The translations under genes and the position numbers were made by a program. From Halobaculum limi (GTDB lineage Archaea; Halobacteriota; Halobacteria; Halobacteriales; Haloferacaceae), in contig NZ_CP120468.1 in the NCBI RefSeq assembly GCF_029490015.1, positions 496,001-560,000 of the forward strand: DNA of 64,000 nt, in the 5' to 3' direction. Positions 1-64,000 of this stretch are shown here, piece by piece. The notes beneath the pieces are model-generated. The model worked only from the letters and a program-made list of their open reading frames with translations, was not told the origin of the DNA and ran no database searches. Each line of letters opens with the position of its first letter. The first letter of the stretch is position 1.

Positions 1-1
1 C

Positions 2-418
2 CACGAACAGGGTGGCGACCCTGCCGCCGTCATCTACGACGGCGTCGAGTACGCCGAGGCCAACGACATCGACGTCGTCCTCGGCGACACGGCCGGTCGC
101 CTGCACACCAGCAACGACCTGATGGCGCAGTTGGAGAAGATCGACCGCGTCGTCGACCCCGACCTCACGCTGTTCGTCGACGAGGCCGTCGCCGGACAGG
201 ACGCCGTCCGCCGGGCACAGGAGTTCAACGACGCCGCGGCCATCGACGGCTCCATCCTCACGAAGGCCGACGCCGACTCCTCAGGCGGCGCGGCCATCTC
301 CATCGCGTACGTGACGGGCAAGCCTATCCTCTTCCTCGGCGTCGGGCAGGGATACGACGACATCCAACTGTTCGACCCCGAAGAACTGGTCGACTCGCTG
401 CTCGGCGACGACGAGTAA
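2..418 (+). CDS. ftsY: Signal recognition particle receptor FtsY, C-terminal part (cut by window edge)
   Basis: The last 138 codons of the SRP-receptor GTPase are present; the start lies outside the window. FtsY docks the SRP-ribosome complex at the membrane in co-translational targeting. Visible here are the G3 element DTAGR, followed by [10 protein letters not shown], the G4-like [11 protein letters not shown] segment, and the closing [11 protein letters not shown] stretch, all typical of the NG domain of FtsY rather than SRP54, which has [10 protein letters not shown] (also in this window, at 7263). The reading frame ends in TAA. The NG domain is the C-terminal end of FtsY, so nothing is missing downstream. 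Confidence 0.95.
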
Positions 419-473
419 TCGCCCGCCGGTCACGACTTCTCGGCGTTCGACGCATCCGTCGACGAGCGATCCG

Positions 474-479
474 TTTATC
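474..479 (+). promoter_or_regulatory. TATA box for the 75-aa membrane protein
   Basis: TTTATC begins 30 bp before the ATG at 504. That is the spacing expected for a haloarchaeal TATA box driving a leaderless transcript, and it supports the chosen start. Inferred from position only. Confidence 0.5.
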
Positions 480-503
480 GATCTGACTCGTGACCTGCCG
501 GCT

Positions 504-731
504 ATGTGCCCTCCAAACTACCTGTTTCTCGCCGTCGTCTGCTTTCCGCTCGGACTGCTCGCGACGGCGCGGCCGTACACACTGACGAAGGCGTTCGAAA
601 TCGTCGACGCCATCGGCCGCAATCCGAGCGGCCCGGTCGAACCCGCCGACTGGAACGTTGCGCTCACCCGGTTGGTCGGCGCAGCGTTCGCGCTGGTCGG
701 CGGCGGCGCGGCGGTCACGTGCCTGCTGTAG
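504..731 (+). CDS. Small two-helix membrane protein, function unknown
   Basis: A 75-residue protein with a hydrophobic segment at about residues 6-22 and a second, glycine/alanine-rich one at about 55-75, joined by a short polar stretch (VDAIGRNPSGPVEPADWN). I do not recognise a specific family. A TATA-like TTTATC 30 bp upstream supports an independent leaderless transcript after ftsY. The overlapping reading frames give arginine-rich shadow proteins, so this frame is the likely coding one. No function is assigned. Confidence 0.6.
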   Translation: MCPPNYLFLAVVCFPLGLLATARPYTLTKAFEIVDAIGRNPSGPVEPADWNVALTRLVGAAFALVGGGAAVTCLL

Positions 732-743
732 TCCGTCGCTCGG

Positions 744-1721
744 TCACTCCCGTTCGAGGACGTGAACGTGGCGGACGAGACTGCGGTGGACGCGGCGCTC
801 GAAGGTGTCGGTGACGCGCCACCCGGCGTCGAGCGCCTCGGTCCGCCACGAGCGGTCGGCGACGAGGACGCCGCGCGGGGCGACGCGGGCGGCCTCCGAC
901 AGCGCCGCCGACACGAGGTCGTCCAGACTGTGACGTGCGATCTTCGACTGCCGGCCGTACGGCGCGTCGAAGACGACGCCGTCGACGGCGTCGTCGCGGA
1001 GGGCGAGGGCGGTCGCGTCGCCACGGATCACGCCGTGGTCGACGTCGTCACCGAGGTAGTGCGCGAGGTTCTCGCGTGCGCCGCGGGCCATCTTCGCTTG
1101 CGCGTCGTTGCCGACGACGTCGCTGCCGACGAGACCCGCCTCGATGAGGACGCCGCCCGTCCCGCACATCGGGTCGAGTATCGTCGCGTCCGGCCCCGCG
1201 CCGGCGACGTTGGCGTACGCGCGGGCGTCCATCGGGGCCATACTCCCCGGTTGGAAGAAGGGGCGGTCAGTGGGGCGGCGCGTCGAGAAGTCGCGGACGG
1301 ACTTGGCGACGACCCAGCCAACGAGACAGGTGTCGCCGCCGAAGACGACCCGGAGCGTGTGGTCGGGGTCGTCGAGGTCCACGTCGAAGCCGCGGTCGAC
1401 CAGCGCCGCGCCACACTCGCGTTCGACCGTCGCGGTGGAGACGTCGGCGGAGTCGCGGACGACGCGGGCGCGGACGGCGACCGTGCCGGTGCGCTCGATG
1501 CTCGCGGCTTCGACGACCGCGCGGGCGCTGGCGGGGTCGGCGTCGCCCCGACCCAACAGGTCCACCGCCGCGTGAGTGTACGCGAGGCCGCGCACCCGGT
1601 CGGGGTCGACGGCGTCGGCGACGGCGATTCCGGGGCCGACTGCCTCGATCCCTGCGGCGGCGGCGCTCGCCTCGCGTGCGGCGAACGCGTCTTCTTCACC
1701 GGCGAACTCCAAGCCGTACAC
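744..1721 (-). CDS. tRNA (guanine(10)-N(2))-dimethyltransferase
   Basis: A 325-residue THUMP plus Rossmann-fold methyltransferase of the Trm-G10/Trm11 family, which methylates N2 of G10 in tRNA using S-adenosylmethionine. The N-terminal half carries the THUMP region. The linker has FFQPGSMAPMDARAYAN, characteristic of the family. The SAM-binding motif is DPMCGTGG (about residue 180), and the catalytic motif reads DAPYGRQSKI (about residue 252) in place of the more usual DPPYG. It is divergent from the TBP gene. The long plus-strand frame over the same bases is a shadow. Confidence 0.9.
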   Translation of the reverse strand: MYGLEFAGEEDAFAAREASAAAAGIEAVGPGIAVADAVDPDRVRGLAYTHAAVDLLGRGDADPASARAVVEAASIERTGTVAVRARVVRDSADVSTATVERECGAALVDRGFDVDLDDPDHTLRVVFGGDTCLVGWVVAKSVRDFSTRRPTDRPFFQPGSMAPMDARAYANVAGAGPDATILDPMCGTGGVLIEAGLVGSDVVGNDAQAKMARGARENLAHYLGDDVDHGVIRGDATALALRDDAVDGVVFDAPYGRQSKIARHSLDDLVSAALSEAARVAPRGVLVADRSWRTEALDAGWRVTDTFERRVHRSLVRHVHVLERE

Positions 1722-1799
1722 GCACGGAGATTGGGGCCGGCCCGCTTGAACGTCCGGATCCGACCGCGCGTGGAACTGGCATCGGGCGTGGCGGTACTA

Positions 1800-1815
1800 C
1801 TTTAAGCGTTTAAAC
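1800..1815 (+). promoter_or_regulatory. TATA element of the TBP gene
   Basis: The stretch TTTAAGCGTTTAAACC begins 33 bp before the TBP ATG at 1833. It is the only AT-rich sequence between the divergent genes and fits a TATA box with a near-leaderless transcript. Confidence 0.55.
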
Positions 1816-1832
1816 CGTTTTTCCACGTACGA

Positions 1833-2393
1833 ATGGCTGACCCCACCGAGTCGATCAACATCGAGAACGTCGTCGCGTCGACGGGGATCGGCCTGGAGTT
1901 GGACCTCCAGACGGTCGCTATGGACTTGGAGGGTGCCGACTACGACCCCGAACAGTTCCCCGGTCTCGTCTACCGGACGACCGACCCCAAGAGCGCGGCG
2001 CTCATCTTCCGCTCGGGAAAGATCGTCTGTACGGGGGCAAAGAGCACCGACGCGGTCCACGAGGCACTGCACATCGTCTTCGACAAACTCCGTGAGTTGG
2101 AGATTCCCATCGAGGACGACCCCGAGATAACCGTCCAGAACATCGTCACCTCGGCGGATTTGGGGAAGAGCCTCAATCTCAACGCCATCGCCATCGGCCT
2201 CGGCTTGGAGAACATCGAGTACGAACCCGAACAGTTCCCCGGCCTCGTCTACCGTCTGGACGAACCGAGCGTCGTCGCCCTCCTGTTCGGGTCGGGAAAG
2301 CTCGTGATCACCGGAGGCAAACAGCCGTCGGACGCGAAAGCGGCCGTCGAGGTCATCTCCGACCGCCTCTCGGAACTGGGTCTGCTCGGGTAA
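1833..2393 (+). CDS. tbp: TATA-box-binding protein (TBP)
   Basis: A 186-residue general transcription factor that binds TATA boxes and recruits TFB and RNA polymerase. The two direct repeats of the TBP saddle are obvious: IENVVAS...EQFPGLVYR...SGKIVCTGAK (about residues 8-95) and VQNIVTS...EQFPGLVYR...SGKLVITGGK (about 100-180). The length is normal for an archaeal TBP. The start follows a TATA element at a near-leaderless spacing. Haloarchaea often carry several TBP paralogues; this one sits beside core genes, so I infer a housekeeping copy. The next gene begins two bases after its stop. Confidence 0.97.
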   Translation: MADPTESINIENVVASTGIGLELDLQTVAMDLEGADYDPEQFPGLVYRTTDPKSAALIFRSGKIVCTGAKSTDAVHEALHIVFDKLRELEIPIEDDPEITVQNIVTSADLGKSLNLNAIAIGLGLENIEYEPEQFPGLVYRLDEPSVVALLFGSGKLVITGGKQPSDAKAAVEVISDRLSELGLLG

Positions 2394-2394
2394 C

Positions 2395-2748
2395 GTGTTG
2401 CTTCAGTTGTCTGCGGTCACTATCCTCGGTGGCTTCCTCCTCATCGCACTCCTGTCAACGTTGCTCGCGAACACCGCCGCCTACTACGTCCTCGGTAACG
2501 AGGCGGAACTCCGACAGGCGGTGCCGCCGGGCGTCGCGATGGCGCTCGTCGGCCTGACCGCGGCAGTGTTGCCGACGGCCGCCGTCATCGCCATCGCCCT
2601 CGTCGTCGACTTCGTGATGGTGTATCTCGCGTACGGCCTCAACAGGCGCGGCACCGCAATGATCACCGCGATCCACTACACGCTGACGATACTCGCGGCG
2701 CTCGGTATCAACACCCTGTTGGCAGTGTATCAGACCGCACCAGGATGA
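2395..2748 (+). CDS. Small membrane protein downstream of TBP
   Basis: A 117-residue, strongly hydrophobic protein with about three or four membrane segments (residues ~4-24, ~44-62, ~63-80, ~92-112). The frame opens at a GTG two bases after the TBP stop and ends overlapping the next gene by four bases (ATGA), so it looks co-translated with its neighbours. The motif YVLGNEAELRQAVPPGVA between helices may be a family signature, but I cannot name the family. No catalytic motif is visible. Confidence 0.75.
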   Translation: MLLQLSAVTILGGFLLIALLSTLLANTAAYYVLGNEAELRQAVPPGVAMALVGLTAAVLPTAAVIAIALVVDFVMVYLAYGLNRRGTAMITAIHYTLTILAALGINTLLAVYQTAPG

Positions 2749-3689
2749 GTCAGCGGGGCCGCCTCTACGACCGCCTGTTCGACCGCCTCCGCTCGGCCGT
2801 GTGGAACGCCGCCGAACGCCGACCACGTACGCCAATTCGCCTGTTGGTCGGACTACTCGCTATCGTCTTCTCACTCGTCGCCGGAACGCTCGTCGCCGTC
2901 GGCGCAGGGCTGTCGTCGCCGTGGGGAACCGTCCTGCCGATGGTCGCAGTCGCGGGTGCGACGCTCGTGGTCGCACACGTCGTCGACCGGCGACGGATCG
3001 CCGATTTGGGGTTGCGCCGCGAACGCGGATGGCTCGCGGACCTGGTCGCCGGCCTCGCCCTCGGCGTCGCACTCCAGACGCTCGTCGCCGGGGTCGGCCT
3101 CGCTGCCGGGTGGTTCCGCGTCGCCGACACACTCGTCGGCACGGCCGCCGGAGCCGTCTCGATTCTCGTCGTGTTCGTCGCCGTCGGCGTGTACGAGGAA
3201 CTGTTCGCACGCGGCCTCCTCTTAGTCAACGTCGCCGAAGGTCTCCGCTTCGCCGGCGACCGGGTCGCCGTCGGGGGGGCGTTGCTCGCGTCGGCGGGCG
3301 TGTTCGGCGTCCTCCACGCGGGCAACCCCGGCGCGTCGCTTGCGTCGACGCTCGGTATCACCGCCGCCGGCCTGTTTCTCGGCGTCGGCTTCGTCCTCAC
3401 CGGGCGGCTGTCGTTCCCGGTCGGCGTCCACATCTCGTGGAACGCCGCACAGGGAGCGCTGTACGGCTTCTCCGTCAGCGGCCTCGGTATCGACGTGGCG
3501 CTCGTCGACCTCGACCCGACCGGGCCTACCCTCCTCACCGGCGGGTCGTTCGGTCCCGAGGCAGGCCTCCTCGGATTCGGCGCGGTCGTCGTCGGCACCG
3601 CCGCGACGGTCGCGTGGGCACGCTATCGCGGTGACGGCGGCGTCGACCCGCGTCTCCTCGTGCCGGACCTGCGCTGGCGCGAGGAGTGA
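2745..3689 (+). CDS. CPBP family intramembrane metalloprotease
   Basis: A 314-residue multi-pass membrane protein of the CAAX-protease/bacteriocin-processing (CPBP, Abi) family. All three family motifs are present: EELFAR (EExxxR), FGVLH (FxxxH) and HISWN (HxxxN), which place the glutamates and histidines that bind zinc or activate water within the membrane. It starts four bases inside the preceding membrane-protein gene, indicating translational coupling. Family members cleave prenylated or hydrophobic substrates inside the bilayer; the substrate here is unknown. Confidence 0.9.
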   Translation: MSQRGRLYDRLFDRLRSAVWNAAERRPRTPIRLLVGLLAIVFSLVAGTLVAVGAGLSSPWGTVLPMVAVAGATLVVAHVVDRRRIADLGLRRERGWLADLVAGLALGVALQTLVAGVGLAAGWFRVADTLVGTAAGAVSILVVFVAVGVYEELFARGLLLVNVAEGLRFAGDRVAVGGALLASAGVFGVLHAGNPGASLASTLGITAAGLFLGVGFVLTGRLSFPVGVHISWNAAQGALYGFSVSGLGIDVALVDLDPTGPTLLTGGSFGPEAGLLGFGAVVVGTAATVAWARYRGDGGVDPRLLVPDLRWREE

Positions 3690-3784
3690 TTTGCTTGCGA
3701 GCCATTCTGTCGTCGCCCAGCCGATAGTATCCTGCAACCACGTATTTCGCCTCAGCGAACGTATCGCACTGTTGGTGTAACACG

Positions 3785-4192
3785 ATGGCGAGCGCAGCGA
3801 CGAAAGAGAACATCGAGACTGCACGGGCGATGTACGACGCGTTCAACAGCGGCGATCTGGAGACAGTGATGAGCAATATGGCGGACGACGCCGAGTGGAT
3901 CGAACACGACGGGTCACGGTTCGCGGGCACCCACCGCGGCCCCGACGCGATCCTCGCGAACGTCTTCGCGCCGGTGATGGAGGGAATGGAGACGTTCGAG
4001 GCGAAGACCGAGCGGTTCATCGAAGACGGCGACACCGTCGTCGTGCTCGGATCTAACGAGGGCGTGGTGGCGGAGACGGGGAACTCACTCTCCGCGAAGT
4101 TCGCGCACGTGTGCGAGTTCGAAGACGGGAAGATGACCCGGTTCGAGAACTACACCGACACCCACGCGTGGGAACGGGCGTACGGCGAGTAG
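3785..4192 (+). CDS. SnoaL-like / NTF2-fold protein
   Basis: A 135-residue cone-shaped alpha+beta barrel (NTF2 superfamily, SnoaL/ketosteroid-isomerase-like). Typical pieces are the N-terminal helix ENIETARAMYDAFNSGDLETV, the central DDAEWIEHDGSRFAGTHRGPDAI and the strand-rich C-terminus with KFAHVCEFEDGKMTRFENYTD. Such proteins bind or isomerise small hydrophobic molecules, or act in stress responses; the substrate cannot be told. It stands alone between the CPBP protease and the convergent hisG. Confidence 0.85.
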   Translation: MASAATKENIETARAMYDAFNSGDLETVMSNMADDAEWIEHDGSRFAGTHRGPDAILANVFAPVMEGMETFEAKTERFIEDGDTVVVLGSNEGVVAETGNSLSAKFAHVCEFEDGKMTRFENYTDTHAWERAYGE

Positions 4193-4302
4193 GCGAGACG
4201 GCAGACCTGACGGACGGCGACATCCCGGCCAGAAACGGTCGTCGATGCGAATTTTGCGTTTGACCGAACCAACCGAGAAGCGTCGCCACCGCGTTCGCCC
4301 CG

Positions 4303-5154
4303 TTACTCCACGAGACGCTCGATTTCGGTGACGAGGATGTCGCTCGCGCCGACGCGTTTCAACTCGGAGATGGTCTCGAACACCTGCCGTTCGTCGACGA
4401 CCGCGTGGACGGCGACGTGGTCCGTCTCGCCGTCGGCGACGTCCATCACGGTCGGGCCGCCCATCCCCGGCAGCACCTCCTTCACGTCCGGAAGTCGCTC
4501 GCGCGGCGCGTTCATCATCAGATAGCGCTTGCCCTCGGCGGCGATGACCGACTCGAAGGCGGTGACGATCTGTTGCACCTTCGCATCATCAGCCACGTCC
4601 GGCCGGGCGAACAGGCGCACCGAGGACGCGAGCACCTCGTCGACGATTGCGAGGCGGTTCACCTGCAGCGTCGTCCCCGTCGAGGTGATGTCGACGATGG
4701 CGTCGGCCATATCGACGTGCGGTGTGAGTTCGGTCGCGCCCGTCACCTCGACCACCTCGGCGTCGATGCCCTTCTCCTCGAAGTAGTCGCGAGTGATCCG
4801 TGGGAATTCGGTGGCGACGGTGCGCCCGGCCACGTCCTCGGGATCGGTGATGTCACCGTCTTCGGGGGCCGCGAGGACGAGGCGACAGCGACCGAAGCCC
4901 AAGTCGAGGAGGTCGACGAGGTCGTGGCCCGACTCGCGTGCCTGGTCGAGGCCGGTGATGCCGATGTCGGCGGCGCCGTCGGCGACGTACTCGGGGATGT
5001 CGGCGGCACGCGCGAACAGGACGGTCACGTCGGGGTCGACCGTGTCGGCGTACAGTTGGCGGTCGGCGGTGTTCTCGATGTGGAGGCCCGCGCGTTCGAG
5101 CACCTCGATGGTCGGGTCGTGGAGACGGCCCTTGTTGGGGACGGCGATGCGCAT
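4303..5154 (-). CDS. hisG: ATP phosphoribosyltransferase, long form
   Basis: A 283-residue first enzyme of histidine biosynthesis; it joins ATP and PRPP to give phosphoribosyl-ATP. It starts [23 protein letters not shown], carries the PRPP-binding loop [12 protein letters not shown] (about residue 165), and has the extra C-terminal regulatory domain of about 75 residues ([20 protein letters not shown]) found in the long form that works without HisZ and is feedback-inhibited by histidine. No other his gene is adjacent, so the pathway is dispersed here. Confidence 0.96.
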
Positions 5155-5266
5155 AGCCGGAGGTTGCGGGCGGCGGCCTACTGTCTTTCCCTCGCGGACG
5201 CCGGGACGCCCGGCCCGGACGACCTGGAGCGACAGCGCTTTGACACGCGGACAGGCATCCGGGTGT

Positions 5267-6430
5267 ATGGTCCCCCTCCAGTCGGCCGGGTCGCCGCGGC
5301 TCGGGTTCGCGCTCGTCGTGTGGACGCTTCTGTGTACGGTCGGCCTCGTCGGCGGCGGCGTCGGGAGCGCCGTCGCTCGTCGCCTGTCGAATCCCGTTCG
5401 GGCGTATCGACTCCTGTATCAGGCGCTCCTCTTCCCGTTGGGGTTGTTCGCCTACGGCGCCCTCGCAGTCGGAGATTTCGGACTCGCGGTCACTGACCCG
5501 TTCCTCGCCGTCACCGGCGCGCTCTCGGTCGTCGAGATGGCGACCGCCGAGTTTCTCACCGCCCTCGCCGCGAGCGGTGTCGTCCTCGTCGCCTACTTGC
5601 CGACCGTCGGCGGCGTCGCCGACGCGCGCGACATCGACCTGACTCGGCGCGGCGCTGCCGCGTCGATGACGCGGTACCTCCTCGGCATCAGCGCCGTCTT
5701 CGCGGTTGTGTTTACGGTCTTCCGAGTCGCTATCGACCGCGGATCGCCAGGGCTCGTGGTCGGGGTCGGACTCCCCCTGTTCGTCGTCATCCTCGCCGGG
5801 GCGTCGCCGTGGGTCATCACCGCCGTGCGGACGACCGAACGCCCACGCGGCGCAGTCGGCGACCGGATCGACCACCTTCGCGACCACGCCGGCCTCGGCG
5901 ACGGCGTCGGGGACGATGGCGTCCGAGGTGTCCGCGTCATCGACACCGACGAGGAGGCGAACGCGAGCGCCCACGTCCGCGGCCTCGGGCCGCGCCGATA
6001 CCTGTTCGTGACGAGCACGTTCCTCGACGCCTTCGAAGACGACACCGCAGTCGCGTTGCTGGCGATTCAGGCCGGACGCGTCCACTCGCGGTCGATGTTG
6101 CGCCGGATGTCCGGCGTCGTCGCCGCCGCCGTCCCGCTAGCGTTCGGCCTCTCGGGCGAGACAGTGAACTGGACGTTCGTCGCTCTCGCGCCAGTTGCGC
6201 TCCTCGTCGGTCTCTGGCTCGCTCGTCGCGGGACTCGCATCGCCGACGACGTCGCTGCCGAACGGGTCGGCCCCGCCGCAGTCGCAGACGCGCTCGCACG
6301 GTGGGCGGCGTTCCACTCGTTGGAGCCGTCGCGTCGCCGGATTCCGAACCCGATTTCGGCGTCAGTGCCGCTCGGCGACCGGATCGACCGCCTCCGCGAG
6401 CGTGCAGAAACGACAGACGGAGACGCGTAG
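5267..6430 (+). CDS. M48 (HtpX-like) membrane peptidase homologue lacking the zinc site
   Basis: A 387-residue protein with four N-terminal membrane segments, a soluble middle, two more helices and a C-terminal tail. The stretch [18 protein letters not shown], followed by a helix and VHSR, matches the M48 metalloprotease layout. Where M48 proteases have HExxH, this protein reads AIQAGRVH, so the zinc ligands are absent; the later glutamate region is represented by [11 protein letters not shown] therefore expect no protease activity. The ATG at 5267 is chosen because the frame upstream runs antisense through hisG and is not membrane-like. Confidence 0.7.
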
Positions 6431-6463
6431 CCCGCCTTCGCCTGGGAGTTGCTGGGATTCGGG

Positions 6464-7108
6464 TCAGATCGCTCGCAGAACGAGCGCCGCCGCCAGCGCG
6501 AGCAACACCGCGGCGGAGCCGAACCGGACGACACAGGCCGCTCGTCCGGCCACCATCGCTCCGATCCGACCTGCGAGCGACCCGACGACAGAGAGGTACA
6601 CCGCCGCGAGGAGCGCGTACACCAGCCCCAACAGGAGCATCGTCATCGTCTCGCCCTCGCCCGCGAAACCGGGGAGGAACGCGAGAAAGAACAGCGCCAC
6701 CTTCGGGTTCGCGACGTTCGTGAGCAGACCGCGCCGGTAGCCTTCGACCGCGCCGCCGGTGCCGCCGTCGGTCCGGGCCGTGTCTGTGGTCGTGGCGTCC
6801 GGATCGGTCGCGTCGAACGCGTCGCTTCGGACGGTGTCGACCGCGAGCCAACAGAGATACGCCGCGCCCCCGAGCGTCACGACGGTCGCCGCGGTCGGCA
6901 CCGCCCGATAGAGGGCCGCGAGGCCGAGCGCTGCCGCCGTCGCGTGGACGAGGACGCCCGTGGCGACGCCGAGTGCCGCACCGACGCCTGCCCGTGAGGA
7001 GGCGAACCCCCGCGTCAGGACGACGAGCGTGTCCTGACCGGGGACGAGCACGAGCGCTCCCGCGGCGACGACGAACGCGGCGAGCGTGGGGGCGTCGAGA
7101 CCGAACAC
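6464..7108 (-). CDS. LysE/RhtB family exporter
   Basis: A 214-residue membrane protein with about six helices. The start [43 protein letters not shown] contains the family hallmark, helix 1 ending in PGQ and then a glycine-rich loop into helix 2. Members export amino acids or derivatives such as lysine, homoserine or threonine; the substrate cannot be inferred. A low-complexity acidic loop (about residues 107-122, [16 protein letters not shown]) lies between helices 3 and 4. It is convergent with the M48-like gene and divergent from srp54. Confidence 0.88.
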
Positions 7109-7262
7109 GCGTCGGCGTTCGCGGCGGCCGGTGAAGGCGTTTCGGTGCCGGGCGGCGTCACGTCGGCATCGCGCCGGAACTGCGCCAAATCCCCACCGGG
7201 GCCGTCGCGTCGAGCGACAGGGAAGCCTTTACCGCTCGGACTGCTACGGGCAGGCAAGACCA

Positions 7263-8654
7263 ATGGTACTCGACGATCTTGGGAGTTCTCTCCGGGGCAC
7301 GATGGACACGCTCCGCGGGAAGTCCCGCATCGACGAGGAGGACGTGCAGGAGGTCGTCAAGCAGATCCAGCGCTCGCTGCTGTCGGCCGACGTGGACGTC
7401 GACCTCGTGATGGACCTCTCGGACAGCATCAAACACCGGGCGCTCAACGAGGACCCGCCCGGCGGTACGACTGCCCGCGACCACGTCCTCAAGATCGTCT
7501 ACGAGGAGATGGTTGCACTCATCGGCGAGTCGACCGAGATTCCCCTCGAAGAGCAGACGATTATGCTCGCCGGCCTCCAGGGGTCGGGGAAGACGACCAC
7601 CGCCGCGAAGATGGCGTGGTGGTTCTCGAAGAAAGGCCTGCGCCCGGCGGTCATCCAGACGGACACCTTCCGCCCCGGCGCGTACGACCAGGCCAAACAG
7701 ATGTCCGCGAACGCCGAGGTGGAGTTCTACGGCGACCCCGACTGCGACGACCCCGTCCAGATCGCTCGTGAGGGGCTGGAAGCGACCGCAGACGCCGACG
7801 TTCGCATCGTCGACACCGCGGGTCGCCACGCCCTCGAAGACGACCTGATCGACGAGATTGAACAGATCGACGACGTGGTCGAACCGGACCGCTCGCTGCT
7901 CGTCCTCGACGCCGCCATCGGGCAGGGCGCGAAAGAGCAGGCCCGCCAGTTCGAGAAGTCCATCGGCATCGACGGCGTCGTCATCACAAAACTCGACGGG
8001 ACCGCGAAGGGTGGCGGTGCGCTGACCGCGGTCAACGAGACTGGCTCGTCCATCGCGTTCCTCGGCGCTGGCGAGACGGTCCAAGACATCGAGCGCTTCG
8101 AGCCGAACGGCTTCATCTCCCGACTGCTCGGGATGGGCGACCTGAAGCAGTTGTCCGAACGGGTCGAGCGTGCGATGGCCGAGACCGAAGAGGACGAAGA
8201 CTGGGACCCCGAGGACATGATGAAAGGGGAGTTCACCCTGAAGGACATGCGAAACCAGATGAAGGCGATGGACAAGATGGGTCCACTTGACCAGGTCCTC
8301 GACATGATCCCCGGCCTCGGCGGCGGCCTGATGGACCAACTCCCGGACGACGCGATGGACGTGACGCAAGAGCGGATGCGCTCGTTCGAGATCGCGATGG
8401 ACTCGATGACCGAGGAGGAACTGGAGAACCCCAAGGTCATCAAGAGCGACCGCCTCCAGCGCATCTCCCGCGGGTCGGGCGTCCCCGAAGACCGCATCGA
8501 GGAGTTGCTCGAACAACACCGGATGATGAAGCGGACGATGGACCAGTTCGGCAATATGGGCGACGGCGACATGCAGCGGATGATGAAGAAACTCCAACAG
8601 CAGGGCGGTGGCGGCGGCGGTGGCGGCCTCGGCGGGATGGGGCCGTTCGGATAG
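7263..8654 (+). CDS. srp54: Signal recognition particle 54 kDa GTPase
   Basis: A 463-residue SRP54. The N domain (residues 1-90) is followed by the G domain with P-loop [15 protein letters not shown] (about 104), DTAGRH (about 188) and [11 protein letters not shown] (about 245). The C-terminal M domain is rich in methionine ([49 protein letters not shown]) and binds 7S RNA and signal peptides; a glycine run ends the protein. The ATG at 7263 begins the canonical [14 protein letters not shown]; the frame upstream is not coding. It partners FtsY, whose gene is 7 kb upstream. Confidence 0.97.
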
Positions 8655-8743
8655 CGCGTCACCGGGCGCACCGTCGCACCGTCAGCGTCGGTCGCCGTGT
8701 GACCGACGGCACCTATTAGTTCACATACATTGACACAGTTGGT

Positions 8744-9064
8744 GTGAGCTACGCAACTGTCAACTACCGCGACGTCGACGCCGTCGGCGGCGGGATGCAC
8801 TTCCTCCGCGACGCCCTCGGGTGCGAGCACGTCGGCGTCACCGTCGTCGACTGTGAGCCGGGGTGGACCGGGAAGGAACACGACCACGCCGAGGGTGACC
8901 ACGAGGAGGTGTACGTCCTCGTCGAGGGCGAGGCGACCGTCACCGTCGACGGAGAAGACGTGGAGATGACCGGCGGCGACGCGATCCGGATCGACCCGGG
9001 CGCGACGCGGCAGATCCACAACGGCGACGCCGAAAGCACGTTCGTCCTCGTCGGCGCTCCGTAG
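8744..9064 (+). CDS. Cupin-domain protein
   Basis: A 106-residue single-domain cupin. Cupin motif 1 is visible as GWTGKEHDHAEGDHEEVYVLVEGEATV (metal-binding H, H and E) and motif 2 as GGDAIRIDPGATRQIHN. The start is a GTG at 8744. Small stand-alone cupins bind a metal and a small ligand and may be isomerases, dioxygenases or sensors; no specific function can be assigned. It is flanked by srp54 and an MFS gene on the same strand. Confidence 0.88.
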   Translation: MSYATVNYRDVDAVGGGMHFLRDALGCEHVGVTVVDCEPGWTGKEHDHAEGDHEEVYVLVEGEATVTVDGEDVEMTGGDAIRIDPGATRQIHNGDAESTFVLVGAP

Positions 9065-9139
9065 GCACGCGAGCGCGTCGCTCGCGCGAACGGCCGCTTC
9101 CGCGCGGCTTTTCACGCCGAACGACCTCCCCCGAACCGA

Positions 9140-10381
9140 ATGGGGACCGACGGGTCACGCCTGCGCACGCTCGCCGACTACGACGTGCTGGCGCTGACGG
9201 CGCTCATCTGGTTCCTCGCGAAGTTCCTCCGCTACGCATTTCCGCCGCTGTTCCCCACCTTCCGCGAGACGTTCGGCGTCTCCAACGCCGCACTCGGTCT
9301 CGCGTTCACCGCGATGATGACCGTCTACGCGCTGATGCAGTTCCCCAGCGGCGCACTCGCCGACCGCGTCGGCGCGCGCCAAGTCATCGTCGCCGGCGTC
9401 GGCGTCGCCGGCACGGGAGCGCTCGTCCTCGCGGTCCCGGTCCCCGACGCGTTCGCCCTCGCCGTCATCGGCGGCGGGATGCTGCTCGTCGGGGTGGGGA
9501 CGGGCGCACACAAGACCGTCGCCGTCCGCCTCCTCTCGCGACTGTACCCCGCACGAACTGGGCGGGCGCTGGGCGTCCTCGACACGTTCGGCGCGTTCGG
9601 CGGCGTCGCCGCCCCCGCCGCTGTCGTCGCGGTCACGGGTGTGACGGTCGCGGGCGTCCAAGTGGCAGGCGTCGACTGGCACACGCTGTTTCTCGTTGGG
9701 GCCGTCACCGCCGGCGGTCTCGCCGCCGTGTTCCTCCGACGCGTTCCGCGTGCGGAGGGGGCGGCCGACGACGACGCGAGCACTGAGGGGTCGGGCGGCG
9801 TCCGCCAGTACCTCGCGCTGTTTCGTCGCCCGGCGTTCACCGCGTTCGTCGTCGTCACCATCTGCTTCTCGTTCGCGTACAACGGTGCAGTGGCGTTCCT
9901 CCCGCTGTATCTCACCGACGCCGCCGGTCTGCCCGAGACGACCGCCTCCCTGCTGTACAGCGGTCTGTTCGTCGTCTCGCTGGTTCAGTTGGTGACGGGC
10001 GACCTCTCCGACCGCGTCGGACAACTCCCGGTCATTGCGGCGACGCTCGCGCTGGGAGCCGCCGGTCTCGCCGCGCTCTTGACGTTCTCGGGCGTCCTCG
10101 CGGTCGGTGCGGCCGTCGTCGCCTTCGGCCTCGGCTGTCACGGCTTCCGACCGGTCCGCGGGGCGTACCTCTCGGCGGTCATCCCGGAGTCGTCTGCGGG
10201 CGGCGGCCTCGGTGTCGTCCGGACACTGCTGATGGGCGCGGGCGCGCTTGCCCCGGCGGTCGTCGGGTGGGTCGCAGACGCGACGGGGTTCGGCGCGGCG
10301 TTCGGCCTGCTGGCGGCGGCGATGGTCGCCGCCGTCGTCGGTACCGGCGTCGTCGCCGTCGTCGATGGGTCAGCGGGGTAA
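9140..10381 (+). CDS. MFS transporter
   Basis: A 413-residue, 12-helix major facilitator superfamily carrier. The loop between helices 2 and 3 has PSGALADRVGARQVIVAG, the MFS signature (GxLaDRxGrr), with the pseudo-repeat VTGDLSDRVGQLPVIA in the second half. Helices fall in two blocks separated by the hydrophilic loop RRVPRAEGAADDDASTEGSGG at about residues 203-225. A T-rich GCTTTT about 30 bp upstream supports the ATG at 9140. The substrate is unknown. Confidence 0.93.
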   Translation: MGTDGSRLRTLADYDVLALTALIWFLAKFLRYAFPPLFPTFRETFGVSNAALGLAFTAMMTVYALMQFPSGALADRVGARQVIVAGVGVAGTGALVLAVPVPDAFALAVIGGGMLLVGVGTGAHKTVAVRLLSRLYPARTGRALGVLDTFGAFGGVAAPAAVVAVTGVTVAGVQVAGVDWHTLFLVGAVTAGGLAAVFLRRVPRAEGAADDDASTEGSGGVRQYLALFRRPAFTAFVVVTICFSFAYNGAVAFLPLYLTDAAGLPETTASLLYSGLFVVSLVQLVTGDLSDRVGQLPVIAATLALGAAGLAALLTFSGVLAVGAAVVAFGLGCHGFRPVRGAYLSAVIPESSAGGGLGVVRTLLMGAGALAPAVVGWVADATGFGAAFGLLAAAMVAAVVGTGVVAVVDGSAG

Positions 10382-10392
10382 CTCGGAACGAC

Positions 10393-11289
10393 TCAGTCGT
10401 CGTCCGCGGCGGCCCCTTCCGTGCACTCGGCCGTCCACGCGCGGTTGACCGCCGCGACGAGGTCGTCGATACCCTCCGAGTGGACCGGCGTCTGCGGGAT
10501 ACGGAGCGGTGAGACGCTCACGTCGCCGGCGACGACGGCCGCGCGGTCGGACCACGCGGGGTACGATCCGCCGATGTCCGCGAGCGTCGGGTTGCGCCCA
10601 GCGTACTCGAAGCGGGCCCAGAAGTCGGATTCGAGGCGCCAGTCGCCGTCGTGTCGCTCGCGCTCCTCGTCGGTCGCCTCGCGCACCTCGACGCCGTAGT
10701 CTTCGACCGGTTCCGTCAAGCGGAGGTCGCCGCTGGTCGCACTCATCGGCGCGTTCACCGAGAGGTAGTCGGCCTCCGCCAACTCCGCACGCGGCCGGGA
10801 TGCGTCGTCGTCGTCGGCATCGGGTTCGGAGAGGACGTGGTCGGCGAGGAGTCGGGTGATACGCGCCGGCGCCTCGAAGGTGAACCCCTCGGGCGGGAAG
10901 AACTCCTCGCGGTGGTACGCCGAGACGGCGAGTGCGGGGACGCCGAGGTACGCCGCCTCGACGGCCGCGCCGACGGTCCCCGAGTGACCCATTATGTACT
11001 CGCCGCAGTTGGGGCCGTGGTTACATCCGGAGACGACCAGATCGAACTCCGTCTCCATCGCACGCAACGCGTAGGCGACGCAGTCGGCCGGCGTCCCGTG
11101 GACGGCGTAGCCCCACTCGTGGTCGTCTACGTCGACCGCGCGCGAGCGTGCACGCCCCACGCCGGACTGGTTGTCCGCGGGCGCGACCACGGTCACGTCC
11201 GCGACGGCGCGCAGTTCTTCGTACAGCGCCGCGAGGCCGGCGGCGTCGATGCCGTCGTCGTTCGTCAACAGCACCTTCGAATCGGTCAT
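10393..11289 (-). CDS. surE: 5'/3'-nucleotidase SurE
   Basis: A 298-residue survival protein E, a metal-dependent nucleoside monophosphatase. It starts MTDSKVLLTNDDGIDAAGLAALYEELR with the metal-binding DD, followed by the family motifs VVAPADNQSGVGRARS, HGTPADCVAYALR and VSGCNHGPNCGEYIMGHSGTVGAA. The upstream in-frame Met (11343) would add 18 residues unlike the family, so 11289 is preferred. It is divergent from the Mg transporter pair. Confidence 0.95.
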   Translation of the reverse strand: MTDSKVLLTNDDGIDAAGLAALYEELRAVADVTVVAPADNQSGVGRARSRAVDVDDHEWGYAVHGTPADCVAYALRAMETEFDLVVSGCNHGPNCGEYIMGHSGTVGAAVEAAYLGVPALAVSAYHREEFFPPEGFTFEAPARITRLLADHVLSEPDADDDDASRPRAELAEADYLSVNAPMSATSGDLRLTEPVEDYGVEVREATDEERERHDGDWRLESDFWARFEYAGRNPTLADIGGSYPAWSDRAAVVAGDVSVSPLRIPQTPVHSEGIDDLVAAVNRAWTAECTEGAAADDD

Positions 11290-11378
11290 TACCGGAGCCA
11301 CGGAAGCGCCGGGCAAGTGCGCGTCGGTCCCCGCCGCGGGCACCCGACTTTTGTCACGCCGGCACGTCGGGTGAGTCG

Positions 11379-11972
11379 ATGGGAATCCGTGAGACCGCGC
11401 GCAAGGCGTACCGCGAGGCGTTGCCGGCGCTCGCGGCCAGTCTCGTCGGCGGTCTCCTCGCGGGCGTCGTCCTCGGCGGGATGCGCGCAGAACTGCGCGC
11501 CGTCGAGGGGTTGCTCGTCCTCGTCCCCGCTCTCCTCGCGACCCGCGGGAACGTCTACGGCAGTTTCGGCGCGCGCGTCTCCACCGGCCTCCACCAGGGC
11601 CTCGTCGAACCCCGGGTGCGCGCCGGCGACGAACGCCTCCGGCGTGCAGCCACCGCCGCCCTCGTGAACGGTCTGCTCGCGTCGACAGTCGCGGCCGTCC
11701 TCGCGTTCGTCATCCTCACCGTCCTCGGTGCGCCGGTCGCACCGCTCCCGATGCTGGTCGGCATCGCACTCATCGCTGGCCTCCTCTCGGGGACTGCGCT
11801 GACCGTCGTGGTCGTCGTCGTCGTGTTCGCGGGGTATCGCCGCGGGCGCAACCCCGACACGCTCGTCGGTCCCATCGTCACGACGACCGGCGACGTGTTC
11901 GGCGTCCTGTTTCTGTTGGTGGCCGCGCGGACCGCGCTCGCGGCCGCCGGCCTTCTCGGAGGTGGCGGGTAG
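11379..11972 (+). CDS. MgtE-like magnesium transporter membrane domain, first half
   Basis: A 197-residue, five-helix protein corresponding to one SLC41/MgtE transmembrane domain (LVLVPALLATRGNVYGSFGARVSTGLHQG, and GTALTVVVVVVVFAGYRRGRNPDTLVGPIVTTTGDVFGVLFL). It ends at a TAG directly followed by the ATG of a second gene with the same domain, so the pair forms a split version of the two-domain SLC41 architecture. There are no CBS or N domains. The likely role is Mg2+ or other divalent cation transport as a heterodimer; this is inferred from family and context. Confidence 0.85.
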   Translation: MGIRETARKAYREALPALAASLVGGLLAGVVLGGMRAELRAVEGLLVLVPALLATRGNVYGSFGARVSTGLHQGLVEPRVRAGDERLRRAATAALVNGLLASTVAAVLAFVILTVLGAPVAPLPMLVGIALIAGLLSGTALTVVVVVVVFAGYRRGRNPDTLVGPIVTTTGDVFGVLFLLVAARTALAAAGLLGGGG

Positions 11973-12530
11973 ATGCCGACCGACTGGACTGTCCGCGCCA
12001 TCACCCGCGCGATGTTACCCGTCTTGCTCGTCCTCACGGTGGTCGAACTCGGCTCCGGTCTCGTTCTTGGGGCGTTTGAGGACCGACTCCTCCGTTCGCC
12101 GTCCTTGCTCGTCCTCGTCCCCGTCACCATCGGCACCGCGGGGAACCTGGGTTCGATCCTCGCCGCGCGACTGTCGACGGCGTTCCATCTGGGCACGCTC
12201 TCGTTCGACCCGCGCGACGACGAACTCGCGGGCAACGCCATCGCCACGGTCGCCCTCGCAGTGACGCTGTTTCCCGTCATCGGCCTCGGCGCGTGGGCAC
12301 TCGCCGGCCTCGTCGACGAACCGACGCTCTCGGCGTGGACCGTGCTCACGGTGGCGTTGTCTGCTGGCGTCACACTCGCAGTGCTCGCGGTCGGCGTCAC
12401 CCTCGTCGCCACCTACGCGGCCTACCGCCTCTCGCTCGACCCCGACGACGTGGTCATCCCGGTCGTCACCAACGTCTGTGACGTCCTCGGCGTCGTCGTC
12501 CTGTTCGCGGCCGTCCTCGTGTTCGCGTGA
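11973..12530 (+). CDS. MgtE-like magnesium transporter membrane domain, second half
   Basis: A 185-residue protein with the same five-helix domain as its upstream neighbour: LLVLVPVTIGTAGNLGSILAARLSTAFHLG and DPDDVVIPVVTNVCDVLGVVVLFAAVLVF align with LLVLVPALLATRGNVYGSFGARVSTGLHQG and DTLVGPIVTTTGDVFGVLF of the first. Its ATG abuts the preceding stop with no gap, which implies coupled, roughly 1:1 translation. The conserved acidic and asparagine positions of MgtE helices (N in GNLGS, N and D in TNVCDVLG) are kept. Confidence 0.85.
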   Translation: MPTDWTVRAITRAMLPVLLVLTVVELGSGLVLGAFEDRLLRSPSLLVLVPVTIGTAGNLGSILAARLSTAFHLGTLSFDPRDDELAGNAIATVALAVTLFPVIGLGAWALAGLVDEPTLSAWTVLTVALSAGVTLAVLAVGVTLVATYAAYRLSLDPDDVVIPVVTNVCDVLGVVVLFAAVLVFA

Positions 12531-12548
12531 GCATCAGGCGCGAACGAC

Positions 12549-12932
12549 TCACTCCGGGAGGACACGGACCGTCCGCGTGCGCGGGCCGTCGCACTCCACG
12601 AGGAGGACCGACTGCCAGCGACCGAGTGCGAGGTCGCCGTCGACGACCGGAACGGTGACGCTCTCGCCCAACAGGAGCGCCCGGAGGTGCGAGTCCGCGT
12701 TGCCGTCGAGTTCGTCGTGTGCCCATCCCTCGTCGGGCGCGAGACTCTCGACGAACCGCTCGATGTCGTCGAGCAGTCGCCGCTCCGCCTCGTTGACCAC
12801 GAGGCCGGCGGTGGTGTGTTCACAGAAGACGGTGCAGGTGCCGGTCGCGTCGGCGGGAACTGCCGCGCGCACGCGGTCGGTCACGTCGTGGACGGCGGTG
12901 TGGCCGTCGGTGTCGATGATGAACGTCTCCAT
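12549..12932 (-). CDS. YjbQ / UPF0047 family protein
   Basis: A 127-residue protein of the YjbQ (UPF0047) family; some members have been linked to secondary thiamine-phosphate synthase activity. Family motifs are CTVFCEHTTAGLVVNEAERRLLDDI, HDELDGNADSHLRALLLGESVTVPV and the C-terminal LALGRWQSVLLVECDGPRTRTVRV. The METFIID start at 12932 is preferred over an in-frame upstream Met, whose extension would run through the divergent SRPBCC gene. The function in haloarchaea is not settled. Confidence 0.9.
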   Translation of the reverse strand: METFIIDTDGHTAVHDVTDRVRAAVPADATGTCTVFCEHTTAGLVVNEAERRLLDDIERFVESLAPDEGWAHDELDGNADSHLRALLLGESVTVPVVDGDLALGRWQSVLLVECDGPRTRTVRVLPE

Positions 12933-13016
12933 ACGCTCCGTCCGTCGCCGACCGCCAAAACACCCACCGCGGGGTCCGCCACAGCGACTTTGCTGTTCCC
13001 GGCCCTCCACACAGAT

Positions 13017-13454
13017 ATGGTCGTAGTCAGCCACACGGTCCGGGTCGGCGCCCCCGTCGACGAGGTGTTCGCACACGTTGACGACCCCGAGAACCACGTC
13101 GAGATGACGCCGAGCATCACCGCCGTCTCGAACGTCGAACCGCTTGACAACGGCGGGAAGCGACTCGACTACACCTACAAGATGGTCGGCGTCTCTCTCA
13201 CCGGGACGATGGAGACGCCCGAGTACGCCGAGAACAACCGGATTGTCTTCGAGATGGACGGCGACCTCTCGGGGACGCTGACGTGGACGTTCGAGGCCGT
13301 CGACAGCGCGACGGATGTGACGTACACCGCCGAGTACGACCTCCCCGGCGGCGTGCTCGGGAAGGTCGCCGAACCTATCGCCGTCCGGTACAACGAGCGC
13401 GAGTTGCGGACGACACTGGAAAACCTCCGCGACAGACTCGAACTCGGTCGGTGA
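13017..13454 (+). CDS. SRPBCC family (CoxG/polyketide-cyclase-like) protein
   Basis: A 145-residue START-like helix-grip protein. It begins MVVVSHTVRVGAPVDEVFAHVDDPENHVEMTPSITAVSNVEPL, the usual first strand and helix of SRPBCC proteins, continues with TMETPEYAENNRIVFEMDGDLSGTLTWTFE, and ends in the long C-terminal helix VRYNERELRTTLENLRDRLEL. Such proteins form a hydrophobic ligand pocket; the ligand is unknown. It is divergent from the YjbQ gene, with an intergenic gap of about 84 bp. Confidence 0.87.
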   Translation: MVVVSHTVRVGAPVDEVFAHVDDPENHVEMTPSITAVSNVEPLDNGGKRLDYTYKMVGVSLTGTMETPEYAENNRIVFEMDGDLSGTLTWTFEAVDSATDVTYTAEYDLPGGVLGKVAEPIAVRYNERELRTTLENLRDRLELGR

Positions 13455-13479
13455 GACGCGTCTCGGCGGTCCGGTCGCC

Positions 13480-13902
13480 TCAGCGCCGGTCGGGGTCGAT
13501 GGGCGTCCCGTCTTCGGTCGGCGGCGCGAGGTGGTCGATATACTCCTCGGGCGACGGCGAGCGGACGTCGACAGTCACATCGATGTCGCCGAGTTCGTCC
13601 GCCTCGCCAACGGCGAAGTTGATGACGCCCTGGAACGCCGCCTGCTTCTTCAGGCTGAACGTGAAGCCACCTTCCGTACGGTTGCGCTCGAACTCGCGGC
13701 GAGCGGTGTCGAGAATCTCCTGTTCGTGGAGTTTGTCCGAGAAGGCGTCCAACGTGTGCGTCTCGGCGACGAGTTTCCCAGGTTGTGAGACGAACTCCGC
13801 GTTCGGGAACAGCGTCTCGACGGCGTCGCGCACACGGTCGGTGACCTCGGTGTCGCGCACCGGCGTTTCGATGCGGGCGTCGACGCTGTAGACGGTCGTC
13901 AT
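13480..13902 (-). CDS. UPF0201 family RNA-binding-like protein
   Basis: A 140-residue archaeal protein of the UPF0201 (COG1325) family, often labelled a predicted exosome/RNA-binding subunit. Landmarks are YSVDARIETPVRDTEVTDRVRDAVETLFPNAEF, DAFSDKLHEQEILDTARREFERN and FSLKKQAAFQGVINFAVGEADELGDIDV. Its ATG overlaps the stop of the upstream UPF0200 kinase-like gene by four bases, a common archaeal pairing. No enzyme activity is known to me. Confidence 0.9.
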   Translation of the reverse strand: MTTVYSVDARIETPVRDTEVTDRVRDAVETLFPNAEFVSQPGKLVAETHTLDAFSDKLHEQEILDTARREFERNRTEGGFTFSLKKQAAFQGVINFAVGEADELGDIDVTVDVRSPSPEEYIDHLAPPTEDGTPIDPDRR

Positions 13903-14462
13903 TCGCGCACCTCCGCTGTCCCGGCGACGACGCCGCGAACGCGCTCGCGGAACGCCTCGAGTGTGTCGGTGTTGTCGATGGTGACGTCTGCTGCGTCGAT
14001 GACCTCGCCCATCCCGAAGTCGAGTTCGCGCGCCTCGCGGTCTTTCAACGCCTCAATGTCCATATCCGACTCGTCGCGGCCGCGCGCGCCGAGTCGCTCC
14101 GCCCGCACGTCGAACGGCGCGGTGATGGCGACGAGCGTGAAGTCGTCGCCGAATCGCTCGCGGAAGCGTTCCAACTCGATGGGCGCACGGAGGCCGTCGA
14201 CGAGGACGGCGTCGCCCGTGGCGTCGGCGGCGGCAGCCTCGATGAGCGGGAGCGACCGCTCGGCGATGGCGGCTGGGCCGTTCTCCTCGCGCAGCGCCTT
14301 CGCGACCGCGCCGTGGTGTTCCGCGGGGTCGAGCCCGCGGTCGCGACACTCCGCGCGGATGACGTCCCCCATCGTGACTACGGGGACGCCCTCCTCTTCG
14401 GCGACCGCGGCGGCCTCGCCTTTCCCACTTCCGGGCAGGCCGACCGTTCCGATGACTCGCAT
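13899..14462 (-). CDS. UPF0200 family AAA/dephospho-CoA-kinase-like NTPase
   Basis: A 187-residue P-loop protein. It starts MRVIGTVGLPGSGKGEAAAVAEEEGVPVVTMGDVIRAE, with Walker A GLPGSGKG, and continues with VLVDGLRAPIELERFRERFG and the lid-like RLGARGRDESDMDIEALKDREARELDFGMGEVIDAADVTIDN. The fold and the DxxIDN-like end resemble dephospho-CoA kinase and nucleoside kinases, and UPF0200 has been linked to archaeal CoA metabolism; I do not claim the activity. The start at 14462 gives the family N-terminus; the upstream in-frame extension is not conserved-looking. Confidence 0.9.
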   Translation of the reverse strand: MRVIGTVGLPGSGKGEAAAVAEEEGVPVVTMGDVIRAECRDRGLDPAEHHGAVAKALREENGPAAIAERSLPLIEAAAADATGDAVLVDGLRAPIELERFRERFGDDFTLVAITAPFDVRAERLGARGRDESDMDIEALKDREARELDFGMGEVIDAADVTIDNTDTLEAFRERVRGVVAGTAEVRE

Positions 14463-14571
14463 CACCCGTGGTTCGCTAGTGGCCCGATTAAACCCTGCGA
14501 GACGAGCGACGGCGATTCGCGCGGCCGCGACCGCGCCGTTTTTGACCACCGCCACGATACCATAGGCCCGA

Positions 14572-14677
14572 GGGCGCGTAGCTCAGTCCGGATTCAGAGC
14601 GTCGGACTTCTAACCGCACCGGGCTTCCGGCGCGGGGAGCCATCCGACGGTCGCGGGTTCAAATCCCGTCGCGCCCG
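14572..14677 (+). tRNA. tRNA-Arg (anticodon TCT) with a 29-nt intron
   Basis: The acceptor arms GGGCGCG and CGCGCCC pair perfectly, with discriminator G at 14677 and no encoded CCA. The T arm is GCGGG-TTCAAAT-CCCGT. The anticodon stem TCGGA/TCCGA closes only if 29 nt (14613-14641) are removed after position 37, leaving the loop CTTCTAA with anticodon TCT (codons AGA/AGG). The unspliced RNA folds as outer helix TCGGA/TCCGA, 3-nt bulge CCA, 4-bp helix CTTC/GGAG, 3-nt bulge TAA and inner helix CCGC/GCGG. This is a canonical bulge-helix-bulge substrate for the endonuclease encoded at 32428. Confidence 0.9.
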
Positions 14678-14771
14678 TGTTCCGTGTCGCGAACATCGTG
14701 AGCAACCGTACCCGCGTCGTGTCGTCGCCCGCAGGACAAGACCTTCACCGGCGCGGCGCGTTCTACTCGGT

Positions 14772-15149
14772 ATGACACAACGGTCACTCCTGACACGCGC
14801 CCTGTGGTTCGTCGTCGTCGGCTGGTGGGCCACGCCAATCGTGGTCAACGCCGCGTGGTTCCTCAACGCGACGATCATCGGGATTCCGATCGGAATCAAA
14901 CTCGTCAACCTCGTTCCCACGGTGTTGACGTTGAAAGAGCCCCGGGCGCTGTCGGCGCCAGAGTCGGGTCGTGGACAGCGCTCGCTCGTCGTCCGCGGCG
15001 CGTACTTCGTCCTCGTTGGCTGGTGGCTCAGTTTCATCTGGGCGAACGTCGCCGCGTTCCTCGCGGTGACGGTCGTCGGCCTGCCAGTCGCCTACTGGAT
15101 GTTCAACCGCCTGCCGTACGTCACGTCGCTGTACCGCTTCGACGGGTGA
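14772..15149 (+). CDS. YccF-domain membrane protein
   Basis: A 125-residue inner-membrane protein with two copies of the YccF domain, seen as the repeated segments ALWFVVVGWWATPIVVNAAWFLNATIIGIPIG and AYFVLVGWWLSFIWANVAAFLAVTVVGLPVAYWMFNRLP. Each has the VGWW-W-N-IGIP/VGLP pattern. Four membrane segments are likely. The function is unknown. It begins 95 bp after the tRNA-Arg gene. Confidence 0.88.
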   Translation: MTQRSLLTRALWFVVVGWWATPIVVNAAWFLNATIIGIPIGIKLVNLVPTVLTLKEPRALSAPESGRGQRSLVVRGAYFVLVGWWLSFIWANVAAFLAVTVVGLPVAYWMFNRLPYVTSLYRFDG

Positions 15150-15307
15150 ACGACGACGGAGCGACTTCGCTGTTCAGCGAGACGTAGGAGTTGGCCGCTG
15201 GGCACACAGCACCAGCGGCCCGAGTGGAACGGGAGCGCGGCCGCTCAAGAGTCGACGGACAGTTGGAGTGAAAGAGAAGGTCGGTCGTGTGGGCTTGGAC
15301 AGCGGTC

Positions 15308-16183
15308 TCAGTATCGCGACGGCAGGTACGCGAGGCCGATGAGGAACACTGCCGAGACGCCACTGAGGATGGTGATGCCCCACAGTCCGTTCGTCATCCG
15401 GGTCTGCATCGCGGTCTCGTCTTGGTACTGCTCGTACGTCTCGAAGTTCGTCGACAGCACCATCGTGGAGTTGTCCGGGAAGTACGCGAAGTACTGCGTC
15501 GAACCGACGGTCACCTGCGCCTTGTCGGCGACAGAGATCTCGTTCGTCCGCGGTGCGGTGTACGTGAGCGTCGCCGCCTCGGGCGTCACCGAGTCCACGG
15601 TCGCGGTATTGTTCTCGATGTTGTCGACCTCGTCACCGACTTCGTACTCGCGCGTGTCCGGTTCGGGGAAGTACTCGTCGACGGGGATCAGGTTGCGACT
15701 TCCGTTGTCGCCCGCACGCTCGACGACGTACTCGGTCCCGTCGACGGTCGTCGTCTCGTTCTCGACGTCGGTGTCGTTCTGGAGGATGGCCGCTCGGTCG
15801 ATGCTCTCAACGAGCGTGACCGAACTGGAAGCGTTGTCGGTCGTCACGGCCCAGTCGGTACCTTCGTAGGTGACAGTCGAGCCGTTGGCCCACTCAACGG
15901 TGTAGCGAGCCGACTCGTTGGTGAACTCGATGGTCCCCGAGCGCACAAGGTGGGCTTGGCCACCGCCACCGTGGCCGCCACCGTCACCACCCTCCATCTC
16001 AGCGGAGATTCCGGAGACGGTGTACTCCTGTCCGTTCAGCGTGAACGAGTCACCCTGACCCAGTTCGTGTTCGGGGTTCTCGAAGGAGAGCTGTGGCGCA
16101 CTCGCTGTTGCGATGAGCGAGAACGAGGCCGCCCCCACGACGAGGAAGAACGCGACGTAGATGGCCGCGGCGCGTCGTTGCAT
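15308..16183 (-). CDS. Membrane-anchored protein with large extracellular domain, function unknown
   Basis: A 291-residue protein with an N-terminal hydrophobic segment (IYVAFFLVVGAASFSLIATASA, about residues 8-29) that could be a signal peptide or anchor, a long acidic beta-rich region, and a second membrane helix near the C-terminus (LWGITILSGVSAVFLIGLAYL, about 266-286) before a short basic tail. The middle has a GGDGGGHGGGG linker and repeated small-beta motifs (YTVEWANGSTVTYEGTDWAV). The topology implies an exposed domain held at the membrane. I do not recognise the family. It lies downstream of the rRNA operon on the same strand. Confidence 0.7.
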   Translation of the reverse strand: MQRRAAAIYVAFFLVVGAASFSLIATASAPQLSFENPEHELGQGDSFTLNGQEYTVSGISAEMEGGDGGGHGGGGQAHLVRSGTIEFTNESARYTVEWANGSTVTYEGTDWAVTTDNASSSVTLVESIDRAAILQNDTDVENETTTVDGTEYVVERAGDNGSRNLIPVDEYFPEPDTREYEVGDEVDNIENNTATVDSVTPEAATLTYTAPRTNEISVADKAQVTVGSTQYFAYFPDNSTMVLSTNFETYEQYQDETAMQTRMTNGLWGITILSGVSAVFLIGLAYLPSRY

Positions 16184-16272
16184 ATCGGGATGACGGGTCG
16201 CCCGGAGTTTAACCGTTTTCTTTCCGCGAACGTGACTGCGCGGCTACGCGGTCGCGCGGTCGATACAAAAGA

Positions 16273-16348
16273 AGCCAAGGGCCGGATTTGAACCGGCGTG
16301 GTTCTCCTCTGCAGGGAGATGCGTATGGCCGGACTCTGCCACCTTGGC
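16273..16348 (-). tRNA. tRNA-Cys (anticodon GCA)
   Basis: Read on the minus strand, the acceptor GCCAAGG pairs with CCTTGGC, with discriminator T, the identity base for Cys. The anticodon region CTCCC-TGCAGA-GGAG shows anticodon GCA, and the T arm GCCGG-TTCAAAT-CCGGC is canonical. It lies about 160 bp beyond the 5S gene on the same strand, the usual distal tRNA of haloarchaeal rRNA operons. No intron. Confidence 0.95.
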
Positions 16349-16506
16349 GCAGTTCGAACTGAGTCGTGTGAAGCGTTTAAGCCTAGCGGATTACCCCGTC
16401 TCCGATCAAGCGGGCGCTGTCGCTCACGAGTGGTGAGCCACGAGTGTGGCTGTCTGTAAATGAAGAAAGCCCACCAGCGCGGTGCTGGTGGGCTTGAAGT
16501 ATGAGT

Positions 16507-16628
16507 GGTGGGCGGCGAACCGGTGTTTCCAGAGGCTCTCGCACTCCAGGACTGGCCGGAACGCTGGCGGGCTTAACTTCCGTGTTCGGGATGGGTACGG
16601 GTGTGCCCCCGCCGCTATGGCCGCCCGA
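16507..16628 (-). rRNA. 5S ribosomal RNA
   Basis: The minus strand reads GGGCGGCCATAGCGG at the 5' side and ends in the complementary GCCGCCC, forming helix I. Between them are CACCCGTACCCATCCCGAAC and GGAAGTTAAGCC, universal 5S segments. Length is about 122 nt; the ends are set to within a few bases. Confidence 0.93.
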
Positions 16629-16677
16629 AGGCCGACCATCGGGAACGATCCGATGTAGTGCCAACGTCGGTCTATAC

Positions 16678-16733
16678 GACCGTAATGTACGTGCAATCCA
16701 GGTAACGCCTGGACCCGTTCACGGGTCCCAGTG
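16678..16733 (-). other. 3' arm of the 23S rRNA processing stem, with bulge-helix-bulge site
   Basis: This arm is nearly an exact reverse complement of 19663-19718, so the two ends of pre-23S rRNA pair over about 55 bp. Within the stem the 7-nt strands ACGTCCA (19688-19694) and GCGTTAC (16702-16708) form a 4-bp helix ACGT/GCGT with 3-nt bulges CCA and TAC, the site cut by the archaeal splicing endonuclease during 23S maturation. Confidence 0.85.
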
Positions 16734-16741
16734 CATATGAG

Positions 16742-19648
<2,907 letters not shown>

Positions 19649-19662
19649 TTGACTGATGGTAC

Positions 19663-19718
19663 ACTGTGACCCGGTGAACGGGTCCAGTGGACGTCTGGAT
19701 TGCACGTACATACGGTCG
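19663..19718 (-). other. 5' arm of the 23S rRNA processing stem
   Basis: Pairs with 16678-16733 across the whole 23S gene. The matched blocks GCAATCCAG/CTGGATTGC and CTGGACCCG/CGGGTCCAG flank the bulge-helix-bulge motif at 19688-19694. Confidence 0.85.
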
Positions 19719-19865
19719 TCATCGCACGTCACGTGGGTGTCACGCGAGCGTGCTCAACCCTTCCCATCCCCGCTCTCGCGGGATGGTGCATCGGTCTTGC
19801 GTCGGGATTTATCGTATCGCCGTCTGCCGTATAAGGCACACGGTTCACGATGAACCCCGAAGACA

Positions 19866-19937
19866 TGGACCCACTGGGATTCGAACCCAGGGCATCCTCC
19901 TTGCAAAGGAGGCACTCTACCACTGAGCTATGGGCCC
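19866..19937 (-). tRNA. tRNA-Ala (anticodon TGC) in the 16S-23S spacer
   Basis: On the minus strand the acceptor GGGCCCA pairs with TGGGTCC, with discriminator A. The anticodon arm CTCCT-TTGCAAG-GAGGA gives anticodon TGC, and the T arm CTGGG-TTCGAAT-CCCAG is canonical. An Ala tRNA between 16S and 23S is the standard haloarchaeal arrangement. Confidence 0.96.
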
Positions 19938-19957
19938 ACCCCCATCAGGGGGTGAAG

Positions 19958-20005
19958 CGAGCCTCGATAGTTCGAAGGTGCCCGATTGGCGTCGGGAACC
20001 GGACC
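19958..20005 (-). other. 3' arm of the 16S rRNA processing stem, with bulge-helix-bulge site
   Basis: Complementary to 21580-21628 across the 16S gene (GAGCCTCGATAGTTCG is shared exactly as an inverted repeat). The internal strands GTGTCAC (21605-21611) and GCACCTT (19975-19981) form the 4-bp helix GTGT/GCAC with 3-nt bulges CAC and CTT. Confidence 0.85.
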
Positions 20006-20042
20006 TGAAAGGTGAGCCAGGGCGTCGCCCTGGTCTCGATCT

Positions 20043-21515
<1,473 letters not shown>

Positions 21516-21579
21516 GTTCTCCCCGTGAAGGGAGGGTTGGCGGGAAATCACGCGCAAAGCGTGATTTCACCATTGCTTG

Positions 21580-21628
21580 GTCCAAGTTCGGCGACACCAA
21601 TCGGGTGACACCGAACTATCGAGGCTCA
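21580..21628 (-). other. 5' arm of the 16S rRNA processing stem
   Basis: Lies about 65 bp ahead of the 16S 5' end and pairs with 19958-20005. It carries the 5' half (21605-21611) of the bulge-helix-bulge motif described for the 3' arm. Confidence 0.85.
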
Positions 21629-21704
21629 CATCAGATACCGTCTTGCGGCGGACCACAGGGGCGGAATCCTCATCTCTTGCGGATATCAACATACTCCGAG
21701 AGGG

Positions 21705-21722
21705 TACTTAACCCCTTCGAAG
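21705..21722 (-). promoter_or_regulatory. Proximal rRNA promoter
   Basis: On the minus strand, CTTCGAAGGGGTTAAGTA lies about 190 bp ahead of 16S. TTCGAA followed by a T/A-rich TTAAGTA box resembles haloarchaeal rRNA operon promoters. The start site cannot be placed exactly. Confidence 0.5.
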
Positions 21723-21768
21723 CACGTCGATGGAAGCGAATCGTGGTGGAATTGAACCACCGTGACTC

Positions 21769-21925
21769 GCAACGTGTCTTCGCACTTCGTTCCGAATGCC
21801 CTGATACTGATAAGGGCGTCGGAACGTCCTCCGACACACCCCAGAAGGGTGTGCCGTGTCGGCCGGGGCATCCCGGCGCGACCTTCGCATTTCTTCGAAT
21901 GGCAGGGGAACATAAAAGGCCGTCG
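21769..21925 (-). promoter_or_regulatory. Two tandem upstream rRNA promoters (duplicated unit)
   Basis: On the minus strand two similar units follow each other. The first has CGACGGCCTTTTATG then CCATTCGAAGAAATGCGAAG (TATA-like core at 21911-21919). The second has CGACGCCCTTATCAG then CATTCGGAACGAAGTGCGAA (core at about 21803-21816). A TATA-like box with a conserved block about 20 bp downstream, repeated about 110 bp apart, fits the multi-promoter leaders of haloarchaeal rRNA operons. The rest of 21516-22081 holds no gene. Confidence 0.6.
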
Positions 21926-22081
21926 TCTCGACGGCACTACGTTATGCGGTTTCACGCGTCGCGGTGATAAATAACCGTGTACGACCAACCGGCGTAGTCA
22001 AGCGATTATCCTCTCGCGTGCACGCACGCGAAGTCGGCGACTGTCGAAACAGTACACAAAGAACCGTCGGCGCTCTCGGGA

Positions 22082-22390
22082 TCAGTTCTCGAGGTGTTCG
22101 ATGCCCTGTTTGGCGACGTTCGCCTCGGTGATCTCGTCGGGCATCCAGTCGGGTTTGTTGGCCGGCGCGGTTTCGCGCCAGGACCATCCCTCGTAGATGT
22201 GGACCTTGTCGGTCCCCTTCTCCCGGAGCCGGAGTTCGATTCGTTCCGCCGCGTCCTCGGAACTCGCTGGTTCCAGGCGACGAGCGGCCTTCAGCGCCGC
22301 CTGTCGCGGCGTGTTCCCTGAGAAGACGCTCTCCTCGGATCCATCACTCTCGCGCAGCGCGAAGTTCCGCTTACCGTCCTCACGTACCAT
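22082..22390 (-). CDS. MC1 family chromosomal protein
   Basis: A 102-residue non-histone DNA-binding protein of the MC1 (monomeric chromosomal protein) family, which bends and compacts DNA. The family pattern is clear: KRNFALRESDGSEESVFSGNTPRQAALKAARR, IELRLREKGTDKVHIYEGWSWRE and KPDWMPDEITEANVAKQG. The ATG at 22390 has a good ribosome-binding site (GGAGG about 10 nt upstream) and a TATA-like GTTTATCA about 40 bp upstream, so this gene is expected to have a short leader, unlike most neighbours. Confidence 0.95.
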   Translation of the reverse strand: MVREDGKRNFALRESDGSEESVFSGNTPRQAALKAARRLEPASSEDAAERIELRLREKGTDKVHIYEGWSWRETAPANKPDWMPDEITEANVAKQGIEHLEN

Positions 22391-22668
22391 GGTTTTTCGC
22401 CTCCGTGTTAAGGGAACACACACTGTATGATAAACGTATCGGGGAAATTACCCCTCCAGCGCGGAAAGATTCATATACGGTTTGCTCACGTGACCAGATG
22501 GTAAGCGCCGGCGAGAACCAGAAATCGGGGGCCACATCGGAGTACGTCTCACTGTCACGGCGCTGGCTGTTCCCTTCTGAACCAGTCAGCGTAGGAGCAC
22601 TCCACGGTCGGCGTGGCGTAAACAACACTTATGTGTCTCGTCGGGCGACTCTCCCGATACTGAAGCCG

Positions 22669-22866
22669 ATGGTCCGGAAGAAGACGCTCAGCCCGAGTGG
22701 CGCAAAGGACGAGAACGGCGAGTACCACAACGTCCACGTGAACCTCCACGAGGATGAACTCGCCGTCGCCGGATTGGAAATCGGCGACGAGGTGTTCGTT
22801 CGCGTCCGAGACGGCAAGATTATCATTCAGAAAGCGGACCCCGACGAGGTCGAACACGACTTCTGA
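22669..22866 (+). CDS. AbrB/SpoVT-like swapped-hairpin protein
   Basis: A 65-residue protein with the strand order of an AbrB-type DNA-binding hairpin: MVRKKTLSPSGAKDENGEYHNVHVNL then AGLEIGDEVFVRVRDGKIIIQKADPDEV, where GLEIGDEVFVRVRDGKIII is the classic loop-hinge segment. Such proteins act as transcription regulators or antitoxins; no toxin gene is adjacent. The frame is open upstream to an ATG at 22498, but that extension is basic and unlike haloarchaeal protein, so the shorter start is preferred. Confidence 0.8.
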   Translation: MVRKKTLSPSGAKDENGEYHNVHVNLHEDELAVAGLEIGDEVFVRVRDGKIIIQKADPDEVEHDF

Positions 22867-22925
22867 CACCGGGTGATCCCCGCAGTTCAAGACGCCCCCG
22901 GACCGACCTCCGGGTGAGCACCGAT

Positions 22926-23981
22926 ATGAGGGCCTACGACCTCGCGAAGCCGGCGCTGTATGCACTGCCGGCCGAAACCGCCCACGAGTACACCCAGCGG
23001 CTTCTCCGTACGGTACAGGGAACGCCCATCGAATCGCTTCTGCGTGACCGGTACACCGTCGACGACTCGCGTCTGCACACCGAAGCGTTCGGACTCGACT
23101 TTCCGACACCAGTCGGCGTCGCCGCCGGCTTCGACAAGAACGCCCGAGTACCGCGCGCGCTCGCGTCTCTCGGCTTCGGACACGTCGAGGTGGGCGGCGT
23201 CACTGCCGAGCGTCAACCGGGGAACCGACGGCCCCGGATGTTCCGCCTGCGCGAGGACGAGGCCATCGTCAACCGGATGGGCTTCAACAACGACGGCGCA
23301 GACATCGTCGGTGACCGTCTCGACGCCGAACCCGCTCCCGACGTTCCTCTCGGCGTCAACGTCGGGAAGTCGAAGTCCACGCCTCTGGAAGACGCCGCAG
23401 ACGACTACCTGTACACGTACGACCGCGTCGGCGACCACGCCGACTACGTCGCCGTCAACGTCTCCTCGCCGAACACGCCCGGCCTGCGCTCCCTACAGAA
23501 CCGCGAGTCGCTCGAACGTATCCTGGGAACGCTCTCGGACGCTGGTGCGGACCCACTGCTCGTGAAGTTCTCACCGGACCTGCCGACCCCGGCCATCGAG
23601 GAGGCCCTCGCCGTCGTCGACGACCTCGATCTGGACGGCGTCATCGCGACCAACACGACGACGGAGCGCCCCGAATCGCTGAAGAGCCCCCAGCAGGCCG
23701 AGCGCGGTGGCCTCTCGGGCAAACCGATCGAGTCCCGCGCGACGGAGATGATCCGCTTCATCGCAGAACGGACCGACGTACCTGTCGTCGGCGTCGGCGG
23801 CGTCTCCGACGCCGAGGGCGCGTACGCGAAGATTCGGGCTGGCGCGAGCCTCGTCCAACTGTACACCGGTCTCGTGTACGAGGGACCGAGCCTCGCGCGC
23901 GACATCAACGAAGGCGTCCTCGAACTGCTTGACCGGGACGGCTTCGACTCCGTCGCCGACGCGGTCGGCGCAGACTTGTAA
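22926..23981 (+). CDS. pyrD: Dihydroorotate dehydrogenase (quinone), class 2
   Basis: A 351-residue FMN enzyme that oxidises dihydroorotate to orotate in pyrimidine synthesis, passing electrons to membrane quinone. Family motifs are FPTPVGVAAGFDKNARVPRALASLGFGHVEVGGVT, NRMGFNNDGAD, VNVSSPNTPGLRSLQ (catalytic Ser region), DGVIATNTT and GVGGVSDAEGAYAKIRAGASLVQLYTGLVYEGP. The N-terminal YDLAKPALYALPAETAHEY is the membrane-associating extension of class 2. A GTG at 22914 would add four residues; either start is possible. Confidence 0.95.
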   Translation: MRAYDLAKPALYALPAETAHEYTQRLLRTVQGTPIESLLRDRYTVDDSRLHTEAFGLDFPTPVGVAAGFDKNARVPRALASLGFGHVEVGGVTAERQPGNRRPRMFRLREDEAIVNRMGFNNDGADIVGDRLDAEPAPDVPLGVNVGKSKSTPLEDAADDYLYTYDRVGDHADYVAVNVSSPNTPGLRSLQNRESLERILGTLSDAGADPLLVKFSPDLPTPAIEEALAVVDDLDLDGVIATNTTTERPESLKSPQQAERGGLSGKPIESRATEMIRFIAERTDVPVVGVGGVSDAEGAYAKIRAGASLVQLYTGLVYEGPSLARDINEGVLELLDRDGFDSVADAVGADL

Positions 23982-24001
23982 GGACCAACCGCTCCGCCGT
24001 C

Positions 24002-24274
24002 TTACGCGAGAACGTTGTTGATCAGGACTACCGCCCACAGGAACGCGAGCAGTATCCCGAGCAGCGTAAACGACAGTCGTTCGGTCACTGCAGGCCGGTC
24101 GGCGTCGCTCGTGAGCGCCCGCGCGAACGACACGACCAGCGCAGCCCCGACGAGAATTCGAACTGTGGTCTGAAGCGCGGAGTCAGCACCCGTGGCGAAC
24201 TCGACGCCGCCGAGGACGACCTGTAGCGCGCCGACGACTATCCACGCAGACAGCGAGAGCGTCGAGCGTCTCAC
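24002..24274 (-). CDS. Small three-helix membrane protein (paralogue B)
   Basis: A 90-residue protein with about three membrane segments. It resembles the upstream neighbour over its whole length: LSLSAWIVVGALQVVLGGVEFATGADSA here matches LSLGGFVLAGASQAVLGVFQYATGGGPA there. Its ATG overlaps the stop of that gene by four bases. Function unknown; tandem duplication followed by divergence is inferred. It is convergent with pyrD. Confidence 0.75.
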   Translation of the reverse strand: MRRSTLSLSAWIVVGALQVVLGGVEFATGADSALQTTVRILVGAALVVSFARALTSDADRPAVTERLSFTLLGILLAFLWAVVLINNVLA

Positions 24275-24543
24275 GCGGAGAGCAACACCACGGTCGTGAG
24301 TGCTGCCGAGACGACGCCCGCGAACACGCCGATGGCGACGAACAGCGGTCGGGTCGCAAGGCCGTTCAGGTCGTCACCACGGACGAGCGCACGGCCGAAC
24401 ACGCCGACGAGCAATACGCCGGCCAACACGGAGAACAGCGGGTCCGCGGGACCGCCTCCGGTCGCATACTGGAAGACGCCGAGGACTGCTTGTGAGGCAC
24501 CGGCGAGGACGAAGCCACCGAGCGAGAGCGCACGTCTGTTCAC
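24271..24543 (-). CDS. Small three-helix membrane protein (paralogue A)
   Basis: A 90-residue protein beginning at a GTG (24543). This start is chosen because it gives the same length as the downstream paralogue, aligns MNRRALSLGGF with MRRSTLSLSAW, and lies about 27 bp from a T-rich TCTTTT box, as expected for a leaderless transcript. A TTG eight codons further upstream would also be in frame. About three hydrophobic segments; no known domain recognised. Confidence 0.7.
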   Translation of the reverse strand: MNRRALSLGGFVLAGASQAVLGVFQYATGGGPADPLFSVLAGVLLVGVFGRALVRGDDLNGLATRPLFVAIGVFAGVVSAALTTVVLLSA

Positions 24544-24612
24544 GGCCAGAGTGCGACGTGTCGGCAAAAGAGGGTTCGGGTCCGAGTCGCGTTCAGGTTC
24601 GGTTCAGCGCCG

Positions 24613-27273
24613 TTACTCGCTGTCGTCGTGGACGATGACGACGGCGTCCTCCGGTTGGAGGAGTTCCCCGGTGCCCGAGTACTGGCGCTCGCGTTCGACC
24701 TCGAACAGGTCGGCACCGAGCGTCTCGTCGGCGACGTGGAGGTCGCCGTCGGCAATCTCGTACTCTCCTTGCGCGATGGCGGCCTCGATGTCGCCGACCT
24801 TCTCGCCGAACTGCGGGCCGACCTGCGCGTAGTCGAGGTCGATACCGGTGATCACCGATTCGATCTCTGGTTCCTCCTCGAGGACGGTCAGTTCCCCGAC
24901 GTTCATCACGCCGCGCACGTCGTCGGCGAACGCTCCGAGGTCACCCTCGCCGTACACCTCAACGCGGTCGACGGCGGCGTTGAGCGGCAGTCCGCGCTCG
25001 CTCTTGTAGCGGCGGAGTGCCCCGACGACGGACATCGCGGCGACGCCCGCGTCGTGGTCCGCTTCGACGCCGAGCGGGTCGGGCCACTCGCGCAGGTGGA
25101 TAGAGTCGAAGTCGTCGCCCGCCTGCGCGTCGGCGTACATATCCTGCCACAGTTCCTCGGTGACGTGCGCGAGCATCGGCGCGAACAGTTTGAGGAAGCG
25201 TTCGTGGGCGACCGACAGCGTGTAGCGGGCGGCTGGGTCGTCGTCGTCTGCCTCTCTGACACGGGTCTTGGCGACCTCGAGGTAGTCGTCACAGAACGTG
25301 TGCCAGAAGAAACTGCGGAGGCCGTCGCGGGCCTTCGAGAACTCCCGGTGCTGGAACTGTTCGGTGAGCGTCTCGGTCAGGTCGTCGAGTTCCGCCAGGA
25401 GCCAGCGGTCGAGTTCTCGGAGGTCGTCGTGCGCGAGGTCGGGTCGTTCCTCGGACCCGCCACCCACGAGCGACTCGACGAGTTTCGACGCGTTCCAGAG
25501 TTTCTGGAGGAGTTTCTCGCCCGCGCGGAGGTCCTTCTCCTTGAACGGGAAGTCGTCGCCGACGGCGGTCCCCGCGGCCCAGTAGCGCGTGGCGTCGACG
25601 GGGAACTGTTCGAGGACCGTCTCCGGTTCGACGACGTTCCCCAGCGACTTCGACATCTTCTCGCGGTTCTCGTCCAGGACGTGCCCGTTGATGAGCGTCT
25701 CGTGGAACGGCACCTCGTCGGTGTGCTCGTAGCACTTGACGACGGTGTGGAACAGCCAGAAGCTGATGATGTCGTGGCCCTGCGGCCGCATATCGAAGCG
25801 GTACAGTTCCGGATGCTCCATCGTGTACTCGGCGGCCTCCTCGTCCCAGTCCCAGCCAGCGTTGATGAGCGGCGTGAGGCTGGAGGTGGCCCACGTGTCG
25901 AGGACGTCGTCTTCGGGGACAAACTCGTCGTGACCACAGGCGGGACAGGCGTCGACCGGCGCGTCGTCCGACAGCGGGTCGACCGGCAGGTCGGCCTTCT
26001 CGGCGAGGACCTCCTCGTCGCAGTCGGCGCAGTACCAGACGGGGAACGGGATACCCGAGGAGCGCTGGCGGGAGATGAGCCAGTCCCACTGGAGACCCTC
26101 GACCCAGTGTTCGTACCGGGTGAACATCTTGTCGGGGAACCACTCCATCTCGCGGCCCGCCTCCAGGTACTCGTCGGTCTTGTCGAGCAACTCGATGTAC
26201 CACTGCTCGGTGACGAGGAACTCGACGCTCGTGCCACACCGCTCGTGGACGTTGACCGTGTGCTCGATGGCGCGGCGGTCCAGCAGGGCGCCCGCCTCGT
26301 CGAGGTCGTCGACGATAGCCTCACGGGCTTCGCCAGAGTGGAGGCCCTCGTACTCGTCGGCGACCTCGGTCATGTGACCGGACTCGTCGATGGCGACCCG
26401 GAGGTCCAAGTCGTGGACCTGGTACCACTCGATGTCGTTCTGGTCGCCGAACGTACAGCACATCACGATACCCGACCCCGTCTCCATATCCACGCGCTCG
26501 TCGGCGAGGATGGGGACTTCGTGCCCGAACAGCGGAATCTCGGCGGACTCGCCGACGAGGTGCTGATTGTCGTCGTCGTCGGGGTGGACGAAGACGGCGA
26601 CACAGGCGGGAAGCAGTTCCGGGCGCGTCGTCGAGATGGTGAACGCCTCGTCGCTTCCGGCGACGGGGAACTCGATGTCGTGGAAGTGCGAGTCCTGTTC
26701 GTCGTCCTCGGTCTCGACCTGCGAGATGGCAGTCTCACACTCCGGACACCAGATGGCGGGCGCCTTCTCGCGGTACTCGCGACCCTGTTCGTACAGGTCG
26801 ATGAACGACAGTTGCGAGATTCGCTGGACGCGCGGTTCGATAGTCTGGTAGGTATGGTTCCAGTCGACGGAGACACCCAGTCCCTGGATGTTCTCGGTGA
26901 ACTGCTGTTCGTACTGGGCACAGACCTCGCGACACTTGCGCTGGAACTCGCGGCGCTCGAAGTCCTGGTGGCGGATGTCGAGTTCCTCTTCGGTCAGGCG
27001 CTCGCTCGCGATGCCGTTGTCGTCGTAGCCGAACGGGAAGAACGTCATCTCGCCGTTCATCCGCTCGAAGCGGGCGACGAAGTCCTGCAGCGTGAACCCG
27101 TACAGGTGGCCCATGTGGAGGTCCCCGGATACCGTCGGCGGCGGGGAGTCGATGGAGAAGACGGTGTTCGGGTCGGTCGCAGCCTCCGCGTCGTACGCGT
27201 ACGTCTCCTGATCGACCCATCGCCGTTGCCACTCGGATTCGGCGGTCTCCGGGTCGTAGTCCCCACTGGGCAT
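24613..27273 (-). CDS. valS: Valyl-tRNA synthetase
   Basis: An 886-residue class I synthetase that charges tRNA-Val and edits misactivated threonine. The HIGH motif is DLHMGHLYGF (about residue 52) and the KMSKS loop ENREKMSKSLGNVV (about 547). The CP1 editing domain lies between, and a zinc-binding YCADCDEEVL...CPACGHDEF appears near residue 420-455. The anticodon-binding helical domain follows, and a C-terminal DLFEVERERQYSGTGELL segment closes the protein. GTTAAGC about 29 bp before the ATG supports a leaderless start. The 972-residue frame on the other strand is a shadow. Confidence 0.97.
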   Translation of the reverse strand: MPSGDYDPETAESEWQRRWVDQETYAYDAEAATDPNTVFSIDSPPPTVSGDLHMGHLYGFTLQDFVARFERMNGEMTFFPFGYDDNGIASERLTEEELDIRHQDFERREFQRKCREVCAQYEQQFTENIQGLGVSVDWNHTYQTIEPRVQRISQLSFIDLYEQGREYREKAPAIWCPECETAISQVETEDDEQDSHFHDIEFPVAGSDEAFTISTTRPELLPACVAVFVHPDDDDNQHLVGESAEIPLFGHEVPILADERVDMETGSGIVMCCTFGDQNDIEWYQVHDLDLRVAIDESGHMTEVADEYEGLHSGEAREAIVDDLDEAGALLDRRAIEHTVNVHERCGTSVEFLVTEQWYIELLDKTDEYLEAGREMEWFPDKMFTRYEHWVEGLQWDWLISRQRSSGIPFPVWYCADCDEEVLAEKADLPVDPLSDDAPVDACPACGHDEFVPEDDVLDTWATSSLTPLINAGWDWDEEAAEYTMEHPELYRFDMRPQGHDIISFWLFHTVVKCYEHTDEVPFHETLINGHVLDENREKMSKSLGNVVEPETVLEQFPVDATRYWAAGTAVGDDFPFKEKDLRAGEKLLQKLWNASKLVESLVGGGSEERPDLAHDDLRELDRWLLAELDDLTETLTEQFQHREFSKARDGLRSFFWHTFCDDYLEVAKTRVREADDDDPAARYTLSVAHERFLKLFAPMLAHVTEELWQDMYADAQAGDDFDSIHLREWPDPLGVEADHDAGVAAMSVVGALRRYKSERGLPLNAAVDRVEVYGEGDLGAFADDVRGVMNVGELTVLEEEPEIESVITGIDLDYAQVGPQFGEKVGDIEAAIAQGEYEIADGDLHVADETLGADLFEVERERQYSGTGELLQPEDAVVIVHDDSE

Positions 27274-27430
27274 TTCACACGTACTTCCCCGGAACGCCTG
27301 TTAAGCGACTCGGTTGCTCGTGAGGTCGTCACACGGGTCGCAAGGCGACCGAAGCCGTGCCCGCGTGGTCGCCGGCGCGGCCGAGCGTGCCGCGTCAACG
27401 GTTATCCCTCACGCACACGACAGGATACCT

Positions 27431-28135
27431 ATGACGACGGCAGTGATCGCGGGCGTCGGGCCGGGACTCGGGGAGTCGGTCGCACGGAAGTTCGCCGCCG
27501 GAGGCTGTTCGGTGGGACTGCTCGCACGCAGCGACGAGTACCTTGACGACCTCGCCGCTGATCTCCCGACAGAGACGACGGCGATAGCGACCGACCTGCG
27601 CGACCCCGCAGACATCGCGACGGCGTTCGAGCGGATTCGGGAGACGCTCGGCCCGGTCGACATCCTCGTGAACCACGCGAGCGCCGCCTCGTGGACGGGG
27701 CTGATGGACACCTCCCTCGACGCGTTCGACCGCGCGTACGAGGTCGGTCCGCGGGCAGACTTCTTGTGTGCGCAGGCGGCCGTCCACGATATGCTGGACG
27801 AGGGTGGCGACGGAGATGGCCCCGGCGGAACGATTATCTTCACCGGCGCGACCACGTCCGTCCGCGGGCGGGAGGGCGCAGTCGGATTCTCGATGGCGAA
27901 GTTCGGGTCGCGCGGCCTCGCGGAGTCGATGGCGCGAGAACTCGGACCGAAGGGCGTCCACGTCGCCCACGTCGTCATCGACGGCGGAATCCTCGGCCCA
28001 GATGTGGAGACAGACACCCCTGAACAGTATCTCGACCCAGGGGCCATCGCGGAGTCGTACTGGCACCTCGTCCAGCAGGATCGGAGCGCGTGGACGCTCG
28101 AACTCGACCTCCGGCCGCACGTCGAGGAGTTCTAA
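27431..28135 (+). CDS. Short-chain dehydrogenase/reductase
   Basis: A 234-residue SDR oxidoreductase. It starts MTTAVIAGVGPGLGESVARKFAAGGCSVGLLAR, a nucleotide-binding motif GxxxGxG in slightly altered form (GVGPGLG). The usual catalytic YxxxK is changed: after GRE comes GAVGFSMAKFG, so Tyr is replaced by Phe (FSMAK) while the Lys remains. The NAG-like strand reads NHASAAS. Activity may therefore be altered or lost. TTATCC about 29 bp upstream supports the ATG. Divergent from valS. Confidence 0.85.
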   Translation: MTTAVIAGVGPGLGESVARKFAAGGCSVGLLARSDEYLDDLAADLPTETTAIATDLRDPADIATAFERIRETLGPVDILVNHASAASWTGLMDTSLDAFDRAYEVGPRADFLCAQAAVHDMLDEGGDGDGPGGTIIFTGATTSVRGREGAVGFSMAKFGSRGLAESMARELGPKGVHVAHVVIDGGILGPDVETDTPEQYLDPGAIAESYWHLVQQDRSAWTLELDLRPHVEEF

Positions 28136-28351
28136 TCGGGCGGCGCGTGCCGTGCGGTGGTGGTACCCGGTCGTTCGCTTCTAGGCGACGGGACGATTCA
28201 CGGCCCGACGTGGAGGGAAAGGTTCATCCGCCAAACCGCCCCGACATTCTCCTAGTCGCCGGCGCGGTCCCGGACGACACGACGACCGCGAGGACCGCGC
28301 CACCCGAACCCTACCACACCCGATCCACCCCACCCCCACAGCACCCAATAA

Positions 28352-30694
28352 ATGAAAGTCGCAGACGCCGTCCCGGAGTTCGCCGACGCGTTCGGATTCG
28401 AGGAGTTCAATCGGATGCAACGGGAGGCACTCCCAGCCATCCTCGACCGCGACGAGAACGTCGTCGCGGCCGCACCGACCGCCTCGGGCAAGACGGCGCT
28501 CGCGGAACTGGCGATCTGTGAGACGCTAAAGGAGGGCGGCACCGCCCTGTTCATTGCGCCGCTTCGCGCCCTGACCAACGAGAAGGAAGCCGAGTGGGAG
28601 CGCTTCGAGGAGTTGGGCTACTCAGTGTACGTCGTCACCGGCGAACGTGACCTCAACCCTCGCCGCGCGGAGCGAGCGGACATTCTCGTGATGACGCCCG
28701 AGAAGACCGACTCCGCGACCCGGAAACACGAGTCCGCACGCTACGGCTTCATTACCGACGTCGACTGCTGCGTCATCGACGAGGTCCACCTCCTCGACTC
28801 TGACAAGCGCGGGGCAGTGCTGGAGGTCACGGTCTCGCGTCTCCGCCGCATCTGTGATCCGCGCGTCGTCGCCCTCTCGGCGACGATGCCGAACGTCGAC
28901 GACGTGGCAGAGTGGCTCGACGCCCCGCCCGAGACGACCTTCGAGTTCGGCGACGAGTACCGGCCGGTCGACCTCGAGACGGGCGTGAAGACGTACACCC
29001 ACGGCGACAACTCCTTCGCCGACAAGTACCGCCGCCTGTACCGTGCGCTCGATTTAGCAGAGCCACACATCCGCGAGGAGGGACAGGCGCTCGTGTTCGT
29101 CTCCTCGCGACAGGACACCGTGATGGCCGCGAAGAAGGCCCGCGACGAGGTGGGCGAACGCGACCTCGAGATGGGCGCCCGCGGCGACTACGACTTCCAC
29201 AACGCCGCGAAGGAACTCGACAACGACACCCTCCGTCACTCCGTCGTCGACGGCGTTGCCTTCCACCACGCCGGCCTCTCGAAGAACGACAAGGACCGCG
29301 TGGAGCAGTGGTTCAAAGAGGGGAAGATCCAACTCCTCTTTTCCACCTCGACGCTCGCGTGGGGGGTGAACCTCCCCGCTCGCTGTGTCGTCATCCGCGA
29401 CACGAAACACCACGACCCGCTGGAAGGCGAGGTGGACATCAGCCCCCTCGACGTCCTCCAGATGCTCGGCCGCGCGGGTCGCCCCGGCTACGACGACGTC
29501 GGCTACGGCTGGGTCGTCTGCGACCGCGCGGACGCCGACAAGTACCGAAGCCTCCTGCGCGAGGGCAAAGAGATCGAGTCCCGCCTCGCGGAGGACATCG
29601 ACTCGCATCTCAACGCCGAAATCGCCCTCGGCACCATCTCCGGCCTCGACGACGTGATGGACTGGCTGGAGACCACCTTCTACTTCGTCCGCGCGGCGAC
29701 GAAACCCGAGGCGTACGACTTCGAGGGCGTCCGCGACCGCGTGCGTGAGACGCTGGAGTCGCTCGTCGACCGCGGCTTCGTCGAGACGGACGAACAGTTG
29801 GGCATCGAGGCAACGACGCTCGGTCGCCTCGCCTCGAAGTACTACCTCCGGATGGAGACGGCCCAGCGCTTCGCCGGTCTCGCCGACCGCGACACCATCG
29901 ACGAAGGGGCGGTCCTCCACGCCGTCGCCTCCGCTGCGGAGTTCGACTCTGCCTCTGCACGCTCCGCGGAGGCGGACGCCGTCGACCGCGTCCTCTCTGG
30001 TATCGACACCAGTCTGGAGGGTGGCAACCGGAAGGTGCTCGCTATCCTCCACGCCGCCGTCCGTGGGTCGACGCCCTCGGACCTGCGCGCTGACGCGTGG
30101 ATCATCCGGCAGAACGCGCTCCGCCTCCTCGCGGCCCTCCGGGAGTTCGCCGACGCGTTCGCCGGCGCGCGTGCGGCCAACCTCGTTCGCCGCGTCGAAG
30201 CGCGGGTCGACCACGGCGTCAAGCGCGAGGCAGTCGGCCTCACCGCCATCGAAGGCGTCGGCTCCGGCCGCGCAGAGTCGCTGTCTGCGGGGGGCCTCAC
30301 CACGCCGGCAGACGTCGTCGACGCCGGGAGCGAGCGACTCACCCGCGCGGGCCTCTCTGAGGGCGTCGCCGACCGCGTGCTCCGACAGGCGAAGGACCTG
30401 CCGAACGCCGTTGTCGAGTGGGGCGCGTTCCCCGACCACATCGCGACCGCAGAAAACGAGATGCTGGAGGTGACGGTTCGCAACGTCGGCGGCCCTGCCC
30501 GCGCGGGTATCCGCGTGACGGCCAACGACGTCGAGATGACCGAGAAGACGCTGTACTTCACCGACGAGACGACCGTTCCCGTCGGCGTGTTCGGCGCGCC
30601 CGGCGAAGACGAGATGCGCTACGAGGTGGAGGTCGTCTACCCCGAACTGCCGTTGCTCCCCGAGACGGACTCCCGCATCGTCCGCGTGGACTGA
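28352..30694 (+). CDS. Ski2-like superfamily 2 helicase with Sec63-like C-terminus (Brr2/Mer3-like)
   Basis: A 780-residue SF2 helicase. RecA domain 1 has the Q-like FNRMQREALPAI, Walker A AAPTASGKTALAEL (about residue 42), DEVH box IDEVHLLDS (about 143) and motif III LSATMPN. RecA domain 2 has [17 protein letters not shown] and the motif VI LQMLGRAGRPGYD (about 370). A winged-helix and helical-bundle region follows, then an HhH-like AIEGVGSGRAESL and a C-terminal beta domain (MLEVTVRNVGGPARAGIRVTANDVEM...LYFTDETTVPVGVF) resembling the Sec63/Brr2 end. It differs from Hel308 at 49386. Its last 58 bp overlap the HAD gene on the other strand. Confidence 0.9.
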   Translation: MKVADAVPEFADAFGFEEFNRMQREALPAILDRDENVVAAAPTASGKTALAELAICETLKEGGTALFIAPLRALTNEKEAEWERFEELGYSVYVVTGERDLNPRRAERADILVMTPEKTDSATRKHESARYGFITDVDCCVIDEVHLLDSDKRGAVLEVTVSRLRRICDPRVVALSATMPNVDDVAEWLDAPPETTFEFGDEYRPVDLETGVKTYTHGDNSFADKYRRLYRALDLAEPHIREEGQALVFVSSRQDTVMAAKKARDEVGERDLEMGARGDYDFHNAAKELDNDTLRHSVVDGVAFHHAGLSKNDKDRVEQWFKEGKIQLLFSTSTLAWGVNLPARCVVIRDTKHHDPLEGEVDISPLDVLQMLGRAGRPGYDDVGYGWVVCDRADADKYRSLLREGKEIESRLAEDIDSHLNAEIALGTISGLDDVMDWLETTFYFVRAATKPEAYDFEGVRDRVRETLESLVDRGFVETDEQLGIEATTLGRLASKYYLRMETAQRFAGLADRDTIDEGAVLHAVASAAEFDSASARSAEADAVDRVLSGIDTSLEGGNRKVLAILHAAVRGSTPSDLRADAWIIRQNALRLLAALREFADAFAGARAANLVRRVEARVDHGVKREAVGLTAIEGVGSGRAESLSAGGLTTPADVVDAGSERLTRAGLSEGVADRVLRQAKDLPNAVVEWGAFPDHIATAENEMLEVTVRNVGGPARAGIRVTANDVEMTEKTLYFTDETTVPVGVFGAPGEDEMRYEVEVVYPELPLLPETDSRIVRVD

Positions 30695-31470
30695 CGGACC
30701 GCGTCGTACAGCACCTCGGGATCGGTTCTGTCGACGACTTCGTCGGCCGCCGAGAGGTCGGTCTCTGCGTTGTGCGCGTCGCGGACGGCGATGGTGTACG
30801 CGCCCGACCGCGCCGCGCCGAGGACGCCGTTCGCGGAGTCTTCGATCACGACTGCGCGAGCAGGGACGCCGCCCAGATCTGCGATGGCGGCCTCGAACAG
30901 GCCCGGTTCGGGCTTCCCCGCGCCGTCGAACTCCTCGGCGGGCGCGATCAGGTCGAACGAGAGGTCGAAGCGGTCGAGGACGACATCGATCCAGTCGCGC
31001 GGCGACGACGACACCAGCGCCACGGGGACGCCCTCACGGCGGAGTTCCTCGACGAACGCACGAGCGCCGTTGAGGAGGTCGACTTGTTCCCCGTAGATGG
31101 TCTCGGCCGTCTCGTCGTACAGGTTCATGAATTCGGACTTACTCACTGTCGTCTCGTACTCGGCGTCAAGGTAGTCGTATATTTCGCCGTAGTACATCCC
31201 CGTCACCTCGTCCAGATCCGGGTGGTCACCGTCGAGGACGCGCGGCAGAATCTCCTCGCGTTCGGCCGCGTGCCAGTAGTCCTCGGAGTCGACGAGGACG
31301 CCGTCCATGTCGAAGCAGACGACGACGGGGGCAGAGCCGTCGCTCGCTTCCGCCTGTTCGGTTCCCGGCGCGGAGTCGGGGGTGTCGCTCGTGTCGGCAG
31401 CGTCGGTCGTCGACGGGGAGTCGGTGCCACCCGCCGCCTCGGCGTCGTCGCCGCCGGAGGATTCAGACAT
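30637..31470 (-). CDS. HAD-superfamily hydrolase (phosphoglycolate phosphatase/beta-PGM-like)
   Basis: A 277-residue protein with an acidic low-complexity N-terminus of about 55 residues, then a HAD core: motif I VVCFDMDGVLVDSEDYW (nucleophile Asp), the cap with MYYGEIYDYL, motif II VALVSSSPRDW, motif III GAGKPEPGLFEAAI and motif IV VVIEDSANGVLGA. This is the subfamily I arrangement of small phosphate-ester phosphatases and phosphomutases. The MSESSGGDD start at 31470 is preferred; further upstream the frame runs antisense through the next gene. The C-terminal 19 codons and the stop overlap the helicase gene on the opposite strand. Confidence 0.88.
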   Translation of the reverse strand: MSESSGGDDAEAAGGTDSPSTTDAADTSDTPDSAPGTEQAEASDGSAPVVVCFDMDGVLVDSEDYWHAAEREEILPRVLDGDHPDLDEVTGMYYGEIYDYLDAEYETTVSKSEFMNLYDETAETIYGEQVDLLNGARAFVEELRREGVPVALVSSSPRDWIDVVLDRFDLSFDLIAPAEEFDGAGKPEPGLFEAAIADLGGVPARAVVIEDSANGVLGAARSGAYTIAVRDAHNAETDLSAADEVVDRTDPEVLYDAVRQSTRTMRESVSGSNGSSG

Positions 31471-31545
31471 ACCCGAAGATTCCAGCGCGAAGGGATGGTC
31501 GTTGCGGCTACGAGGGTCCAAATACGAACCCGCACCAGCCGGCGT

Positions 31546-32328
31546 ATGCCGCCGACCGCAACCGTCCTCGCGGGCGACTGTACGACCGAGTTCATCCCGG
31601 CAACCGACGACCGCCGCGTCCACCGCGGGCGCGTCGTCGTCCTCGCGAAACCCGACCGCACGCTCCTCGTCCACGACCGCTCCGGCTACCAGCCCGTAGC
31701 GTGGCTCACCCGCGCCGACTCGCTGACCGTCGAGGCCGACGACGACGGCTTCGCGATCACCGCCCGCGACGGCGACCGGACGCTCTCGGTGCGTTCACAC
31801 GGCGCTGGCGAGACGGTCGAAGTTCCAATCTCCGCCGCAGGCACGCCGGTCGGTGAGTGCCCGGACTCCGACTGCGGCGCGGCGCTGGTCCGAACCGGCG
31901 GCGACGTGGTCTGTCTCGGCTGTGGCGATGCCTACGGCCTCCCGGCGGGCGCGTCCGTCCGCGACGACGCGACCTGCGAGGACTGCGGTCTCCCCGTGAT
32001 GGAGGTCGCCCGCGGCGAGCAGTTTCGGCTGTGTATCGACTACGCCTGCGACTCGCTGACCGACGCCGTCCGCGAGACGCTGGACCGCCGCTTCGACTGT
32101 CCCGACTGCGGGCGCGACCTCTGCGTGCGCGAACACCGCGGCCGGGCGTTCCTCGGCTGTGACGGCTATCCCGACTGCGAGACGGCCTTCTCGGTCCCCG
32201 CAGGCACGCTCGCGGTGACGTGTCTCTGCGGCCTCCCGCGGTTCGAGACGGCGACCGGCGTGCGCTGTCTCGACGGGACCTGCGAGCGCGAGCGAGAGAC
32301 CGGGACGGCGGGCGGCGACGGAACCTGA
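31546..32328 (+). CDS. NucS N-terminal-domain protein with four zinc ribbons
   Basis: A 260-residue fusion. The first about 105 residues resemble the N-terminal beta domain of the NucS/EndoMS mismatch endonuclease (RRVHRGRVVVLAKPDRTLLVHDRSGYQPVAWLTRADSLTVEADDDG). The RecB-like nuclease half is absent; in its place are four Cys4-type zinc ribbons like those at the C-terminus of type I topoisomerases (CPDSDCG..CLGCG, CEDCG..CIDYAC, CPDCGRDLC..CDGYPDC, CLCG..CLDGTC). A DNA-binding role is likely; nuclease activity is not expected. AAATACG about 28 bp upstream supports the ATG. It precedes endA-trpS. Confidence 0.8.
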   Translation: MPPTATVLAGDCTTEFIPATDDRRVHRGRVVVLAKPDRTLLVHDRSGYQPVAWLTRADSLTVEADDDGFAITARDGDRTLSVRSHGAGETVEVPISAAGTPVGECPDSDCGAALVRTGGDVVCLGCGDAYGLPAGASVRDDATCEDCGLPVMEVARGEQFRLCIDYACDSLTDAVRETLDRRFDCPDCGRDLCVREHRGRAFLGCDGYPDCETAFSVPAGTLAVTCLCGLPRFETATGVRCLDGTCERERETGTAGGDGT

Positions 32329-32397
32329 GGAACGCAGTTCTCGTTCGCCATCCGACCGCGTCACGGCGTGGCACAGTCAAGCACGCGACCACAGCCC

Positions 32398-32403
32398 ATA
32401 TAC
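32398..32403 (+). promoter_or_regulatory. TATA box of the endA-trpS transcript
   Basis: ATATAC begins 30 bp before the endA ATG at 32428. It supports a leaderless endA message and selects this ATG over an in-frame one 60 bp upstream. Confidence 0.55.
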
Positions 32404-32427
32404 GCGAACCGCGACCACTCACACCCG

Positions 32428-33468
32428 ATGAACGCGACACTCGACGGCGACGTCGTCCACGCCCGCGGCGACGCCCGCCAGCGGTTTCACGACGCCCGCG
32501 GCTACGGCCGGGCCGACGGCCCGGAGGTGACGCTGGCGCGAGTGGAGGCCGCACACCTCCTGTATCGCGGCGACCTCGACGCCGTCTCGGGGATGGAGTT
32601 CCGCGCGTTCCTGCGCGACTCCGTCGCCGCCGAACCCGGCTTCGCCACTCGCTTTCTCGTGTACGCCGACCTGCGCGAACGCGGCTTCTACCTCGCGCCT
32701 GCCCGCGAAGGATGGCCGGGAAGCGATGCCGCCGCGAGCGACGGGGACGCCGACATCCTCGTGTTCGAACGCGGCGAGAAGCCGGGTGGCCCCGTCGCCC
32801 ACCGCGTGCGCGTCGTCGGTGAGCGTGAACGCCTCACCCTCGCCGACCTGGGCGACGTGACACTCGCGGTCGTCGACGAGGAGAGCGAGGTGTCGTACTT
32901 CGGCTGCACGCCCGACGGCGGCTTCGAGGGCGCGACCGACTACGACCTCCCGGCCGGCGTGGAGGCGGACCTCCTCGACGACCGCGTCGTCTGCTGGTCG
33001 CCGCCGCCCGCGCTCTACGAGTCCGCCTTCTACGGCCAACCCGTCTCCGGCCGTGACGACGCCGACGTGGCGGCGCTGCAACTCTCGCTGGTCGAGGCCG
33101 CTGACCTCGCGGCCCGCGGCGCCATCGACGTGGCAGAGTCGACGGTCGTCGAACGCGGTCGCGAGGTAGAGGGCGAGCGGTTCGACCGCCGCCTCGCGGT
33201 GTACCGGGAACTCCGCGACCGCGACGTGGTGCCGAAGACGGGCTACAAGTTCGGCGCAGACTTCCGCACGTACGACGCCGTCGAGACCGTGTCGAACCTC
33301 CCGCACTCCGAGCGCCTGGTGCGCGTGGTTCCCCCGAACCACCGAGTCCATCCGCGGGAACTGGCGCTGGACGTGCGACTGGCCGGCGGCGTGCGGAAGC
33401 GAATGGTTTTTGCGCTCGCCGGAGACGACTCGAACGACTACCTGACGGTCGAGCGACTCACCCCATGA
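32428..33468 (+). CDS. endA: tRNA-splicing endonuclease (two-repeat form)
   Basis: A 346-residue EndA that cuts bulge-helix-bulge motifs in pre-tRNA and pre-rRNA. It consists of two similar halves. The N-terminal half (YGRADGPEVTLARVEAAHLLYRGDLDAV, ATRFLVYADLRERGFYLAP) lacks catalytic residues. The C-terminal half carries the triad: Tyr in GYKFGADFRTYD, His in SNLPHSERLVRVV, and Lys in GGVRKRMVFAL. This double-length chain works as a homodimer in Euryarchaeota. It overlaps trpS by four bases. Its likely substrates in this window are tRNA-Arg(UCU) and both rRNA processing stems. Confidence 0.96.
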   Translation: MNATLDGDVVHARGDARQRFHDARGYGRADGPEVTLARVEAAHLLYRGDLDAVSGMEFRAFLRDSVAAEPGFATRFLVYADLRERGFYLAPAREGWPGSDAAASDGDADILVFERGEKPGGPVAHRVRVVGERERLTLADLGDVTLAVVDEESEVSYFGCTPDGGFEGATDYDLPAGVEADLLDDRVVCWSPPPALYESAFYGQPVSGRDDADVAALQLSLVEAADLAARGAIDVAESTVVERGREVEGERFDRRLAVYRELRDRDVVPKTGYKFGADFRTYDAVETVSNLPHSERLVRVVPPNHRVHPRELALDVRLAGGVRKRMVFALAGDDSNDYLTVERLTP

Positions 33469-35072
33469 GCGACGACGACACCAGCCCCGACCGGGGCACC
33501 GACATCGACGAACAGACGGAGCGTGCGCGAACCGACGGCGGAACGGGCGTGGCGCTCGACCCGTGGGGCTCTGCGACCGTCGCGGACTACCGCGACCTCT
33601 TCGAGGAGTTCGGTATCGAGGAGTTCGAGGAGATTATCGACGAGGTTCCGAACCCTCACTACTTGATGCGCCGTGGCGTCATCTTCGGGCACCGCGACTA
33701 CGGCGCGGTCGCCCGAGCGCTCGCCAACGACGAACCTGCCGCCGCACTCTCGGGGTTTATGCCCACGGGCGACCCCCACATCGGGCACAAACTCGTCTTC
33801 GACGAACTGATCTACCACCAACAGCAGGGCGCGGACACCTACGGCCTCATCGCGGACTTGGAAGCCCACTCCGCCCGCGGGATGACGTGGGAGGAGATCG
33901 ACAAACACGCCCGCGACTACCTCCTCTCGCTGCTCGCACTCGGGTTCGACCCCGAGGAAGGCGAACTGTACCGGCAGTCGACGAATCGTCGACTGCAGGA
34001 TCTGGCTTTCGAGTTGGGGTCGAACGCCCGCTTCGCGGAGTTCCAGTCCATCTACGGCTTCGACGGGAGCACCTCGGTCTCGCACATGCAGTCGGTCGTC
34101 ACGCAGATGGCCGACATCCTCTATCCGCAACTGGACGAACCCAAGCCGACGGTCATCCCGGTTGGCCCCGACCAGGATCCGCACGTCCGCTTCGCCCGCG
34201 ACATCGCGGTGAAGACGCGCTACTTCAAGGTGACCGAGGCGTTCGCCAGTCCGGAGTTCGACGCCGCCGAACGCGTCCTCGTCCGGCGAGCGTACGACGA
34301 ACGCGACGAGTGGGCAGACGATCCCGAGCAGCCGCGGTGTGAGGACGCCGCCGCCTACCTCCACGCTGCCGAGGTGGACGAGGAATTCCGCGCGGCCCGT
34401 TCACATGCCGTCGAGAAGTTGGAGAACGCCGGAATGGAGCCGCTTCGCCCCCGGACGCGCTTCCTCGACCGCAACGCCGACGAGCAGGCGTTCGAGGCGC
34501 TCATCGAGGCGGTGCCCGGCGAGAAGCGCGTGTTCGACGCGCACATCGACTCCTTCGAGTTAGATCGAGGAGAGGCGGAAGAACTCGCTCGCGAGGTGGA
34601 AGTCGACAACGGTGGCTTCGGCTTCTACACGCCGTCGTCCATCTACCACCGCTTTATGACCGGCCTCACGGGCGGGAAGATGTCCTCCTCCATCGAAGCG
34701 AGTCACATCTCCCTGCTCGACGACCCCGAGGAGGGGTACGACAAGGTGAAGTCGGCGACGACCGGCGGCCGCGAGACGGCCGAGAAACAGCGCGAACTCG
34801 GCGGGAAGGCCGACGAGTGCCCCGTCTACGAACTGTACGCCTACCTGCTCGCGAACGACGACGACGGCCTCGCAGAGGAGGTGTACGAGGAGTGCGTCGG
34901 CGGCGAGCGTCTCTGTGGCGGTTGTAAGGAGCAGGCGGCGACGCTGATGCAGGAGTTCCTGAAAGAGCATCAAGAGCAGCGCGAGGAGGCGAAAGAACTG
35001 CTCTCGGAGTTAGATATCGACCTCGACGTCGACGCCTCGCGGCGGGGCGTCCCCGGCGACGAGGACGAGTAG
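33465..35072 (+). CDS. trpS: Tryptophanyl-tRNA synthetase
   Basis: A 535-residue class I synthetase charging tRNA-Trp. The HIGH-type motif is MPTGDPHIGHKLVFDEL (about residue 97), and the signature loop is GGKMSSSIEAS (about 405). The archaeal/eukaryal type is shown by PVGPDQDPHVRFARDIA and FYTPSSIYHRFMTGLTGG. An extra N-terminal acidic stretch of about 35 residues and a C-terminal coiled helix (QEFLKEHQEQREEAKELLSELDIDL) follow haloarchaeal style. Its ATG lies inside the endA stop (ATGA), so translation is coupled. In several haloarchaea tRNA-Trp contains an intron that EndA removes, which makes this pairing meaningful. Confidence 0.97.
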   Translation: MSDDDTSPDRGTDIDEQTERARTDGGTGVALDPWGSATVADYRDLFEEFGIEEFEEIIDEVPNPHYLMRRGVIFGHRDYGAVARALANDEPAAALSGFMPTGDPHIGHKLVFDELIYHQQQGADTYGLIADLEAHSARGMTWEEIDKHARDYLLSLLALGFDPEEGELYRQSTNRRLQDLAFELGSNARFAEFQSIYGFDGSTSVSHMQSVVTQMADILYPQLDEPKPTVIPVGPDQDPHVRFARDIAVKTRYFKVTEAFASPEFDAAERVLVRRAYDERDEWADDPEQPRCEDAAAYLHAAEVDEEFRAARSHAVEKLENAGMEPLRPRTRFLDRNADEQAFEALIEAVPGEKRVFDAHIDSFELDRGEAEELAREVEVDNGGFGFYTPSSIYHRFMTGLTGGKMSSSIEASHISLLDDPEEGYDKVKSATTGGRETAEKQRELGGKADECPVYELYAYLLANDDDGLAEEVYEECVGGERLCGGCKEQAATLMQEFLKEHQEQREEAKELLSELDIDLDVDASRRGVPGDEDE

Positions 35073-35162
35073 CGAGAGAGGACGAGCGAAGCGGGTGAGA
35101 CCACGGCTACTGGCGGCGAGAGATTCGTTCTGACCAGGCCAGAAGAACAGTGTCGGCCAACG

Positions 35163-35408
35163 TCACACGCCGAGATAGCGCCGCGTCCGCGGGAGCAACT
35201 GCCGGTAGCCGACGAGGTACACGCCCCAGAACAGCGCGAGCGCCCCGAGCACGAAGTCGACGACTGCGAAGTTCGTCTGTGCGGCGGCGAACGCTCTCAG
35301 CGCGTCGTACTCGAACACGACCCCGGCGACTGTCAGGAGAATCGACGCCGACGCGACGACGACGTACTCCGCGACCAGCCACGCGGTGTCGAACAACGAT
35401 GACTGCAT
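35163..35408 (-). CDS. Small membrane protein, function unknown
   Basis: An 81-residue protein with two membrane segments (about residues 8-30, LVAEYVVVASASILLTVAGVVFEY, and 45-65, FAVVDFVLGALALFWGVYLVGY) and a basic tail. The Met at 35408 is chosen because TATATG lies 26 nt upstream on the minus strand, the leaderless spacing; an upstream Met at 35429 would fall inside the promoter. No family recognised. Confidence 0.65.
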   Translation of the reverse strand: MQSSLFDTAWLVAEYVVVASASILLTVAGVVFEYDALRAFAAAQTNFAVVDFVLGALALFWGVYLVGYRQLLPRTRRYLGV

Positions 35409-35427
35409 ACTCAGGAGACGGTAGTTC

Positions 35428-35437
35428 ACATATAAGC
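35428..35437. promoter_or_regulatory. TATA element between divergent small membrane genes
   Basis: CATATAAGCG on the plus strand reads CGCTTATATG on the minus strand. It is positioned 26 nt before the 35408 start and about 55 bp before the 35488 start, so it could serve both divergent genes. Confidence 0.45.
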
Positions 35438-35487
35438 GACTTTCGCTATTCCGAAAAACAGATGCCGTCTGGTGTGAACGACCGAAT

Positions 35488-35718
35488 ATGAGCGGACGAT
35501 ACGGAGACCTCGACTATCCGAAACTGACGAAGACGAGCGTCGCGGGATTTCTCGCGCTGTTCGTCCTCACGGCAGGGATCAACGCGTGGCTGGCCATCTC
35601 CGGGACAGCCGTTCCCGCGTGGGAAGAGACGCTGCTCGTCGACGTGGAGATTCTCTCGGTGCTCGGAATCTTCTTGTCGGTGTTCGTGTTCGGCATCGCG
35701 CTACCGCTGACAGAGTAA
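35488..35718 (+). CDS. Small two-helix membrane protein, function unknown
   Basis: A 76-residue protein. A short polar N-terminus (MSGRYGDLDYPKLTKTS) leads into a first helix (VAGFLALFVLTAGINAWLAI) and, after SGTAVPAWEETLLVDVEIL, a second (SVLGIFLSVFVFGIALPL). The family is not recognised. It is divergent from the 81-residue membrane gene and convergent with the cyclodeaminase gene. Confidence 0.7.
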   Translation: MSGRYGDLDYPKLTKTSVAGFLALFVLTAGINAWLAISGTAVPAWEETLLVDVEILSVLGIFLSVFVFGIALPLTE

Positions 35719-35737
35719 CCGAGACTGCCGGCCGACC

Positions 35738-36715
35738 TCAGAACGCGACCCACTCCCCGTCTCCCTCATCGGCTTCGCGCCACAGGTAGTTCGCGGTCGC
35801 CGTGTCCAACACCGCCGAACCGACGCTGTCGACGACAAGTATCTCGTCGTCGCGTTCTCTGCCGGCGTCGCCCTCGAACACCACCGACAGCGGCGTGAGT
35901 CGCTCGGGGTCGACGTCGTTGTCGACGATATCTCCGATGCTCGCCACCTCCTCGGGAACGTCGGCGAACACCTGCCCCGCGCGGTCGAACGTCACTCGGT
36001 CGAGTTCGCACATCTCCGCCTCGTACGCGCCGACCGCGATTACGAGCGCTCCGTCCGCGAGGAGACCACCGGAGAACACGGGCGTCCCGCTGGTGGTCGC
36101 GGTGATGACCACGTCCGCATCGGTGACCGCAGATTCCGGCGAGTCGACCGCCTCGGCGTCGATACCCTCGTCGCGGAGGTCGGCCGCACAGCTCTCACGA
36201 GAGTCGGGCGTCGGCGAGTAAATCCGCGCCGACGCGACCCCGCGAGCGGCGTCGATAGCGCGGGTCTGCCACCGCGCCTGTTGGCCCGCCCCGATCACCG
36301 CGAGGTCGACCGAACTCGATCCGGCGGCGAGTTCCCGTGCCGCGAGACCGCCGATACAGCCAGTTCGAGCGTTCGTGATGCGTTCGCCTGCGAACAGCGC
36401 CAGCGGTTCGCCGGTCCCGGCGTCGGTGAGCACCACCTGCGCCTGCACTGTCGGGCGGTCGGTGTCGGCGTTTCCGGGGTGGACCGACGCGAGTTTCGTC
36501 GCGTAGGCGGGATCGCCGTGGACGTACGCCGGCATCGTCAGCCCCGTCCCCGCCGGGTCGCTCCGGCCGTCCAGTCCCGTCCCGACCGGGAAGTGTGGGC
36601 GGTCGGGACGCTCCACCTCGCCGCGTCCCTGCTTCAGAAACGCCGTCTCGACGACACCGAGGAGATCGTCGAGCGAGAGGAGTGCGGCGACAGCGTCGTC
36701 GTCGAAGACGTGCAT
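35738..36715 (-). CDS. Ornithine cyclodeaminase / mu-crystallin family protein
   Basis: A 325-residue NAD(P)-dependent protein of the ornithine cyclodeaminase, alanine dehydrogenase and ketimine reductase family. It has LTMPAYVHGDPAYATKLASVHPGN near the substrate lysine, ALFAGERITNARTGCIGGLAARELA, the nucleotide-binding VDLAVIGAGQQARWQTRAIDA, and DVVITATTSGTPVFSGGLL. The start MHVFDDDAVAALLSLDDLL at 36715 fits the family; the much longer open frame upstream runs antisense through the FAD gene. It is divergent from a FAD amine oxidase gene, so the pair probably degrades an amino acid such as proline, hydroxyproline or a D-amino acid. Confidence 0.9.
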   Translation of the reverse strand: MHVFDDDAVAALLSLDDLLGVVETAFLKQGRGEVERPDRPHFPVGTGLDGRSDPAGTGLTMPAYVHGDPAYATKLASVHPGNADTDRPTVQAQVVLTDAGTGEPLALFAGERITNARTGCIGGLAARELAAGSSSVDLAVIGAGQQARWQTRAIDAARGVASARIYSPTPDSRESCAADLRDEGIDAEAVDSPESAVTDADVVITATTSGTPVFSGGLLADGALVIAVGAYEAEMCELDRVTFDRAGQVFADVPEEVASIGDIVDNDVDPERLTPLSVVFEGDAGRERDDEILVVDSVGSAVLDTATANYLWREADEGDGEWVAF

Positions 36716-36821
36716 ACACGGAGGTCGGCGGCGTGGGACTTCGGTGTTTCCTCGTCGAGGTGGCCCCGGCGACTGGTCGAGCAACTGATCGAACCTCGAC
36801 CCCCGCCAGCGGCAACGCTCT

Positions 36822-36836
36822 TGTGAAGTGGTCACA
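36822..36836. promoter_or_regulatory. Perfect dyad between the cyclodeaminase and FAD oxidase genes
   Basis: TGTGA-AGTGG-TCACA is a perfect 5-5-5 palindrome ending 11 bp before the FAD oxidase ATG, within the 132-bp divergent intergenic region. Its size and place fit an operator for a regulator controlling the pair; this is inference. Confidence 0.45.
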
Positions 36837-36847
36837 TGGGTCGGCGT

Positions 36848-37996
36848 ATGAACATCGCCGTCGTCGGGGGAGGAATCGTCGGGGTCGCAAGCGCGTACGA
36901 ACTCGCCGCTCGCGGAGTTGAGGTGACGCTCCTCGAACGGGGGAGCCTCGGCGCGGGCAGCACCGACCGCGCCCTCGGCGGCATCCGCTCGCAGTTTTCT
37001 ACCCGCGTCAACGTGGAGTTCTCCGTCGCCTCCATCGAGGTGTGGGACTTGTTCGAGGAGCGATTCGGCACGGACATCGACCGTCGACGCACGGGCTATC
37101 TGTTCTGCACTCGCGACGCCGACACCGCCGACGCCTTCGCCGACCAGGTCGCGATGCAAAACGAGTACGGCGTCTCCAGTCGCCTCGTCGACCCCGCGGA
37201 GGCGACGGAGTTGTGTCCGGGGTTGCGTAGCGAGGAGTTCGTCGCCGCCACCTACTGCCCAGCAGACAGTTTCGCCGACCCGCACCTCGCGTTGCAGGGG
37301 TACGCCGGTGCCGCCCGCGAGGCCGGCGTCGAGATTCGGACGAACACCGCAGTATCGGGACTCGATCCGCGTGAATCGGGCGTCCGCGTCGGCCTCGCGA
37401 ACGGCGAGTCGCTGACGGTCGACTACGCGGTCAACGCGGCTGGTGCGTGGGCACCTCGCCTCGCGGAGACGGCGGGCTACGACCTGCCCATCGTTCCCCA
37501 CCGCCGGCAGACGGCCGTCGTAGACCCGGAGCGCCCGGTTCCCGAGTCCGATCCGCTCGTCATCGACGCGGATACGACCGCCCATTTCCGCCCCGAACGC
37601 GACGGCCGCGCGGTCGTCGGCGGGCACTTCGCAACAGACGACCCGGTCGCGGACGCCGACCGCTTCTCTGAGAAGGCCGACACCGACTGGGCGGTCGAGG
37701 CGGTCGAACGGGTCGGCGAGTTCACAGACTACTTCGGCCCCGAGAGCCGTCTCGCCGGCGGATGGGCGGGCCTGTACGCCGTGACGCCGGACCACCACGC
37801 CATCGTCGAGGAGTCGGTGCCGGGCGTCGTCACCGCCGCCGGGTTCTCCGGCCACGGCTTCCAACACGCTCCCGCGACGGCGAAGGTCGTCGCCGAACTC
37901 GTCGTAGACGGCGAAGCGTCTACGGTCGACGTGTCCGACCTCGACCGCGGGCGCTTCGACCGTGGTGAGACGGTCACCGAGCGAAACGTGGCCTGA
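36848..37996 (+). CDS. FAD-dependent amino-acid oxidoreductase (DAO family)
   Basis: A 382-residue flavoprotein. It starts MNIAVVGGGIVGVASAYELAARGVEVTLLERGSLGAGST with the dinucleotide motif GGGIVGVASA. Later it has PADSFADPHLALQGYAGAAREAGVEI, VDYAVNAAGAWAPRLAETAGYDLPIVPHRRQTAVV and the C-terminal FAD motif GGWAGLYAVTPDHHAIVEE...TAAGFSGHGFQHAPATAKVVAEL. These are typical of sarcosine/proline/D-amino-acid dehydrogenase-like DAO enzymes. The inner ATG at 36848 is preferred over one four codons upstream. Divergent from the cyclodeaminase gene. Confidence 0.9.
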   Translation: MNIAVVGGGIVGVASAYELAARGVEVTLLERGSLGAGSTDRALGGIRSQFSTRVNVEFSVASIEVWDLFEERFGTDIDRRRTGYLFCTRDADTADAFADQVAMQNEYGVSSRLVDPAEATELCPGLRSEEFVAATYCPADSFADPHLALQGYAGAAREAGVEIRTNTAVSGLDPRESGVRVGLANGESLTVDYAVNAAGAWAPRLAETAGYDLPIVPHRRQTAVVDPERPVPESDPLVIDADTTAHFRPERDGRAVVGGHFATDDPVADADRFSEKADTDWAVEAVERVGEFTDYFGPESRLAGGWAGLYAVTPDHHAIVEESVPGVVTAAGFSGHGFQHAPATAKVVAELVVDGEASTVDVSDLDRGRFDRGETVTERNVA

Positions 37997-38022
37997 AGCA
38001 GTGAGACGCGAGCGCCGAGCGT

Positions 38023-38493
38023 TCAGGCGCTACTCGACTCGTCGGTCGGTTCGTCGAACTCGGTGAGTTCGGACTCCGGATCCGCCTCTTCGTCGTCGCG
38101 GCGGAGGCGCGTGGGGTCGGTCTCGGTCGGTTTGTCGAACTCCTCGTTGAGCAACGCGCCGAGGAAGCCCCCGGCAGCGCCGAGGACGCCGCCGTACAGC
38201 GCCGTGAGCAGGAGGATGAGGAGGAAGAACACGAACGCGACCAACAGCGCCGACCGCTGGCCGGGACCGGCGATGACGAACACCGACGCGACGAGCGTCC
38301 CGAAGAGCGCACCGGGAACGGCCGCGAGTAGTCCCGAGAGGCCACCAACTTTCGCCCCTTCGGTCCGGTCGGGGCCGTGGAGGTAGCCGGCGGCCGCGCC
38401 GCCGATGGCCGGCGAAAACGGGAGGAAGAACGTCACGAGCGTTATCGCCGCGCCGATGATCGCGTGTTTCAGCGTGTCGTCACTGGAGGACAT
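38023..38493 (-). CDS. DUF5518-like membrane protein
   Basis: A 156-residue haloarchaeal membrane protein with about four helices (IIGAAITLVTFFLPFSPAIGGAAAGYL, GGLSGLLAAVPGALFGTLVASVFVIAG, ALLVAFVFFLLILLLTALYGGVLGAAGGFLGALL) and an acidic C-terminal tail of about 40 residues. The glycine-rich GGAAAGYLHGPDRTEGAKVGGLSGLLA loop matches my recollection of the DUF5518 family. TTTATGAC about 29 bp upstream on the minus strand supports a leaderless start. Function unknown. Confidence 0.78.
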   Translation of the reverse strand: MSSSDDTLKHAIIGAAITLVTFFLPFSPAIGGAAAGYLHGPDRTEGAKVGGLSGLLAAVPGALFGTLVASVFVIAGPGQRSALLVAFVFFLLILLLTALYGGVLGAAGGFLGALLNEEFDKPTETDPTRLRRDDEEADPESELTEFDEPTDESSSA

Positions 38494-38610
38494 ACGTCGA
38501 GGTGTCGTCGCCCTGGGTCATAAACATCAGTTCGACGAGCGGTGGGAGACGGCGACAGACGACGGAGGGCGACCAGCGAGTACGACCACCGGCGTCGACG
38601 CCGGCCGAAC

Positions 38611-38617
38611 GCTTTTG
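38611..38617 (+). promoter_or_regulatory. TATA box of the pheST leader transcript
   Basis: GCTTTTG begins 31 bp before the ATG of the 28-codon leader ORF, placing transcription start at or next to that ATG as for other leaderless genes in this window. Confidence 0.5.
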
Positions 38618-38641
38618 TCGGCGGCTACCCGTCGCTCGTGT

Positions 38642-38728
38642 ATGGCAACCGGACCCGCCACGACGCCGCAGGCACCGTACCCGACCACCGACCGGGACGG
38701 GTCCGCCTTCTTCTTCCCGCGCCGTTGA
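38642..38728 (+). CDS. Candidate Phe-sensing leader peptide of pheST
   Basis: A 28-codon ORF starting at a probably leaderless ATG and ending in TGA 149 bp before pheS. Its last residues are SAFFFPRR, with three consecutive TTC Phe codons at 38708-38716. It is not in frame contact with any known gene and lies alone in the 383-bp space between the divergent DUF5518-like gene and pheS. The RNA around it can form alternative hairpins (see 38700-38765). By analogy with bacterial pheST and amino-acid operon leaders, ribosome stalling on the Phe codons would report low Phe-tRNA. This role is inference. Confidence 0.55.
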   Translation: MATGPATTPQAPYPTTDRDGSAFFFPRR

Positions 38729-38765
38729 CCCCGGCGGACCGGCGGCACGTCCGAGGGGGCGTGCC
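38700..38765 (+). promoter_or_regulatory. Candidate attenuator: four mutually exclusive RNA segments
   Basis: Segment 1, GGTCCGCC (38700-38707), immediately precedes the Phe codons and pairs perfectly with segment 2, GGCGGACC (38733-38740). The CGGAC of segment 2 can instead pair with GTCCG (38749-38753) in segment 3. Segment 3, GGCACG (38744-38749), can pair with segment 4, CGTGCC (38760-38765). A ribosome at the stop codon (38726-38728) would cover segment 2 and leave 3:4 to form; a ribosome stalled on Phe codons would cover segment 1 and favour 2:3. There is no U-run after 3:4, so the output may not be bacterial-type termination. Confidence 0.45.
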
Positions 38766-38876
38766 CGCGCGAAACCGAGTTCCGGGTCGCTCGGCGCGAG
38801 ACGACCGGCGACTGGCACGACGCCGCGCCGGAACGACACGACTAACCACCGACCGATACGACACGCACACAATCGA

Positions 38877-40373
38877 ATGCGACTCCCACAGGCGCAGGTC
38901 GCGTTGCTGGAAGCCGCCAGCGCGACCGACGCGAAGACCATCGAACAGTTAGCCGAGGACACCGACCTGAAGCCGGAGACGGTCACGCGCGCCGCCTTCG
39001 ACCTCCGCGACGAAGGCCTCGTGAGCGTCGACGAACGCGTCGAGGAGTCGGCTACCCTCACCGACGAGGGCGAGACGTACCTCGACGCCGAACTCCCCGA
39101 GGTGCGCCTCCACCGCGCCGCTCGCGACGCCGACGGCCCCCTCGGGATGGGCGAGGCCATCGGCGCGGCCGGCCTCGAAGGTCCCGAAGTCGACATCGCC
39201 CTCGCCAACTACGCGCGGAAGGGCTACGGCGTCGTCGACTCCGGCGAAGTGACCGCGAACGAGGACGCCGACCCCGACGCTGACGAGGAGGCCGCCGCCC
39301 TCGCTGCACTCGCAGACGGCGACGCCGTCGACGACGCGGACCTACTGGGTCGATTGGAGAGCCGTGGTCTCGTCGCCCTCGACGAGCGAACCGTCCGCTC
39401 GGTGACGCTCACCGACGACGGTGTCACCGCCCTGATGGAGGGCGTTGAGGCCGCCGAGACGGTTGACCGACTCACGCCCGAACTGCTCACGAGCGGCGAG
39501 TGGGAGGACGTCGAGTTCGCCGAGTACAACGTCGAGGCCGACGCACCCGCCGTCGAGGGCGGGCGTCAACACGTCCTGCGCTCGATGTCCGAGCGAGTGA
39601 AAGACGTCCTCGTTGGGATGGGCTTCCAGGAGATGGACGGCCCCCACGCCGACGCGGACTTCTGGATCAACGATTGCCTGTTCATGCCGCAGGACCACCC
39701 GGCACGCACTCACTGGGACCGGTTCGCCCTCGACGTGCCGCCCGTCCGTGACCTCCCGGAGGGCCTCGTCGACCGCGTGGAGGCGACCCACCGGGACGGC
39801 ATCGGCGAGGACGGCGACGGCTACCACTCGCCGTGGTCGGAGGACTTCGCCCGCGCCATCGCACTTCGCGGCCACACCACGTCGCTGTCGATGCGCTACC
39901 TCTCGGGGTACGCGAACGCCGACATCGACCCGCCGAAGCGCTACTTCTCGGTGGAGAAGGCGTACCGCAACGACACCCTCGACGCGACGCACCTGCTGGA
40001 GTTCTACCAGATCGAAGGGTGGGTGATGGCCGAGGATCTCTCGGTGCGTGAGTTGATGGGCACGTTCGAGGAGTTCTACCGGCAGTTCGGCATCGAAGAG
40101 ATCCGATTCAAGCCTCACTACAACCCCTACACGGAGCCGAGTTTCGAGTTGTTCGGCGAACACCCGGAGACGGGCGAGGAGATCGAGATCGGCAACTCGG
40201 GGATGTTCCGCGACGAAGTGCTCGAAACCCTCGGCATCGAGTGTGACGTGATGGCGTGGGGGCTCGCCTTGGAGCGTCTCGCGATGCTCACGACCGGCGC
40301 GGAAGACATCCGCGACCTACACGGCACGCTTGCAGACCTTGAGTTCCTGCGGAACGCGGAGGTGACCTACTGA
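38877..40373 (+). CDS. pheS: Phenylalanyl-tRNA synthetase alpha subunit
   Basis: A 498-residue class II catalytic subunit of the archaeal/eukaryal type. The N-terminus has winged-helix repeats (LPQAQVALLEAASATDAKTIEQLAEDTDLKPETVTRAAFDLRDEGLVSV) that bind tRNA. The catalytic core includes MGFQEMDGPHADADFWINDCLFMPQDHPART, FSVEKAYRNDTLDATHLLEFYQIEGW (motif 2) and GIECDVMAWGLALERLAML (motif 3). The ATG at 38877 gives the normal archaeal N-terminus; the longer open frame upstream is not coding. Its TGA overlaps the pheT ATG (TGATG). Expression may be governed by the leader at 38642-38765. Confidence 0.97.
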   Translation: MRLPQAQVALLEAASATDAKTIEQLAEDTDLKPETVTRAAFDLRDEGLVSVDERVEESATLTDEGETYLDAELPEVRLHRAARDADGPLGMGEAIGAAGLEGPEVDIALANYARKGYGVVDSGEVTANEDADPDADEEAAALAALADGDAVDDADLLGRLESRGLVALDERTVRSVTLTDDGVTALMEGVEAAETVDRLTPELLTSGEWEDVEFAEYNVEADAPAVEGGRQHVLRSMSERVKDVLVGMGFQEMDGPHADADFWINDCLFMPQDHPARTHWDRFALDVPPVRDLPEGLVDRVEATHRDGIGEDGDGYHSPWSEDFARAIALRGHTTSLSMRYLSGYANADIDPPKRYFSVEKAYRNDTLDATHLLEFYQIEGWVMAEDLSVRELMGTFEEFYRQFGIEEIRFKPHYNPYTEPSFELFGEHPETGEEIEIGNSGMFRDEVLETLGIECDVMAWGLALERLAMLTTGAEDIRDLHGTLADLEFLRNAEVTY

Positions 40374-42178
40374 TGCCAGTCGTTGACATCGACACGGACG
40401 AACTGCGAGGATTGACCGGCGCAGACAAGAGTGACGAGGAGTTCAAGTCCGACCTGTTCGCCCTCGGTCTGGAGTACGAGGGCGACACGGAAGACGGCCT
40501 CCTCCAGTTCGAGTTCGGACCGGATCGCTTGGATCGGCTCTCGGTCGAGGGTGTCGCTCGCTCGCTGCGTTACCAGTACGGCGAGGACCGCGGCGTGTAC
40601 GTCCCGAAGACGAACGACGCCGACTGGACCATCGAGGTCGACCCCTCGGTGCCCGAGGAGCGCCCGTACGTCACCGGCGCGGTCGTCCGCGGCGTCAACC
40701 TCGACGAGTCCGGCCTCGACTCGCTCATCCAGTTGCAAGAGAAACTCCACGCGACGATGGGCCGCGGCCGCGCGAAAGGCGCTATCGGCGTCCACGACCT
40801 GACGATGCTGAAAGGGCAGGCGCTCACCGAAGAATCGGAGCCGTCCGGGACGATAAACGCCGCCTCGGCGGATCTGGGTGCGACCGAGAAGACCGTCACC
40901 TACCGCGGCGTCGACCCCGAGGGCGACCGCTTCGTCCCCCTCGACTCCAACGCCGAGATGACGCCCGCGGACGTCCTCACCGACCACCCGATCGGTGACA
41001 AGTACGCCGACCTCGTCGAGGACCTCGACCGCTACCCGGCGATCTACGACGAACTCGGCCTGTTTTCGTTCCCGCCGGTAATCAACGGGTCGCGCACGGA
41101 GGTCGACACCGGCTCTCGCGACCTGTTCATCGAACTCACCGGGACCGACCAGTGGACCATCGACAAGATGTGCGTCATCCTCTGTTACGCGCTCTCCGCT
41201 CGCGGCGGCACCGTCGAGGAGGTGCAGGTCGACTACCAAGACGGCGCGACGTACCCCGACGAGTACGGTCCGGAACTGATCCGGCCGGATCTGGACACCG
41301 ACGAGAAGTCCGTCACCCACGACCGCATCGAGACGATGCTCGGTGTCGAACTGGAGCGCGAGGAGGTCGTCGACCTGTTCGAGCGCTCCGGACTGGACGC
41401 TGCCTACTCGCTCGGCGAGGAGGAGACGGTGTATGACGTGACGATTCCGCCGTACCGCGTCGACGTGCTCCACCCGCTCGACCTCATTGACGACGTTGGC
41501 CGAGCGTACGGCTTCAACGAACTCGAACCGACGTACCCCGACACCGGTACCATCGGCGGCCGCCACGAACGCTCCCGACTCGGGCGAGCGGTCCGCACGA
41601 GTCTCATCGGCCTCGGCTTCGAGGACATGCTCAACTTCCACATGACCTCGGCCACCGAGAACTACGAGCGGATGGGTGTCGAGGAACGCGACCCCGGCGA
41701 CGACCTGGCGGACGCGCCGCTTGGCGCAGAGCCACGCGCCGAGATCACCAGCCCGTACAGCGAGGACTACACCCAACTGCGGACGTGGGCGCTCCCCTCG
41801 CTGGTGCAGGTACTGGAGAACAACACCCATCGGTCGTACCCGCAAGACCTCTCGGAGGTCGGCTTCGTCGCTCACCGCGACGACGACGTCAACACCCGCG
41901 TCGCCGAAGACCGCCACGTCGCGGGTGTGCTGGCGCGGACGGACGCCACCTACGAGGACGCGAAAGCCCGCGTGCAGGCCGTCTGCAACGACTTCGACGC
42001 CGAGTTGGAGACGCCCGCGACGGAGCACCCGAGTTTCCTCCCCGGCCGCGTCGCCGCCGTCGTCGTCGACGGCGAACGCGTCGGCGTCGTCGGCGAACTC
42101 CACCCCGAAGTGCTCGTAGACCGCGACATGGAAGTGCCAGTCGCGGCGTTCGAGTTCTCGCTGTCGGCGCTGCAGTAG
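40373..42178 (+). CDS. pheT: Phenylalanyl-tRNA synthetase beta subunit
   Basis: A 601-residue partner of PheS; the two form the alpha2-beta2 enzyme. It begins MPVVDIDTDELRGLTG, has the B3/B4 editing-type domain (LQEKLHATMGRGRAKGAIGVHDLTM, PPVINGSRTEVDTGSRDLFIELTGTD), the B5 domain (DVTIPPYRVDVLHPLDLIDDVGRAYGFNEL) and a C-terminal catalytic-like fold (GELHPEVLVDRDMEVPVAAFEFSL). The length is normal for archaeal PheT. Its ATG shares one base with the pheS stop codon, giving coupled translation. Confidence 0.97.
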   Translation: MPVVDIDTDELRGLTGADKSDEEFKSDLFALGLEYEGDTEDGLLQFEFGPDRLDRLSVEGVARSLRYQYGEDRGVYVPKTNDADWTIEVDPSVPEERPYVTGAVVRGVNLDESGLDSLIQLQEKLHATMGRGRAKGAIGVHDLTMLKGQALTEESEPSGTINAASADLGATEKTVTYRGVDPEGDRFVPLDSNAEMTPADVLTDHPIGDKYADLVEDLDRYPAIYDELGLFSFPPVINGSRTEVDTGSRDLFIELTGTDQWTIDKMCVILCYALSARGGTVEEVQVDYQDGATYPDEYGPELIRPDLDTDEKSVTHDRIETMLGVELEREEVVDLFERSGLDAAYSLGEEETVYDVTIPPYRVDVLHPLDLIDDVGRAYGFNELEPTYPDTGTIGGRHERSRLGRAVRTSLIGLGFEDMLNFHMTSATENYERMGVEERDPGDDLADAPLGAEPRAEITSPYSEDYTQLRTWALPSLVQVLENNTHRSYPQDLSEVGFVAHRDDDVNTRVAEDRHVAGVLARTDATYEDAKARVQAVCNDFDAELETPATEHPSFLPGRVAAVVVDGERVGVVGELHPEVLVDRDMEVPVAAFEFSLSALQ

Positions 42179-42271
42179 GGCGTCGCCGACGCCACGGCCC
42201 CGGATTCACCACCGTGGGCGACGGTGTCACACGGCCCGAAACGTAATTCTACGGCTCCTCGCAGACCCTAT

Positions 42272-42739
42272 ATGGAACTGGTCGAAGCCACTGTCGACGA
42301 CCTCGATGCGCTGATCGACCGCTGGTACGACCTCGCGACGGCGATGGAGGACCACTCAGAACTGAACAAACTCGTCTACGAGGACGCCAAAGATGTTCCC
42401 GACGACGGCTTTCGCGCCCACCTCGACGCCGACGACGTGACCGACTACCTCGTCGTCGACGAGGGAGAGACGATCGGATTTCTCACGCTGTCGGCAGGCG
42501 AGCACCCGTCTCGCCGCTACTCACGGTACCTTCGAATCGTGAACCTCGCTATCGACGAGGCTCACCGCGGACAGGGCCACGGTACGGCGGTCGTCGACCG
42601 TGTCAGAGAACGTGCTCGCGAACGCGGCTGTGACCACCTGAAGGTCTCCTGTGAGTGGGGCAACGAGGGCGCTCGTCGGTTCTACCGCGACACGGGGTTC
42701 GAACCGAAACAGGTGGAGTACGCACAGCCGTTGGAGTGA
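42272..42739 (+). CDS. GNAT family N-acetyltransferase
   Basis: A 155-residue acetyltransferase. The acetyl-CoA binding motif A is LAIDEAHRGQGHGTAVVDRVRERARERG (R/Q-x-x-G-x-G/A, here RGQGHG), followed by HLKVSCEWGNEGARRFYRDTGFEPKQ, the usual strand-helix-strand end. The N-terminus ELVEATVDDLDALIDRWYDLATAMEDHSEL is the substrate side. The ATG at 42272 follows TAATTC about 30 bp upstream. The substrate is unknown. Confidence 0.92.
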   Translation: MELVEATVDDLDALIDRWYDLATAMEDHSELNKLVYEDAKDVPDDGFRAHLDADDVTDYLVVDEGETIGFLTLSAGEHPSRRYSRYLRIVNLAIDEAHRGQGHGTAVVDRVRERARERGCDHLKVSCEWGNEGARRFYRDTGFEPKQVEYAQPLE

Positions 42740-42802
42740 CGCGATTGTCGGGAGCGTCGTAGATCGCACCACCGGCACTTCGGGGCTGCCTCTACCCTCT
42801 CG

Positions 42803-43699
42803 TCAGGAGACATCGGAGGTGGGACGCACCCCTCGCCGGTAACTCCGGACGAAGGCGTACACCACGCCGAGGGCGCCGCCGACGGCGAGCACGCCGGGAC
42901 CGACGCCGAGAGAGATCTCGTTGGGTGTGTCGACGAACGAGAACACGTACGTGACTGTCCCCGGCGTCCCGATCGTCAGCGAGTCGACGCCGAGCGTCGA
43001 CAAGAGGAGCGGGCCGCCGATGGCGAGGAGGACCGCCACGACGAATGCGGCGACGGCCGCTCCAGACAGCGCGTCCCACGCGAGCGTTGCGATCGACAAT
43101 CGCCGCGGACGGTCGGTCTCGCGGCCTATGATCCGAACGCCCTTTTCGTGGTCGACGATCCGGATGTGGGCAGGATACCCCAGCACCGAAATGGTCATCC
43201 AGACGTCCGCGACCGCGCCCGCGGCGTTCAGCGTCAGCGGGACGACCAGCCACCCCCACTCCAACAGGAGCATCGCTGGGACGCCGACCGCCGACAGGAC
43301 CACCAGCGGCGTCAAGAGAACGACAATAAACTGATCGCGGGAGAACTCGTGGTCGGTCGTCGCGTAGGCGTACGGGAGGATGAAGTGAGCGACGCCGACA
43401 CCGTATCGGGGCTCGCCGCCGTAGTACCGGATCGCCAGCCCGTGTAGCCACTCGTGCGGGGCGAGGATGGCCGTGGCGAGGAAGACGAGGACGAAGATGT
43501 TCACGCCGACCGCGAGCCAACCGAGCGAGGCCGGCGCGAACTGGAGCGAAACAGACTCGCCGGTTCCTATGCGGTAGATGCCGCTGAACACCGCCCACCA
43601 GACGACCATCCCGAGCGTGCTGACGGCCGTCATCTGGATCGTGAGTCCGCGAGTGAGTTCGAGATCGGCGAGAACGCGGTCGGCAGATGAGATGCTCAT
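42803..43699 (-). CDS. DUF3267 family putative membrane metalloprotease
   Basis: A 298-residue multi-pass membrane protein. The zinc-binding HExxH appears as APHEWLHGLAIRYYGGEPRYGVGVAHFILPYAYATTDHEFSRDQF (about residues 82-125), matching the DUF3267 putative zincin family, distantly related to site-2 proteases. About six helices surround it (WWAVFSGIYRI, LGWLAVGVNIFVLVFLATAIL, FIVVLLTPLVVLSAVGVPAML, AAVAAFVVAVLLAIGGPLLL, GPGVLAVGGALGVVYAFV). The substrate is unknown. Divergent from a universal stress protein gene. Confidence 0.87.
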   Translation of the reverse strand: MSISSADRVLADLELTRGLTIQMTAVSTLGMVVWWAVFSGIYRIGTGESVSLQFAPASLGWLAVGVNIFVLVFLATAILAPHEWLHGLAIRYYGGEPRYGVGVAHFILPYAYATTDHEFSRDQFIVVLLTPLVVLSAVGVPAMLLLEWGWLVVPLTLNAAGAVADVWMTISVLGYPAHIRIVDHEKGVRIIGRETDRPRRLSIATLAWDALSGAAVAAFVVAVLLAIGGPLLLSTLGVDSLTIGTPGTVTYVFSFVDTPNEISLGVGPGVLAVGGALGVVYAFVRSYRRGVRPTSDVS

Positions 43700-43823
43700 C
43701 TCACGTCCGCCGTCCCGGCGGCGGCAGATAAAGATTCAGCCGATCCCCGTACCGCCCGAGCGTGGGGCCAACGATGGAGAGGCGAGGGGAACACCTTTCA
43801 CGTCATCCGCCGCAGGCACGCGT

Positions 43824-44270
43824 ATGAGCCTGACCGTCGAACGCGTGCTGGTCCCCGTGGACGGCAGCGACGAGTCACTCGTGGCGGTCGAGTACGCCGT
43901 CACTGTCGCCGAACGGTACGACGCGCAGGTACACGCGGTGTACGTCCTCGGCGAGGAAGTGGTCCGTGCCATCGAGGAGACAGTCGTCAACCACGACGAA
44001 GTCGCGGAGGACACAGAGGCGTTCACCGACACCGTCCGTAAGGTGGCCGAGGCCGAGGGCGTCCCAGTCTCCTCGTCTATCGCCTACGGCTTCTCGACGC
44101 GACGCAAGACTACCCACCCGGGGTCGGTCATCCTCGACACCGCCGAAGACGTCGACGCCGACTTCATCGTCATCCCGCGGGAACCGCTGACGGGCGAACC
44201 CGGCGAGGTGCTGGAGAAGGCCGCCGAGTACGTGTTGCTGTACGCAAGTCAGCCGGTGCTGTCTGTCTGA
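43824..44270 (+). CDS. Universal stress protein (UspA family)
   Basis: A 148-residue UspA-fold protein. It starts MSLTVERVLVPVDGSDESLVAVEYAVTVAERYDAQVHAVYVL, the typical first strand and helix; the D in PVDGS contacts ATP in binding members. The end, LDTAEDVDADFIVIPREPLTGEPGEVLEKAAEYVLLYASQPVLSV, has a modified phosphate loop without the standard Gx2Gx9G(S/T) spacing, so ATP binding is uncertain. It may act in general stress, as inferred from the family. Confidence 0.9.
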   Translation: MSLTVERVLVPVDGSDESLVAVEYAVTVAERYDAQVHAVYVLGEEVVRAIEETVVNHDEVAEDTEAFTDTVRKVAEAEGVPVSSSIAYGFSTRRKTTHPGSVILDTAEDVDADFIVIPREPLTGEPGEVLEKAAEYVLLYASQPVLSV

Positions 44271-44301
44271 GCGAATAGCCAAAAACCGCGTTCTGTGGGC
44301 G

Positions 44302-44862
44302 CTATTCCGGCGACGCCAACTGGGCGGTCATCTCTAACTCGAACGACTCGGCGTCGCTCGTCTCGAAGCCCACCTTCTTGTAGAGGCCGACTGCCGCACG
44401 GTTCCAGCGCTCGACGGTGAGCCAGACGCGTTCGACGCCGTTGGCCGCGCCGTGGCCGAGCAACGCCTTCATCAGGTGCGTGCCGATGCCCGCGCCTTGG
44501 TACGCCTGTAAGACGAAGATGGCGAGTTCACAGGCGTCACCGTCGGGGACGAGCGTCGCGTGGCCCGCGACCTGGTCGCCGTCCCACGCGATGACGTTGT
44601 AGCCGTCGTCGCCGAGGATAGTCTCCAGCCACGAGCGAACGTCGGATTCCCTGCTCGGGGGGATGCCCTGCGCTCGGTCAGCGGGGTCGAACGCCGTGTA
44701 CATCTCGACGAGCGACTCGAACTCGTCTTCACCGGCCTCACCCTCCGCGTCGGAGGGGTACGGACGGATCTCGATGTCGCGGCCCTCCCGATCCTCGAAC
44801 GTCAGCGGGGGTGCCTCGAACGGACCTGCCGGCTCCTCGGGGTAGATGCGGTCGCCGCTCAT
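44302..44862 (-). CDS. GNAT family N-acetyltransferase
   Basis: A 186-residue protein with a proline/acidic N-terminal stretch (DRIYPEEPAGPFEAPPLTFEDREGRDIEIRPY) and a GNAT core: CELAIFVLQAYQGAGIGTHLMKALLGHGAANGVERVWLTVERWNRAAVGLYKKVGFETSDAE. The acetyl-CoA loop is QGAGIG. It is the second gene of a two-gene operon, overlapping the upstream universal stress protein gene by four bases, so the two may act in the same response. The substrate is unknown. Confidence 0.92.
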   Translation of the reverse strand: MSGDRIYPEEPAGPFEAPPLTFEDREGRDIEIRPYPSDAEGEAGEDEFESLVEMYTAFDPADRAQGIPPSRESDVRSWLETILGDDGYNVIAWDGDQVAGHATLVPDGDACELAIFVLQAYQGAGIGTHLMKALLGHGAANGVERVWLTVERWNRAAVGLYKKVGFETSDAESFELEMTAQLASPE

Positions 44863-45227
44863 CGGACCAATTTGACCGAGACGTGAGAGTTCAACAGGAC
44901 GAACTGCGCGATGCTACCGAGATTGATCTTGCCCATCGGACTCGTCTCGCCACCACCGATGGCGATCATTTCGAAGCCCTCGCTCTCCGCGATGTCGACG
45001 ATCTGACTGCCCGCGTCGCCCTGCACGCGACGGATGTCCGCGGCGAGTCCGGCGTCTTCGATCACCGTTCGGACGCGGTCTTCCACCTCGTCGGGCGTGC
45101 GGTCCGATCGGGGGTTCTCCACGACCGCGACGGTGAGGTCGTCGCCGGCCGCCAGTGCGCGGTCGACGGTGTCCTCCAACGCCCGGAGGGAGTCCTCGCT
45201 CCCTCCGATTCCGAGCAGTACCTTCAT
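44859..45227 (-). CDS. Universal stress protein (UspA family)
   Basis: A 122-residue UspA protein beginning MKVLLGIGGSEDSLRALEDTVDRALAAGDDLTVAVV. The C-terminal GGGETSPMGKINLGSIAQFVLLNSHVSVKLVR retains the glycine-rich ATP-binding loop and the following GS dipeptide. The usual Asp in the first loop is Gly here (GIGGSEDS). It is somewhat short for the family. The ATG at 45227 is family-typical; the open frame upstream is not coding. It heads an operon with a GNAT gene (4-bp overlap). Confidence 0.9.
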   Translation of the reverse strand: MKVLLGIGGSEDSLRALEDTVDRALAAGDDLTVAVVENPRSDRTPDEVEDRVRTVIEDAGLAADIRRVQGDAGSQIVDIAESEGFEMIAIGGGETSPMGKINLGSIAQFVLLNSHVSVKLVR

Positions 45228-45366
45228 GCACCGACGGTCGGCAGGGCCGGACAAAAGCGTGCCGCCAACGTGAGCGACCGAGACGCGAGCGGTGTCAACT
45301 CGGACGTCAGACACTCGGCGGACGCACGGGGACGACTTTTTAGCGGTCGCTCGGCTACCTGCCCCT

Positions 45367-46098
45367 ATGACCGACGACGCCGGGGCCGGGGGCGACGACG
45401 CGACCGACCGCGAGGCAGCGACCGCGGACACGGCGAGCGAACGCGAGGCGGCGGCGACGGCGACCACCGGCGGCGACGGCGACGCCACCGCCGCTGAAAC
45501 CGAACCCGAAGCCACGGACGACGACCACGAGGGTGGGTCGGTTCCCGGCCCCGAGATGGGCGCGGGCGAGGAGGACGTACCCGCAGATGTGCAGAAGTAC
45601 GACCGCTTCCAGAAGATGGAGCGAGCGGAGTACGACCGCGTCAACGAGTTCCTCCGCGACCGCACGTACGTCACTGCCCGCGAGTGGGCCATCGCCCGCC
45701 TGTGTGCCGACTTCCGCACGGAGACGGGCGTCGAGATGACGAAGATTGGCGAGAACCTCCCGCGTCTCGTCCCGTTCATGACCGACACGTACACGCCGCA
45801 GGCGGTGAACCAGGCCCGCGCCTCCTTCGAGGAGAAGGTGCGCAAGGCGGGCGCGACGTTCCTCTACGGCGCGATGTCGGGATTCTTCACTGCCGAGGAT
45901 CTGGACGACGTGATGTACGAGTCGACCGAGATCGCGAAGTTCCTCCTGGAAGTCGAGGGGGCGGATCTCACCGTCGAGGAGGAACTGGCCGCCGAGGACA
46001 AGATATCCTCGGTGATGCGCGACGTCCGCGAGGCCAGCGCCGAAGTCCGCGGTGAGGAGGTAAAGTGCCCCGAGTGTGGGCACGTCCACGAACCCTAG
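45367..46098 (+). CDS. DUF5806-like haloarchaeal protein
   Basis: A 243-residue protein with a very acidic, low-complexity N-terminus (about residues 1-70) and a conserved helical domain (VQKYDRFQKMERAEYDRVNEFLRDRTYVTAREWAIARLCADFRTETGVEMTKIGENLPRLVPFMTDTYTPQAVNQARASFEEKVRKAGATFLYGAMSGFFTAEDLDDVMYE), ending in a single knuckle CPECGHVHEP. I associate it with DUF5806, a haloarchaeal family of unknown function. TTTTTAG about 30 bp upstream supports the ATG. A nucleic-acid role is possible but unproven. Confidence 0.8.
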   Translation: MTDDAGAGGDDATDREAATADTASEREAAATATTGGDGDATAAETEPEATDDDHEGGSVPGPEMGAGEEDVPADVQKYDRFQKMERAEYDRVNEFLRDRTYVTAREWAIARLCADFRTETGVEMTKIGENLPRLVPFMTDTYTPQAVNQARASFEEKVRKAGATFLYGAMSGFFTAEDLDDVMYESTEIAKFLLEVEGADLTVEEELAAEDKISSVMRDVREASAEVRGEEVKCPECGHVHEP

Positions 46099-46161
46099 CC
46101 GGCGGGTATCGACCGGCCACCTTCGTAGACGCCGCCCGGTCGCAATCCCGTCAGACGCGAT

Positions 46162-46692
46162 TCAACGTCCCGATCCCGACTGTCGAGCGATCGCCAGTGC
46201 CGACGCCGTCCCACCGGTAAGCACTGCGAGCACTGCGAGCGGCGTCCCCTCAGGCCCCGTTCGGGAGACGAGGAACGCGACACAGCCGACGACCAACACG
46301 ACGAGCGTCGTCGCCGCGGTCTCCGCGAGTTCCACCCGAACCGTCGGTGTCGTCTGACGATGGACCGCCTGGAAATCCGCCGCCCGGTCGGCAGCGGCGT
46401 ACCCGACCGTCCCCAGCCCGGTCGCGACTAGAAGCGACCCAGTCGATGCACCGAACAGCCCCGCGAGGACGACGCCCGCCGCAGTGAACACAGCCCCCAG
46501 TGTAACCGGGCGCCGACGTGGTTGCGCCGCGCCGACGGCGGCCGCAGCCATCCCAACGAGGACGAGCAAGCCCGCGCTCGCGACGGTCGGCCACACCACA
46601 GCCGCGGCGAGCGTTCCACAGAGGAGCGCCACCACGATTCCCGCTACTCCGGGATAACCAGCGCTCGGAAGGTGACGGCTCACGGTGACCAC
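46162..46692 (-). CDS. Membrane protein of the DUF58 operon (DUF7519-like)
   Basis: A 176-residue hydrophobic protein with about five or six membrane segments (YPGVAGIVVALLCGTLAAAVVW, SAGLLVLVGMAAAAVGAA, LGAVFTAAGVVLAGLFGAS, LLVATGLGTVGYAAADR, TTLVVLVVGCVAFLVS, LAVLAVLTGGTASALAIA). It is the last gene of a four-gene minus-strand operon and overlaps the DUF58 gene by 13 bp. Its place matches the haloarchaeal DUF7519 proteins; the name is from memory and context. Function unknown. Confidence 0.7.
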   Translation of the reverse strand: MVTVSRHLPSAGYPGVAGIVVALLCGTLAAAVVWPTVASAGLLVLVGMAAAAVGAAQPRRRPVTLGAVFTAAGVVLAGLFGASTGSLLVATGLGTVGYAAADRAADFQAVHRQTTPTVRVELAETAATTLVVLVVGCVAFLVSRTGPEGTPLAVLAVLTGGTASALAIARQSGSGR

Positions 46693-47969
46693 CCCGCGAG
46701 CGCGGCCGCCGGCGATCGGTCCACGGGGACGTCAACGACCGGCACCGACTCCTGGCGGAGCGTCCGGAGTCGACTGGCCCGGACGGCGCTCGCGAATCGA
46801 TCCGTCGGCCGGTCACCGGTCGGGACCGCCGGCGACACAACGGCGGGCGCAGCACCCTCAGCGGCGAGTCGGCGAACCGCGTCGACGACCGCATCGTCTG
46901 CCACCGGAGAACACACGACGATCCGCCCCTCATTCGGCAGCACCCGTCGAAGGCGGGTGATAGCATCGTCTTCGGAGGCGCCAGCATCGTCGCCAGCGGT
47001 CGCATCGCTCCCGCTACCTTCGTCGCTGTCTTCCGTCATCGACCTTCGGTTGAGCGCCGGGTCGAGCGCGAGCGTTCGCTCTAGTCGCACTCGGTGGCCC
47101 GGCCCGGCGCTGGGCGGGACGACGAGGTCGTCTCCGAGGGCGGCCACGCCGACGGTGTGCCCATCCGCGAGGAGTCCACCGGCCACGACTCGGGCACACG
47201 CGATACACCGCTCGGTGGCCGGTGGGTCGTCAGTGTCGACGACACGGGCGGCCGTCCGTCGGGCGTCAACAACGACTGTGACCGCGGCAGTCCGCTCCGC
47301 CTGATACAAAACGGTCGCAGGCTCTCCCCGACGGGCCCACCCGCGCCAGTCGATCCGCGAGACCGGGTCGCCGTGGCGATACTCGCGGACCGAACTGAAC
47401 GCGGTGCCGTCGTCCTCCGACCGCGTCGGCGTCGCGCCGACCAGTCGCGAGAATGCCATCCGCGGTGCGAGCGGGTCCGTCGGGAGCGGTGGGATGCACT
47501 CGACAGCGACCGGGTCTCCATCGAGAGTCGTCGTCGCCTCCGCATCGCCCGGCGCCGCGCCGACGACAGCGTCGACGGGACCGAACTCGTGGCGACCCCG
47601 AGCCGCGGCGACGGTGTACTCGATACGGGCGACCGCACCGGGTCGAAGCGGTGTCACACGTTCGGGCGATCCGTCGACGACGGTGAGCCCACGGGGTACC
47701 CGGTCGGTCAGACGGAGCGACCTGAGGGTGGCCCCCTCGTTGCGGACCGTCACTTGGACCTCGACGCGGTCGTCCACGGCGGGAGTTCGGTCAGAGATAG
47801 ACCGCGAGACCGCCAGTGACGGCTCAGGCGGCGACTGGGCACGGGCGACTGCTGCCAGTCCTAATGGAATCGTCGCGGCCACGAGCAGGGCCGGCTGACT
47901 GCTCACGACACCGAGTCCGGCAGCGACGAGACCGAGCGCCCCCGCTCCGGTCCAGCGACCAGTCGTCAT
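46680..47969 (-). CDS. DUF58 domain protein
   Basis: A 429-residue protein with two N-terminal membrane segments (ALGLVAAGLGVVSSQPALLVAATIPLGLAAVARA), a beta-sandwich (EVQVTVRNEGATLRSLRLTDRVPRGL) and the DUF58 core (RMAFSRLVGATPTRSEDDGTAFSSVREYRHGDPVSRIDWRGWARRGEPATVLYQAERTAAVTVVVDARR), which precedes a von Willebrand A-like domain (TVVVDARRTAARVVDTDD, ARVVAGGLLADGHTVGVAAL). DUF58 proteins act with MoxR-type ATPases in assembling or maturing cell-surface or metal-containing complexes. It overlaps genes on both sides. Confidence 0.88.
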   Translation of the reverse strand: MTTGRWTGAGALGLVAAGLGVVSSQPALLVAATIPLGLAAVARAQSPPEPSLAVSRSISDRTPAVDDRVEVQVTVRNEGATLRSLRLTDRVPRGLTVVDGSPERVTPLRPGAVARIEYTVAAARGRHEFGPVDAVVGAAPGDAEATTTLDGDPVAVECIPPLPTDPLAPRMAFSRLVGATPTRSEDDGTAFSSVREYRHGDPVSRIDWRGWARRGEPATVLYQAERTAAVTVVVDARRTAARVVDTDDPPATERCIACARVVAGGLLADGHTVGVAALGDDLVVPPSAGPGHRVRLERTLALDPALNRRSMTEDSDEGSGSDATAGDDAGASEDDAITRLRRVLPNEGRIVVCSPVADDAVVDAVRRLAAEGAAPAVVSPAVPTGDRPTDRFASAVRASRLRTLRQESVPVVDVPVDRSPAAALAGWSP

Positions 47970-48559
47970 TCTGCGTCCCCACCGGAATCGGCGACCGCGT
48001 CAGCATCGATATCGCTACCCGCGTCGATGTCTGCAACCGCGTCCATCGCTCGCCGCACCCGGCGTCTCCACGGGGCGTGACCGGCGAGAAACGCCCGGAG
48101 GCGCTCAACCCGCGTGGGCGGGTCACCCCGGAGGTACGCCGCCGCGAGGGGTGCGTCCGTCCAGGTCCCCTGCCGTATCGTCGTCTGTGCGTCCTCGGGA
48201 GCGTGGCCCGCCGCGACGAGTCGCTCGACCGCGACCGCCTCGACCGCCTCGCGGAGCGCCCGACGCGCCTCCTGGTCCGTCGCACGTATCGAGTGGAGGC
48301 GCGTCGCCCATTCCTCGCCAGGCGCTGGGTAGCGATCTGTGCCGGGCCGGTCGGGGAGCGGGCGGGGACGGGTCGCTCGCCGGACGACGCCGACACAGCC
48401 AGCAAGCGTCGCTGCGACCCCGACCGAAGCGACGAGCGGGGTGGAGACCGTCACCGCAGGAACGGTCTGGGGGGCAACGAGCGTGGCCGCGCCGTACGCG
48501 ACACCGCCGACGCCGACGACGAGAGCGGCGTCACGGAGGAAGCGAATGAGTCGTCTCAC
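47966..48559 (-). CDS. Membrane protein of the DUF58 operon (DUF7269-like)
   Basis: A 197-residue protein with one or two N-terminal helices (LIRFLRDAALVVGVGGVAYGAATLV, VTVSTPLVASVGVAATLAGCVGVV) and a soluble helical part (EWATRLHSIRATDQEARRALREAVEAVAVERLVAAGHAPEDAQTTIRQGTWTDAPLAAAYLRGD). In haloarchaea a protein of this shape usually sits between DUF4129 and DUF58. It shares its first base with the stop of the upstream gene and overlaps DUF58 by four bases. No known activity. Confidence 0.72.
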   Translation of the reverse strand: MRRLIRFLRDAALVVGVGGVAYGAATLVAPQTVPAVTVSTPLVASVGVAATLAGCVGVVRRATRPRPLPDRPGTDRYPAPGEEWATRLHSIRATDQEARRALREAVEAVAVERLVAAGHAPEDAQTTIRQGTWTDAPLAAAYLRGDPPTRVERLRAFLAGHAPWRRRVRRAMDAVADIDAGSDIDADAVADSGGDAE

Positions 48560-49218
48560 TAGCGGTCCTCCAAGAGTCGATCAACAAGGTCCGCAGCGCG
48601 TTCTTCGCGCCGCTCTGTGGGGCGGTCGTCGCCGTATCTGACACGCTCGAACAACTCTCGTAGGTCCGTGACCGGCTCCGTGGGTGCGCCCGCCGCCCGA
48701 GCAGCAGCGGCGACCTGTCCGGGGGTGCGGCGCGGCCACGCCGACCCCACAGTCGCGGTCGCGAACTGGGCCCACGCAGCGGCCACGCCGTCATCTGGAT
48801 CACGAACGGGCGCTCGCCCGCCAGTGTCGCCTGCGGGGCCGTCGTCCGCGGCCGGCGGATTGTCTACCTCCGTTCCATCACCCGCCGAGAGGAGACGGAT
48901 CACCAGTCCGGTGATGGCCGCCCCGCCAACCAGCGCGAGCACCGCGAGCGTCGTCGGATCACTGCCGCCGGTCGAGGCGGCCGTCTCGGTCGGCGTCGAG
49001 GTCGGCTCCGACGGTGTCGGTTCCGGCTGATCTGTGCCACCCTCGGAGGCAGACTCGCGCTCGGCGGATGACCCGCCGGCTGGACCGGGGACGCCGTTCG
49101 GGTCGCCGGGAGTTGACTTATCGAGGCCGTGGACCGATTCGAACATCGCCGCACCGTTCGCCAGCGCCAGCACCGCGAGAACGCCGGCGAGAAGCGGGAG
49201 GAGGGCTCGCCCGGACAT
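48559..49218 (-). CDS. DUF4129 domain membrane protein
   Basis: A 219-residue protein with an N-terminal membrane segment ([21 protein letters not shown]), a Ser/Thr/Pro-rich exposed linker (about residues 50-88), a second helix ([22 protein letters not shown]) and a cytoplasmic DUF4129 region ([59 protein letters not shown]). DUF4129 often accompanies transglutaminase and MoxR/DUF58 genes. It heads the four-gene operon. No MoxR ATPase or transglutaminase gene is next to it. Confidence 0.82.
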
Positions 49219-49385
49219 ATCGGCGAAATGAACTGATCCGCCGTGAAACTACTGGTGTCTATCCCTGTCGACAGCGGGCAGGCAGCCGACTGACACCGCC
49301 CGAACCGCACACGCGGGTCGCGACGCCGGCCGGCCACCGCCACGCCTCCGACAGCTTCAATCCCGAACCCCCGCTACCCCGGATA

Positions 49386-51803
49386 ATGAAACCCTCCGAC
49401 GTGTCGACCCTGCCCGACGGCGTCCCCGAGGCGCTGGAGGCGGAGGGCATCGAGGAGTTCTACCCGCCACAGGCCGCGGCCGTCGAGGCGGGCGTCGCAG
49501 ACGGCCGTTCGGTCGTCGCCTCGGTGCCCACCGCCTCGGGCAAGACGCTCATCGCAGAGTTGGCGATGCTGTCGTCGGTCGCCGCCGGCGGGAAGGCGCT
49601 GTACATCGTCCCCTTGCGAGCGCTCGCCAGCGAGAAGAAAGCCGAGTTCGAGCGCTGGGAGGAGTTCGGCATCGACGTGGGCGTCTCCACCGGCAACTAC
49701 GACTCTGACGGCGAGTGGCTCGCCACCCGCGACATCATCGTCGCCACCAGCGAGAAGGTGGACTCGCTCATCCGCAACGGCGCACCCTGGGTTCGCGACC
49801 TGACCTGCGTCGTCTCCGACGAAGTCCACCTCGTCGACGACAGCGGGCGCGGCCCCACGCTTGAGGTGACGCTGGCGAAACTCCGCAAGATCAATCGCGA
49901 CCTGCAGGTCGTCGCCCTCTCGGCGACCGTCGGTAACGCCGGCGAGGTGGCCGAGTGGCTGGACGCCGAACTCGTCGAGTCCGACTGGCGACCCATCGAG
50001 TTGAAGATGGGCGTCCACTACGGCAACGCCATCAACTTCGACGACGGGAGCCAACGCGAGGTGCCCGTCGAACGCGGCGAGAAACAGACCGCCGCACTCG
50101 TCGCCGACGCCTTAGACGAGACGGTCGACGGCGACCGTGGCTCCTCGCTCGTGTTCGTCAACTCCCGGCGCAACGCCGAGGCCGCCGCGAAGCGCCTCGC
50201 CGACGTGACCGCCAAACGGCTGGAACGCGGCGAGACAACCGAACTGGAGCAGTTGGCAAGTGAGATTCGTGACGACTCCGACACGGAGACCTCCGACGAC
50301 CTGGCAGACTGCGTCCGAAACGGGGCGGCGTTCCACCACGCGGGCCTATCGGCGACGCAGCGATCACTCGTCGAGGACGCCTTCCGCGACCGCCTCATCA
50401 AGTGCATCTGCGCGACGCCCACCCTCGCGGCAGGGGTGAACACGCCTGCCCGTCGCGTCGTCGTCCGCGACTGGCGACGCTACGACGGCGAGTTCGGCGG
50501 GATGAAACCGCTTGATACGCTTGAGGTCCACCAGATGATGGGCCGTGCTGGCCGGCCTGGTCTTGACCCCTACGGCGAGGCAGTGTTGCTCGCGAAGGAT
50601 CGCGACACGATGGACGAACTGTTCGAGCGGTACGTCTGGGCCGACCCCGAAGAGGTGCAGTCGAAGCTCGCAGCCGAACCCGCCCTGCGCACGCACGTCC
50701 TCGCGACGGTCGCCTCCGGGTTCGCGACGACGCGGGAGGGGTTGTTGGAGTTCCTCGATCGCACGCTGTACGCCAGCCAGACCGACGACGACGCCCGCCT
50801 CGCACAGGTGACCGACCGCGTGTTGGAGTATCTAGAGGCCAACGACTTCCTCGAACGCGACGGCGACTCACTCACGGCGACAGGTATTGGTCACACCGTC
50901 TCGCGCCTGTATCTCGACCCGATGTCGGCCGCCGAGATCATCGACGGCCTCCGGTCGGGCGTCGAGGAGGGCGGGGCTGGAGCGGGGTCGAGCCCACGCC
51001 CGAGTAAGACCAACGCTGGAGCCGAGGCCCCCGCCGACGCCGACGCAGGGTTCGTCACGGGCAGCGACCTCGCGGGTGGCGACGATGGCGGCGACAGCGA
51101 CGAAGCCGAGTCAACGCCGACGGTCACCCCACTCGGCCTGTATCACCTCGTCGCGCGGACGCCGGATATGTACCAACTGTACCTGAAGTCGGGCGACCGC
51201 GAGACGTACGAGGAGGAGTTCTACGAGCGTGAACCGGAGTTCCTCGGCGACGCCCCCTCGGAGTTCGAAGACGTCGCGTGGGAAGACTGGCTGGCGGCAC
51301 TCAAGACCGCCCGCCTGCTCGAAGACTGGGCGAGCGAACTCGACGAGGACGTCATCACCGACCGCTACGGCGTCGGCCCCGGCGACATCCGCGGGAAAGT
51401 CGACACAGCCGAGTGGTTGCTTGGCGCGGCCGAGCAACTCGCCGGCGAGTTGGACCTAGGCGTCAACATCGCCATCCGCGAGGCCAAAAAGCGCGTGGAG
51501 TACGGCGTCGGCGAGGAACTGCTCGATTTGGCGGGCGTCCGCGGCGTCGGCCGCAAGCGTGCCCGTCGCCTCTTCGAGGCGGGCATCGAGACGCGAGCGG
51601 AACTGCGCGAGGCCGATAAGTCGGTCGTCCTCGGAGCGCTTCGGGGGCGCGAGAAGACCGCCGAGAACGTCCTGCAGGCGGCCGGCCGACAAGACCCCTC
51701 GATGGAGGGCGTGACCGAGGACGCAGCCGCGTCGGCGGCCGCCGCCAGCACCGACGGCGACGAAGAGGAAAGCGGACAGGCCACGTTCGGTGATTTCTCG
51801 TGA
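49386..51803 (+). CDS. hel308: Hel308 (HelQ-like) DNA repair helicase
   Basis: An 805-residue SF2 3'-5' helicase acting at stalled forks. Motifs: [11 protein letters not shown] (Q motif), [16 protein letters not shown] (Walker A, about residue 42), SDEVHLVDD (DEVH), [31 protein letters not shown]. Winged-helix and ratchet domains follow, with a helix-hairpin-helix [29 protein letters not shown] near residue 712. An acidic Gly/Ala-rich insertion of about 45 residues (about 530-578) interrupts the ratchet region. The C-terminal GQATFGDFS resembles a PCNA-interacting peptide. Its stop overlaps the cgi121 start. Confidence 0.95.
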
Positions 51804-52321
51804 GACTCGTCGAGGGCATCGCCCACATCGACGACCTCGACGCGTTCCTCAGCGAGTTGACCACCATCGGCGACGACACCGACTGTACCGTGCAGGCGTT
51901 CGACGCCCGCTACGTCGTCGACCGCACGCACCTCCAGCGAGCACTTGAGCTGGCCGACCGCGCCATCAACCGCGGTGAGAACGTCGCCCGCGACCGTGGT
52001 GTGGAAGTGATGTTGTACGCCGCCGGCCGACGACAGATCGATCGGGCGCTGACCGTCGGCGTCTCCGAAGGTGAGTGCCCAGTCGTCGTCCTCGTCGCCA
52101 CCGAAGGCGGAAGCGATGATGCCGACCGCGACGATGCAGTCGAGGCGACCGCCGCAGATGCCGTCGCCGATTTGTTGTCGCCGGCAGAGACGCTCGGCGA
52201 GTTCGATGAATCGCTCGTCCGGGAGTACTTCGACGTCAGCGACCGCGAGCTGGCGGCGACCGACGGAACACTCGCGGACGTGATTCACGAACGGGTGGCG
52301 CTGCTCGACGTGCGAAAGTAG
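51800..52321 (+). CDS. cgi121: KEOPS complex subunit Cgi121
   Basis: A 173-residue KEOPS subunit; the complex makes the t6A modification at position 37 of tRNAs reading ANN codons, and Cgi121 binds the tRNA 3' CCA end. Family landmarks are [71 protein letters not shown]. The start is a GTG that overlaps the hel308 stop codon (GTGA), a haloarchaeal gene coupling. An acidic loop ([18 protein letters not shown]) replaces a shorter turn. Confidence 0.93.
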
Positions 52322-52368
52322 TGGTGACGAACCAAGACAGTCGCGCTGGGCGTCAGCGGGTTGCCGAC

Positions 52369-52665
52369 TCAGCCGTGGTACAACAACACGTCGCCAGAAC
52401 TGTGGACCGACACGAGATACCCCTCGTATTGGAACGTGACGTTCACCGGATCGTTGGTGTCGGGTTCGACGAGACTCGTCAACGCATCCGTGTGGACGAC
52501 GTTGTGTAGCGGCTCGAGGTCAACGTAGGAGGTACCCGTCGCCGCGGCGATCGTTCGAGTAACCCCCTCGATCGGTGACGTACGCGACCAGTCGTACGTG
52601 TCGTGAACGAGTGACGTCCCTAACGGCTTCAAGCGTCGTCTGTCAGGTTCGGTCGTCTCGTTCAT
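52369..52665 (-). CDS. HalOD1 output-domain protein
   Basis: A 98-residue stand-alone HalOD1 domain, found in haloarchaeal signalling proteins. The pattern is SPIEGVTRTIAAATGTSYVDLEPLHNVVHTDALTSLVEPDTNDPVNVTFQYEGYLVSVHSSGDVLLY, where PLHNVVHTDAL is the usual PLyevVDpdAL. A TATA-like AGTATATG lies about 28 bp upstream on the minus strand, giving a leaderless start. HalOD1 proteins are thought to be outputs of two-component or other sensors; no kinase is adjacent. Confidence 0.85.
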   Translation of the reverse strand: MNETTEPDRRRLKPLGTSLVHDTYDWSRTSPIEGVTRTIAAATGTSYVDLEPLHNVVHTDALTSLVEPDTNDPVNVTFQYEGYLVSVHSSGDVLLYHG

Positions 52666-52757
52666 ACCAGATGGAGGACGGGTAAGCGCATATACTTGTT
52701 GTGGAGATGCGAGCTATCAGTCAAACCTCAGATTCCGGCGAGGGAGGGTGGTCGACA

Positions 52758-52778
52758 ACCCCTTTGTTTCGACTGGAG
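52758..52778 (+). repeat. ORB-like motif, copy 1
   Basis: ACCCCTTTGTTTC followed by GACTGGAG. From memory it resembles haloarchaeal origin recognition boxes, which pair a C-run with GTTTC...TGGA. The core TTCGACTGGAG recurs at 53701 (inverted) and 54542. Confidence 0.4.
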
Positions 52779-52828
52779 ATCACTAGACGGTGGTGGAGAA
52801 GTAATGGAGATGAAGCGTCGGAGAGAAG

Positions 52829-52901
52829 TAGTCCCAGAAGGATTCGAACCTTCGTCGTTGCCCCCAGAAGGCAACAGGATTGGCCACTACCCCATGGGAC
52901 T
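52829..52901 (-). tRNA. tRNA-Gln (anticodon CTG)
   Basis: On the minus strand the acceptor AGTCCCA pairs with TGGGACT, with discriminator A. The anticodon arm TTGCC-TTCTGGG-GGCAA gives anticodon CTG (codon CAG), and the T arm is GAAGG-TTCGAAT-CCTTC. No intron. It lies at the edge of a gene-poor accessory stretch (to 54665), but I see no duplicated 3' end that would mark an att site. Confidence 0.93.
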
Positions 52902-52987
52902 AATCCGGGATACGCTCGTGCGCATTCCTGCATAACTCGTTGGAGTTAATGAGTGTTGCGAAGCGATGCTACAGCAGTCAGTCGTCC

Positions 52988-53557
52988 TCAAGTCAGTGAC
53001 CCAGGGAGCGAGTAATGCTCCTTACGATGGCAGTTCGAACAGAGTACCTCGCATTTCTCGATTTCAGTGAGGATGTTTCGCTCCGCATATCCTTGGGCGA
53101 TCATCTTCGCGATTCCCAGTGACTTCTCTTCGGGGACGATGTGGTGGAAGTCCAAGCACGCCGGATCTCCCTCACCACAGCGCTCACACGCACACTCGTC
53201 TCGTTTGTATCGGTGGAGCCATCGCCGGAGTCGTGCCCGTCTTCGCTCTTTCTTCTCAATCTCCTGTTCGGCGTTCTTGTGGTACCAGCGTTGGTACGGA
53301 GTGAGTTGCTCCCAGCTGGTCCCCGGTGGAAGGTCAACTCGGTCGGGTTTGGGGTCCACACCGGGCCCGTTCCGTGCTTGATCGAACGTTTCCAAGCCGG
53401 CGTCCTCCTTCGCGGCGTTCCATCCCCCGCAGTGCTTGATGATCGTTGCTGATGCTGGTGTGAGTCCCAGTTCCTCGTACTGTTGCTTCGTCGGTGATTC
53501 ACCAAGGTGTTCAGCAGCTTTGCGTAGTGCGTCGAGACAGTCGTGTTTCGTAGCCAT
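52988..53557 (-). CDS. HNH endonuclease domain protein with homing-endonuclease-associated repeat
   Basis: A 189-residue protein. The N-terminal helix-turn-helix-like segment (DCLDALRKAAEHLGESPTKQQYEELGLTPASATIIKHCGGWNAAKEDAGL) matches repeats found in homing endonucleases. The C-terminus is an HNH domain with zinc knuckles: CACERCGEGDPACLDFHHIVPEEKSLGIAKMIAQGYAERNILTEIEKCEVLCSNCHRKEHY. Codon use and residue composition (Lys-rich, less acidic) differ from the neighbours, suggesting acquisition with the surrounding island. The ATG at 53557 follows TTCAAATC by about 30 bp. Confidence 0.85.
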   Translation of the reverse strand: MATKHDCLDALRKAAEHLGESPTKQQYEELGLTPASATIIKHCGGWNAAKEDAGLETFDQARNGPGVDPKPDRVDLPPGTSWEQLTPYQRWYHKNAEQEIEKKERRRARLRRWLHRYKRDECACERCGEGDPACLDFHHIVPEEKSLGIAKMIAQGYAERNILTEIEKCEVLCSNCHRKEHYSLPGSLT

Positions 53558-53700
53558 ATCGGAGCTTGCTGGGCTCGTCTTCGGATTTGAAGATTCGCCC
53601 CGCACCCGTCAGGGGGCGATAAACTCCCACGCGATGGGGCCGGCCACAGACACACAACGAACCAATCGACACACCAGTTGGACTGCCCGTGAGACTCGGT

Positions 53701-53720
53701 CTCCAGTCGAAACAGACGCG
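53701..53720 (-). repeat. ORB-like motif, copy 2 (inverted)
   Basis: CTCCAGTCGAAACA on the plus strand is the exact complement of TGTTTCGACTGGAG. The C-run half is degenerate. Confidence 0.35.
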
Positions 53721-54531
53721 TTCAGATCGAGGGGATTCGTGCATTCCAACAGACACAATTCGTACACCCCTCAGAGAACGCGTCTCGAAGGCGATTTCGG
53801 GAGGCGGTGATGAAGCAATAGGAGCACGCATCCGTGTACAGCGGCCGCTACAACCGCTGTATACGTGGTTCAATGAGTCCGTACGATAACTACCATACCC
53901 AAGGCGAATACGAGTGTCAGTCACCTGATGCTGGCGAGCACCACGATCGCCCGAGACGTCGTCTAAGCGCCGATATCGTGAGGTAGTAGAGTTCCCTGGC
54001 AACTCCAACCACCCCCTCAGATCGGCGAAATCGCGTACATCGGCCGATTTTGCGGGAAAGCAGCCTGCTATCGGGATCAGCAGCCGCCATCGCCCCACGA
54101 AGCACATAATCCGAATTCCGACGTATCTCAGCCCCAGAAGCCCGAAATCAGGCGATAAATCGCCATCCAGGGCTAGGAGCTGCTGTCGGCTCACCTCACC
54201 ACGAACAGCGATATCGCCGCATACCCCTTCGTACACCCCTAAATTCGAGCGTTTTGACTGAGTCGGCGTCGCGACGGCACACAGCCGACCCGACAGAGCG
54301 GGCGTCTCCCGGGAAGATACGGCACCCGGGACTTACGTCGTCGACGAGATATCTCACCCGGGTGACAATGAATCCCGTATTACCGCCTACTCACGCGTAT
54401 AGCGGAGGATCGCGGGCATGTACGCGGTCATACGAGGCCGATTATCGGTGATTCGAGAGCGACACGGCCAGAGACCCCCGGAATCAGGGGATGTACGCAG
54501 TATGGATTCAGATGTCGTCACGATCGACGTC

Positions 54532-54552
54532 ACCCCTACACTTCGACTGGAG
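54532..54552 (+). repeat. ORB-like motif, copy 3
   Basis: ACCCCTACACTTC followed by GACTGGAG matches copy 1 at 17 of 21 positions, in the same orientation. Confidence 0.38.
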
Positions 54553-54665
54553 CGAGATCGCATCGACAGCCGACGTACTCCGACGACAGGCTGTGCTACC
54601 AACGCGAATCCGAGTCTCCCATCAGTGACTGTTCGACACCCCCAGCGCGACCCACACTGGACCGG

Positions 54666-55247
54666 TCACTCGGTGGCATCGTCCGTCGCCTCGGGCGGCA
54701 CGACGCCGAGTCGACCCTCGACGAAGGCGGCGACGTCGTTCGCGAACGCCGTCACCTCATCCCAGTCGGTGAACTCCGTATCGCCCGAAGTGTCGGCATC
54801 GGGGAACGACTCGCGAGTGATCCGGCGCATCAGCAGTCGCTTCAGGAAGCCGTACTCCGAGTAGCGAAGCGCGCCACCGAACGCACCAATGCGGTCAGGG
54901 TGCCACTCGGTCGCGTCGATAAACTCCTCGATGTAGCCAGCGGTCTCTGCGGCCGCGTCATCGGTATCAGTTGCAGACGCCAGCGAGAGTTGGAAAAACG
55001 CCGTCGGACGCGCGGCGAGTGCATCGCCGTTGTCACGGACGAACCGCCGCACTCGCTTCCCGTGTTTGCCGTAGTGGATAGACGACCCGACGAGCACTGC
55101 GTCGTACTCCGTGACCGCCGGGTCACCATCCGCGAGGTCGACCACCGTCGCGTCGTGTCCACGATCGCGGAGTGTCTCGCCGATGTGCTCGGCTACCTTC
55201 GCCGTCTGTCCCTCACCGGTCCCGTACGCGACGAGCAAGTTGGCCAT
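54666..55247 (-). CDS. Flavodoxin-domain protein (HemG-like protoporphyrinogen oxidase homologue)
   Basis: A 193-residue flavodoxin-fold protein. It starts MANLLVAYGTGEGQTAKVAEHIGETLRDRGHDATVVDLADGD, with the FMN phosphate loop GTGEGQTAKVA, followed by YDAVLVGSSIHYGKHGKRVRRFVRDN and AFFQLSLASATDTDDAAAETAGYIEEFIDATEWHPDRIGAFGGALRYSEYGFLKRLLMRRI. The SSIHYGKH and GGALRYS segments are those of HemG-type proteins. It may act in haem synthesis or as a redox carrier. ATATGAC about 33 bp upstream on the minus strand supports this start. Divergent from the S9 peptidase. Confidence 0.88.
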   Translation of the reverse strand: MANLLVAYGTGEGQTAKVAEHIGETLRDRGHDATVVDLADGDPAVTEYDAVLVGSSIHYGKHGKRVRRFVRDNGDALAARPTAFFQLSLASATDTDDAAAETAGYIEEFIDATEWHPDRIGAFGGALRYSEYGFLKRLLMRRITRESFPDADTSGDTEFTDWDEVTAFANDVAAFVEGRLGVVPPEATDDATE

Positions 55248-55383
55248 CGTCCTCAACAGGGTGTTCAACTCGTTGTCATATGAAGCTAGCACCACAGCGC
55301 GTTCACTGCCTGCTCGTCAGAGCCCGGTCTTGTCTGCGTTGGATGACCCGAGGGTTCTCAACAGTCGCCAGAGAGGTCCGAGT

Positions 55384-57369
55384 ATGTCAGACCTTACCAT
55401 TTCGGACGTCCTCGATATCGAATATCCAAGCGCTCCCACGTGGAGCGCCGACGGGACGTACGTCGCTGCGACCCTCACCGGCGACGATGGAGCCGTCCTC
55501 ACCATTGCCGCTGCGGCAGACCCAAGCGAGCCCTGGCAAGTCGATCTCGACGGCGAGGGTGTCGCGGCCGTCGCGTGGGCACCGGCGTCGACCCCGGCAC
55601 GGCTGGCCGTCGTGACCGATGATGGGCGGGCGGCGCTCGTGAACGCCGACCGCGAGACAGTCGAGACGCTCACTGGCCACGCCGACGGCGATGACCTCGC
55701 GTGGACGAGCGACGGTGAGCGGGTGGCATACTATCGTGACGGGACGCCGACGGTGTATCACCTTGACGACGGCACCGACGAGCGATTCGACGTGCCCGAG
55801 CGAGGGACGTTTCTCGGAGAGTCGGAGATGCTCGCGTGGGGGCCTGACGACCGGCTGCTGGCGTCTCGCTTCGTCGAGTTCGACACGAAACAGGTGGGCG
55901 TGGTCGACACCGCGACTGGCGACCTGCACTGGCGAAGTCGCGAGCAAGCATATGCGACCACCACCCCGCAGTGGCTCGGTGACGGGCGCCTCCTCGTCGA
56001 CCGGGCGGGTGAACACGGGACCGTTCGTGAGGTGGTTGCTGTCGACACCGACGACGGGACTGAGCAGGTGCTCTATCGCGAACAGAATCGCGAACGTGGG
56101 ACGCTCTCGCGGGGTGCACCGACTGTTTCACCCAATGGGGGTCAGCTCGCACTCACGGTACCCGATGATGGCTGGGAACACGTGTACGTCGTCGACGTCG
56201 ACGCAGGAGCGCGGACGCAACTCACCGCAGGCGCGTTCGAAGACAAAGGCCTCGCAGGGTCGCGCCCGCAGTGGCGCTCAAACGAGGAACTCGTGTTCGC
56301 GTCGAACCGGGCAAACCGCGGCCGGCGGGGCATATACGCGGTCGACCGCAACGGAGAGACTCGAACGGTCGTGGAACCTGAGGGGACCAGCGTCTACCCG
56401 CGGCCCTCGCCCGATGGCGACGCACTCGCGTATGTCCACGCGGGCCAAGCCACCAGCCCCGAACTCCGACTGCTAGACCCCGAGACGGGCGAGACACACC
56501 GCATCACCCACTCGGTTGTCGACGAGTGGCCGATCGAGCCGCTCACTCCTGAGCGCGTCACCGTCGACTCCGTTGGCGGCCTCGAAATTGAGTCGTACCT
56601 GCTCGACCCGCGCGAGGGCGACGCGGTTGATGACGATGCGACGGACCTGCCCGCAGTGGTGTGGGTTCACGGCGGCCCGATGCGGCAGATGCGCGATGGC
56701 TGGCACCCGTCGCGGTCGTACGGCCTTGCGTACGCCTTCCAGCAGTACCTCGCCCACGAAGGGTACGTCGGTCTGTTCGTCAACTACCGCGGCGGCATTG
56801 GATATGGCGCTGACTTCCGCGCCGCGCTGGCAGGCAACCGTGGCGACGACGAGATGGAAGATATCGTCGCCGGCGCTGCGTATCTCCGTACCCTCGATTA
56901 CGTTGATGCCGATGCGGTCGGGATGTGGGGGCTCTCGTACGGTGGCTATGCAGCACTCCAACTGCTCGGGACCCACCCCGAGGCGTTCGACGTCGCGGTC
57001 AACCTCGCAGGACTGGCCGACCTCGAACTGTACCGCGACTGGGCGGAGGCGACCAAGTACCCCGCCGCCGCCTCTTCGATGGCAGTCCGGCTTGGTGGCG
57101 AGCCCTGGGAGGCGACCGACGCGTGGGACCAGGGCAGTCCTGTGACCCACGTTGAGAACTATGAGAACCCCCTCTACAGCTTTCACGGGACGGGCGACCG
57201 CTACGTCAACGTTGAGCAACTTGATCTACTCGTCGACGAACTGCTCGACTGCGACGCTGACCACGAGTGGGAGTACTACCCGGACGAGAAGCACGTCTTC
57301 TCACAGCGGTCGACGTGGGAACGCGTCTTACCGCAAATTGAAGCCGCGTTCGACGAGCACCTTGGGTGA
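55384..57369 (+). CDS. S9 family (acylaminoacyl-type) peptidase
   Basis: A 661-residue prolyl-oligopeptidase-fold enzyme that cleaves short peptides. The N-terminal about 400 residues form a WD/PD40-like beta-propeller (SAPTWSADGTYVAATL, RPSPDGDALAYVHAG, VSPNGGQLALTVPDDGWEHVYVVDV). The C-terminal alpha/beta hydrolase holds the nucleophile in WGLSYGGYAAL (Ser518), the Asp in HGTGDRYVNVEQ (about 603) and the His in PDEKHVFSQ (about 637); HGGP for the oxyanion hole is near residue 428. Divergent from the flavodoxin gene. Confidence 0.94.
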   Translation: MSDLTISDVLDIEYPSAPTWSADGTYVAATLTGDDGAVLTIAAAADPSEPWQVDLDGEGVAAVAWAPASTPARLAVVTDDGRAALVNADRETVETLTGHADGDDLAWTSDGERVAYYRDGTPTVYHLDDGTDERFDVPERGTFLGESEMLAWGPDDRLLASRFVEFDTKQVGVVDTATGDLHWRSREQAYATTTPQWLGDGRLLVDRAGEHGTVREVVAVDTDDGTEQVLYREQNRERGTLSRGAPTVSPNGGQLALTVPDDGWEHVYVVDVDAGARTQLTAGAFEDKGLAGSRPQWRSNEELVFASNRANRGRRGIYAVDRNGETRTVVEPEGTSVYPRPSPDGDALAYVHAGQATSPELRLLDPETGETHRITHSVVDEWPIEPLTPERVTVDSVGGLEIESYLLDPREGDAVDDDATDLPAVVWVHGGPMRQMRDGWHPSRSYGLAYAFQQYLAHEGYVGLFVNYRGGIGYGADFRAALAGNRGDDEMEDIVAGAAYLRTLDYVDADAVGMWGLSYGGYAALQLLGTHPEAFDVAVNLAGLADLELYRDWAEATKYPAAASSMAVRLGGEPWEATDAWDQGSPVTHVENYENPLYSFHGTGDRYVNVEQLDLLVDELLDCDADHEWEYYPDEKHVFSQRSTWERVLPQIEAAFDEHLG

Positions 57370-57928
57370 GCAGAAGTCAGTAACCCACGTGGAGGATGAC
57401 TCCATCGTGATGGGGAGCAGCCCCGCAGTTCGTTGCAGCGGTCGGACACGTCACGGTTGAATTGTCACAATCGGGTAAACGCCTGCTCGCGGCGTAATAC
57501 GGGCGCTACGAGCTGCTCGGTGAGTCGTTTGAGAGTCACAATTAGTTCGCATTGCCGGAAGGGAGGAGTGGATTCAGTCCAAGCGAGAGTGATGAAGATT
57601 CGCCCAGCAGAGCAACGCTGCGGCCAGTTCCACGCGAGAGAGACGCCTGAAACGCAAGGGGGCAGTCGCTCACAGTCGGGGTGGCTGCACTCGAGACCGG
57701 AGCTGCACGCGGTAGAATCGGCAGACGGAAGCCGATTGTGAGAATTCTCGGACCCCAATGTGCGGTATCGCGAAGACCCACCTCTAAGCATAGAGAGCCC
57801 CTACATCCCCTGATACACGTGTTTTTCGGCGGTTCGATAAAGCAGGGCGGTGTGTTCTGGCCACGCCCACAAGTCGACAGACACTGCACGTACTTCCTCT
57901 CTTCCGGCAGTACGCACCAGTTGTAAGC
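57370..57928. other. Gene-free stretch after the S9 peptidase
   Basis: About 560 bp with no frame that looks haloarchaeal; candidate translations are basic and serine-rich. It may be decayed coding or mobile DNA joined to the IS-like remnant that follows. I see no RNA gene in it. Confidence 0.5.
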
Positions 57929-58337
57929 TACCCACGACTGAAGTCGTGGGCTTTCCCCCGCAAGGGGTTTCGGCCCACGCTTCGTCCGCCGCCGAGGGCG
58001 GGTTGCACGACGGCAGGTCGGTCACACGGAGGGGTTTCCTGCGTGGTGTTCCGACCCGTGGTCTGCGTCCGAAACCGTCTCACACCGCGTTACTTATCGG
58101 TGGACTCCCCTCGTTTCATCGACGCTTGATACGACGAGAGCGACGAGGCGTCATCCGTCCCCGATGTCAGGGCGTGCTTACGAACGCCCCACCACGGTCA
58201 ACACGTTTGGCCGACCAGGAGTGTGCTCGACGCTACGGGACGCGAGAGCATAACTCGAACGGTGGCGAAATCGGCGTGTCGTCGCCCGAGGAACGTGTCG
58301 AGCCTGTCGGCTTCCTCCCACGACTACAGTCGTGGGC
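57929..58337. mobile_element. IS200/IS605-type (TnpB-associated) degenerate or non-autonomous element
   Basis: Two perfect terminal-type palindromes, CCCACGACTGAAGTCGTGGG near 57930-57950 and CCCACGACTACAGTCGTGGG near 58317-58336, match the subterminal hairpins that IS200/IS605 transposases recognise in haloarchaea. Between them lies about 370 bp of broken coding-like sequence; its last part on the plus strand (EHNSNGGEIGVSSPEERVEP) resembles, from memory, the C-terminal tail of haloarchaeal TnpB. No intact tnpA or tnpB is present, so it is a remnant or a palindrome-bearing non-autonomous element. The final 96 bp to the RND gene hold nothing recognised. Confidence 0.65.
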
Positions 58338-58433
58338 TTCCGCCTCGAACTTCTGTGATCACACTGAGGCGCCTGTACGGACACGAGAGCGGCTCTACAG
58401 CGATCTCAACTCGCTATCACCGATTGTGGAACT

Positions 58434-60917
58434 TCACTGAACGGGGATCGCCTGCCGAACAGCAGTGCGACGACGTTCGACGATGCGCTCCCAGATGACC
58501 AAGACCGAGGGTGTGAGGAAGACAGCGGTCACGTACGAGTAGAAGATGGACAGCGCGGTGAGCACGCCGAACTGTCCGAGAACGGGCGTGATAGCGAACA
58601 CGAGGACGCCGATACCGCTGGTGGTGGTGAGCATACTCCCGGCGAGGGCGCTCCCCGTTCCCCGGACGGCATCGTCGAGTGCGTCGTCGACGGTGACGTC
58701 GGGGCCATACTCGTCGGCGAATCGGTGGACAATGTGGGCGGAGTAGTCGGTTCCGAGCCCGATCGTGATCGAGAGGATGGTGGCAGTGAGAGCGTTGACC
58801 GGCAGGTCCAGCGCACGCATCGACCCGACGAGGAAGCCGATGGTGATAACGATGGGGACGAGGTTGACCAACCCGAGCGACGGTCGGCCCTCGAGTATCG
58901 CGTAGATGAGGACGAGAAACACCGCCGTCGCGGTGAGTGCGACCGCGAGGCTGGTGAGCGCCGACGCGAGGATCACGTCTGAGACCGCCTGAAATACGAT
59001 GGTCTCGCCGGTCGCGATAGCCCCGAACCGGTATCGGTCTTCGAGTTCTTGGCCCGACTGCGTCACCTCGTCTTGAGTCGTATCCGCCTCGAATTGGTAG
59101 ACGATGCGGGCGGCGCGCCGATCCTCGGTGATGTATCGGAGCGTCTGGTCGCGGGCGGGCGAGTCTAACAGCGCTGCGTATATCTGGTCGAGGTTATCGT
59201 CGGGAATCCCGTTGTCGTTGGCGTCGTTTCGCTCGACGAGGCGGCGGAACTCAGGCGAGGCCGCCGACCGCGACTCGATGACGGTGAGGATGCTCTCTGT
59301 CTCTGCGGTTCGATTCGACGCGACGACGCCCGCCGGTGGGTTCTCCCTCGCCCGTGCGAACGATTCGAGGGTGTGATCTTCTTGGAGTGAGCCTTGCACG
59401 TATATGGTGACGGAGTCACCCTGTGACTGCTCGAAATTGGCTTCGAGAAAGTTCAGCGTGCCCGTGACGGAGTAGTCGCTGGGGCGAAACGGCTCTGGGA
59501 GGTCGTCGAAGACTGCCGGCGTCTCCTCGGGCGGGAGGAAGTCCTCCTGTGAGAACGACGTGTCGACGCCGAGGCCGTAGACGCTCGAACTCACGGCGAG
59601 GACGACGACGAACACGGTGAAGGCTCGCGGCACGCGCCGTGCGAGAAAGAGGCCACTCGCGGAGATGCGCCCGAGCAACGACCCTTCCGCGCCGAGCGGT
59701 CGTTGGCCGAACGTCGGGAAGTTGCGGCGCTCGCGAGCGCGGTCGGACAGCACCTTCATCGCAGGCAAGAACACGCCGAAGATGAGGAACGTGAACGTGA
59801 TGCCGACGGCGGCGACGAGCCCGAACTCGCGGATGGGGCCGAGGTCGCTGGTGACGTTCGCGGCGAACCCCAGCGCAGTCGTCCCCGTGACGATGAAGAA
59901 GGCGACGAGCAGTTGCCGATTCGCGGTCGACATCGACGCCGTGATGCTGCGCCCGGTGATGCGCTCTTCGCGATAGCGATTGACGCTGTGGATGCCGAAG
60001 TCGATGCCGACCGCGAGCAACAGCGGTGGAATCGCGATGAGCAGTTGCGAGAAGGCGATGCCGGCGAGACCGAGGAAGCCGAACGTCCAGACGAGCGTGA
60101 CGCCGAGTGCGATCACCCCCAACAGGAGGTCGATCGGGTCGCGGTACGCGACGACGAGGAAGACGAAGATGAGGGTGATCGACGCCGGCAACACGAGGAT
60201 GAGCGAGTCGAAGACGACGTTCGAGAACTCTGCGGAGACGAGGCCACCCCCGAACACGGTGATGTCGCCGTCGACGGTCGCGACGACGTTCTGCGACCGC
60301 AGTTGCAGCGAGGTGAGCGGACTGTCAGTACCCGCGCCCGCCGCGCCGCCGGTGCTGCCGATGGGCGAGTGGACGACGACGGCGACGGTCGCACTCGCGG
60401 TCGCCGCGTGTTCGTTGAAGTCGTCGCTGAGTTGGCTCGTGAACCCCTCGTTCTCGCTTGCGGTGCGGACCGCCTCGTCGATCTCTCGGGGCGTCGCGTT
60501 CTCTACAACGCGGATCTGCGCATCAAGCGTTTGCGCACTCGGATCGAGCGTCTGTGCGATCACCGACGCTGCACTCGACGTACTCGTGACGCGCAAACTC
60601 GACGTGTCTGCGAGTCGCTTTTGGGCCTCCAGCATCCGCAACAGTTCGGGTTTCGAGAGGACGTTCGGTGCCGACTGGATCAGTTGCGTGCTTCCAGAAC
60701 TCTCCTGAAACGTCGGTGAGAACTCCTCGTTGACCGCTTCGAACGCGGTCTGTGCCGGGAGGTCTTCGGTGAACTGACTCGTCCCCGCGTCGGTGGAGAT
60801 GTTACCGAGACCGACCGCGAATACCGCCGTGACGGCGAGAAACACCACGACGACTGCACCCGGCCGCTCGACCGTTGCGCGTGAGACGGCGCGGATGACG
60901 CGTTCGTACGCTCGCAT
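58434..60917 (-). CDS. RND superfamily exporter (HAE3/MMPL-like)
   Basis: An 827-residue protein with 12 helices in the RND plan: one N-terminal helix (GAVVVVFLAVTAVFAVGLGNI), a large external loop (about residues 45-235), five helices, a second single helix (AFTVFVVVLAVSSSVYGLGVD), a second loop and the final five helices. Conserved membrane segments are DFGIHSVNRYREE and GLGTDYSAHIVHRFADEYG, the latter with the Asp used for proton coupling. Archaeal members are inferred to export lipids, hydrophobic compounds or surface components. Its ATG shares one base with the stop of the upstream surface-protein gene, so they form one operon. Confidence 0.93.
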   Translation of the reverse strand: MRAYERVIRAVSRATVERPGAVVVVFLAVTAVFAVGLGNISTDAGTSQFTEDLPAQTAFEAVNEEFSPTFQESSGSTQLIQSAPNVLSKPELLRMLEAQKRLADTSSLRVTSTSSAASVIAQTLDPSAQTLDAQIRVVENATPREIDEAVRTASENEGFTSQLSDDFNEHAATASATVAVVVHSPIGSTGGAAGAGTDSPLTSLQLRSQNVVATVDGDITVFGGGLVSAEFSNVVFDSLILVLPASITLIFVFLVVAYRDPIDLLLGVIALGVTLVWTFGFLGLAGIAFSQLLIAIPPLLLAVGIDFGIHSVNRYREERITGRSITASMSTANRQLLVAFFIVTGTTALGFAANVTSDLGPIREFGLVAAVGITFTFLIFGVFLPAMKVLSDRARERRNFPTFGQRPLGAEGSLLGRISASGLFLARRVPRAFTVFVVVLAVSSSVYGLGVDTSFSQEDFLPPEETPAVFDDLPEPFRPSDYSVTGTLNFLEANFEQSQGDSVTIYVQGSLQEDHTLESFARARENPPAGVVASNRTAETESILTVIESRSAASPEFRRLVERNDANDNGIPDDNLDQIYAALLDSPARDQTLRYITEDRRAARIVYQFEADTTQDEVTQSGQELEDRYRFGAIATGETIVFQAVSDVILASALTSLAVALTATAVFLVLIYAILEGRPSLGLVNLVPIVITIGFLVGSMRALDLPVNALTATILSITIGLGTDYSAHIVHRFADEYGPDVTVDDALDDAVRGTGSALAGSMLTTTSGIGVLVFAITPVLGQFGVLTALSIFYSYVTAVFLTPSVLVIWERIVERRRTAVRQAIPVQ

Positions 60918-63739
60918 CAGTGCTCCCCGGGTCGTTCGTCAGTTGTGATATCGTCGGGGTCGACCCATTCCATCACGTCCCCCCCGGGTCGGGAGGCTGA
61001 CTTGTCATCCGCACTCACGCCGCTGTCAGTCTCGCTGATGTCGGGTGCGTCACTCTCACCGAGGTCGACCCATTCCATCACGTCACTCCCTGAGTCATCG
61101 TCCACGCCGCCGTCAGTCTCGCTGGCGTCGCTCGCATCGCTTTCGCCGCTCCCACCGAAGTCAACCCACTCCATCACGGCTTCGGGGATTGAGTCGCCCT
61201 GGTCGACGCCACCATCTTGGGCCGCTGTCGGCACATCCTCTCGTGGTGGGGGCGTGCTCCGCCGTCCGAGGCGGCGTCGGATGAGGTATCCGGCCACGAT
61301 GAGGATGATGATCCCTAAGAGGAGGGGGATGATCCAGTCAGGGAACTGCTGTGGCGGTGGTTGGACGACCATCACCCCAACGTTCACCGGATCCGAGAGT
61401 TGTGAGTCGCCGTCAGGCGTCGTGTACAGGAAATCAACCGAGAGGAGGTACGGCTTCTCGCTGGCGCCACCAGCGGCCGAGACGGTGAAGCGAATCGTCA
61501 CGGACTCGTCCGGGTCGAGCGAGGCGATGAACGCCTGGTCGTCGTCGACAGAGAGCGGGTCGTCCGCGAATGCCTTCGCCTGGATATCGGTGAGCCGGAC
61601 GCCGAGGTTGTTCGTCAGCGTGAGTTCGATGACGCCACTTTGCCCGGCGGTAACGCGCAAGTCCTCACGCTCAACGACGAACGGGTCACGTTCGGGCGCG
61701 ACGCGCACGTCCGTGGTGAGCGAGTCACCGTCGCGGCGGTCGCCGTCGTCATCGGTGTACGCGATGTCGTAGACGAACTGTCGAGTGCCGGGTGCGCCGT
61801 TCGTCGTGATTTCGATCGGCAGGTCGAACACGGCTGTCTCGCCCGCGGCGAGGTCGCCGAGGGCGGCTTCCGTCTCGATGGGCGCGACGTTGCCCGTGTC
61901 CGTCGCGAGCGTGACGGCGACGGCGCTCACGTTCGTCGGCCCCGTGTTCGTCACCGCGACGGTGACGCGACCTTCTTCGCCGACGCGCAGGGTACTGTTG
62001 AGGGTTCGGGCGTCGAATGTCTGTCTCGCGGCGGGCGTCGCACCGAACGCGAGCGGATCCGACTGGCGCGACTGTCCCTCCTCGTCAGTGAACTCGACCG
62101 ACGCCTCGAACGCGTACGTCTGCCCGCCAGCCTCGTCGCCGGCGTCGACGACGTACCGGACGACGCGCTGTTCGCCCGGTCGCCACCGACCGACGAACCG
62201 CGTGTCTTCAGAACTCTCGCCGATGGCGAGCGCCGGACTCTGCGAGGTGAGCGAGACGGTCGCATCGGTGAGCGTCTCGTCGCCGCGGTTGACGATGGTA
62301 AGTACGAGTGGCCCGTCGTCGTTCGCCTGCAGTCGCGCGTCAACGGTCGTGAGTTCGAACCGCTCCGTCTCGCTGGAGACATCCGCGATCACGGTGATTG
62401 GGTCGCTCTCGCGCCGGTCGCCATCGGCTGTGACGTACTCGATGACGACAACGAACCGTCGTGGCCCGGGCTGTGCGGTGTCTAAGACGGACGCCGGGAT
62501 GCTGAAGTCAGCCTCGTCGTCTTCCTCTAAGTCCCCGAGGACGACGAGTCGCTCGCGTGGCTGGAGGTTGTCGTCCGTCTCGGTGATGCGAAGTACGGCC
62601 GTCTCGACGTCACGTGGGCCATCGTTGACGACAGTCCCGCTCACACGGCCCTCCTGGCCGACGCTGAGCGTGCTCTCGACGTCCGTAACGTCGAACGACT
62701 GTGCGTCGTCGGGATCGATAGTGACGACGAGGACGCCAGATGTCTCTCGATTCCCGTTCTCGTCGGTGTACGATACGGTGAGTTCGAGCGGGTACTCCTG
62801 GGTAGCGGCGTCCGGCGCCAGCGTCGCGTCGACCGTGATGGTCTCGGTGTCGCCGTCGTCCCAGTCGCCGACCGACCGCGTCGACGAGTCGGCCCCGCCC
62901 CCGAGCGTGAGGTCGGCGTTCGGCGAGCGTACCGTCACCGTCGCGTCGCGCAGGTCCTCCTCGCCGACGTTCCGCAAGTCGATCTCGACCGGACCCGTCT
63001 CCCCGACCTGGAGGTCTTCGTCGACCGACCGCACGACGAAGCGCCCATCTTCGGTCACGACCAGCTCGACCTCGAACGTATCCTGTTCGGACTCTCGCTC
63101 GCTGTCGTCGTTCGTGATCTCCTCGGTGTAGTCGTACTCAACCGTCACGTCGAGGTCGTAGACGCCGGGATCGGCGTCCTCGTCGACGACGATGTCGAAT
63201 CCGACCTCTGCCACCGACCCGGCCTGGAGGTCGCCCAGCGCCGTCTCTGCGGTGTTCACCGTCACCGGGGCGTCGCCGTCCTCCAACTCGACGCGGACGT
63301 TCCGCGCCGTCGTCACCGCCTCGCTGCCCGACGGTGGCGTGTCTAACCCCTCGTCGTCGACGGTGCCGCCGTTCGCGACCTGGACGACGAGACGACGCTC
63401 CTCGCCGGGAGACACTGTGTTGTCCGGGAGAAACACGTCGATGTCGGGTTCACCCTCGACGGTGACCGGCGTCGGCGTCGCTGTCGGCGTCGGAGATTCC
63501 GTGGGCGTCGTTCCATCGTCGGAGTCGCCGTCTCCCGAATTACCGTCACCGGAGTTACCGTCGCCAGAGTCACTGTCGCCGCCGTCGTCGTCGCCGTCAC
63601 CAGATCCGTCGTCTCCGTAGTCGTCGTCAGAGTCACCACCCGCGGCGACCGTCGGAACGTCGGAGACGACCACAGCGACCGCTCCGACGACGAGAAGAAG
63701 CGAGAGGAGGAGCGCACGAGTGCGTCGCTCGCGACTCAT
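60917..63739 (-). CDS. CARDB/COG1361-type surface protein with membrane anchor and repeated cytoplasmic motif
   Basis: A 940-residue protein. A signal peptide (about residues 1-35, LLLSLLLVVGAVAVVVSDVPTVAAGG) is followed by an Asp/Gly/Ser stretch and a Thr/Pro linker, then about six Ig-like CARDB repeats (for example FVVRSVDEDLQVGETGPVEIDLRNVGEEDLRDATV, FDVTDVESTLSVGQEGRVSGTVVNDGPRDVETAVL, FDARTLNSTLRVGEEGRVTVAVTNTGPTNVSAV). One helix (WIIPLLLGIIILIVAGYLI, about 805-823) leads to an acidic cytoplasmic tail with three copies of VMEWVD. It is co-transcribed with the RND exporter and probably works as its external partner. The MSRERRTR start is preferred. Confidence 0.88.
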   Translation of the reverse strand: MSRERRTRALLLSLLLVVGAVAVVVSDVPTVAAGGDSDDDYGDDGSGDGDDDGGDSDSGDGNSGDGNSGDGDSDDGTTPTESPTPTATPTPVTVEGEPDIDVFLPDNTVSPGEERRLVVQVANGGTVDDEGLDTPPSGSEAVTTARNVRVELEDGDAPVTVNTAETALGDLQAGSVAEVGFDIVVDEDADPGVYDLDVTVEYDYTEEITNDDSERESEQDTFEVELVVTEDGRFVVRSVDEDLQVGETGPVEIDLRNVGEEDLRDATVTVRSPNADLTLGGGADSSTRSVGDWDDGDTETITVDATLAPDAATQEYPLELTVSYTDENGNRETSGVLVVTIDPDDAQSFDVTDVESTLSVGQEGRVSGTVVNDGPRDVETAVLRITETDDNLQPRERLVVLGDLEEDDEADFSIPASVLDTAQPGPRRFVVVIEYVTADGDRRESDPITVIADVSSETERFELTTVDARLQANDDGPLVLTIVNRGDETLTDATVSLTSQSPALAIGESSEDTRFVGRWRPGEQRVVRYVVDAGDEAGGQTYAFEASVEFTDEEGQSRQSDPLAFGATPAARQTFDARTLNSTLRVGEEGRVTVAVTNTGPTNVSAVAVTLATDTGNVAPIETEAALGDLAAGETAVFDLPIEITTNGAPGTRQFVYDIAYTDDDGDRRDGDSLTTDVRVAPERDPFVVEREDLRVTAGQSGVIELTLTNNLGVRLTDIQAKAFADDPLSVDDDQAFIASLDPDESVTIRFTVSAAGGASEKPYLLSVDFLYTTPDGDSQLSDPVNVGVMVVQPPPQQFPDWIIPLLLGIIILIVAGYLIRRRLGRRSTPPPREDVPTAAQDGGVDQGDSIPEAVMEWVDFGGSGESDASDASETDGGVDDDSGSDVMEWVDLGESDAPDISETDSGVSADDKSASRPGGDVMEWVDPDDITTDERPGEH

Positions 63740-63841
63740 CGGTCCCGCCGTGTCCACGGGCCGGGACGCCGAGGCGGCCCGCGGGCTACTTCCGAACGCT
63801 GCACGACACCGAGAACCCCGTCCGGCCTGTTTGTAGTGGAC

Positions 63842-63883
63842 TGACTTACCCGGTGCTCGCGAAGTGCACCCCGAAGTAAGTCA
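63842..63883. other. Nested hairpin upstream of the CARDB gene
   Basis: TGACTTAC (63842-63849) pairs with GTAAGTCA (63876-63883), and inside it GGTGC (63852-63856) pairs with GCACC (63866-63870). It lies about 105-145 bp ahead of the 63739 start. A TATA-like CTTACTTATGCA on the minus strand lies beyond it at about 63928-63940, so the hairpin could be in the mRNA leader. The remaining bases to 64000 hold no gene. Confidence 0.45.
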
Positions 63884-64000
63884 CTCGTAACCGCGCTCCG
63901 TGGGACGGAGTGCAGCGAACAGCGTTGCATAAGTAAGTGCTACCGCGCTGATAAGACCAGTTTGCGGCGACTAGCGACCCCGCGGACGAACGGTCGCCGT

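Follow-up and report, generated by a model that had tools for sequence, protein, structure and literature searches.

The pheST operon of Halobaculum limi, which encodes phenylalanyl-tRNA synthetase, is preceded by a short open reading frame (ORF) that ends in a run of phenylalanine codons, and this raises the question of whether an archaeon can adjust the expression of a synthetase through the progress of a ribosome along a leader peptide. Attenuation by a ribosome-translated leader is textbook bacterial biology, and the bacterial pheST (pheM) and pheA genes are controlled by leader-peptide transcription attenuators (Rfam Phe_leader). In the open-access literature, the field to which the search was confined, no archaeal leader-peptide attenuation was found. 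The locus is described here in the window, i.e., the whole stretch of 64,000 nucleotides that was analysed, and compared with a sample of 91 pheS loci, 80 of them from named haloarchaea and 11 from Halobaculum.

The leader ORF and its distribution

In the window, pheS (phenylalanyl-tRNA synthetase alpha; 38877..40373, + strand, ATG at 38877) was identified by PF01409 (E 5e-79) and is directly followed by pheT (phenylalanyl-tRNA synthetase beta; 40373..42178, + strand, PF17759 and PF03484). The candidate leader is a 28-codon ORF on the same strand (38642..38728) with the peptide MATGPATTPQAPYPTTDRDGSAFFFPRR and a TGA stop codon (38726-38728), 148 nt from pheS. An earlier note on this DNA had pointed to such an ORF with three Phe codons before pheST, and it is borne out: the three adjacent codons TTC TTC TTC (38708..38716, + strand), the proposed sensing site, are conserved at the amino acid level, and homologues of the ORF are found upstream of pheS elsewhere. 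A TATA-like box, CTTTTG (38612..38617, + strand), is the candidate leader promoter, its TTTT lying 26-29 nt 5' of the leader ATG. This spacing places the transcript start at about the ATG, so that the ORF would be leaderless, as had been suspected. A similar arrangement recurs in the homologous leaders: in 73 of 74, a T-run or TATA occupies the interval -31..-22 relative to the leader start codon, and in 63 its position is -29/-30. Divergent from this promoter, a DUF5518 membrane-like protein (PF17647) is encoded on the - strand at 38023-38493.

A second box, GGAACGACACGACTAACCACCGACC, was revealed closer to pheS (38830..38854, + strand) by comparison of the pheS loci. Its class-wide form, GGAACCGCTAACTGAC, lies about 30-60 nt 5' of pheS in most loci (the Halobaculum form is longer) and is retained even where the leader is missing. 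It is possibly the basal promoter of pheS. As a second promoter it could bypass the leader, which counts against leader control.

A homologous short ORF with a Phe-rich end, typically GFGFFFAR followed by the stop codon, was found at 74 of the 91 pheS loci, although the sampled genomes are related and per-sequence counts therefore overstate independence. These 74 leaders are 23-54 codons long and lie 97-259 nt upstream of pheS. On the pheS tree they occur in Haloferacaceae, Natrialbaceae, Haloarculaceae, Haladaptataceae, Natronoarchaeaceae, Natronomonadaceae and Halorubellaceae, and presence or absence amounts to about 12 changes, which are read as one old gain followed by repeated loss. Attenuation of pheST, if the leader works in this way, probably existed already in the ancestor of Halobacteria. 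The whole leader region is missing in several lineages, including four of the 11 Halobaculum genomes, which indicates that the leader is dispensable and counts against leader control. No leader was seen at the methanogen outgroup pheS loci examined, although in most of these the position of the start codon was poorly defined. Two loci (L156 and L157) have a different layout: the leader tail GFGFFFGA ends only about 35 nt from pheS, P1-P2 (the RNA element described below) is absent, there being no room for it, and the stop of a six-codon ORF (MRLSRR) overlaps the pheS ATG. Retention of the peptide without the element at these two loci counts against the control proposed below.

The codons of the leader suggest what is being preserved. 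Within the GFGFFF frame nearly all variation falls at third positions, TTT and TTC being exchanged, which points to selection of the Phe-rich tail as a peptide. TTT makes up 52 of 243 Phe codons in the leader tails versus 84 of 1,470 in pheS. In 62 of the 74 leaders, the last Phe and the stop are 3-4 codons apart. Beyond the Phe run, a MA(P/S)E start and the GFGF context are conserved as well, as might be expected of a TnaC-like nascent chain that arrests the ribosome on sensing free phenylalanine or another cue rather than the supply of Phe-tRNA. This alternative is nevertheless unlikely: positions within the run vary (FFF, FVF, FRF, FPF and FEF), yet at least three Phe codons are retained in most leaders, and the Trp leaders described below have an unrelated peptide context.

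The Phe run is also specific to this position. Short ORFs that start with ATG and span 15-60 codons, 2,307 in all from both strands of 80 loci, were screened with the Phe-run criterion. The pheS leader accounted for all 75 matches, alternative ATGs included, and the other approximately 2,230 short ORFs gave none. When 59 whole genomes were searched with the GFGFFF codon pattern, pheS leaders preceded by a TATA-like box accounted for 19 of the 22 matches, one leader being listed from an internal ATG; the remaining three matches lay in longer frames. Phe leaders were found before none of 30 prephenate dehydratase loci, and a tblastn search of plasmids with a 26-aa peptide as the query gave no match. 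These data bear on the idea that the uORF makes a small functional protein with no part in pheS control. The uORF is indeed translatable and conserved, but the conservation is limited to its ends, the length is as variable as noted above, the uORF is tied to pheS, and a Pfam and NCBIfam scan of the leader peptide found no family; this reading is considered very improbable.

The RNA element downstream of the stop codon

On the 3' side of the stop codon, a conserved element (P1-P2) was found that consists of an outer stem P1, an internal loop GGA/GAA and a long variable stem P2. In the window (all + strand), P1 is formed by 38729-38735 with 38774-38780 (element part 38729..38780) and is supported by covariation; it is short here, as CGG/CCG alone pairs well in this genome. 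The internal loop comprises GGA at 38736-38738 and GAA at 38771-38773, and P2 pairs 38740-38750 with 38758-38769 (38740..38769). A covariance model matched the window at 38726-38784 with 27.5 bits. The loop is nearly invariant and could accommodate three pairs of the G·A type (tandem G·A), with its GGA most often 7-12 nt past the stop codon. A K-turn was considered for it and rejected on inspection, as the bulge geometry does not fit.

Two-sided changes were observed at 15 of 18 pairs in 65 distinct sequences, including all 11 pairs of P2. The covariation score was 0.436 compared with 0.151 ± 0.012 after shuffling, and the signal was lost when the partners were slid. Since the alignment had been fitted to the model, an alignment-free test was run in addition, in which arms were swapped between sequences. 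Swapping weakened P2 strongly (z -18) and P1 to a lesser degree (z -5.4, and just -1.9 with longer, variable arms); simple nulls stand behind these permutation tests and the MFE tests, and the RNA-model E-values below are rough.

P1-P2 accompanies the leader: a search of 72 leader loci detected it at 66, and 17 loci without a leader yielded one occurrence. The exception is a frameshifted leader (L045, from the MAG QS_9_68_17), in which the frame is broken past an intact start and P1-P2 is kept, owing either to decay that began recently or to an error in sequencing. In about six of 10 independent pairs on the tree, the leader changed jointly with the element, while the rest showed no difference and none changed in opposite directions. 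Sequence comparison thus establishes the ORF, its Phe codons, the promoter spacing and P1-P2, as well as their co-occurrence. When 40 genomes were searched with the model, 18 matches at E <= 0.1 were obtained, several of them at pheS; none of those followed up, a minority of the 18, was shown to mark another gene, and the element appears to be tied almost only to pheS. Among 4,227 Rfam models, including Phe_leader and T-box, none matched, except mir-598 by chance (E 9.2).

The near invariance of the GGA/GAA loop would suit an operator to which PheRS or some other protein binds, with autoregulation as the main circuit and the uORF as a secondary feature. Such an operator would leave unexplained both the class-wide run of Phe codons and the Trp leaders before trpS, and its probability is put slightly below that of the arrest peptide.

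The element replaces much of the scheme with which the locus was first described. In that scheme, four segments were thought to pair as 1:2, 2:3 and 3:4 in the classic attenuator manner. The 1:2 complementarity of GGTCCGCC and GGCGGACC is present in the window, but across the family it shows z values of -1.0 and -0.6 with no covariation, and the exact pairing of leader codons with the post-stop arm differs even among Halobaculum. The 2:3 pairing with GTCCG (38749-38753) was not seen in any other Halobaculum sequence; the conserved partner of segment 2 (post-stop GGCGGA) is GAAACCG instead, with which it forms P1. The 3:4 hairpin GGCACG/CGTGCC was found and is conserved as the extended P2. An alignment of pheS upstream regions hence gave a mixed answer: the Phe-codon ORF and a covarying structure recur in Halobacteria, but just 3:4 is conserved among the four segments. 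The lack of conservation of the exact 1:2 and 2:3 pairings is what might be expected if a chance ORF had met chance pairing in GC-rich DNA. The conservation of the leader throughout the class, its Phe pattern and the covariation show that the ORF and P2 are not due to chance, for both of which this explanation is already refuted, and as a whole it is scarcely credible.

A hairpin of the 1:2 type may still exist in another form. CGCCG (38720-38724) can pair with CGGCG (38732-38736) across the stop codon (38720..38736, + strand) and would compete with P1. Folding of this hairpin is slightly favoured (clade means averaging z -0.58 ± 0.20 over 27 clades), with a clade mean z of -2.03 in Halobaculum; sequence support for it is weak and clade-dependent, and no covariation was seen. 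Further downstream lies a weaker hairpin without a U-run, P3 (38789..38823, + strand; mean z -0.99 across the family), located 63-97 nt past the stop, with a mean of clade means of z -0.72 ± 0.22. Control windows adjoining the stop-spanning hairpin and P3 showed no folding preference. Alternative pairing of the P1 3' arm with downstream RNA was less than in permuted pairs (z +3.0).

Proposed mechanism and the output step

Taken together, the leader is probably a ribosome-dependent regulator of pheST that senses Phe-tRNA through its Phe codons. From the parts described above, we infer where the ribosome would pause, in which direction control would run and at which step it would act. If transcription starts at the leader ATG, ribosomes would load on the leaderless transcript at once and trail the RNA polymerase. 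When Phe-tRNA is short, a ribosome would wait at the Phe codons with its leading edge near the stop codon; the post-stop RNA would then be free and P1-P2 could fold during its synthesis, which would be the permissive state. When Phe-tRNA is plentiful, the ribosome would reach the stop codon and cover the P1 5' arm. After its release, the stop-spanning hairpin could hold that arm, P1-P2 would be disfavoured, and fewer transcripts or messages would arrive at pheS, i.e., the repressed state. The codon spacing and an assumed leading edge of about 15 nt suggest that the P1 5' arm should be covered by a ribosome at the stop codon and left free by one at the Phe codons. Since synthetase genes are expected to be raised upon starvation, P1-P2 is most simply taken as the permissive form.

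The remark in the earlier note that there is no U-run holds for the whole sample: between leader and pheS, no run of four U was found at any of the 74 loci, and the longest T-run was 3. It has been reported that archaeal termination favours U-tracts (PMC8716108). The leaders thus show no terminator of the bacterial type and no U-tract aCPSF1 terminator, and a classical attenuator is not established. Of the classic attenuator that had been proposed, the Phe-codon leader before pheST stands, and does so class-wide, but the four-segment scheme as drawn does not.

The absence of a terminator-like U-run could also mean that the same sensor has a translational output, in which P1-P2 or translation of the leader sets how readily ribosomes reach pheS, and not how long the transcript is. 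In the sequences read by eye no obvious Shine-Dalgarno was seen before pheS, and the short distance from leader end to pheS in L156 and L157 would suit coupling. However, the complementarity of the P1 arms to the 60 nt before pheS did not exceed that of permuted pairs (z +1.6 and +3.4), which makes masking of the start site less likely, and the folding excess is gone past about +85 in most sequences. A translational output is therefore regarded as possible but rather doubtful. The leading guess for the Phe-codon leader is that its output would be termination without a U-run, or mRNA processing, either being likelier than masking of the pheS start.

Tryptophan leaders, published transcripts and known systems

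A second codon-specific case supports the reading of the Phe leader. In Haloferax and relatives, accessory trpS genes are preceded by leaders such as MVSTSHANCWRWHAFREVDSIAV. Leaderless Trp leaders (CWRW, WRWW) were found at L169 (Haloferax mediterranei pHME505), L170, L171, L092 and L095-L098. The inverted repeat GTCCACTTCCC...GGGAAGTGGAC flanks the Trp codons of accessory trpS leaders, with GC-rich variants in others. At the accessory trpS loci L172-L174, the leader begins with GTG and contains a single Trp (VSTSRETDERRWR). In Haladaptatus, trpS (L177 and L178) is preceded by the short leaderless ORFs MFAATTAGGRFWPTTAH and MYPSATAGGRFWPTTAH, in which the Trp codon is situated in a hairpin loop closed by GTGGTCG/CGACCAC. 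A search of ordinary archaeal trpS genes gave no Trp leader. The window contains one such gene about 5 kb upstream of pheS (G000:C1:529738-530997, approximately 33738-34997 of the window), and none was seen there. At trpB, a Trp leader at one of 30 loci was judged to be chance because its TATA is weak and its Trp codons are far apart.

Published data place such uORFs on real transcripts. In a dRNA-seq study (Babski et al. 2016, Table 2), a 26-aa uORF (pI 5.9, mass 2772) was listed in the long 5'-UTR of Haloferax volcanii pheS (HVO_2948) with no further TSS at pheS, so the pheS mRNA carrying the uORF is transcribed; the same table has a 23-aa uORF before the tryptophan--tRNA ligase HVO_A0127, and the text says nothing on the codons of the uORFs, on their conservation, on RNA structure or on attenuation (PMC4983044). 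Sister species in Haloferax have 26-aa leaders with pI values of 4.4-5.9 and masses of 2792-2850 compared with 2772. We take the two H. volcanii uORFs to be the Phe and Trp leaders. In an RNA-seq study of endA CRISPRi (PMC7714728), tRNA-Trp was reduced by log2 2.7.

It is likely that these cases represent archaeal codon-specific, ribosome-mediated attenuation, in which leaderless peptides would sense Phe-tRNA for pheST and Trp-tRNA for accessory trpS and act through an RNA switch without a U-run. If this is true, archaea too would set gene expression by ribosome speed, in a group that is genetically tractable and for which coupling of transcription and translation has been reported (PMC8576121). 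The pheST leader would be a ready reporter for that coupling and for U-tract-free termination, and the leader reading would give a role to uORFs known from transcriptome maps.

The best reading of the comparisons is that the pheST leader would work like the bacterial attenuators with a different RNA architecture. In common with the pheM and pheA leaders, it has a short ORF with a Phe run just before the phenylalanyl-tRNA synthetase genes, and an RNA structure sited so that the position of the ribosome could decide the folding. Unlike them, the archaeal ORF appears leaderless with a TATA promoter, and its RNA is P1-P2, which contains a tandem G·A loop, has no U-run of a terminator and matches no Rfam model. 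With arrest and translation-attenuation leaders such as TnaC and ErmC it would share the control of a downstream gene by translation of the leader, as proposed here; in contrast to these, the haloarchaeal codons match the amino acid of the downstream enzyme, and the context of the Phe run tolerates change.
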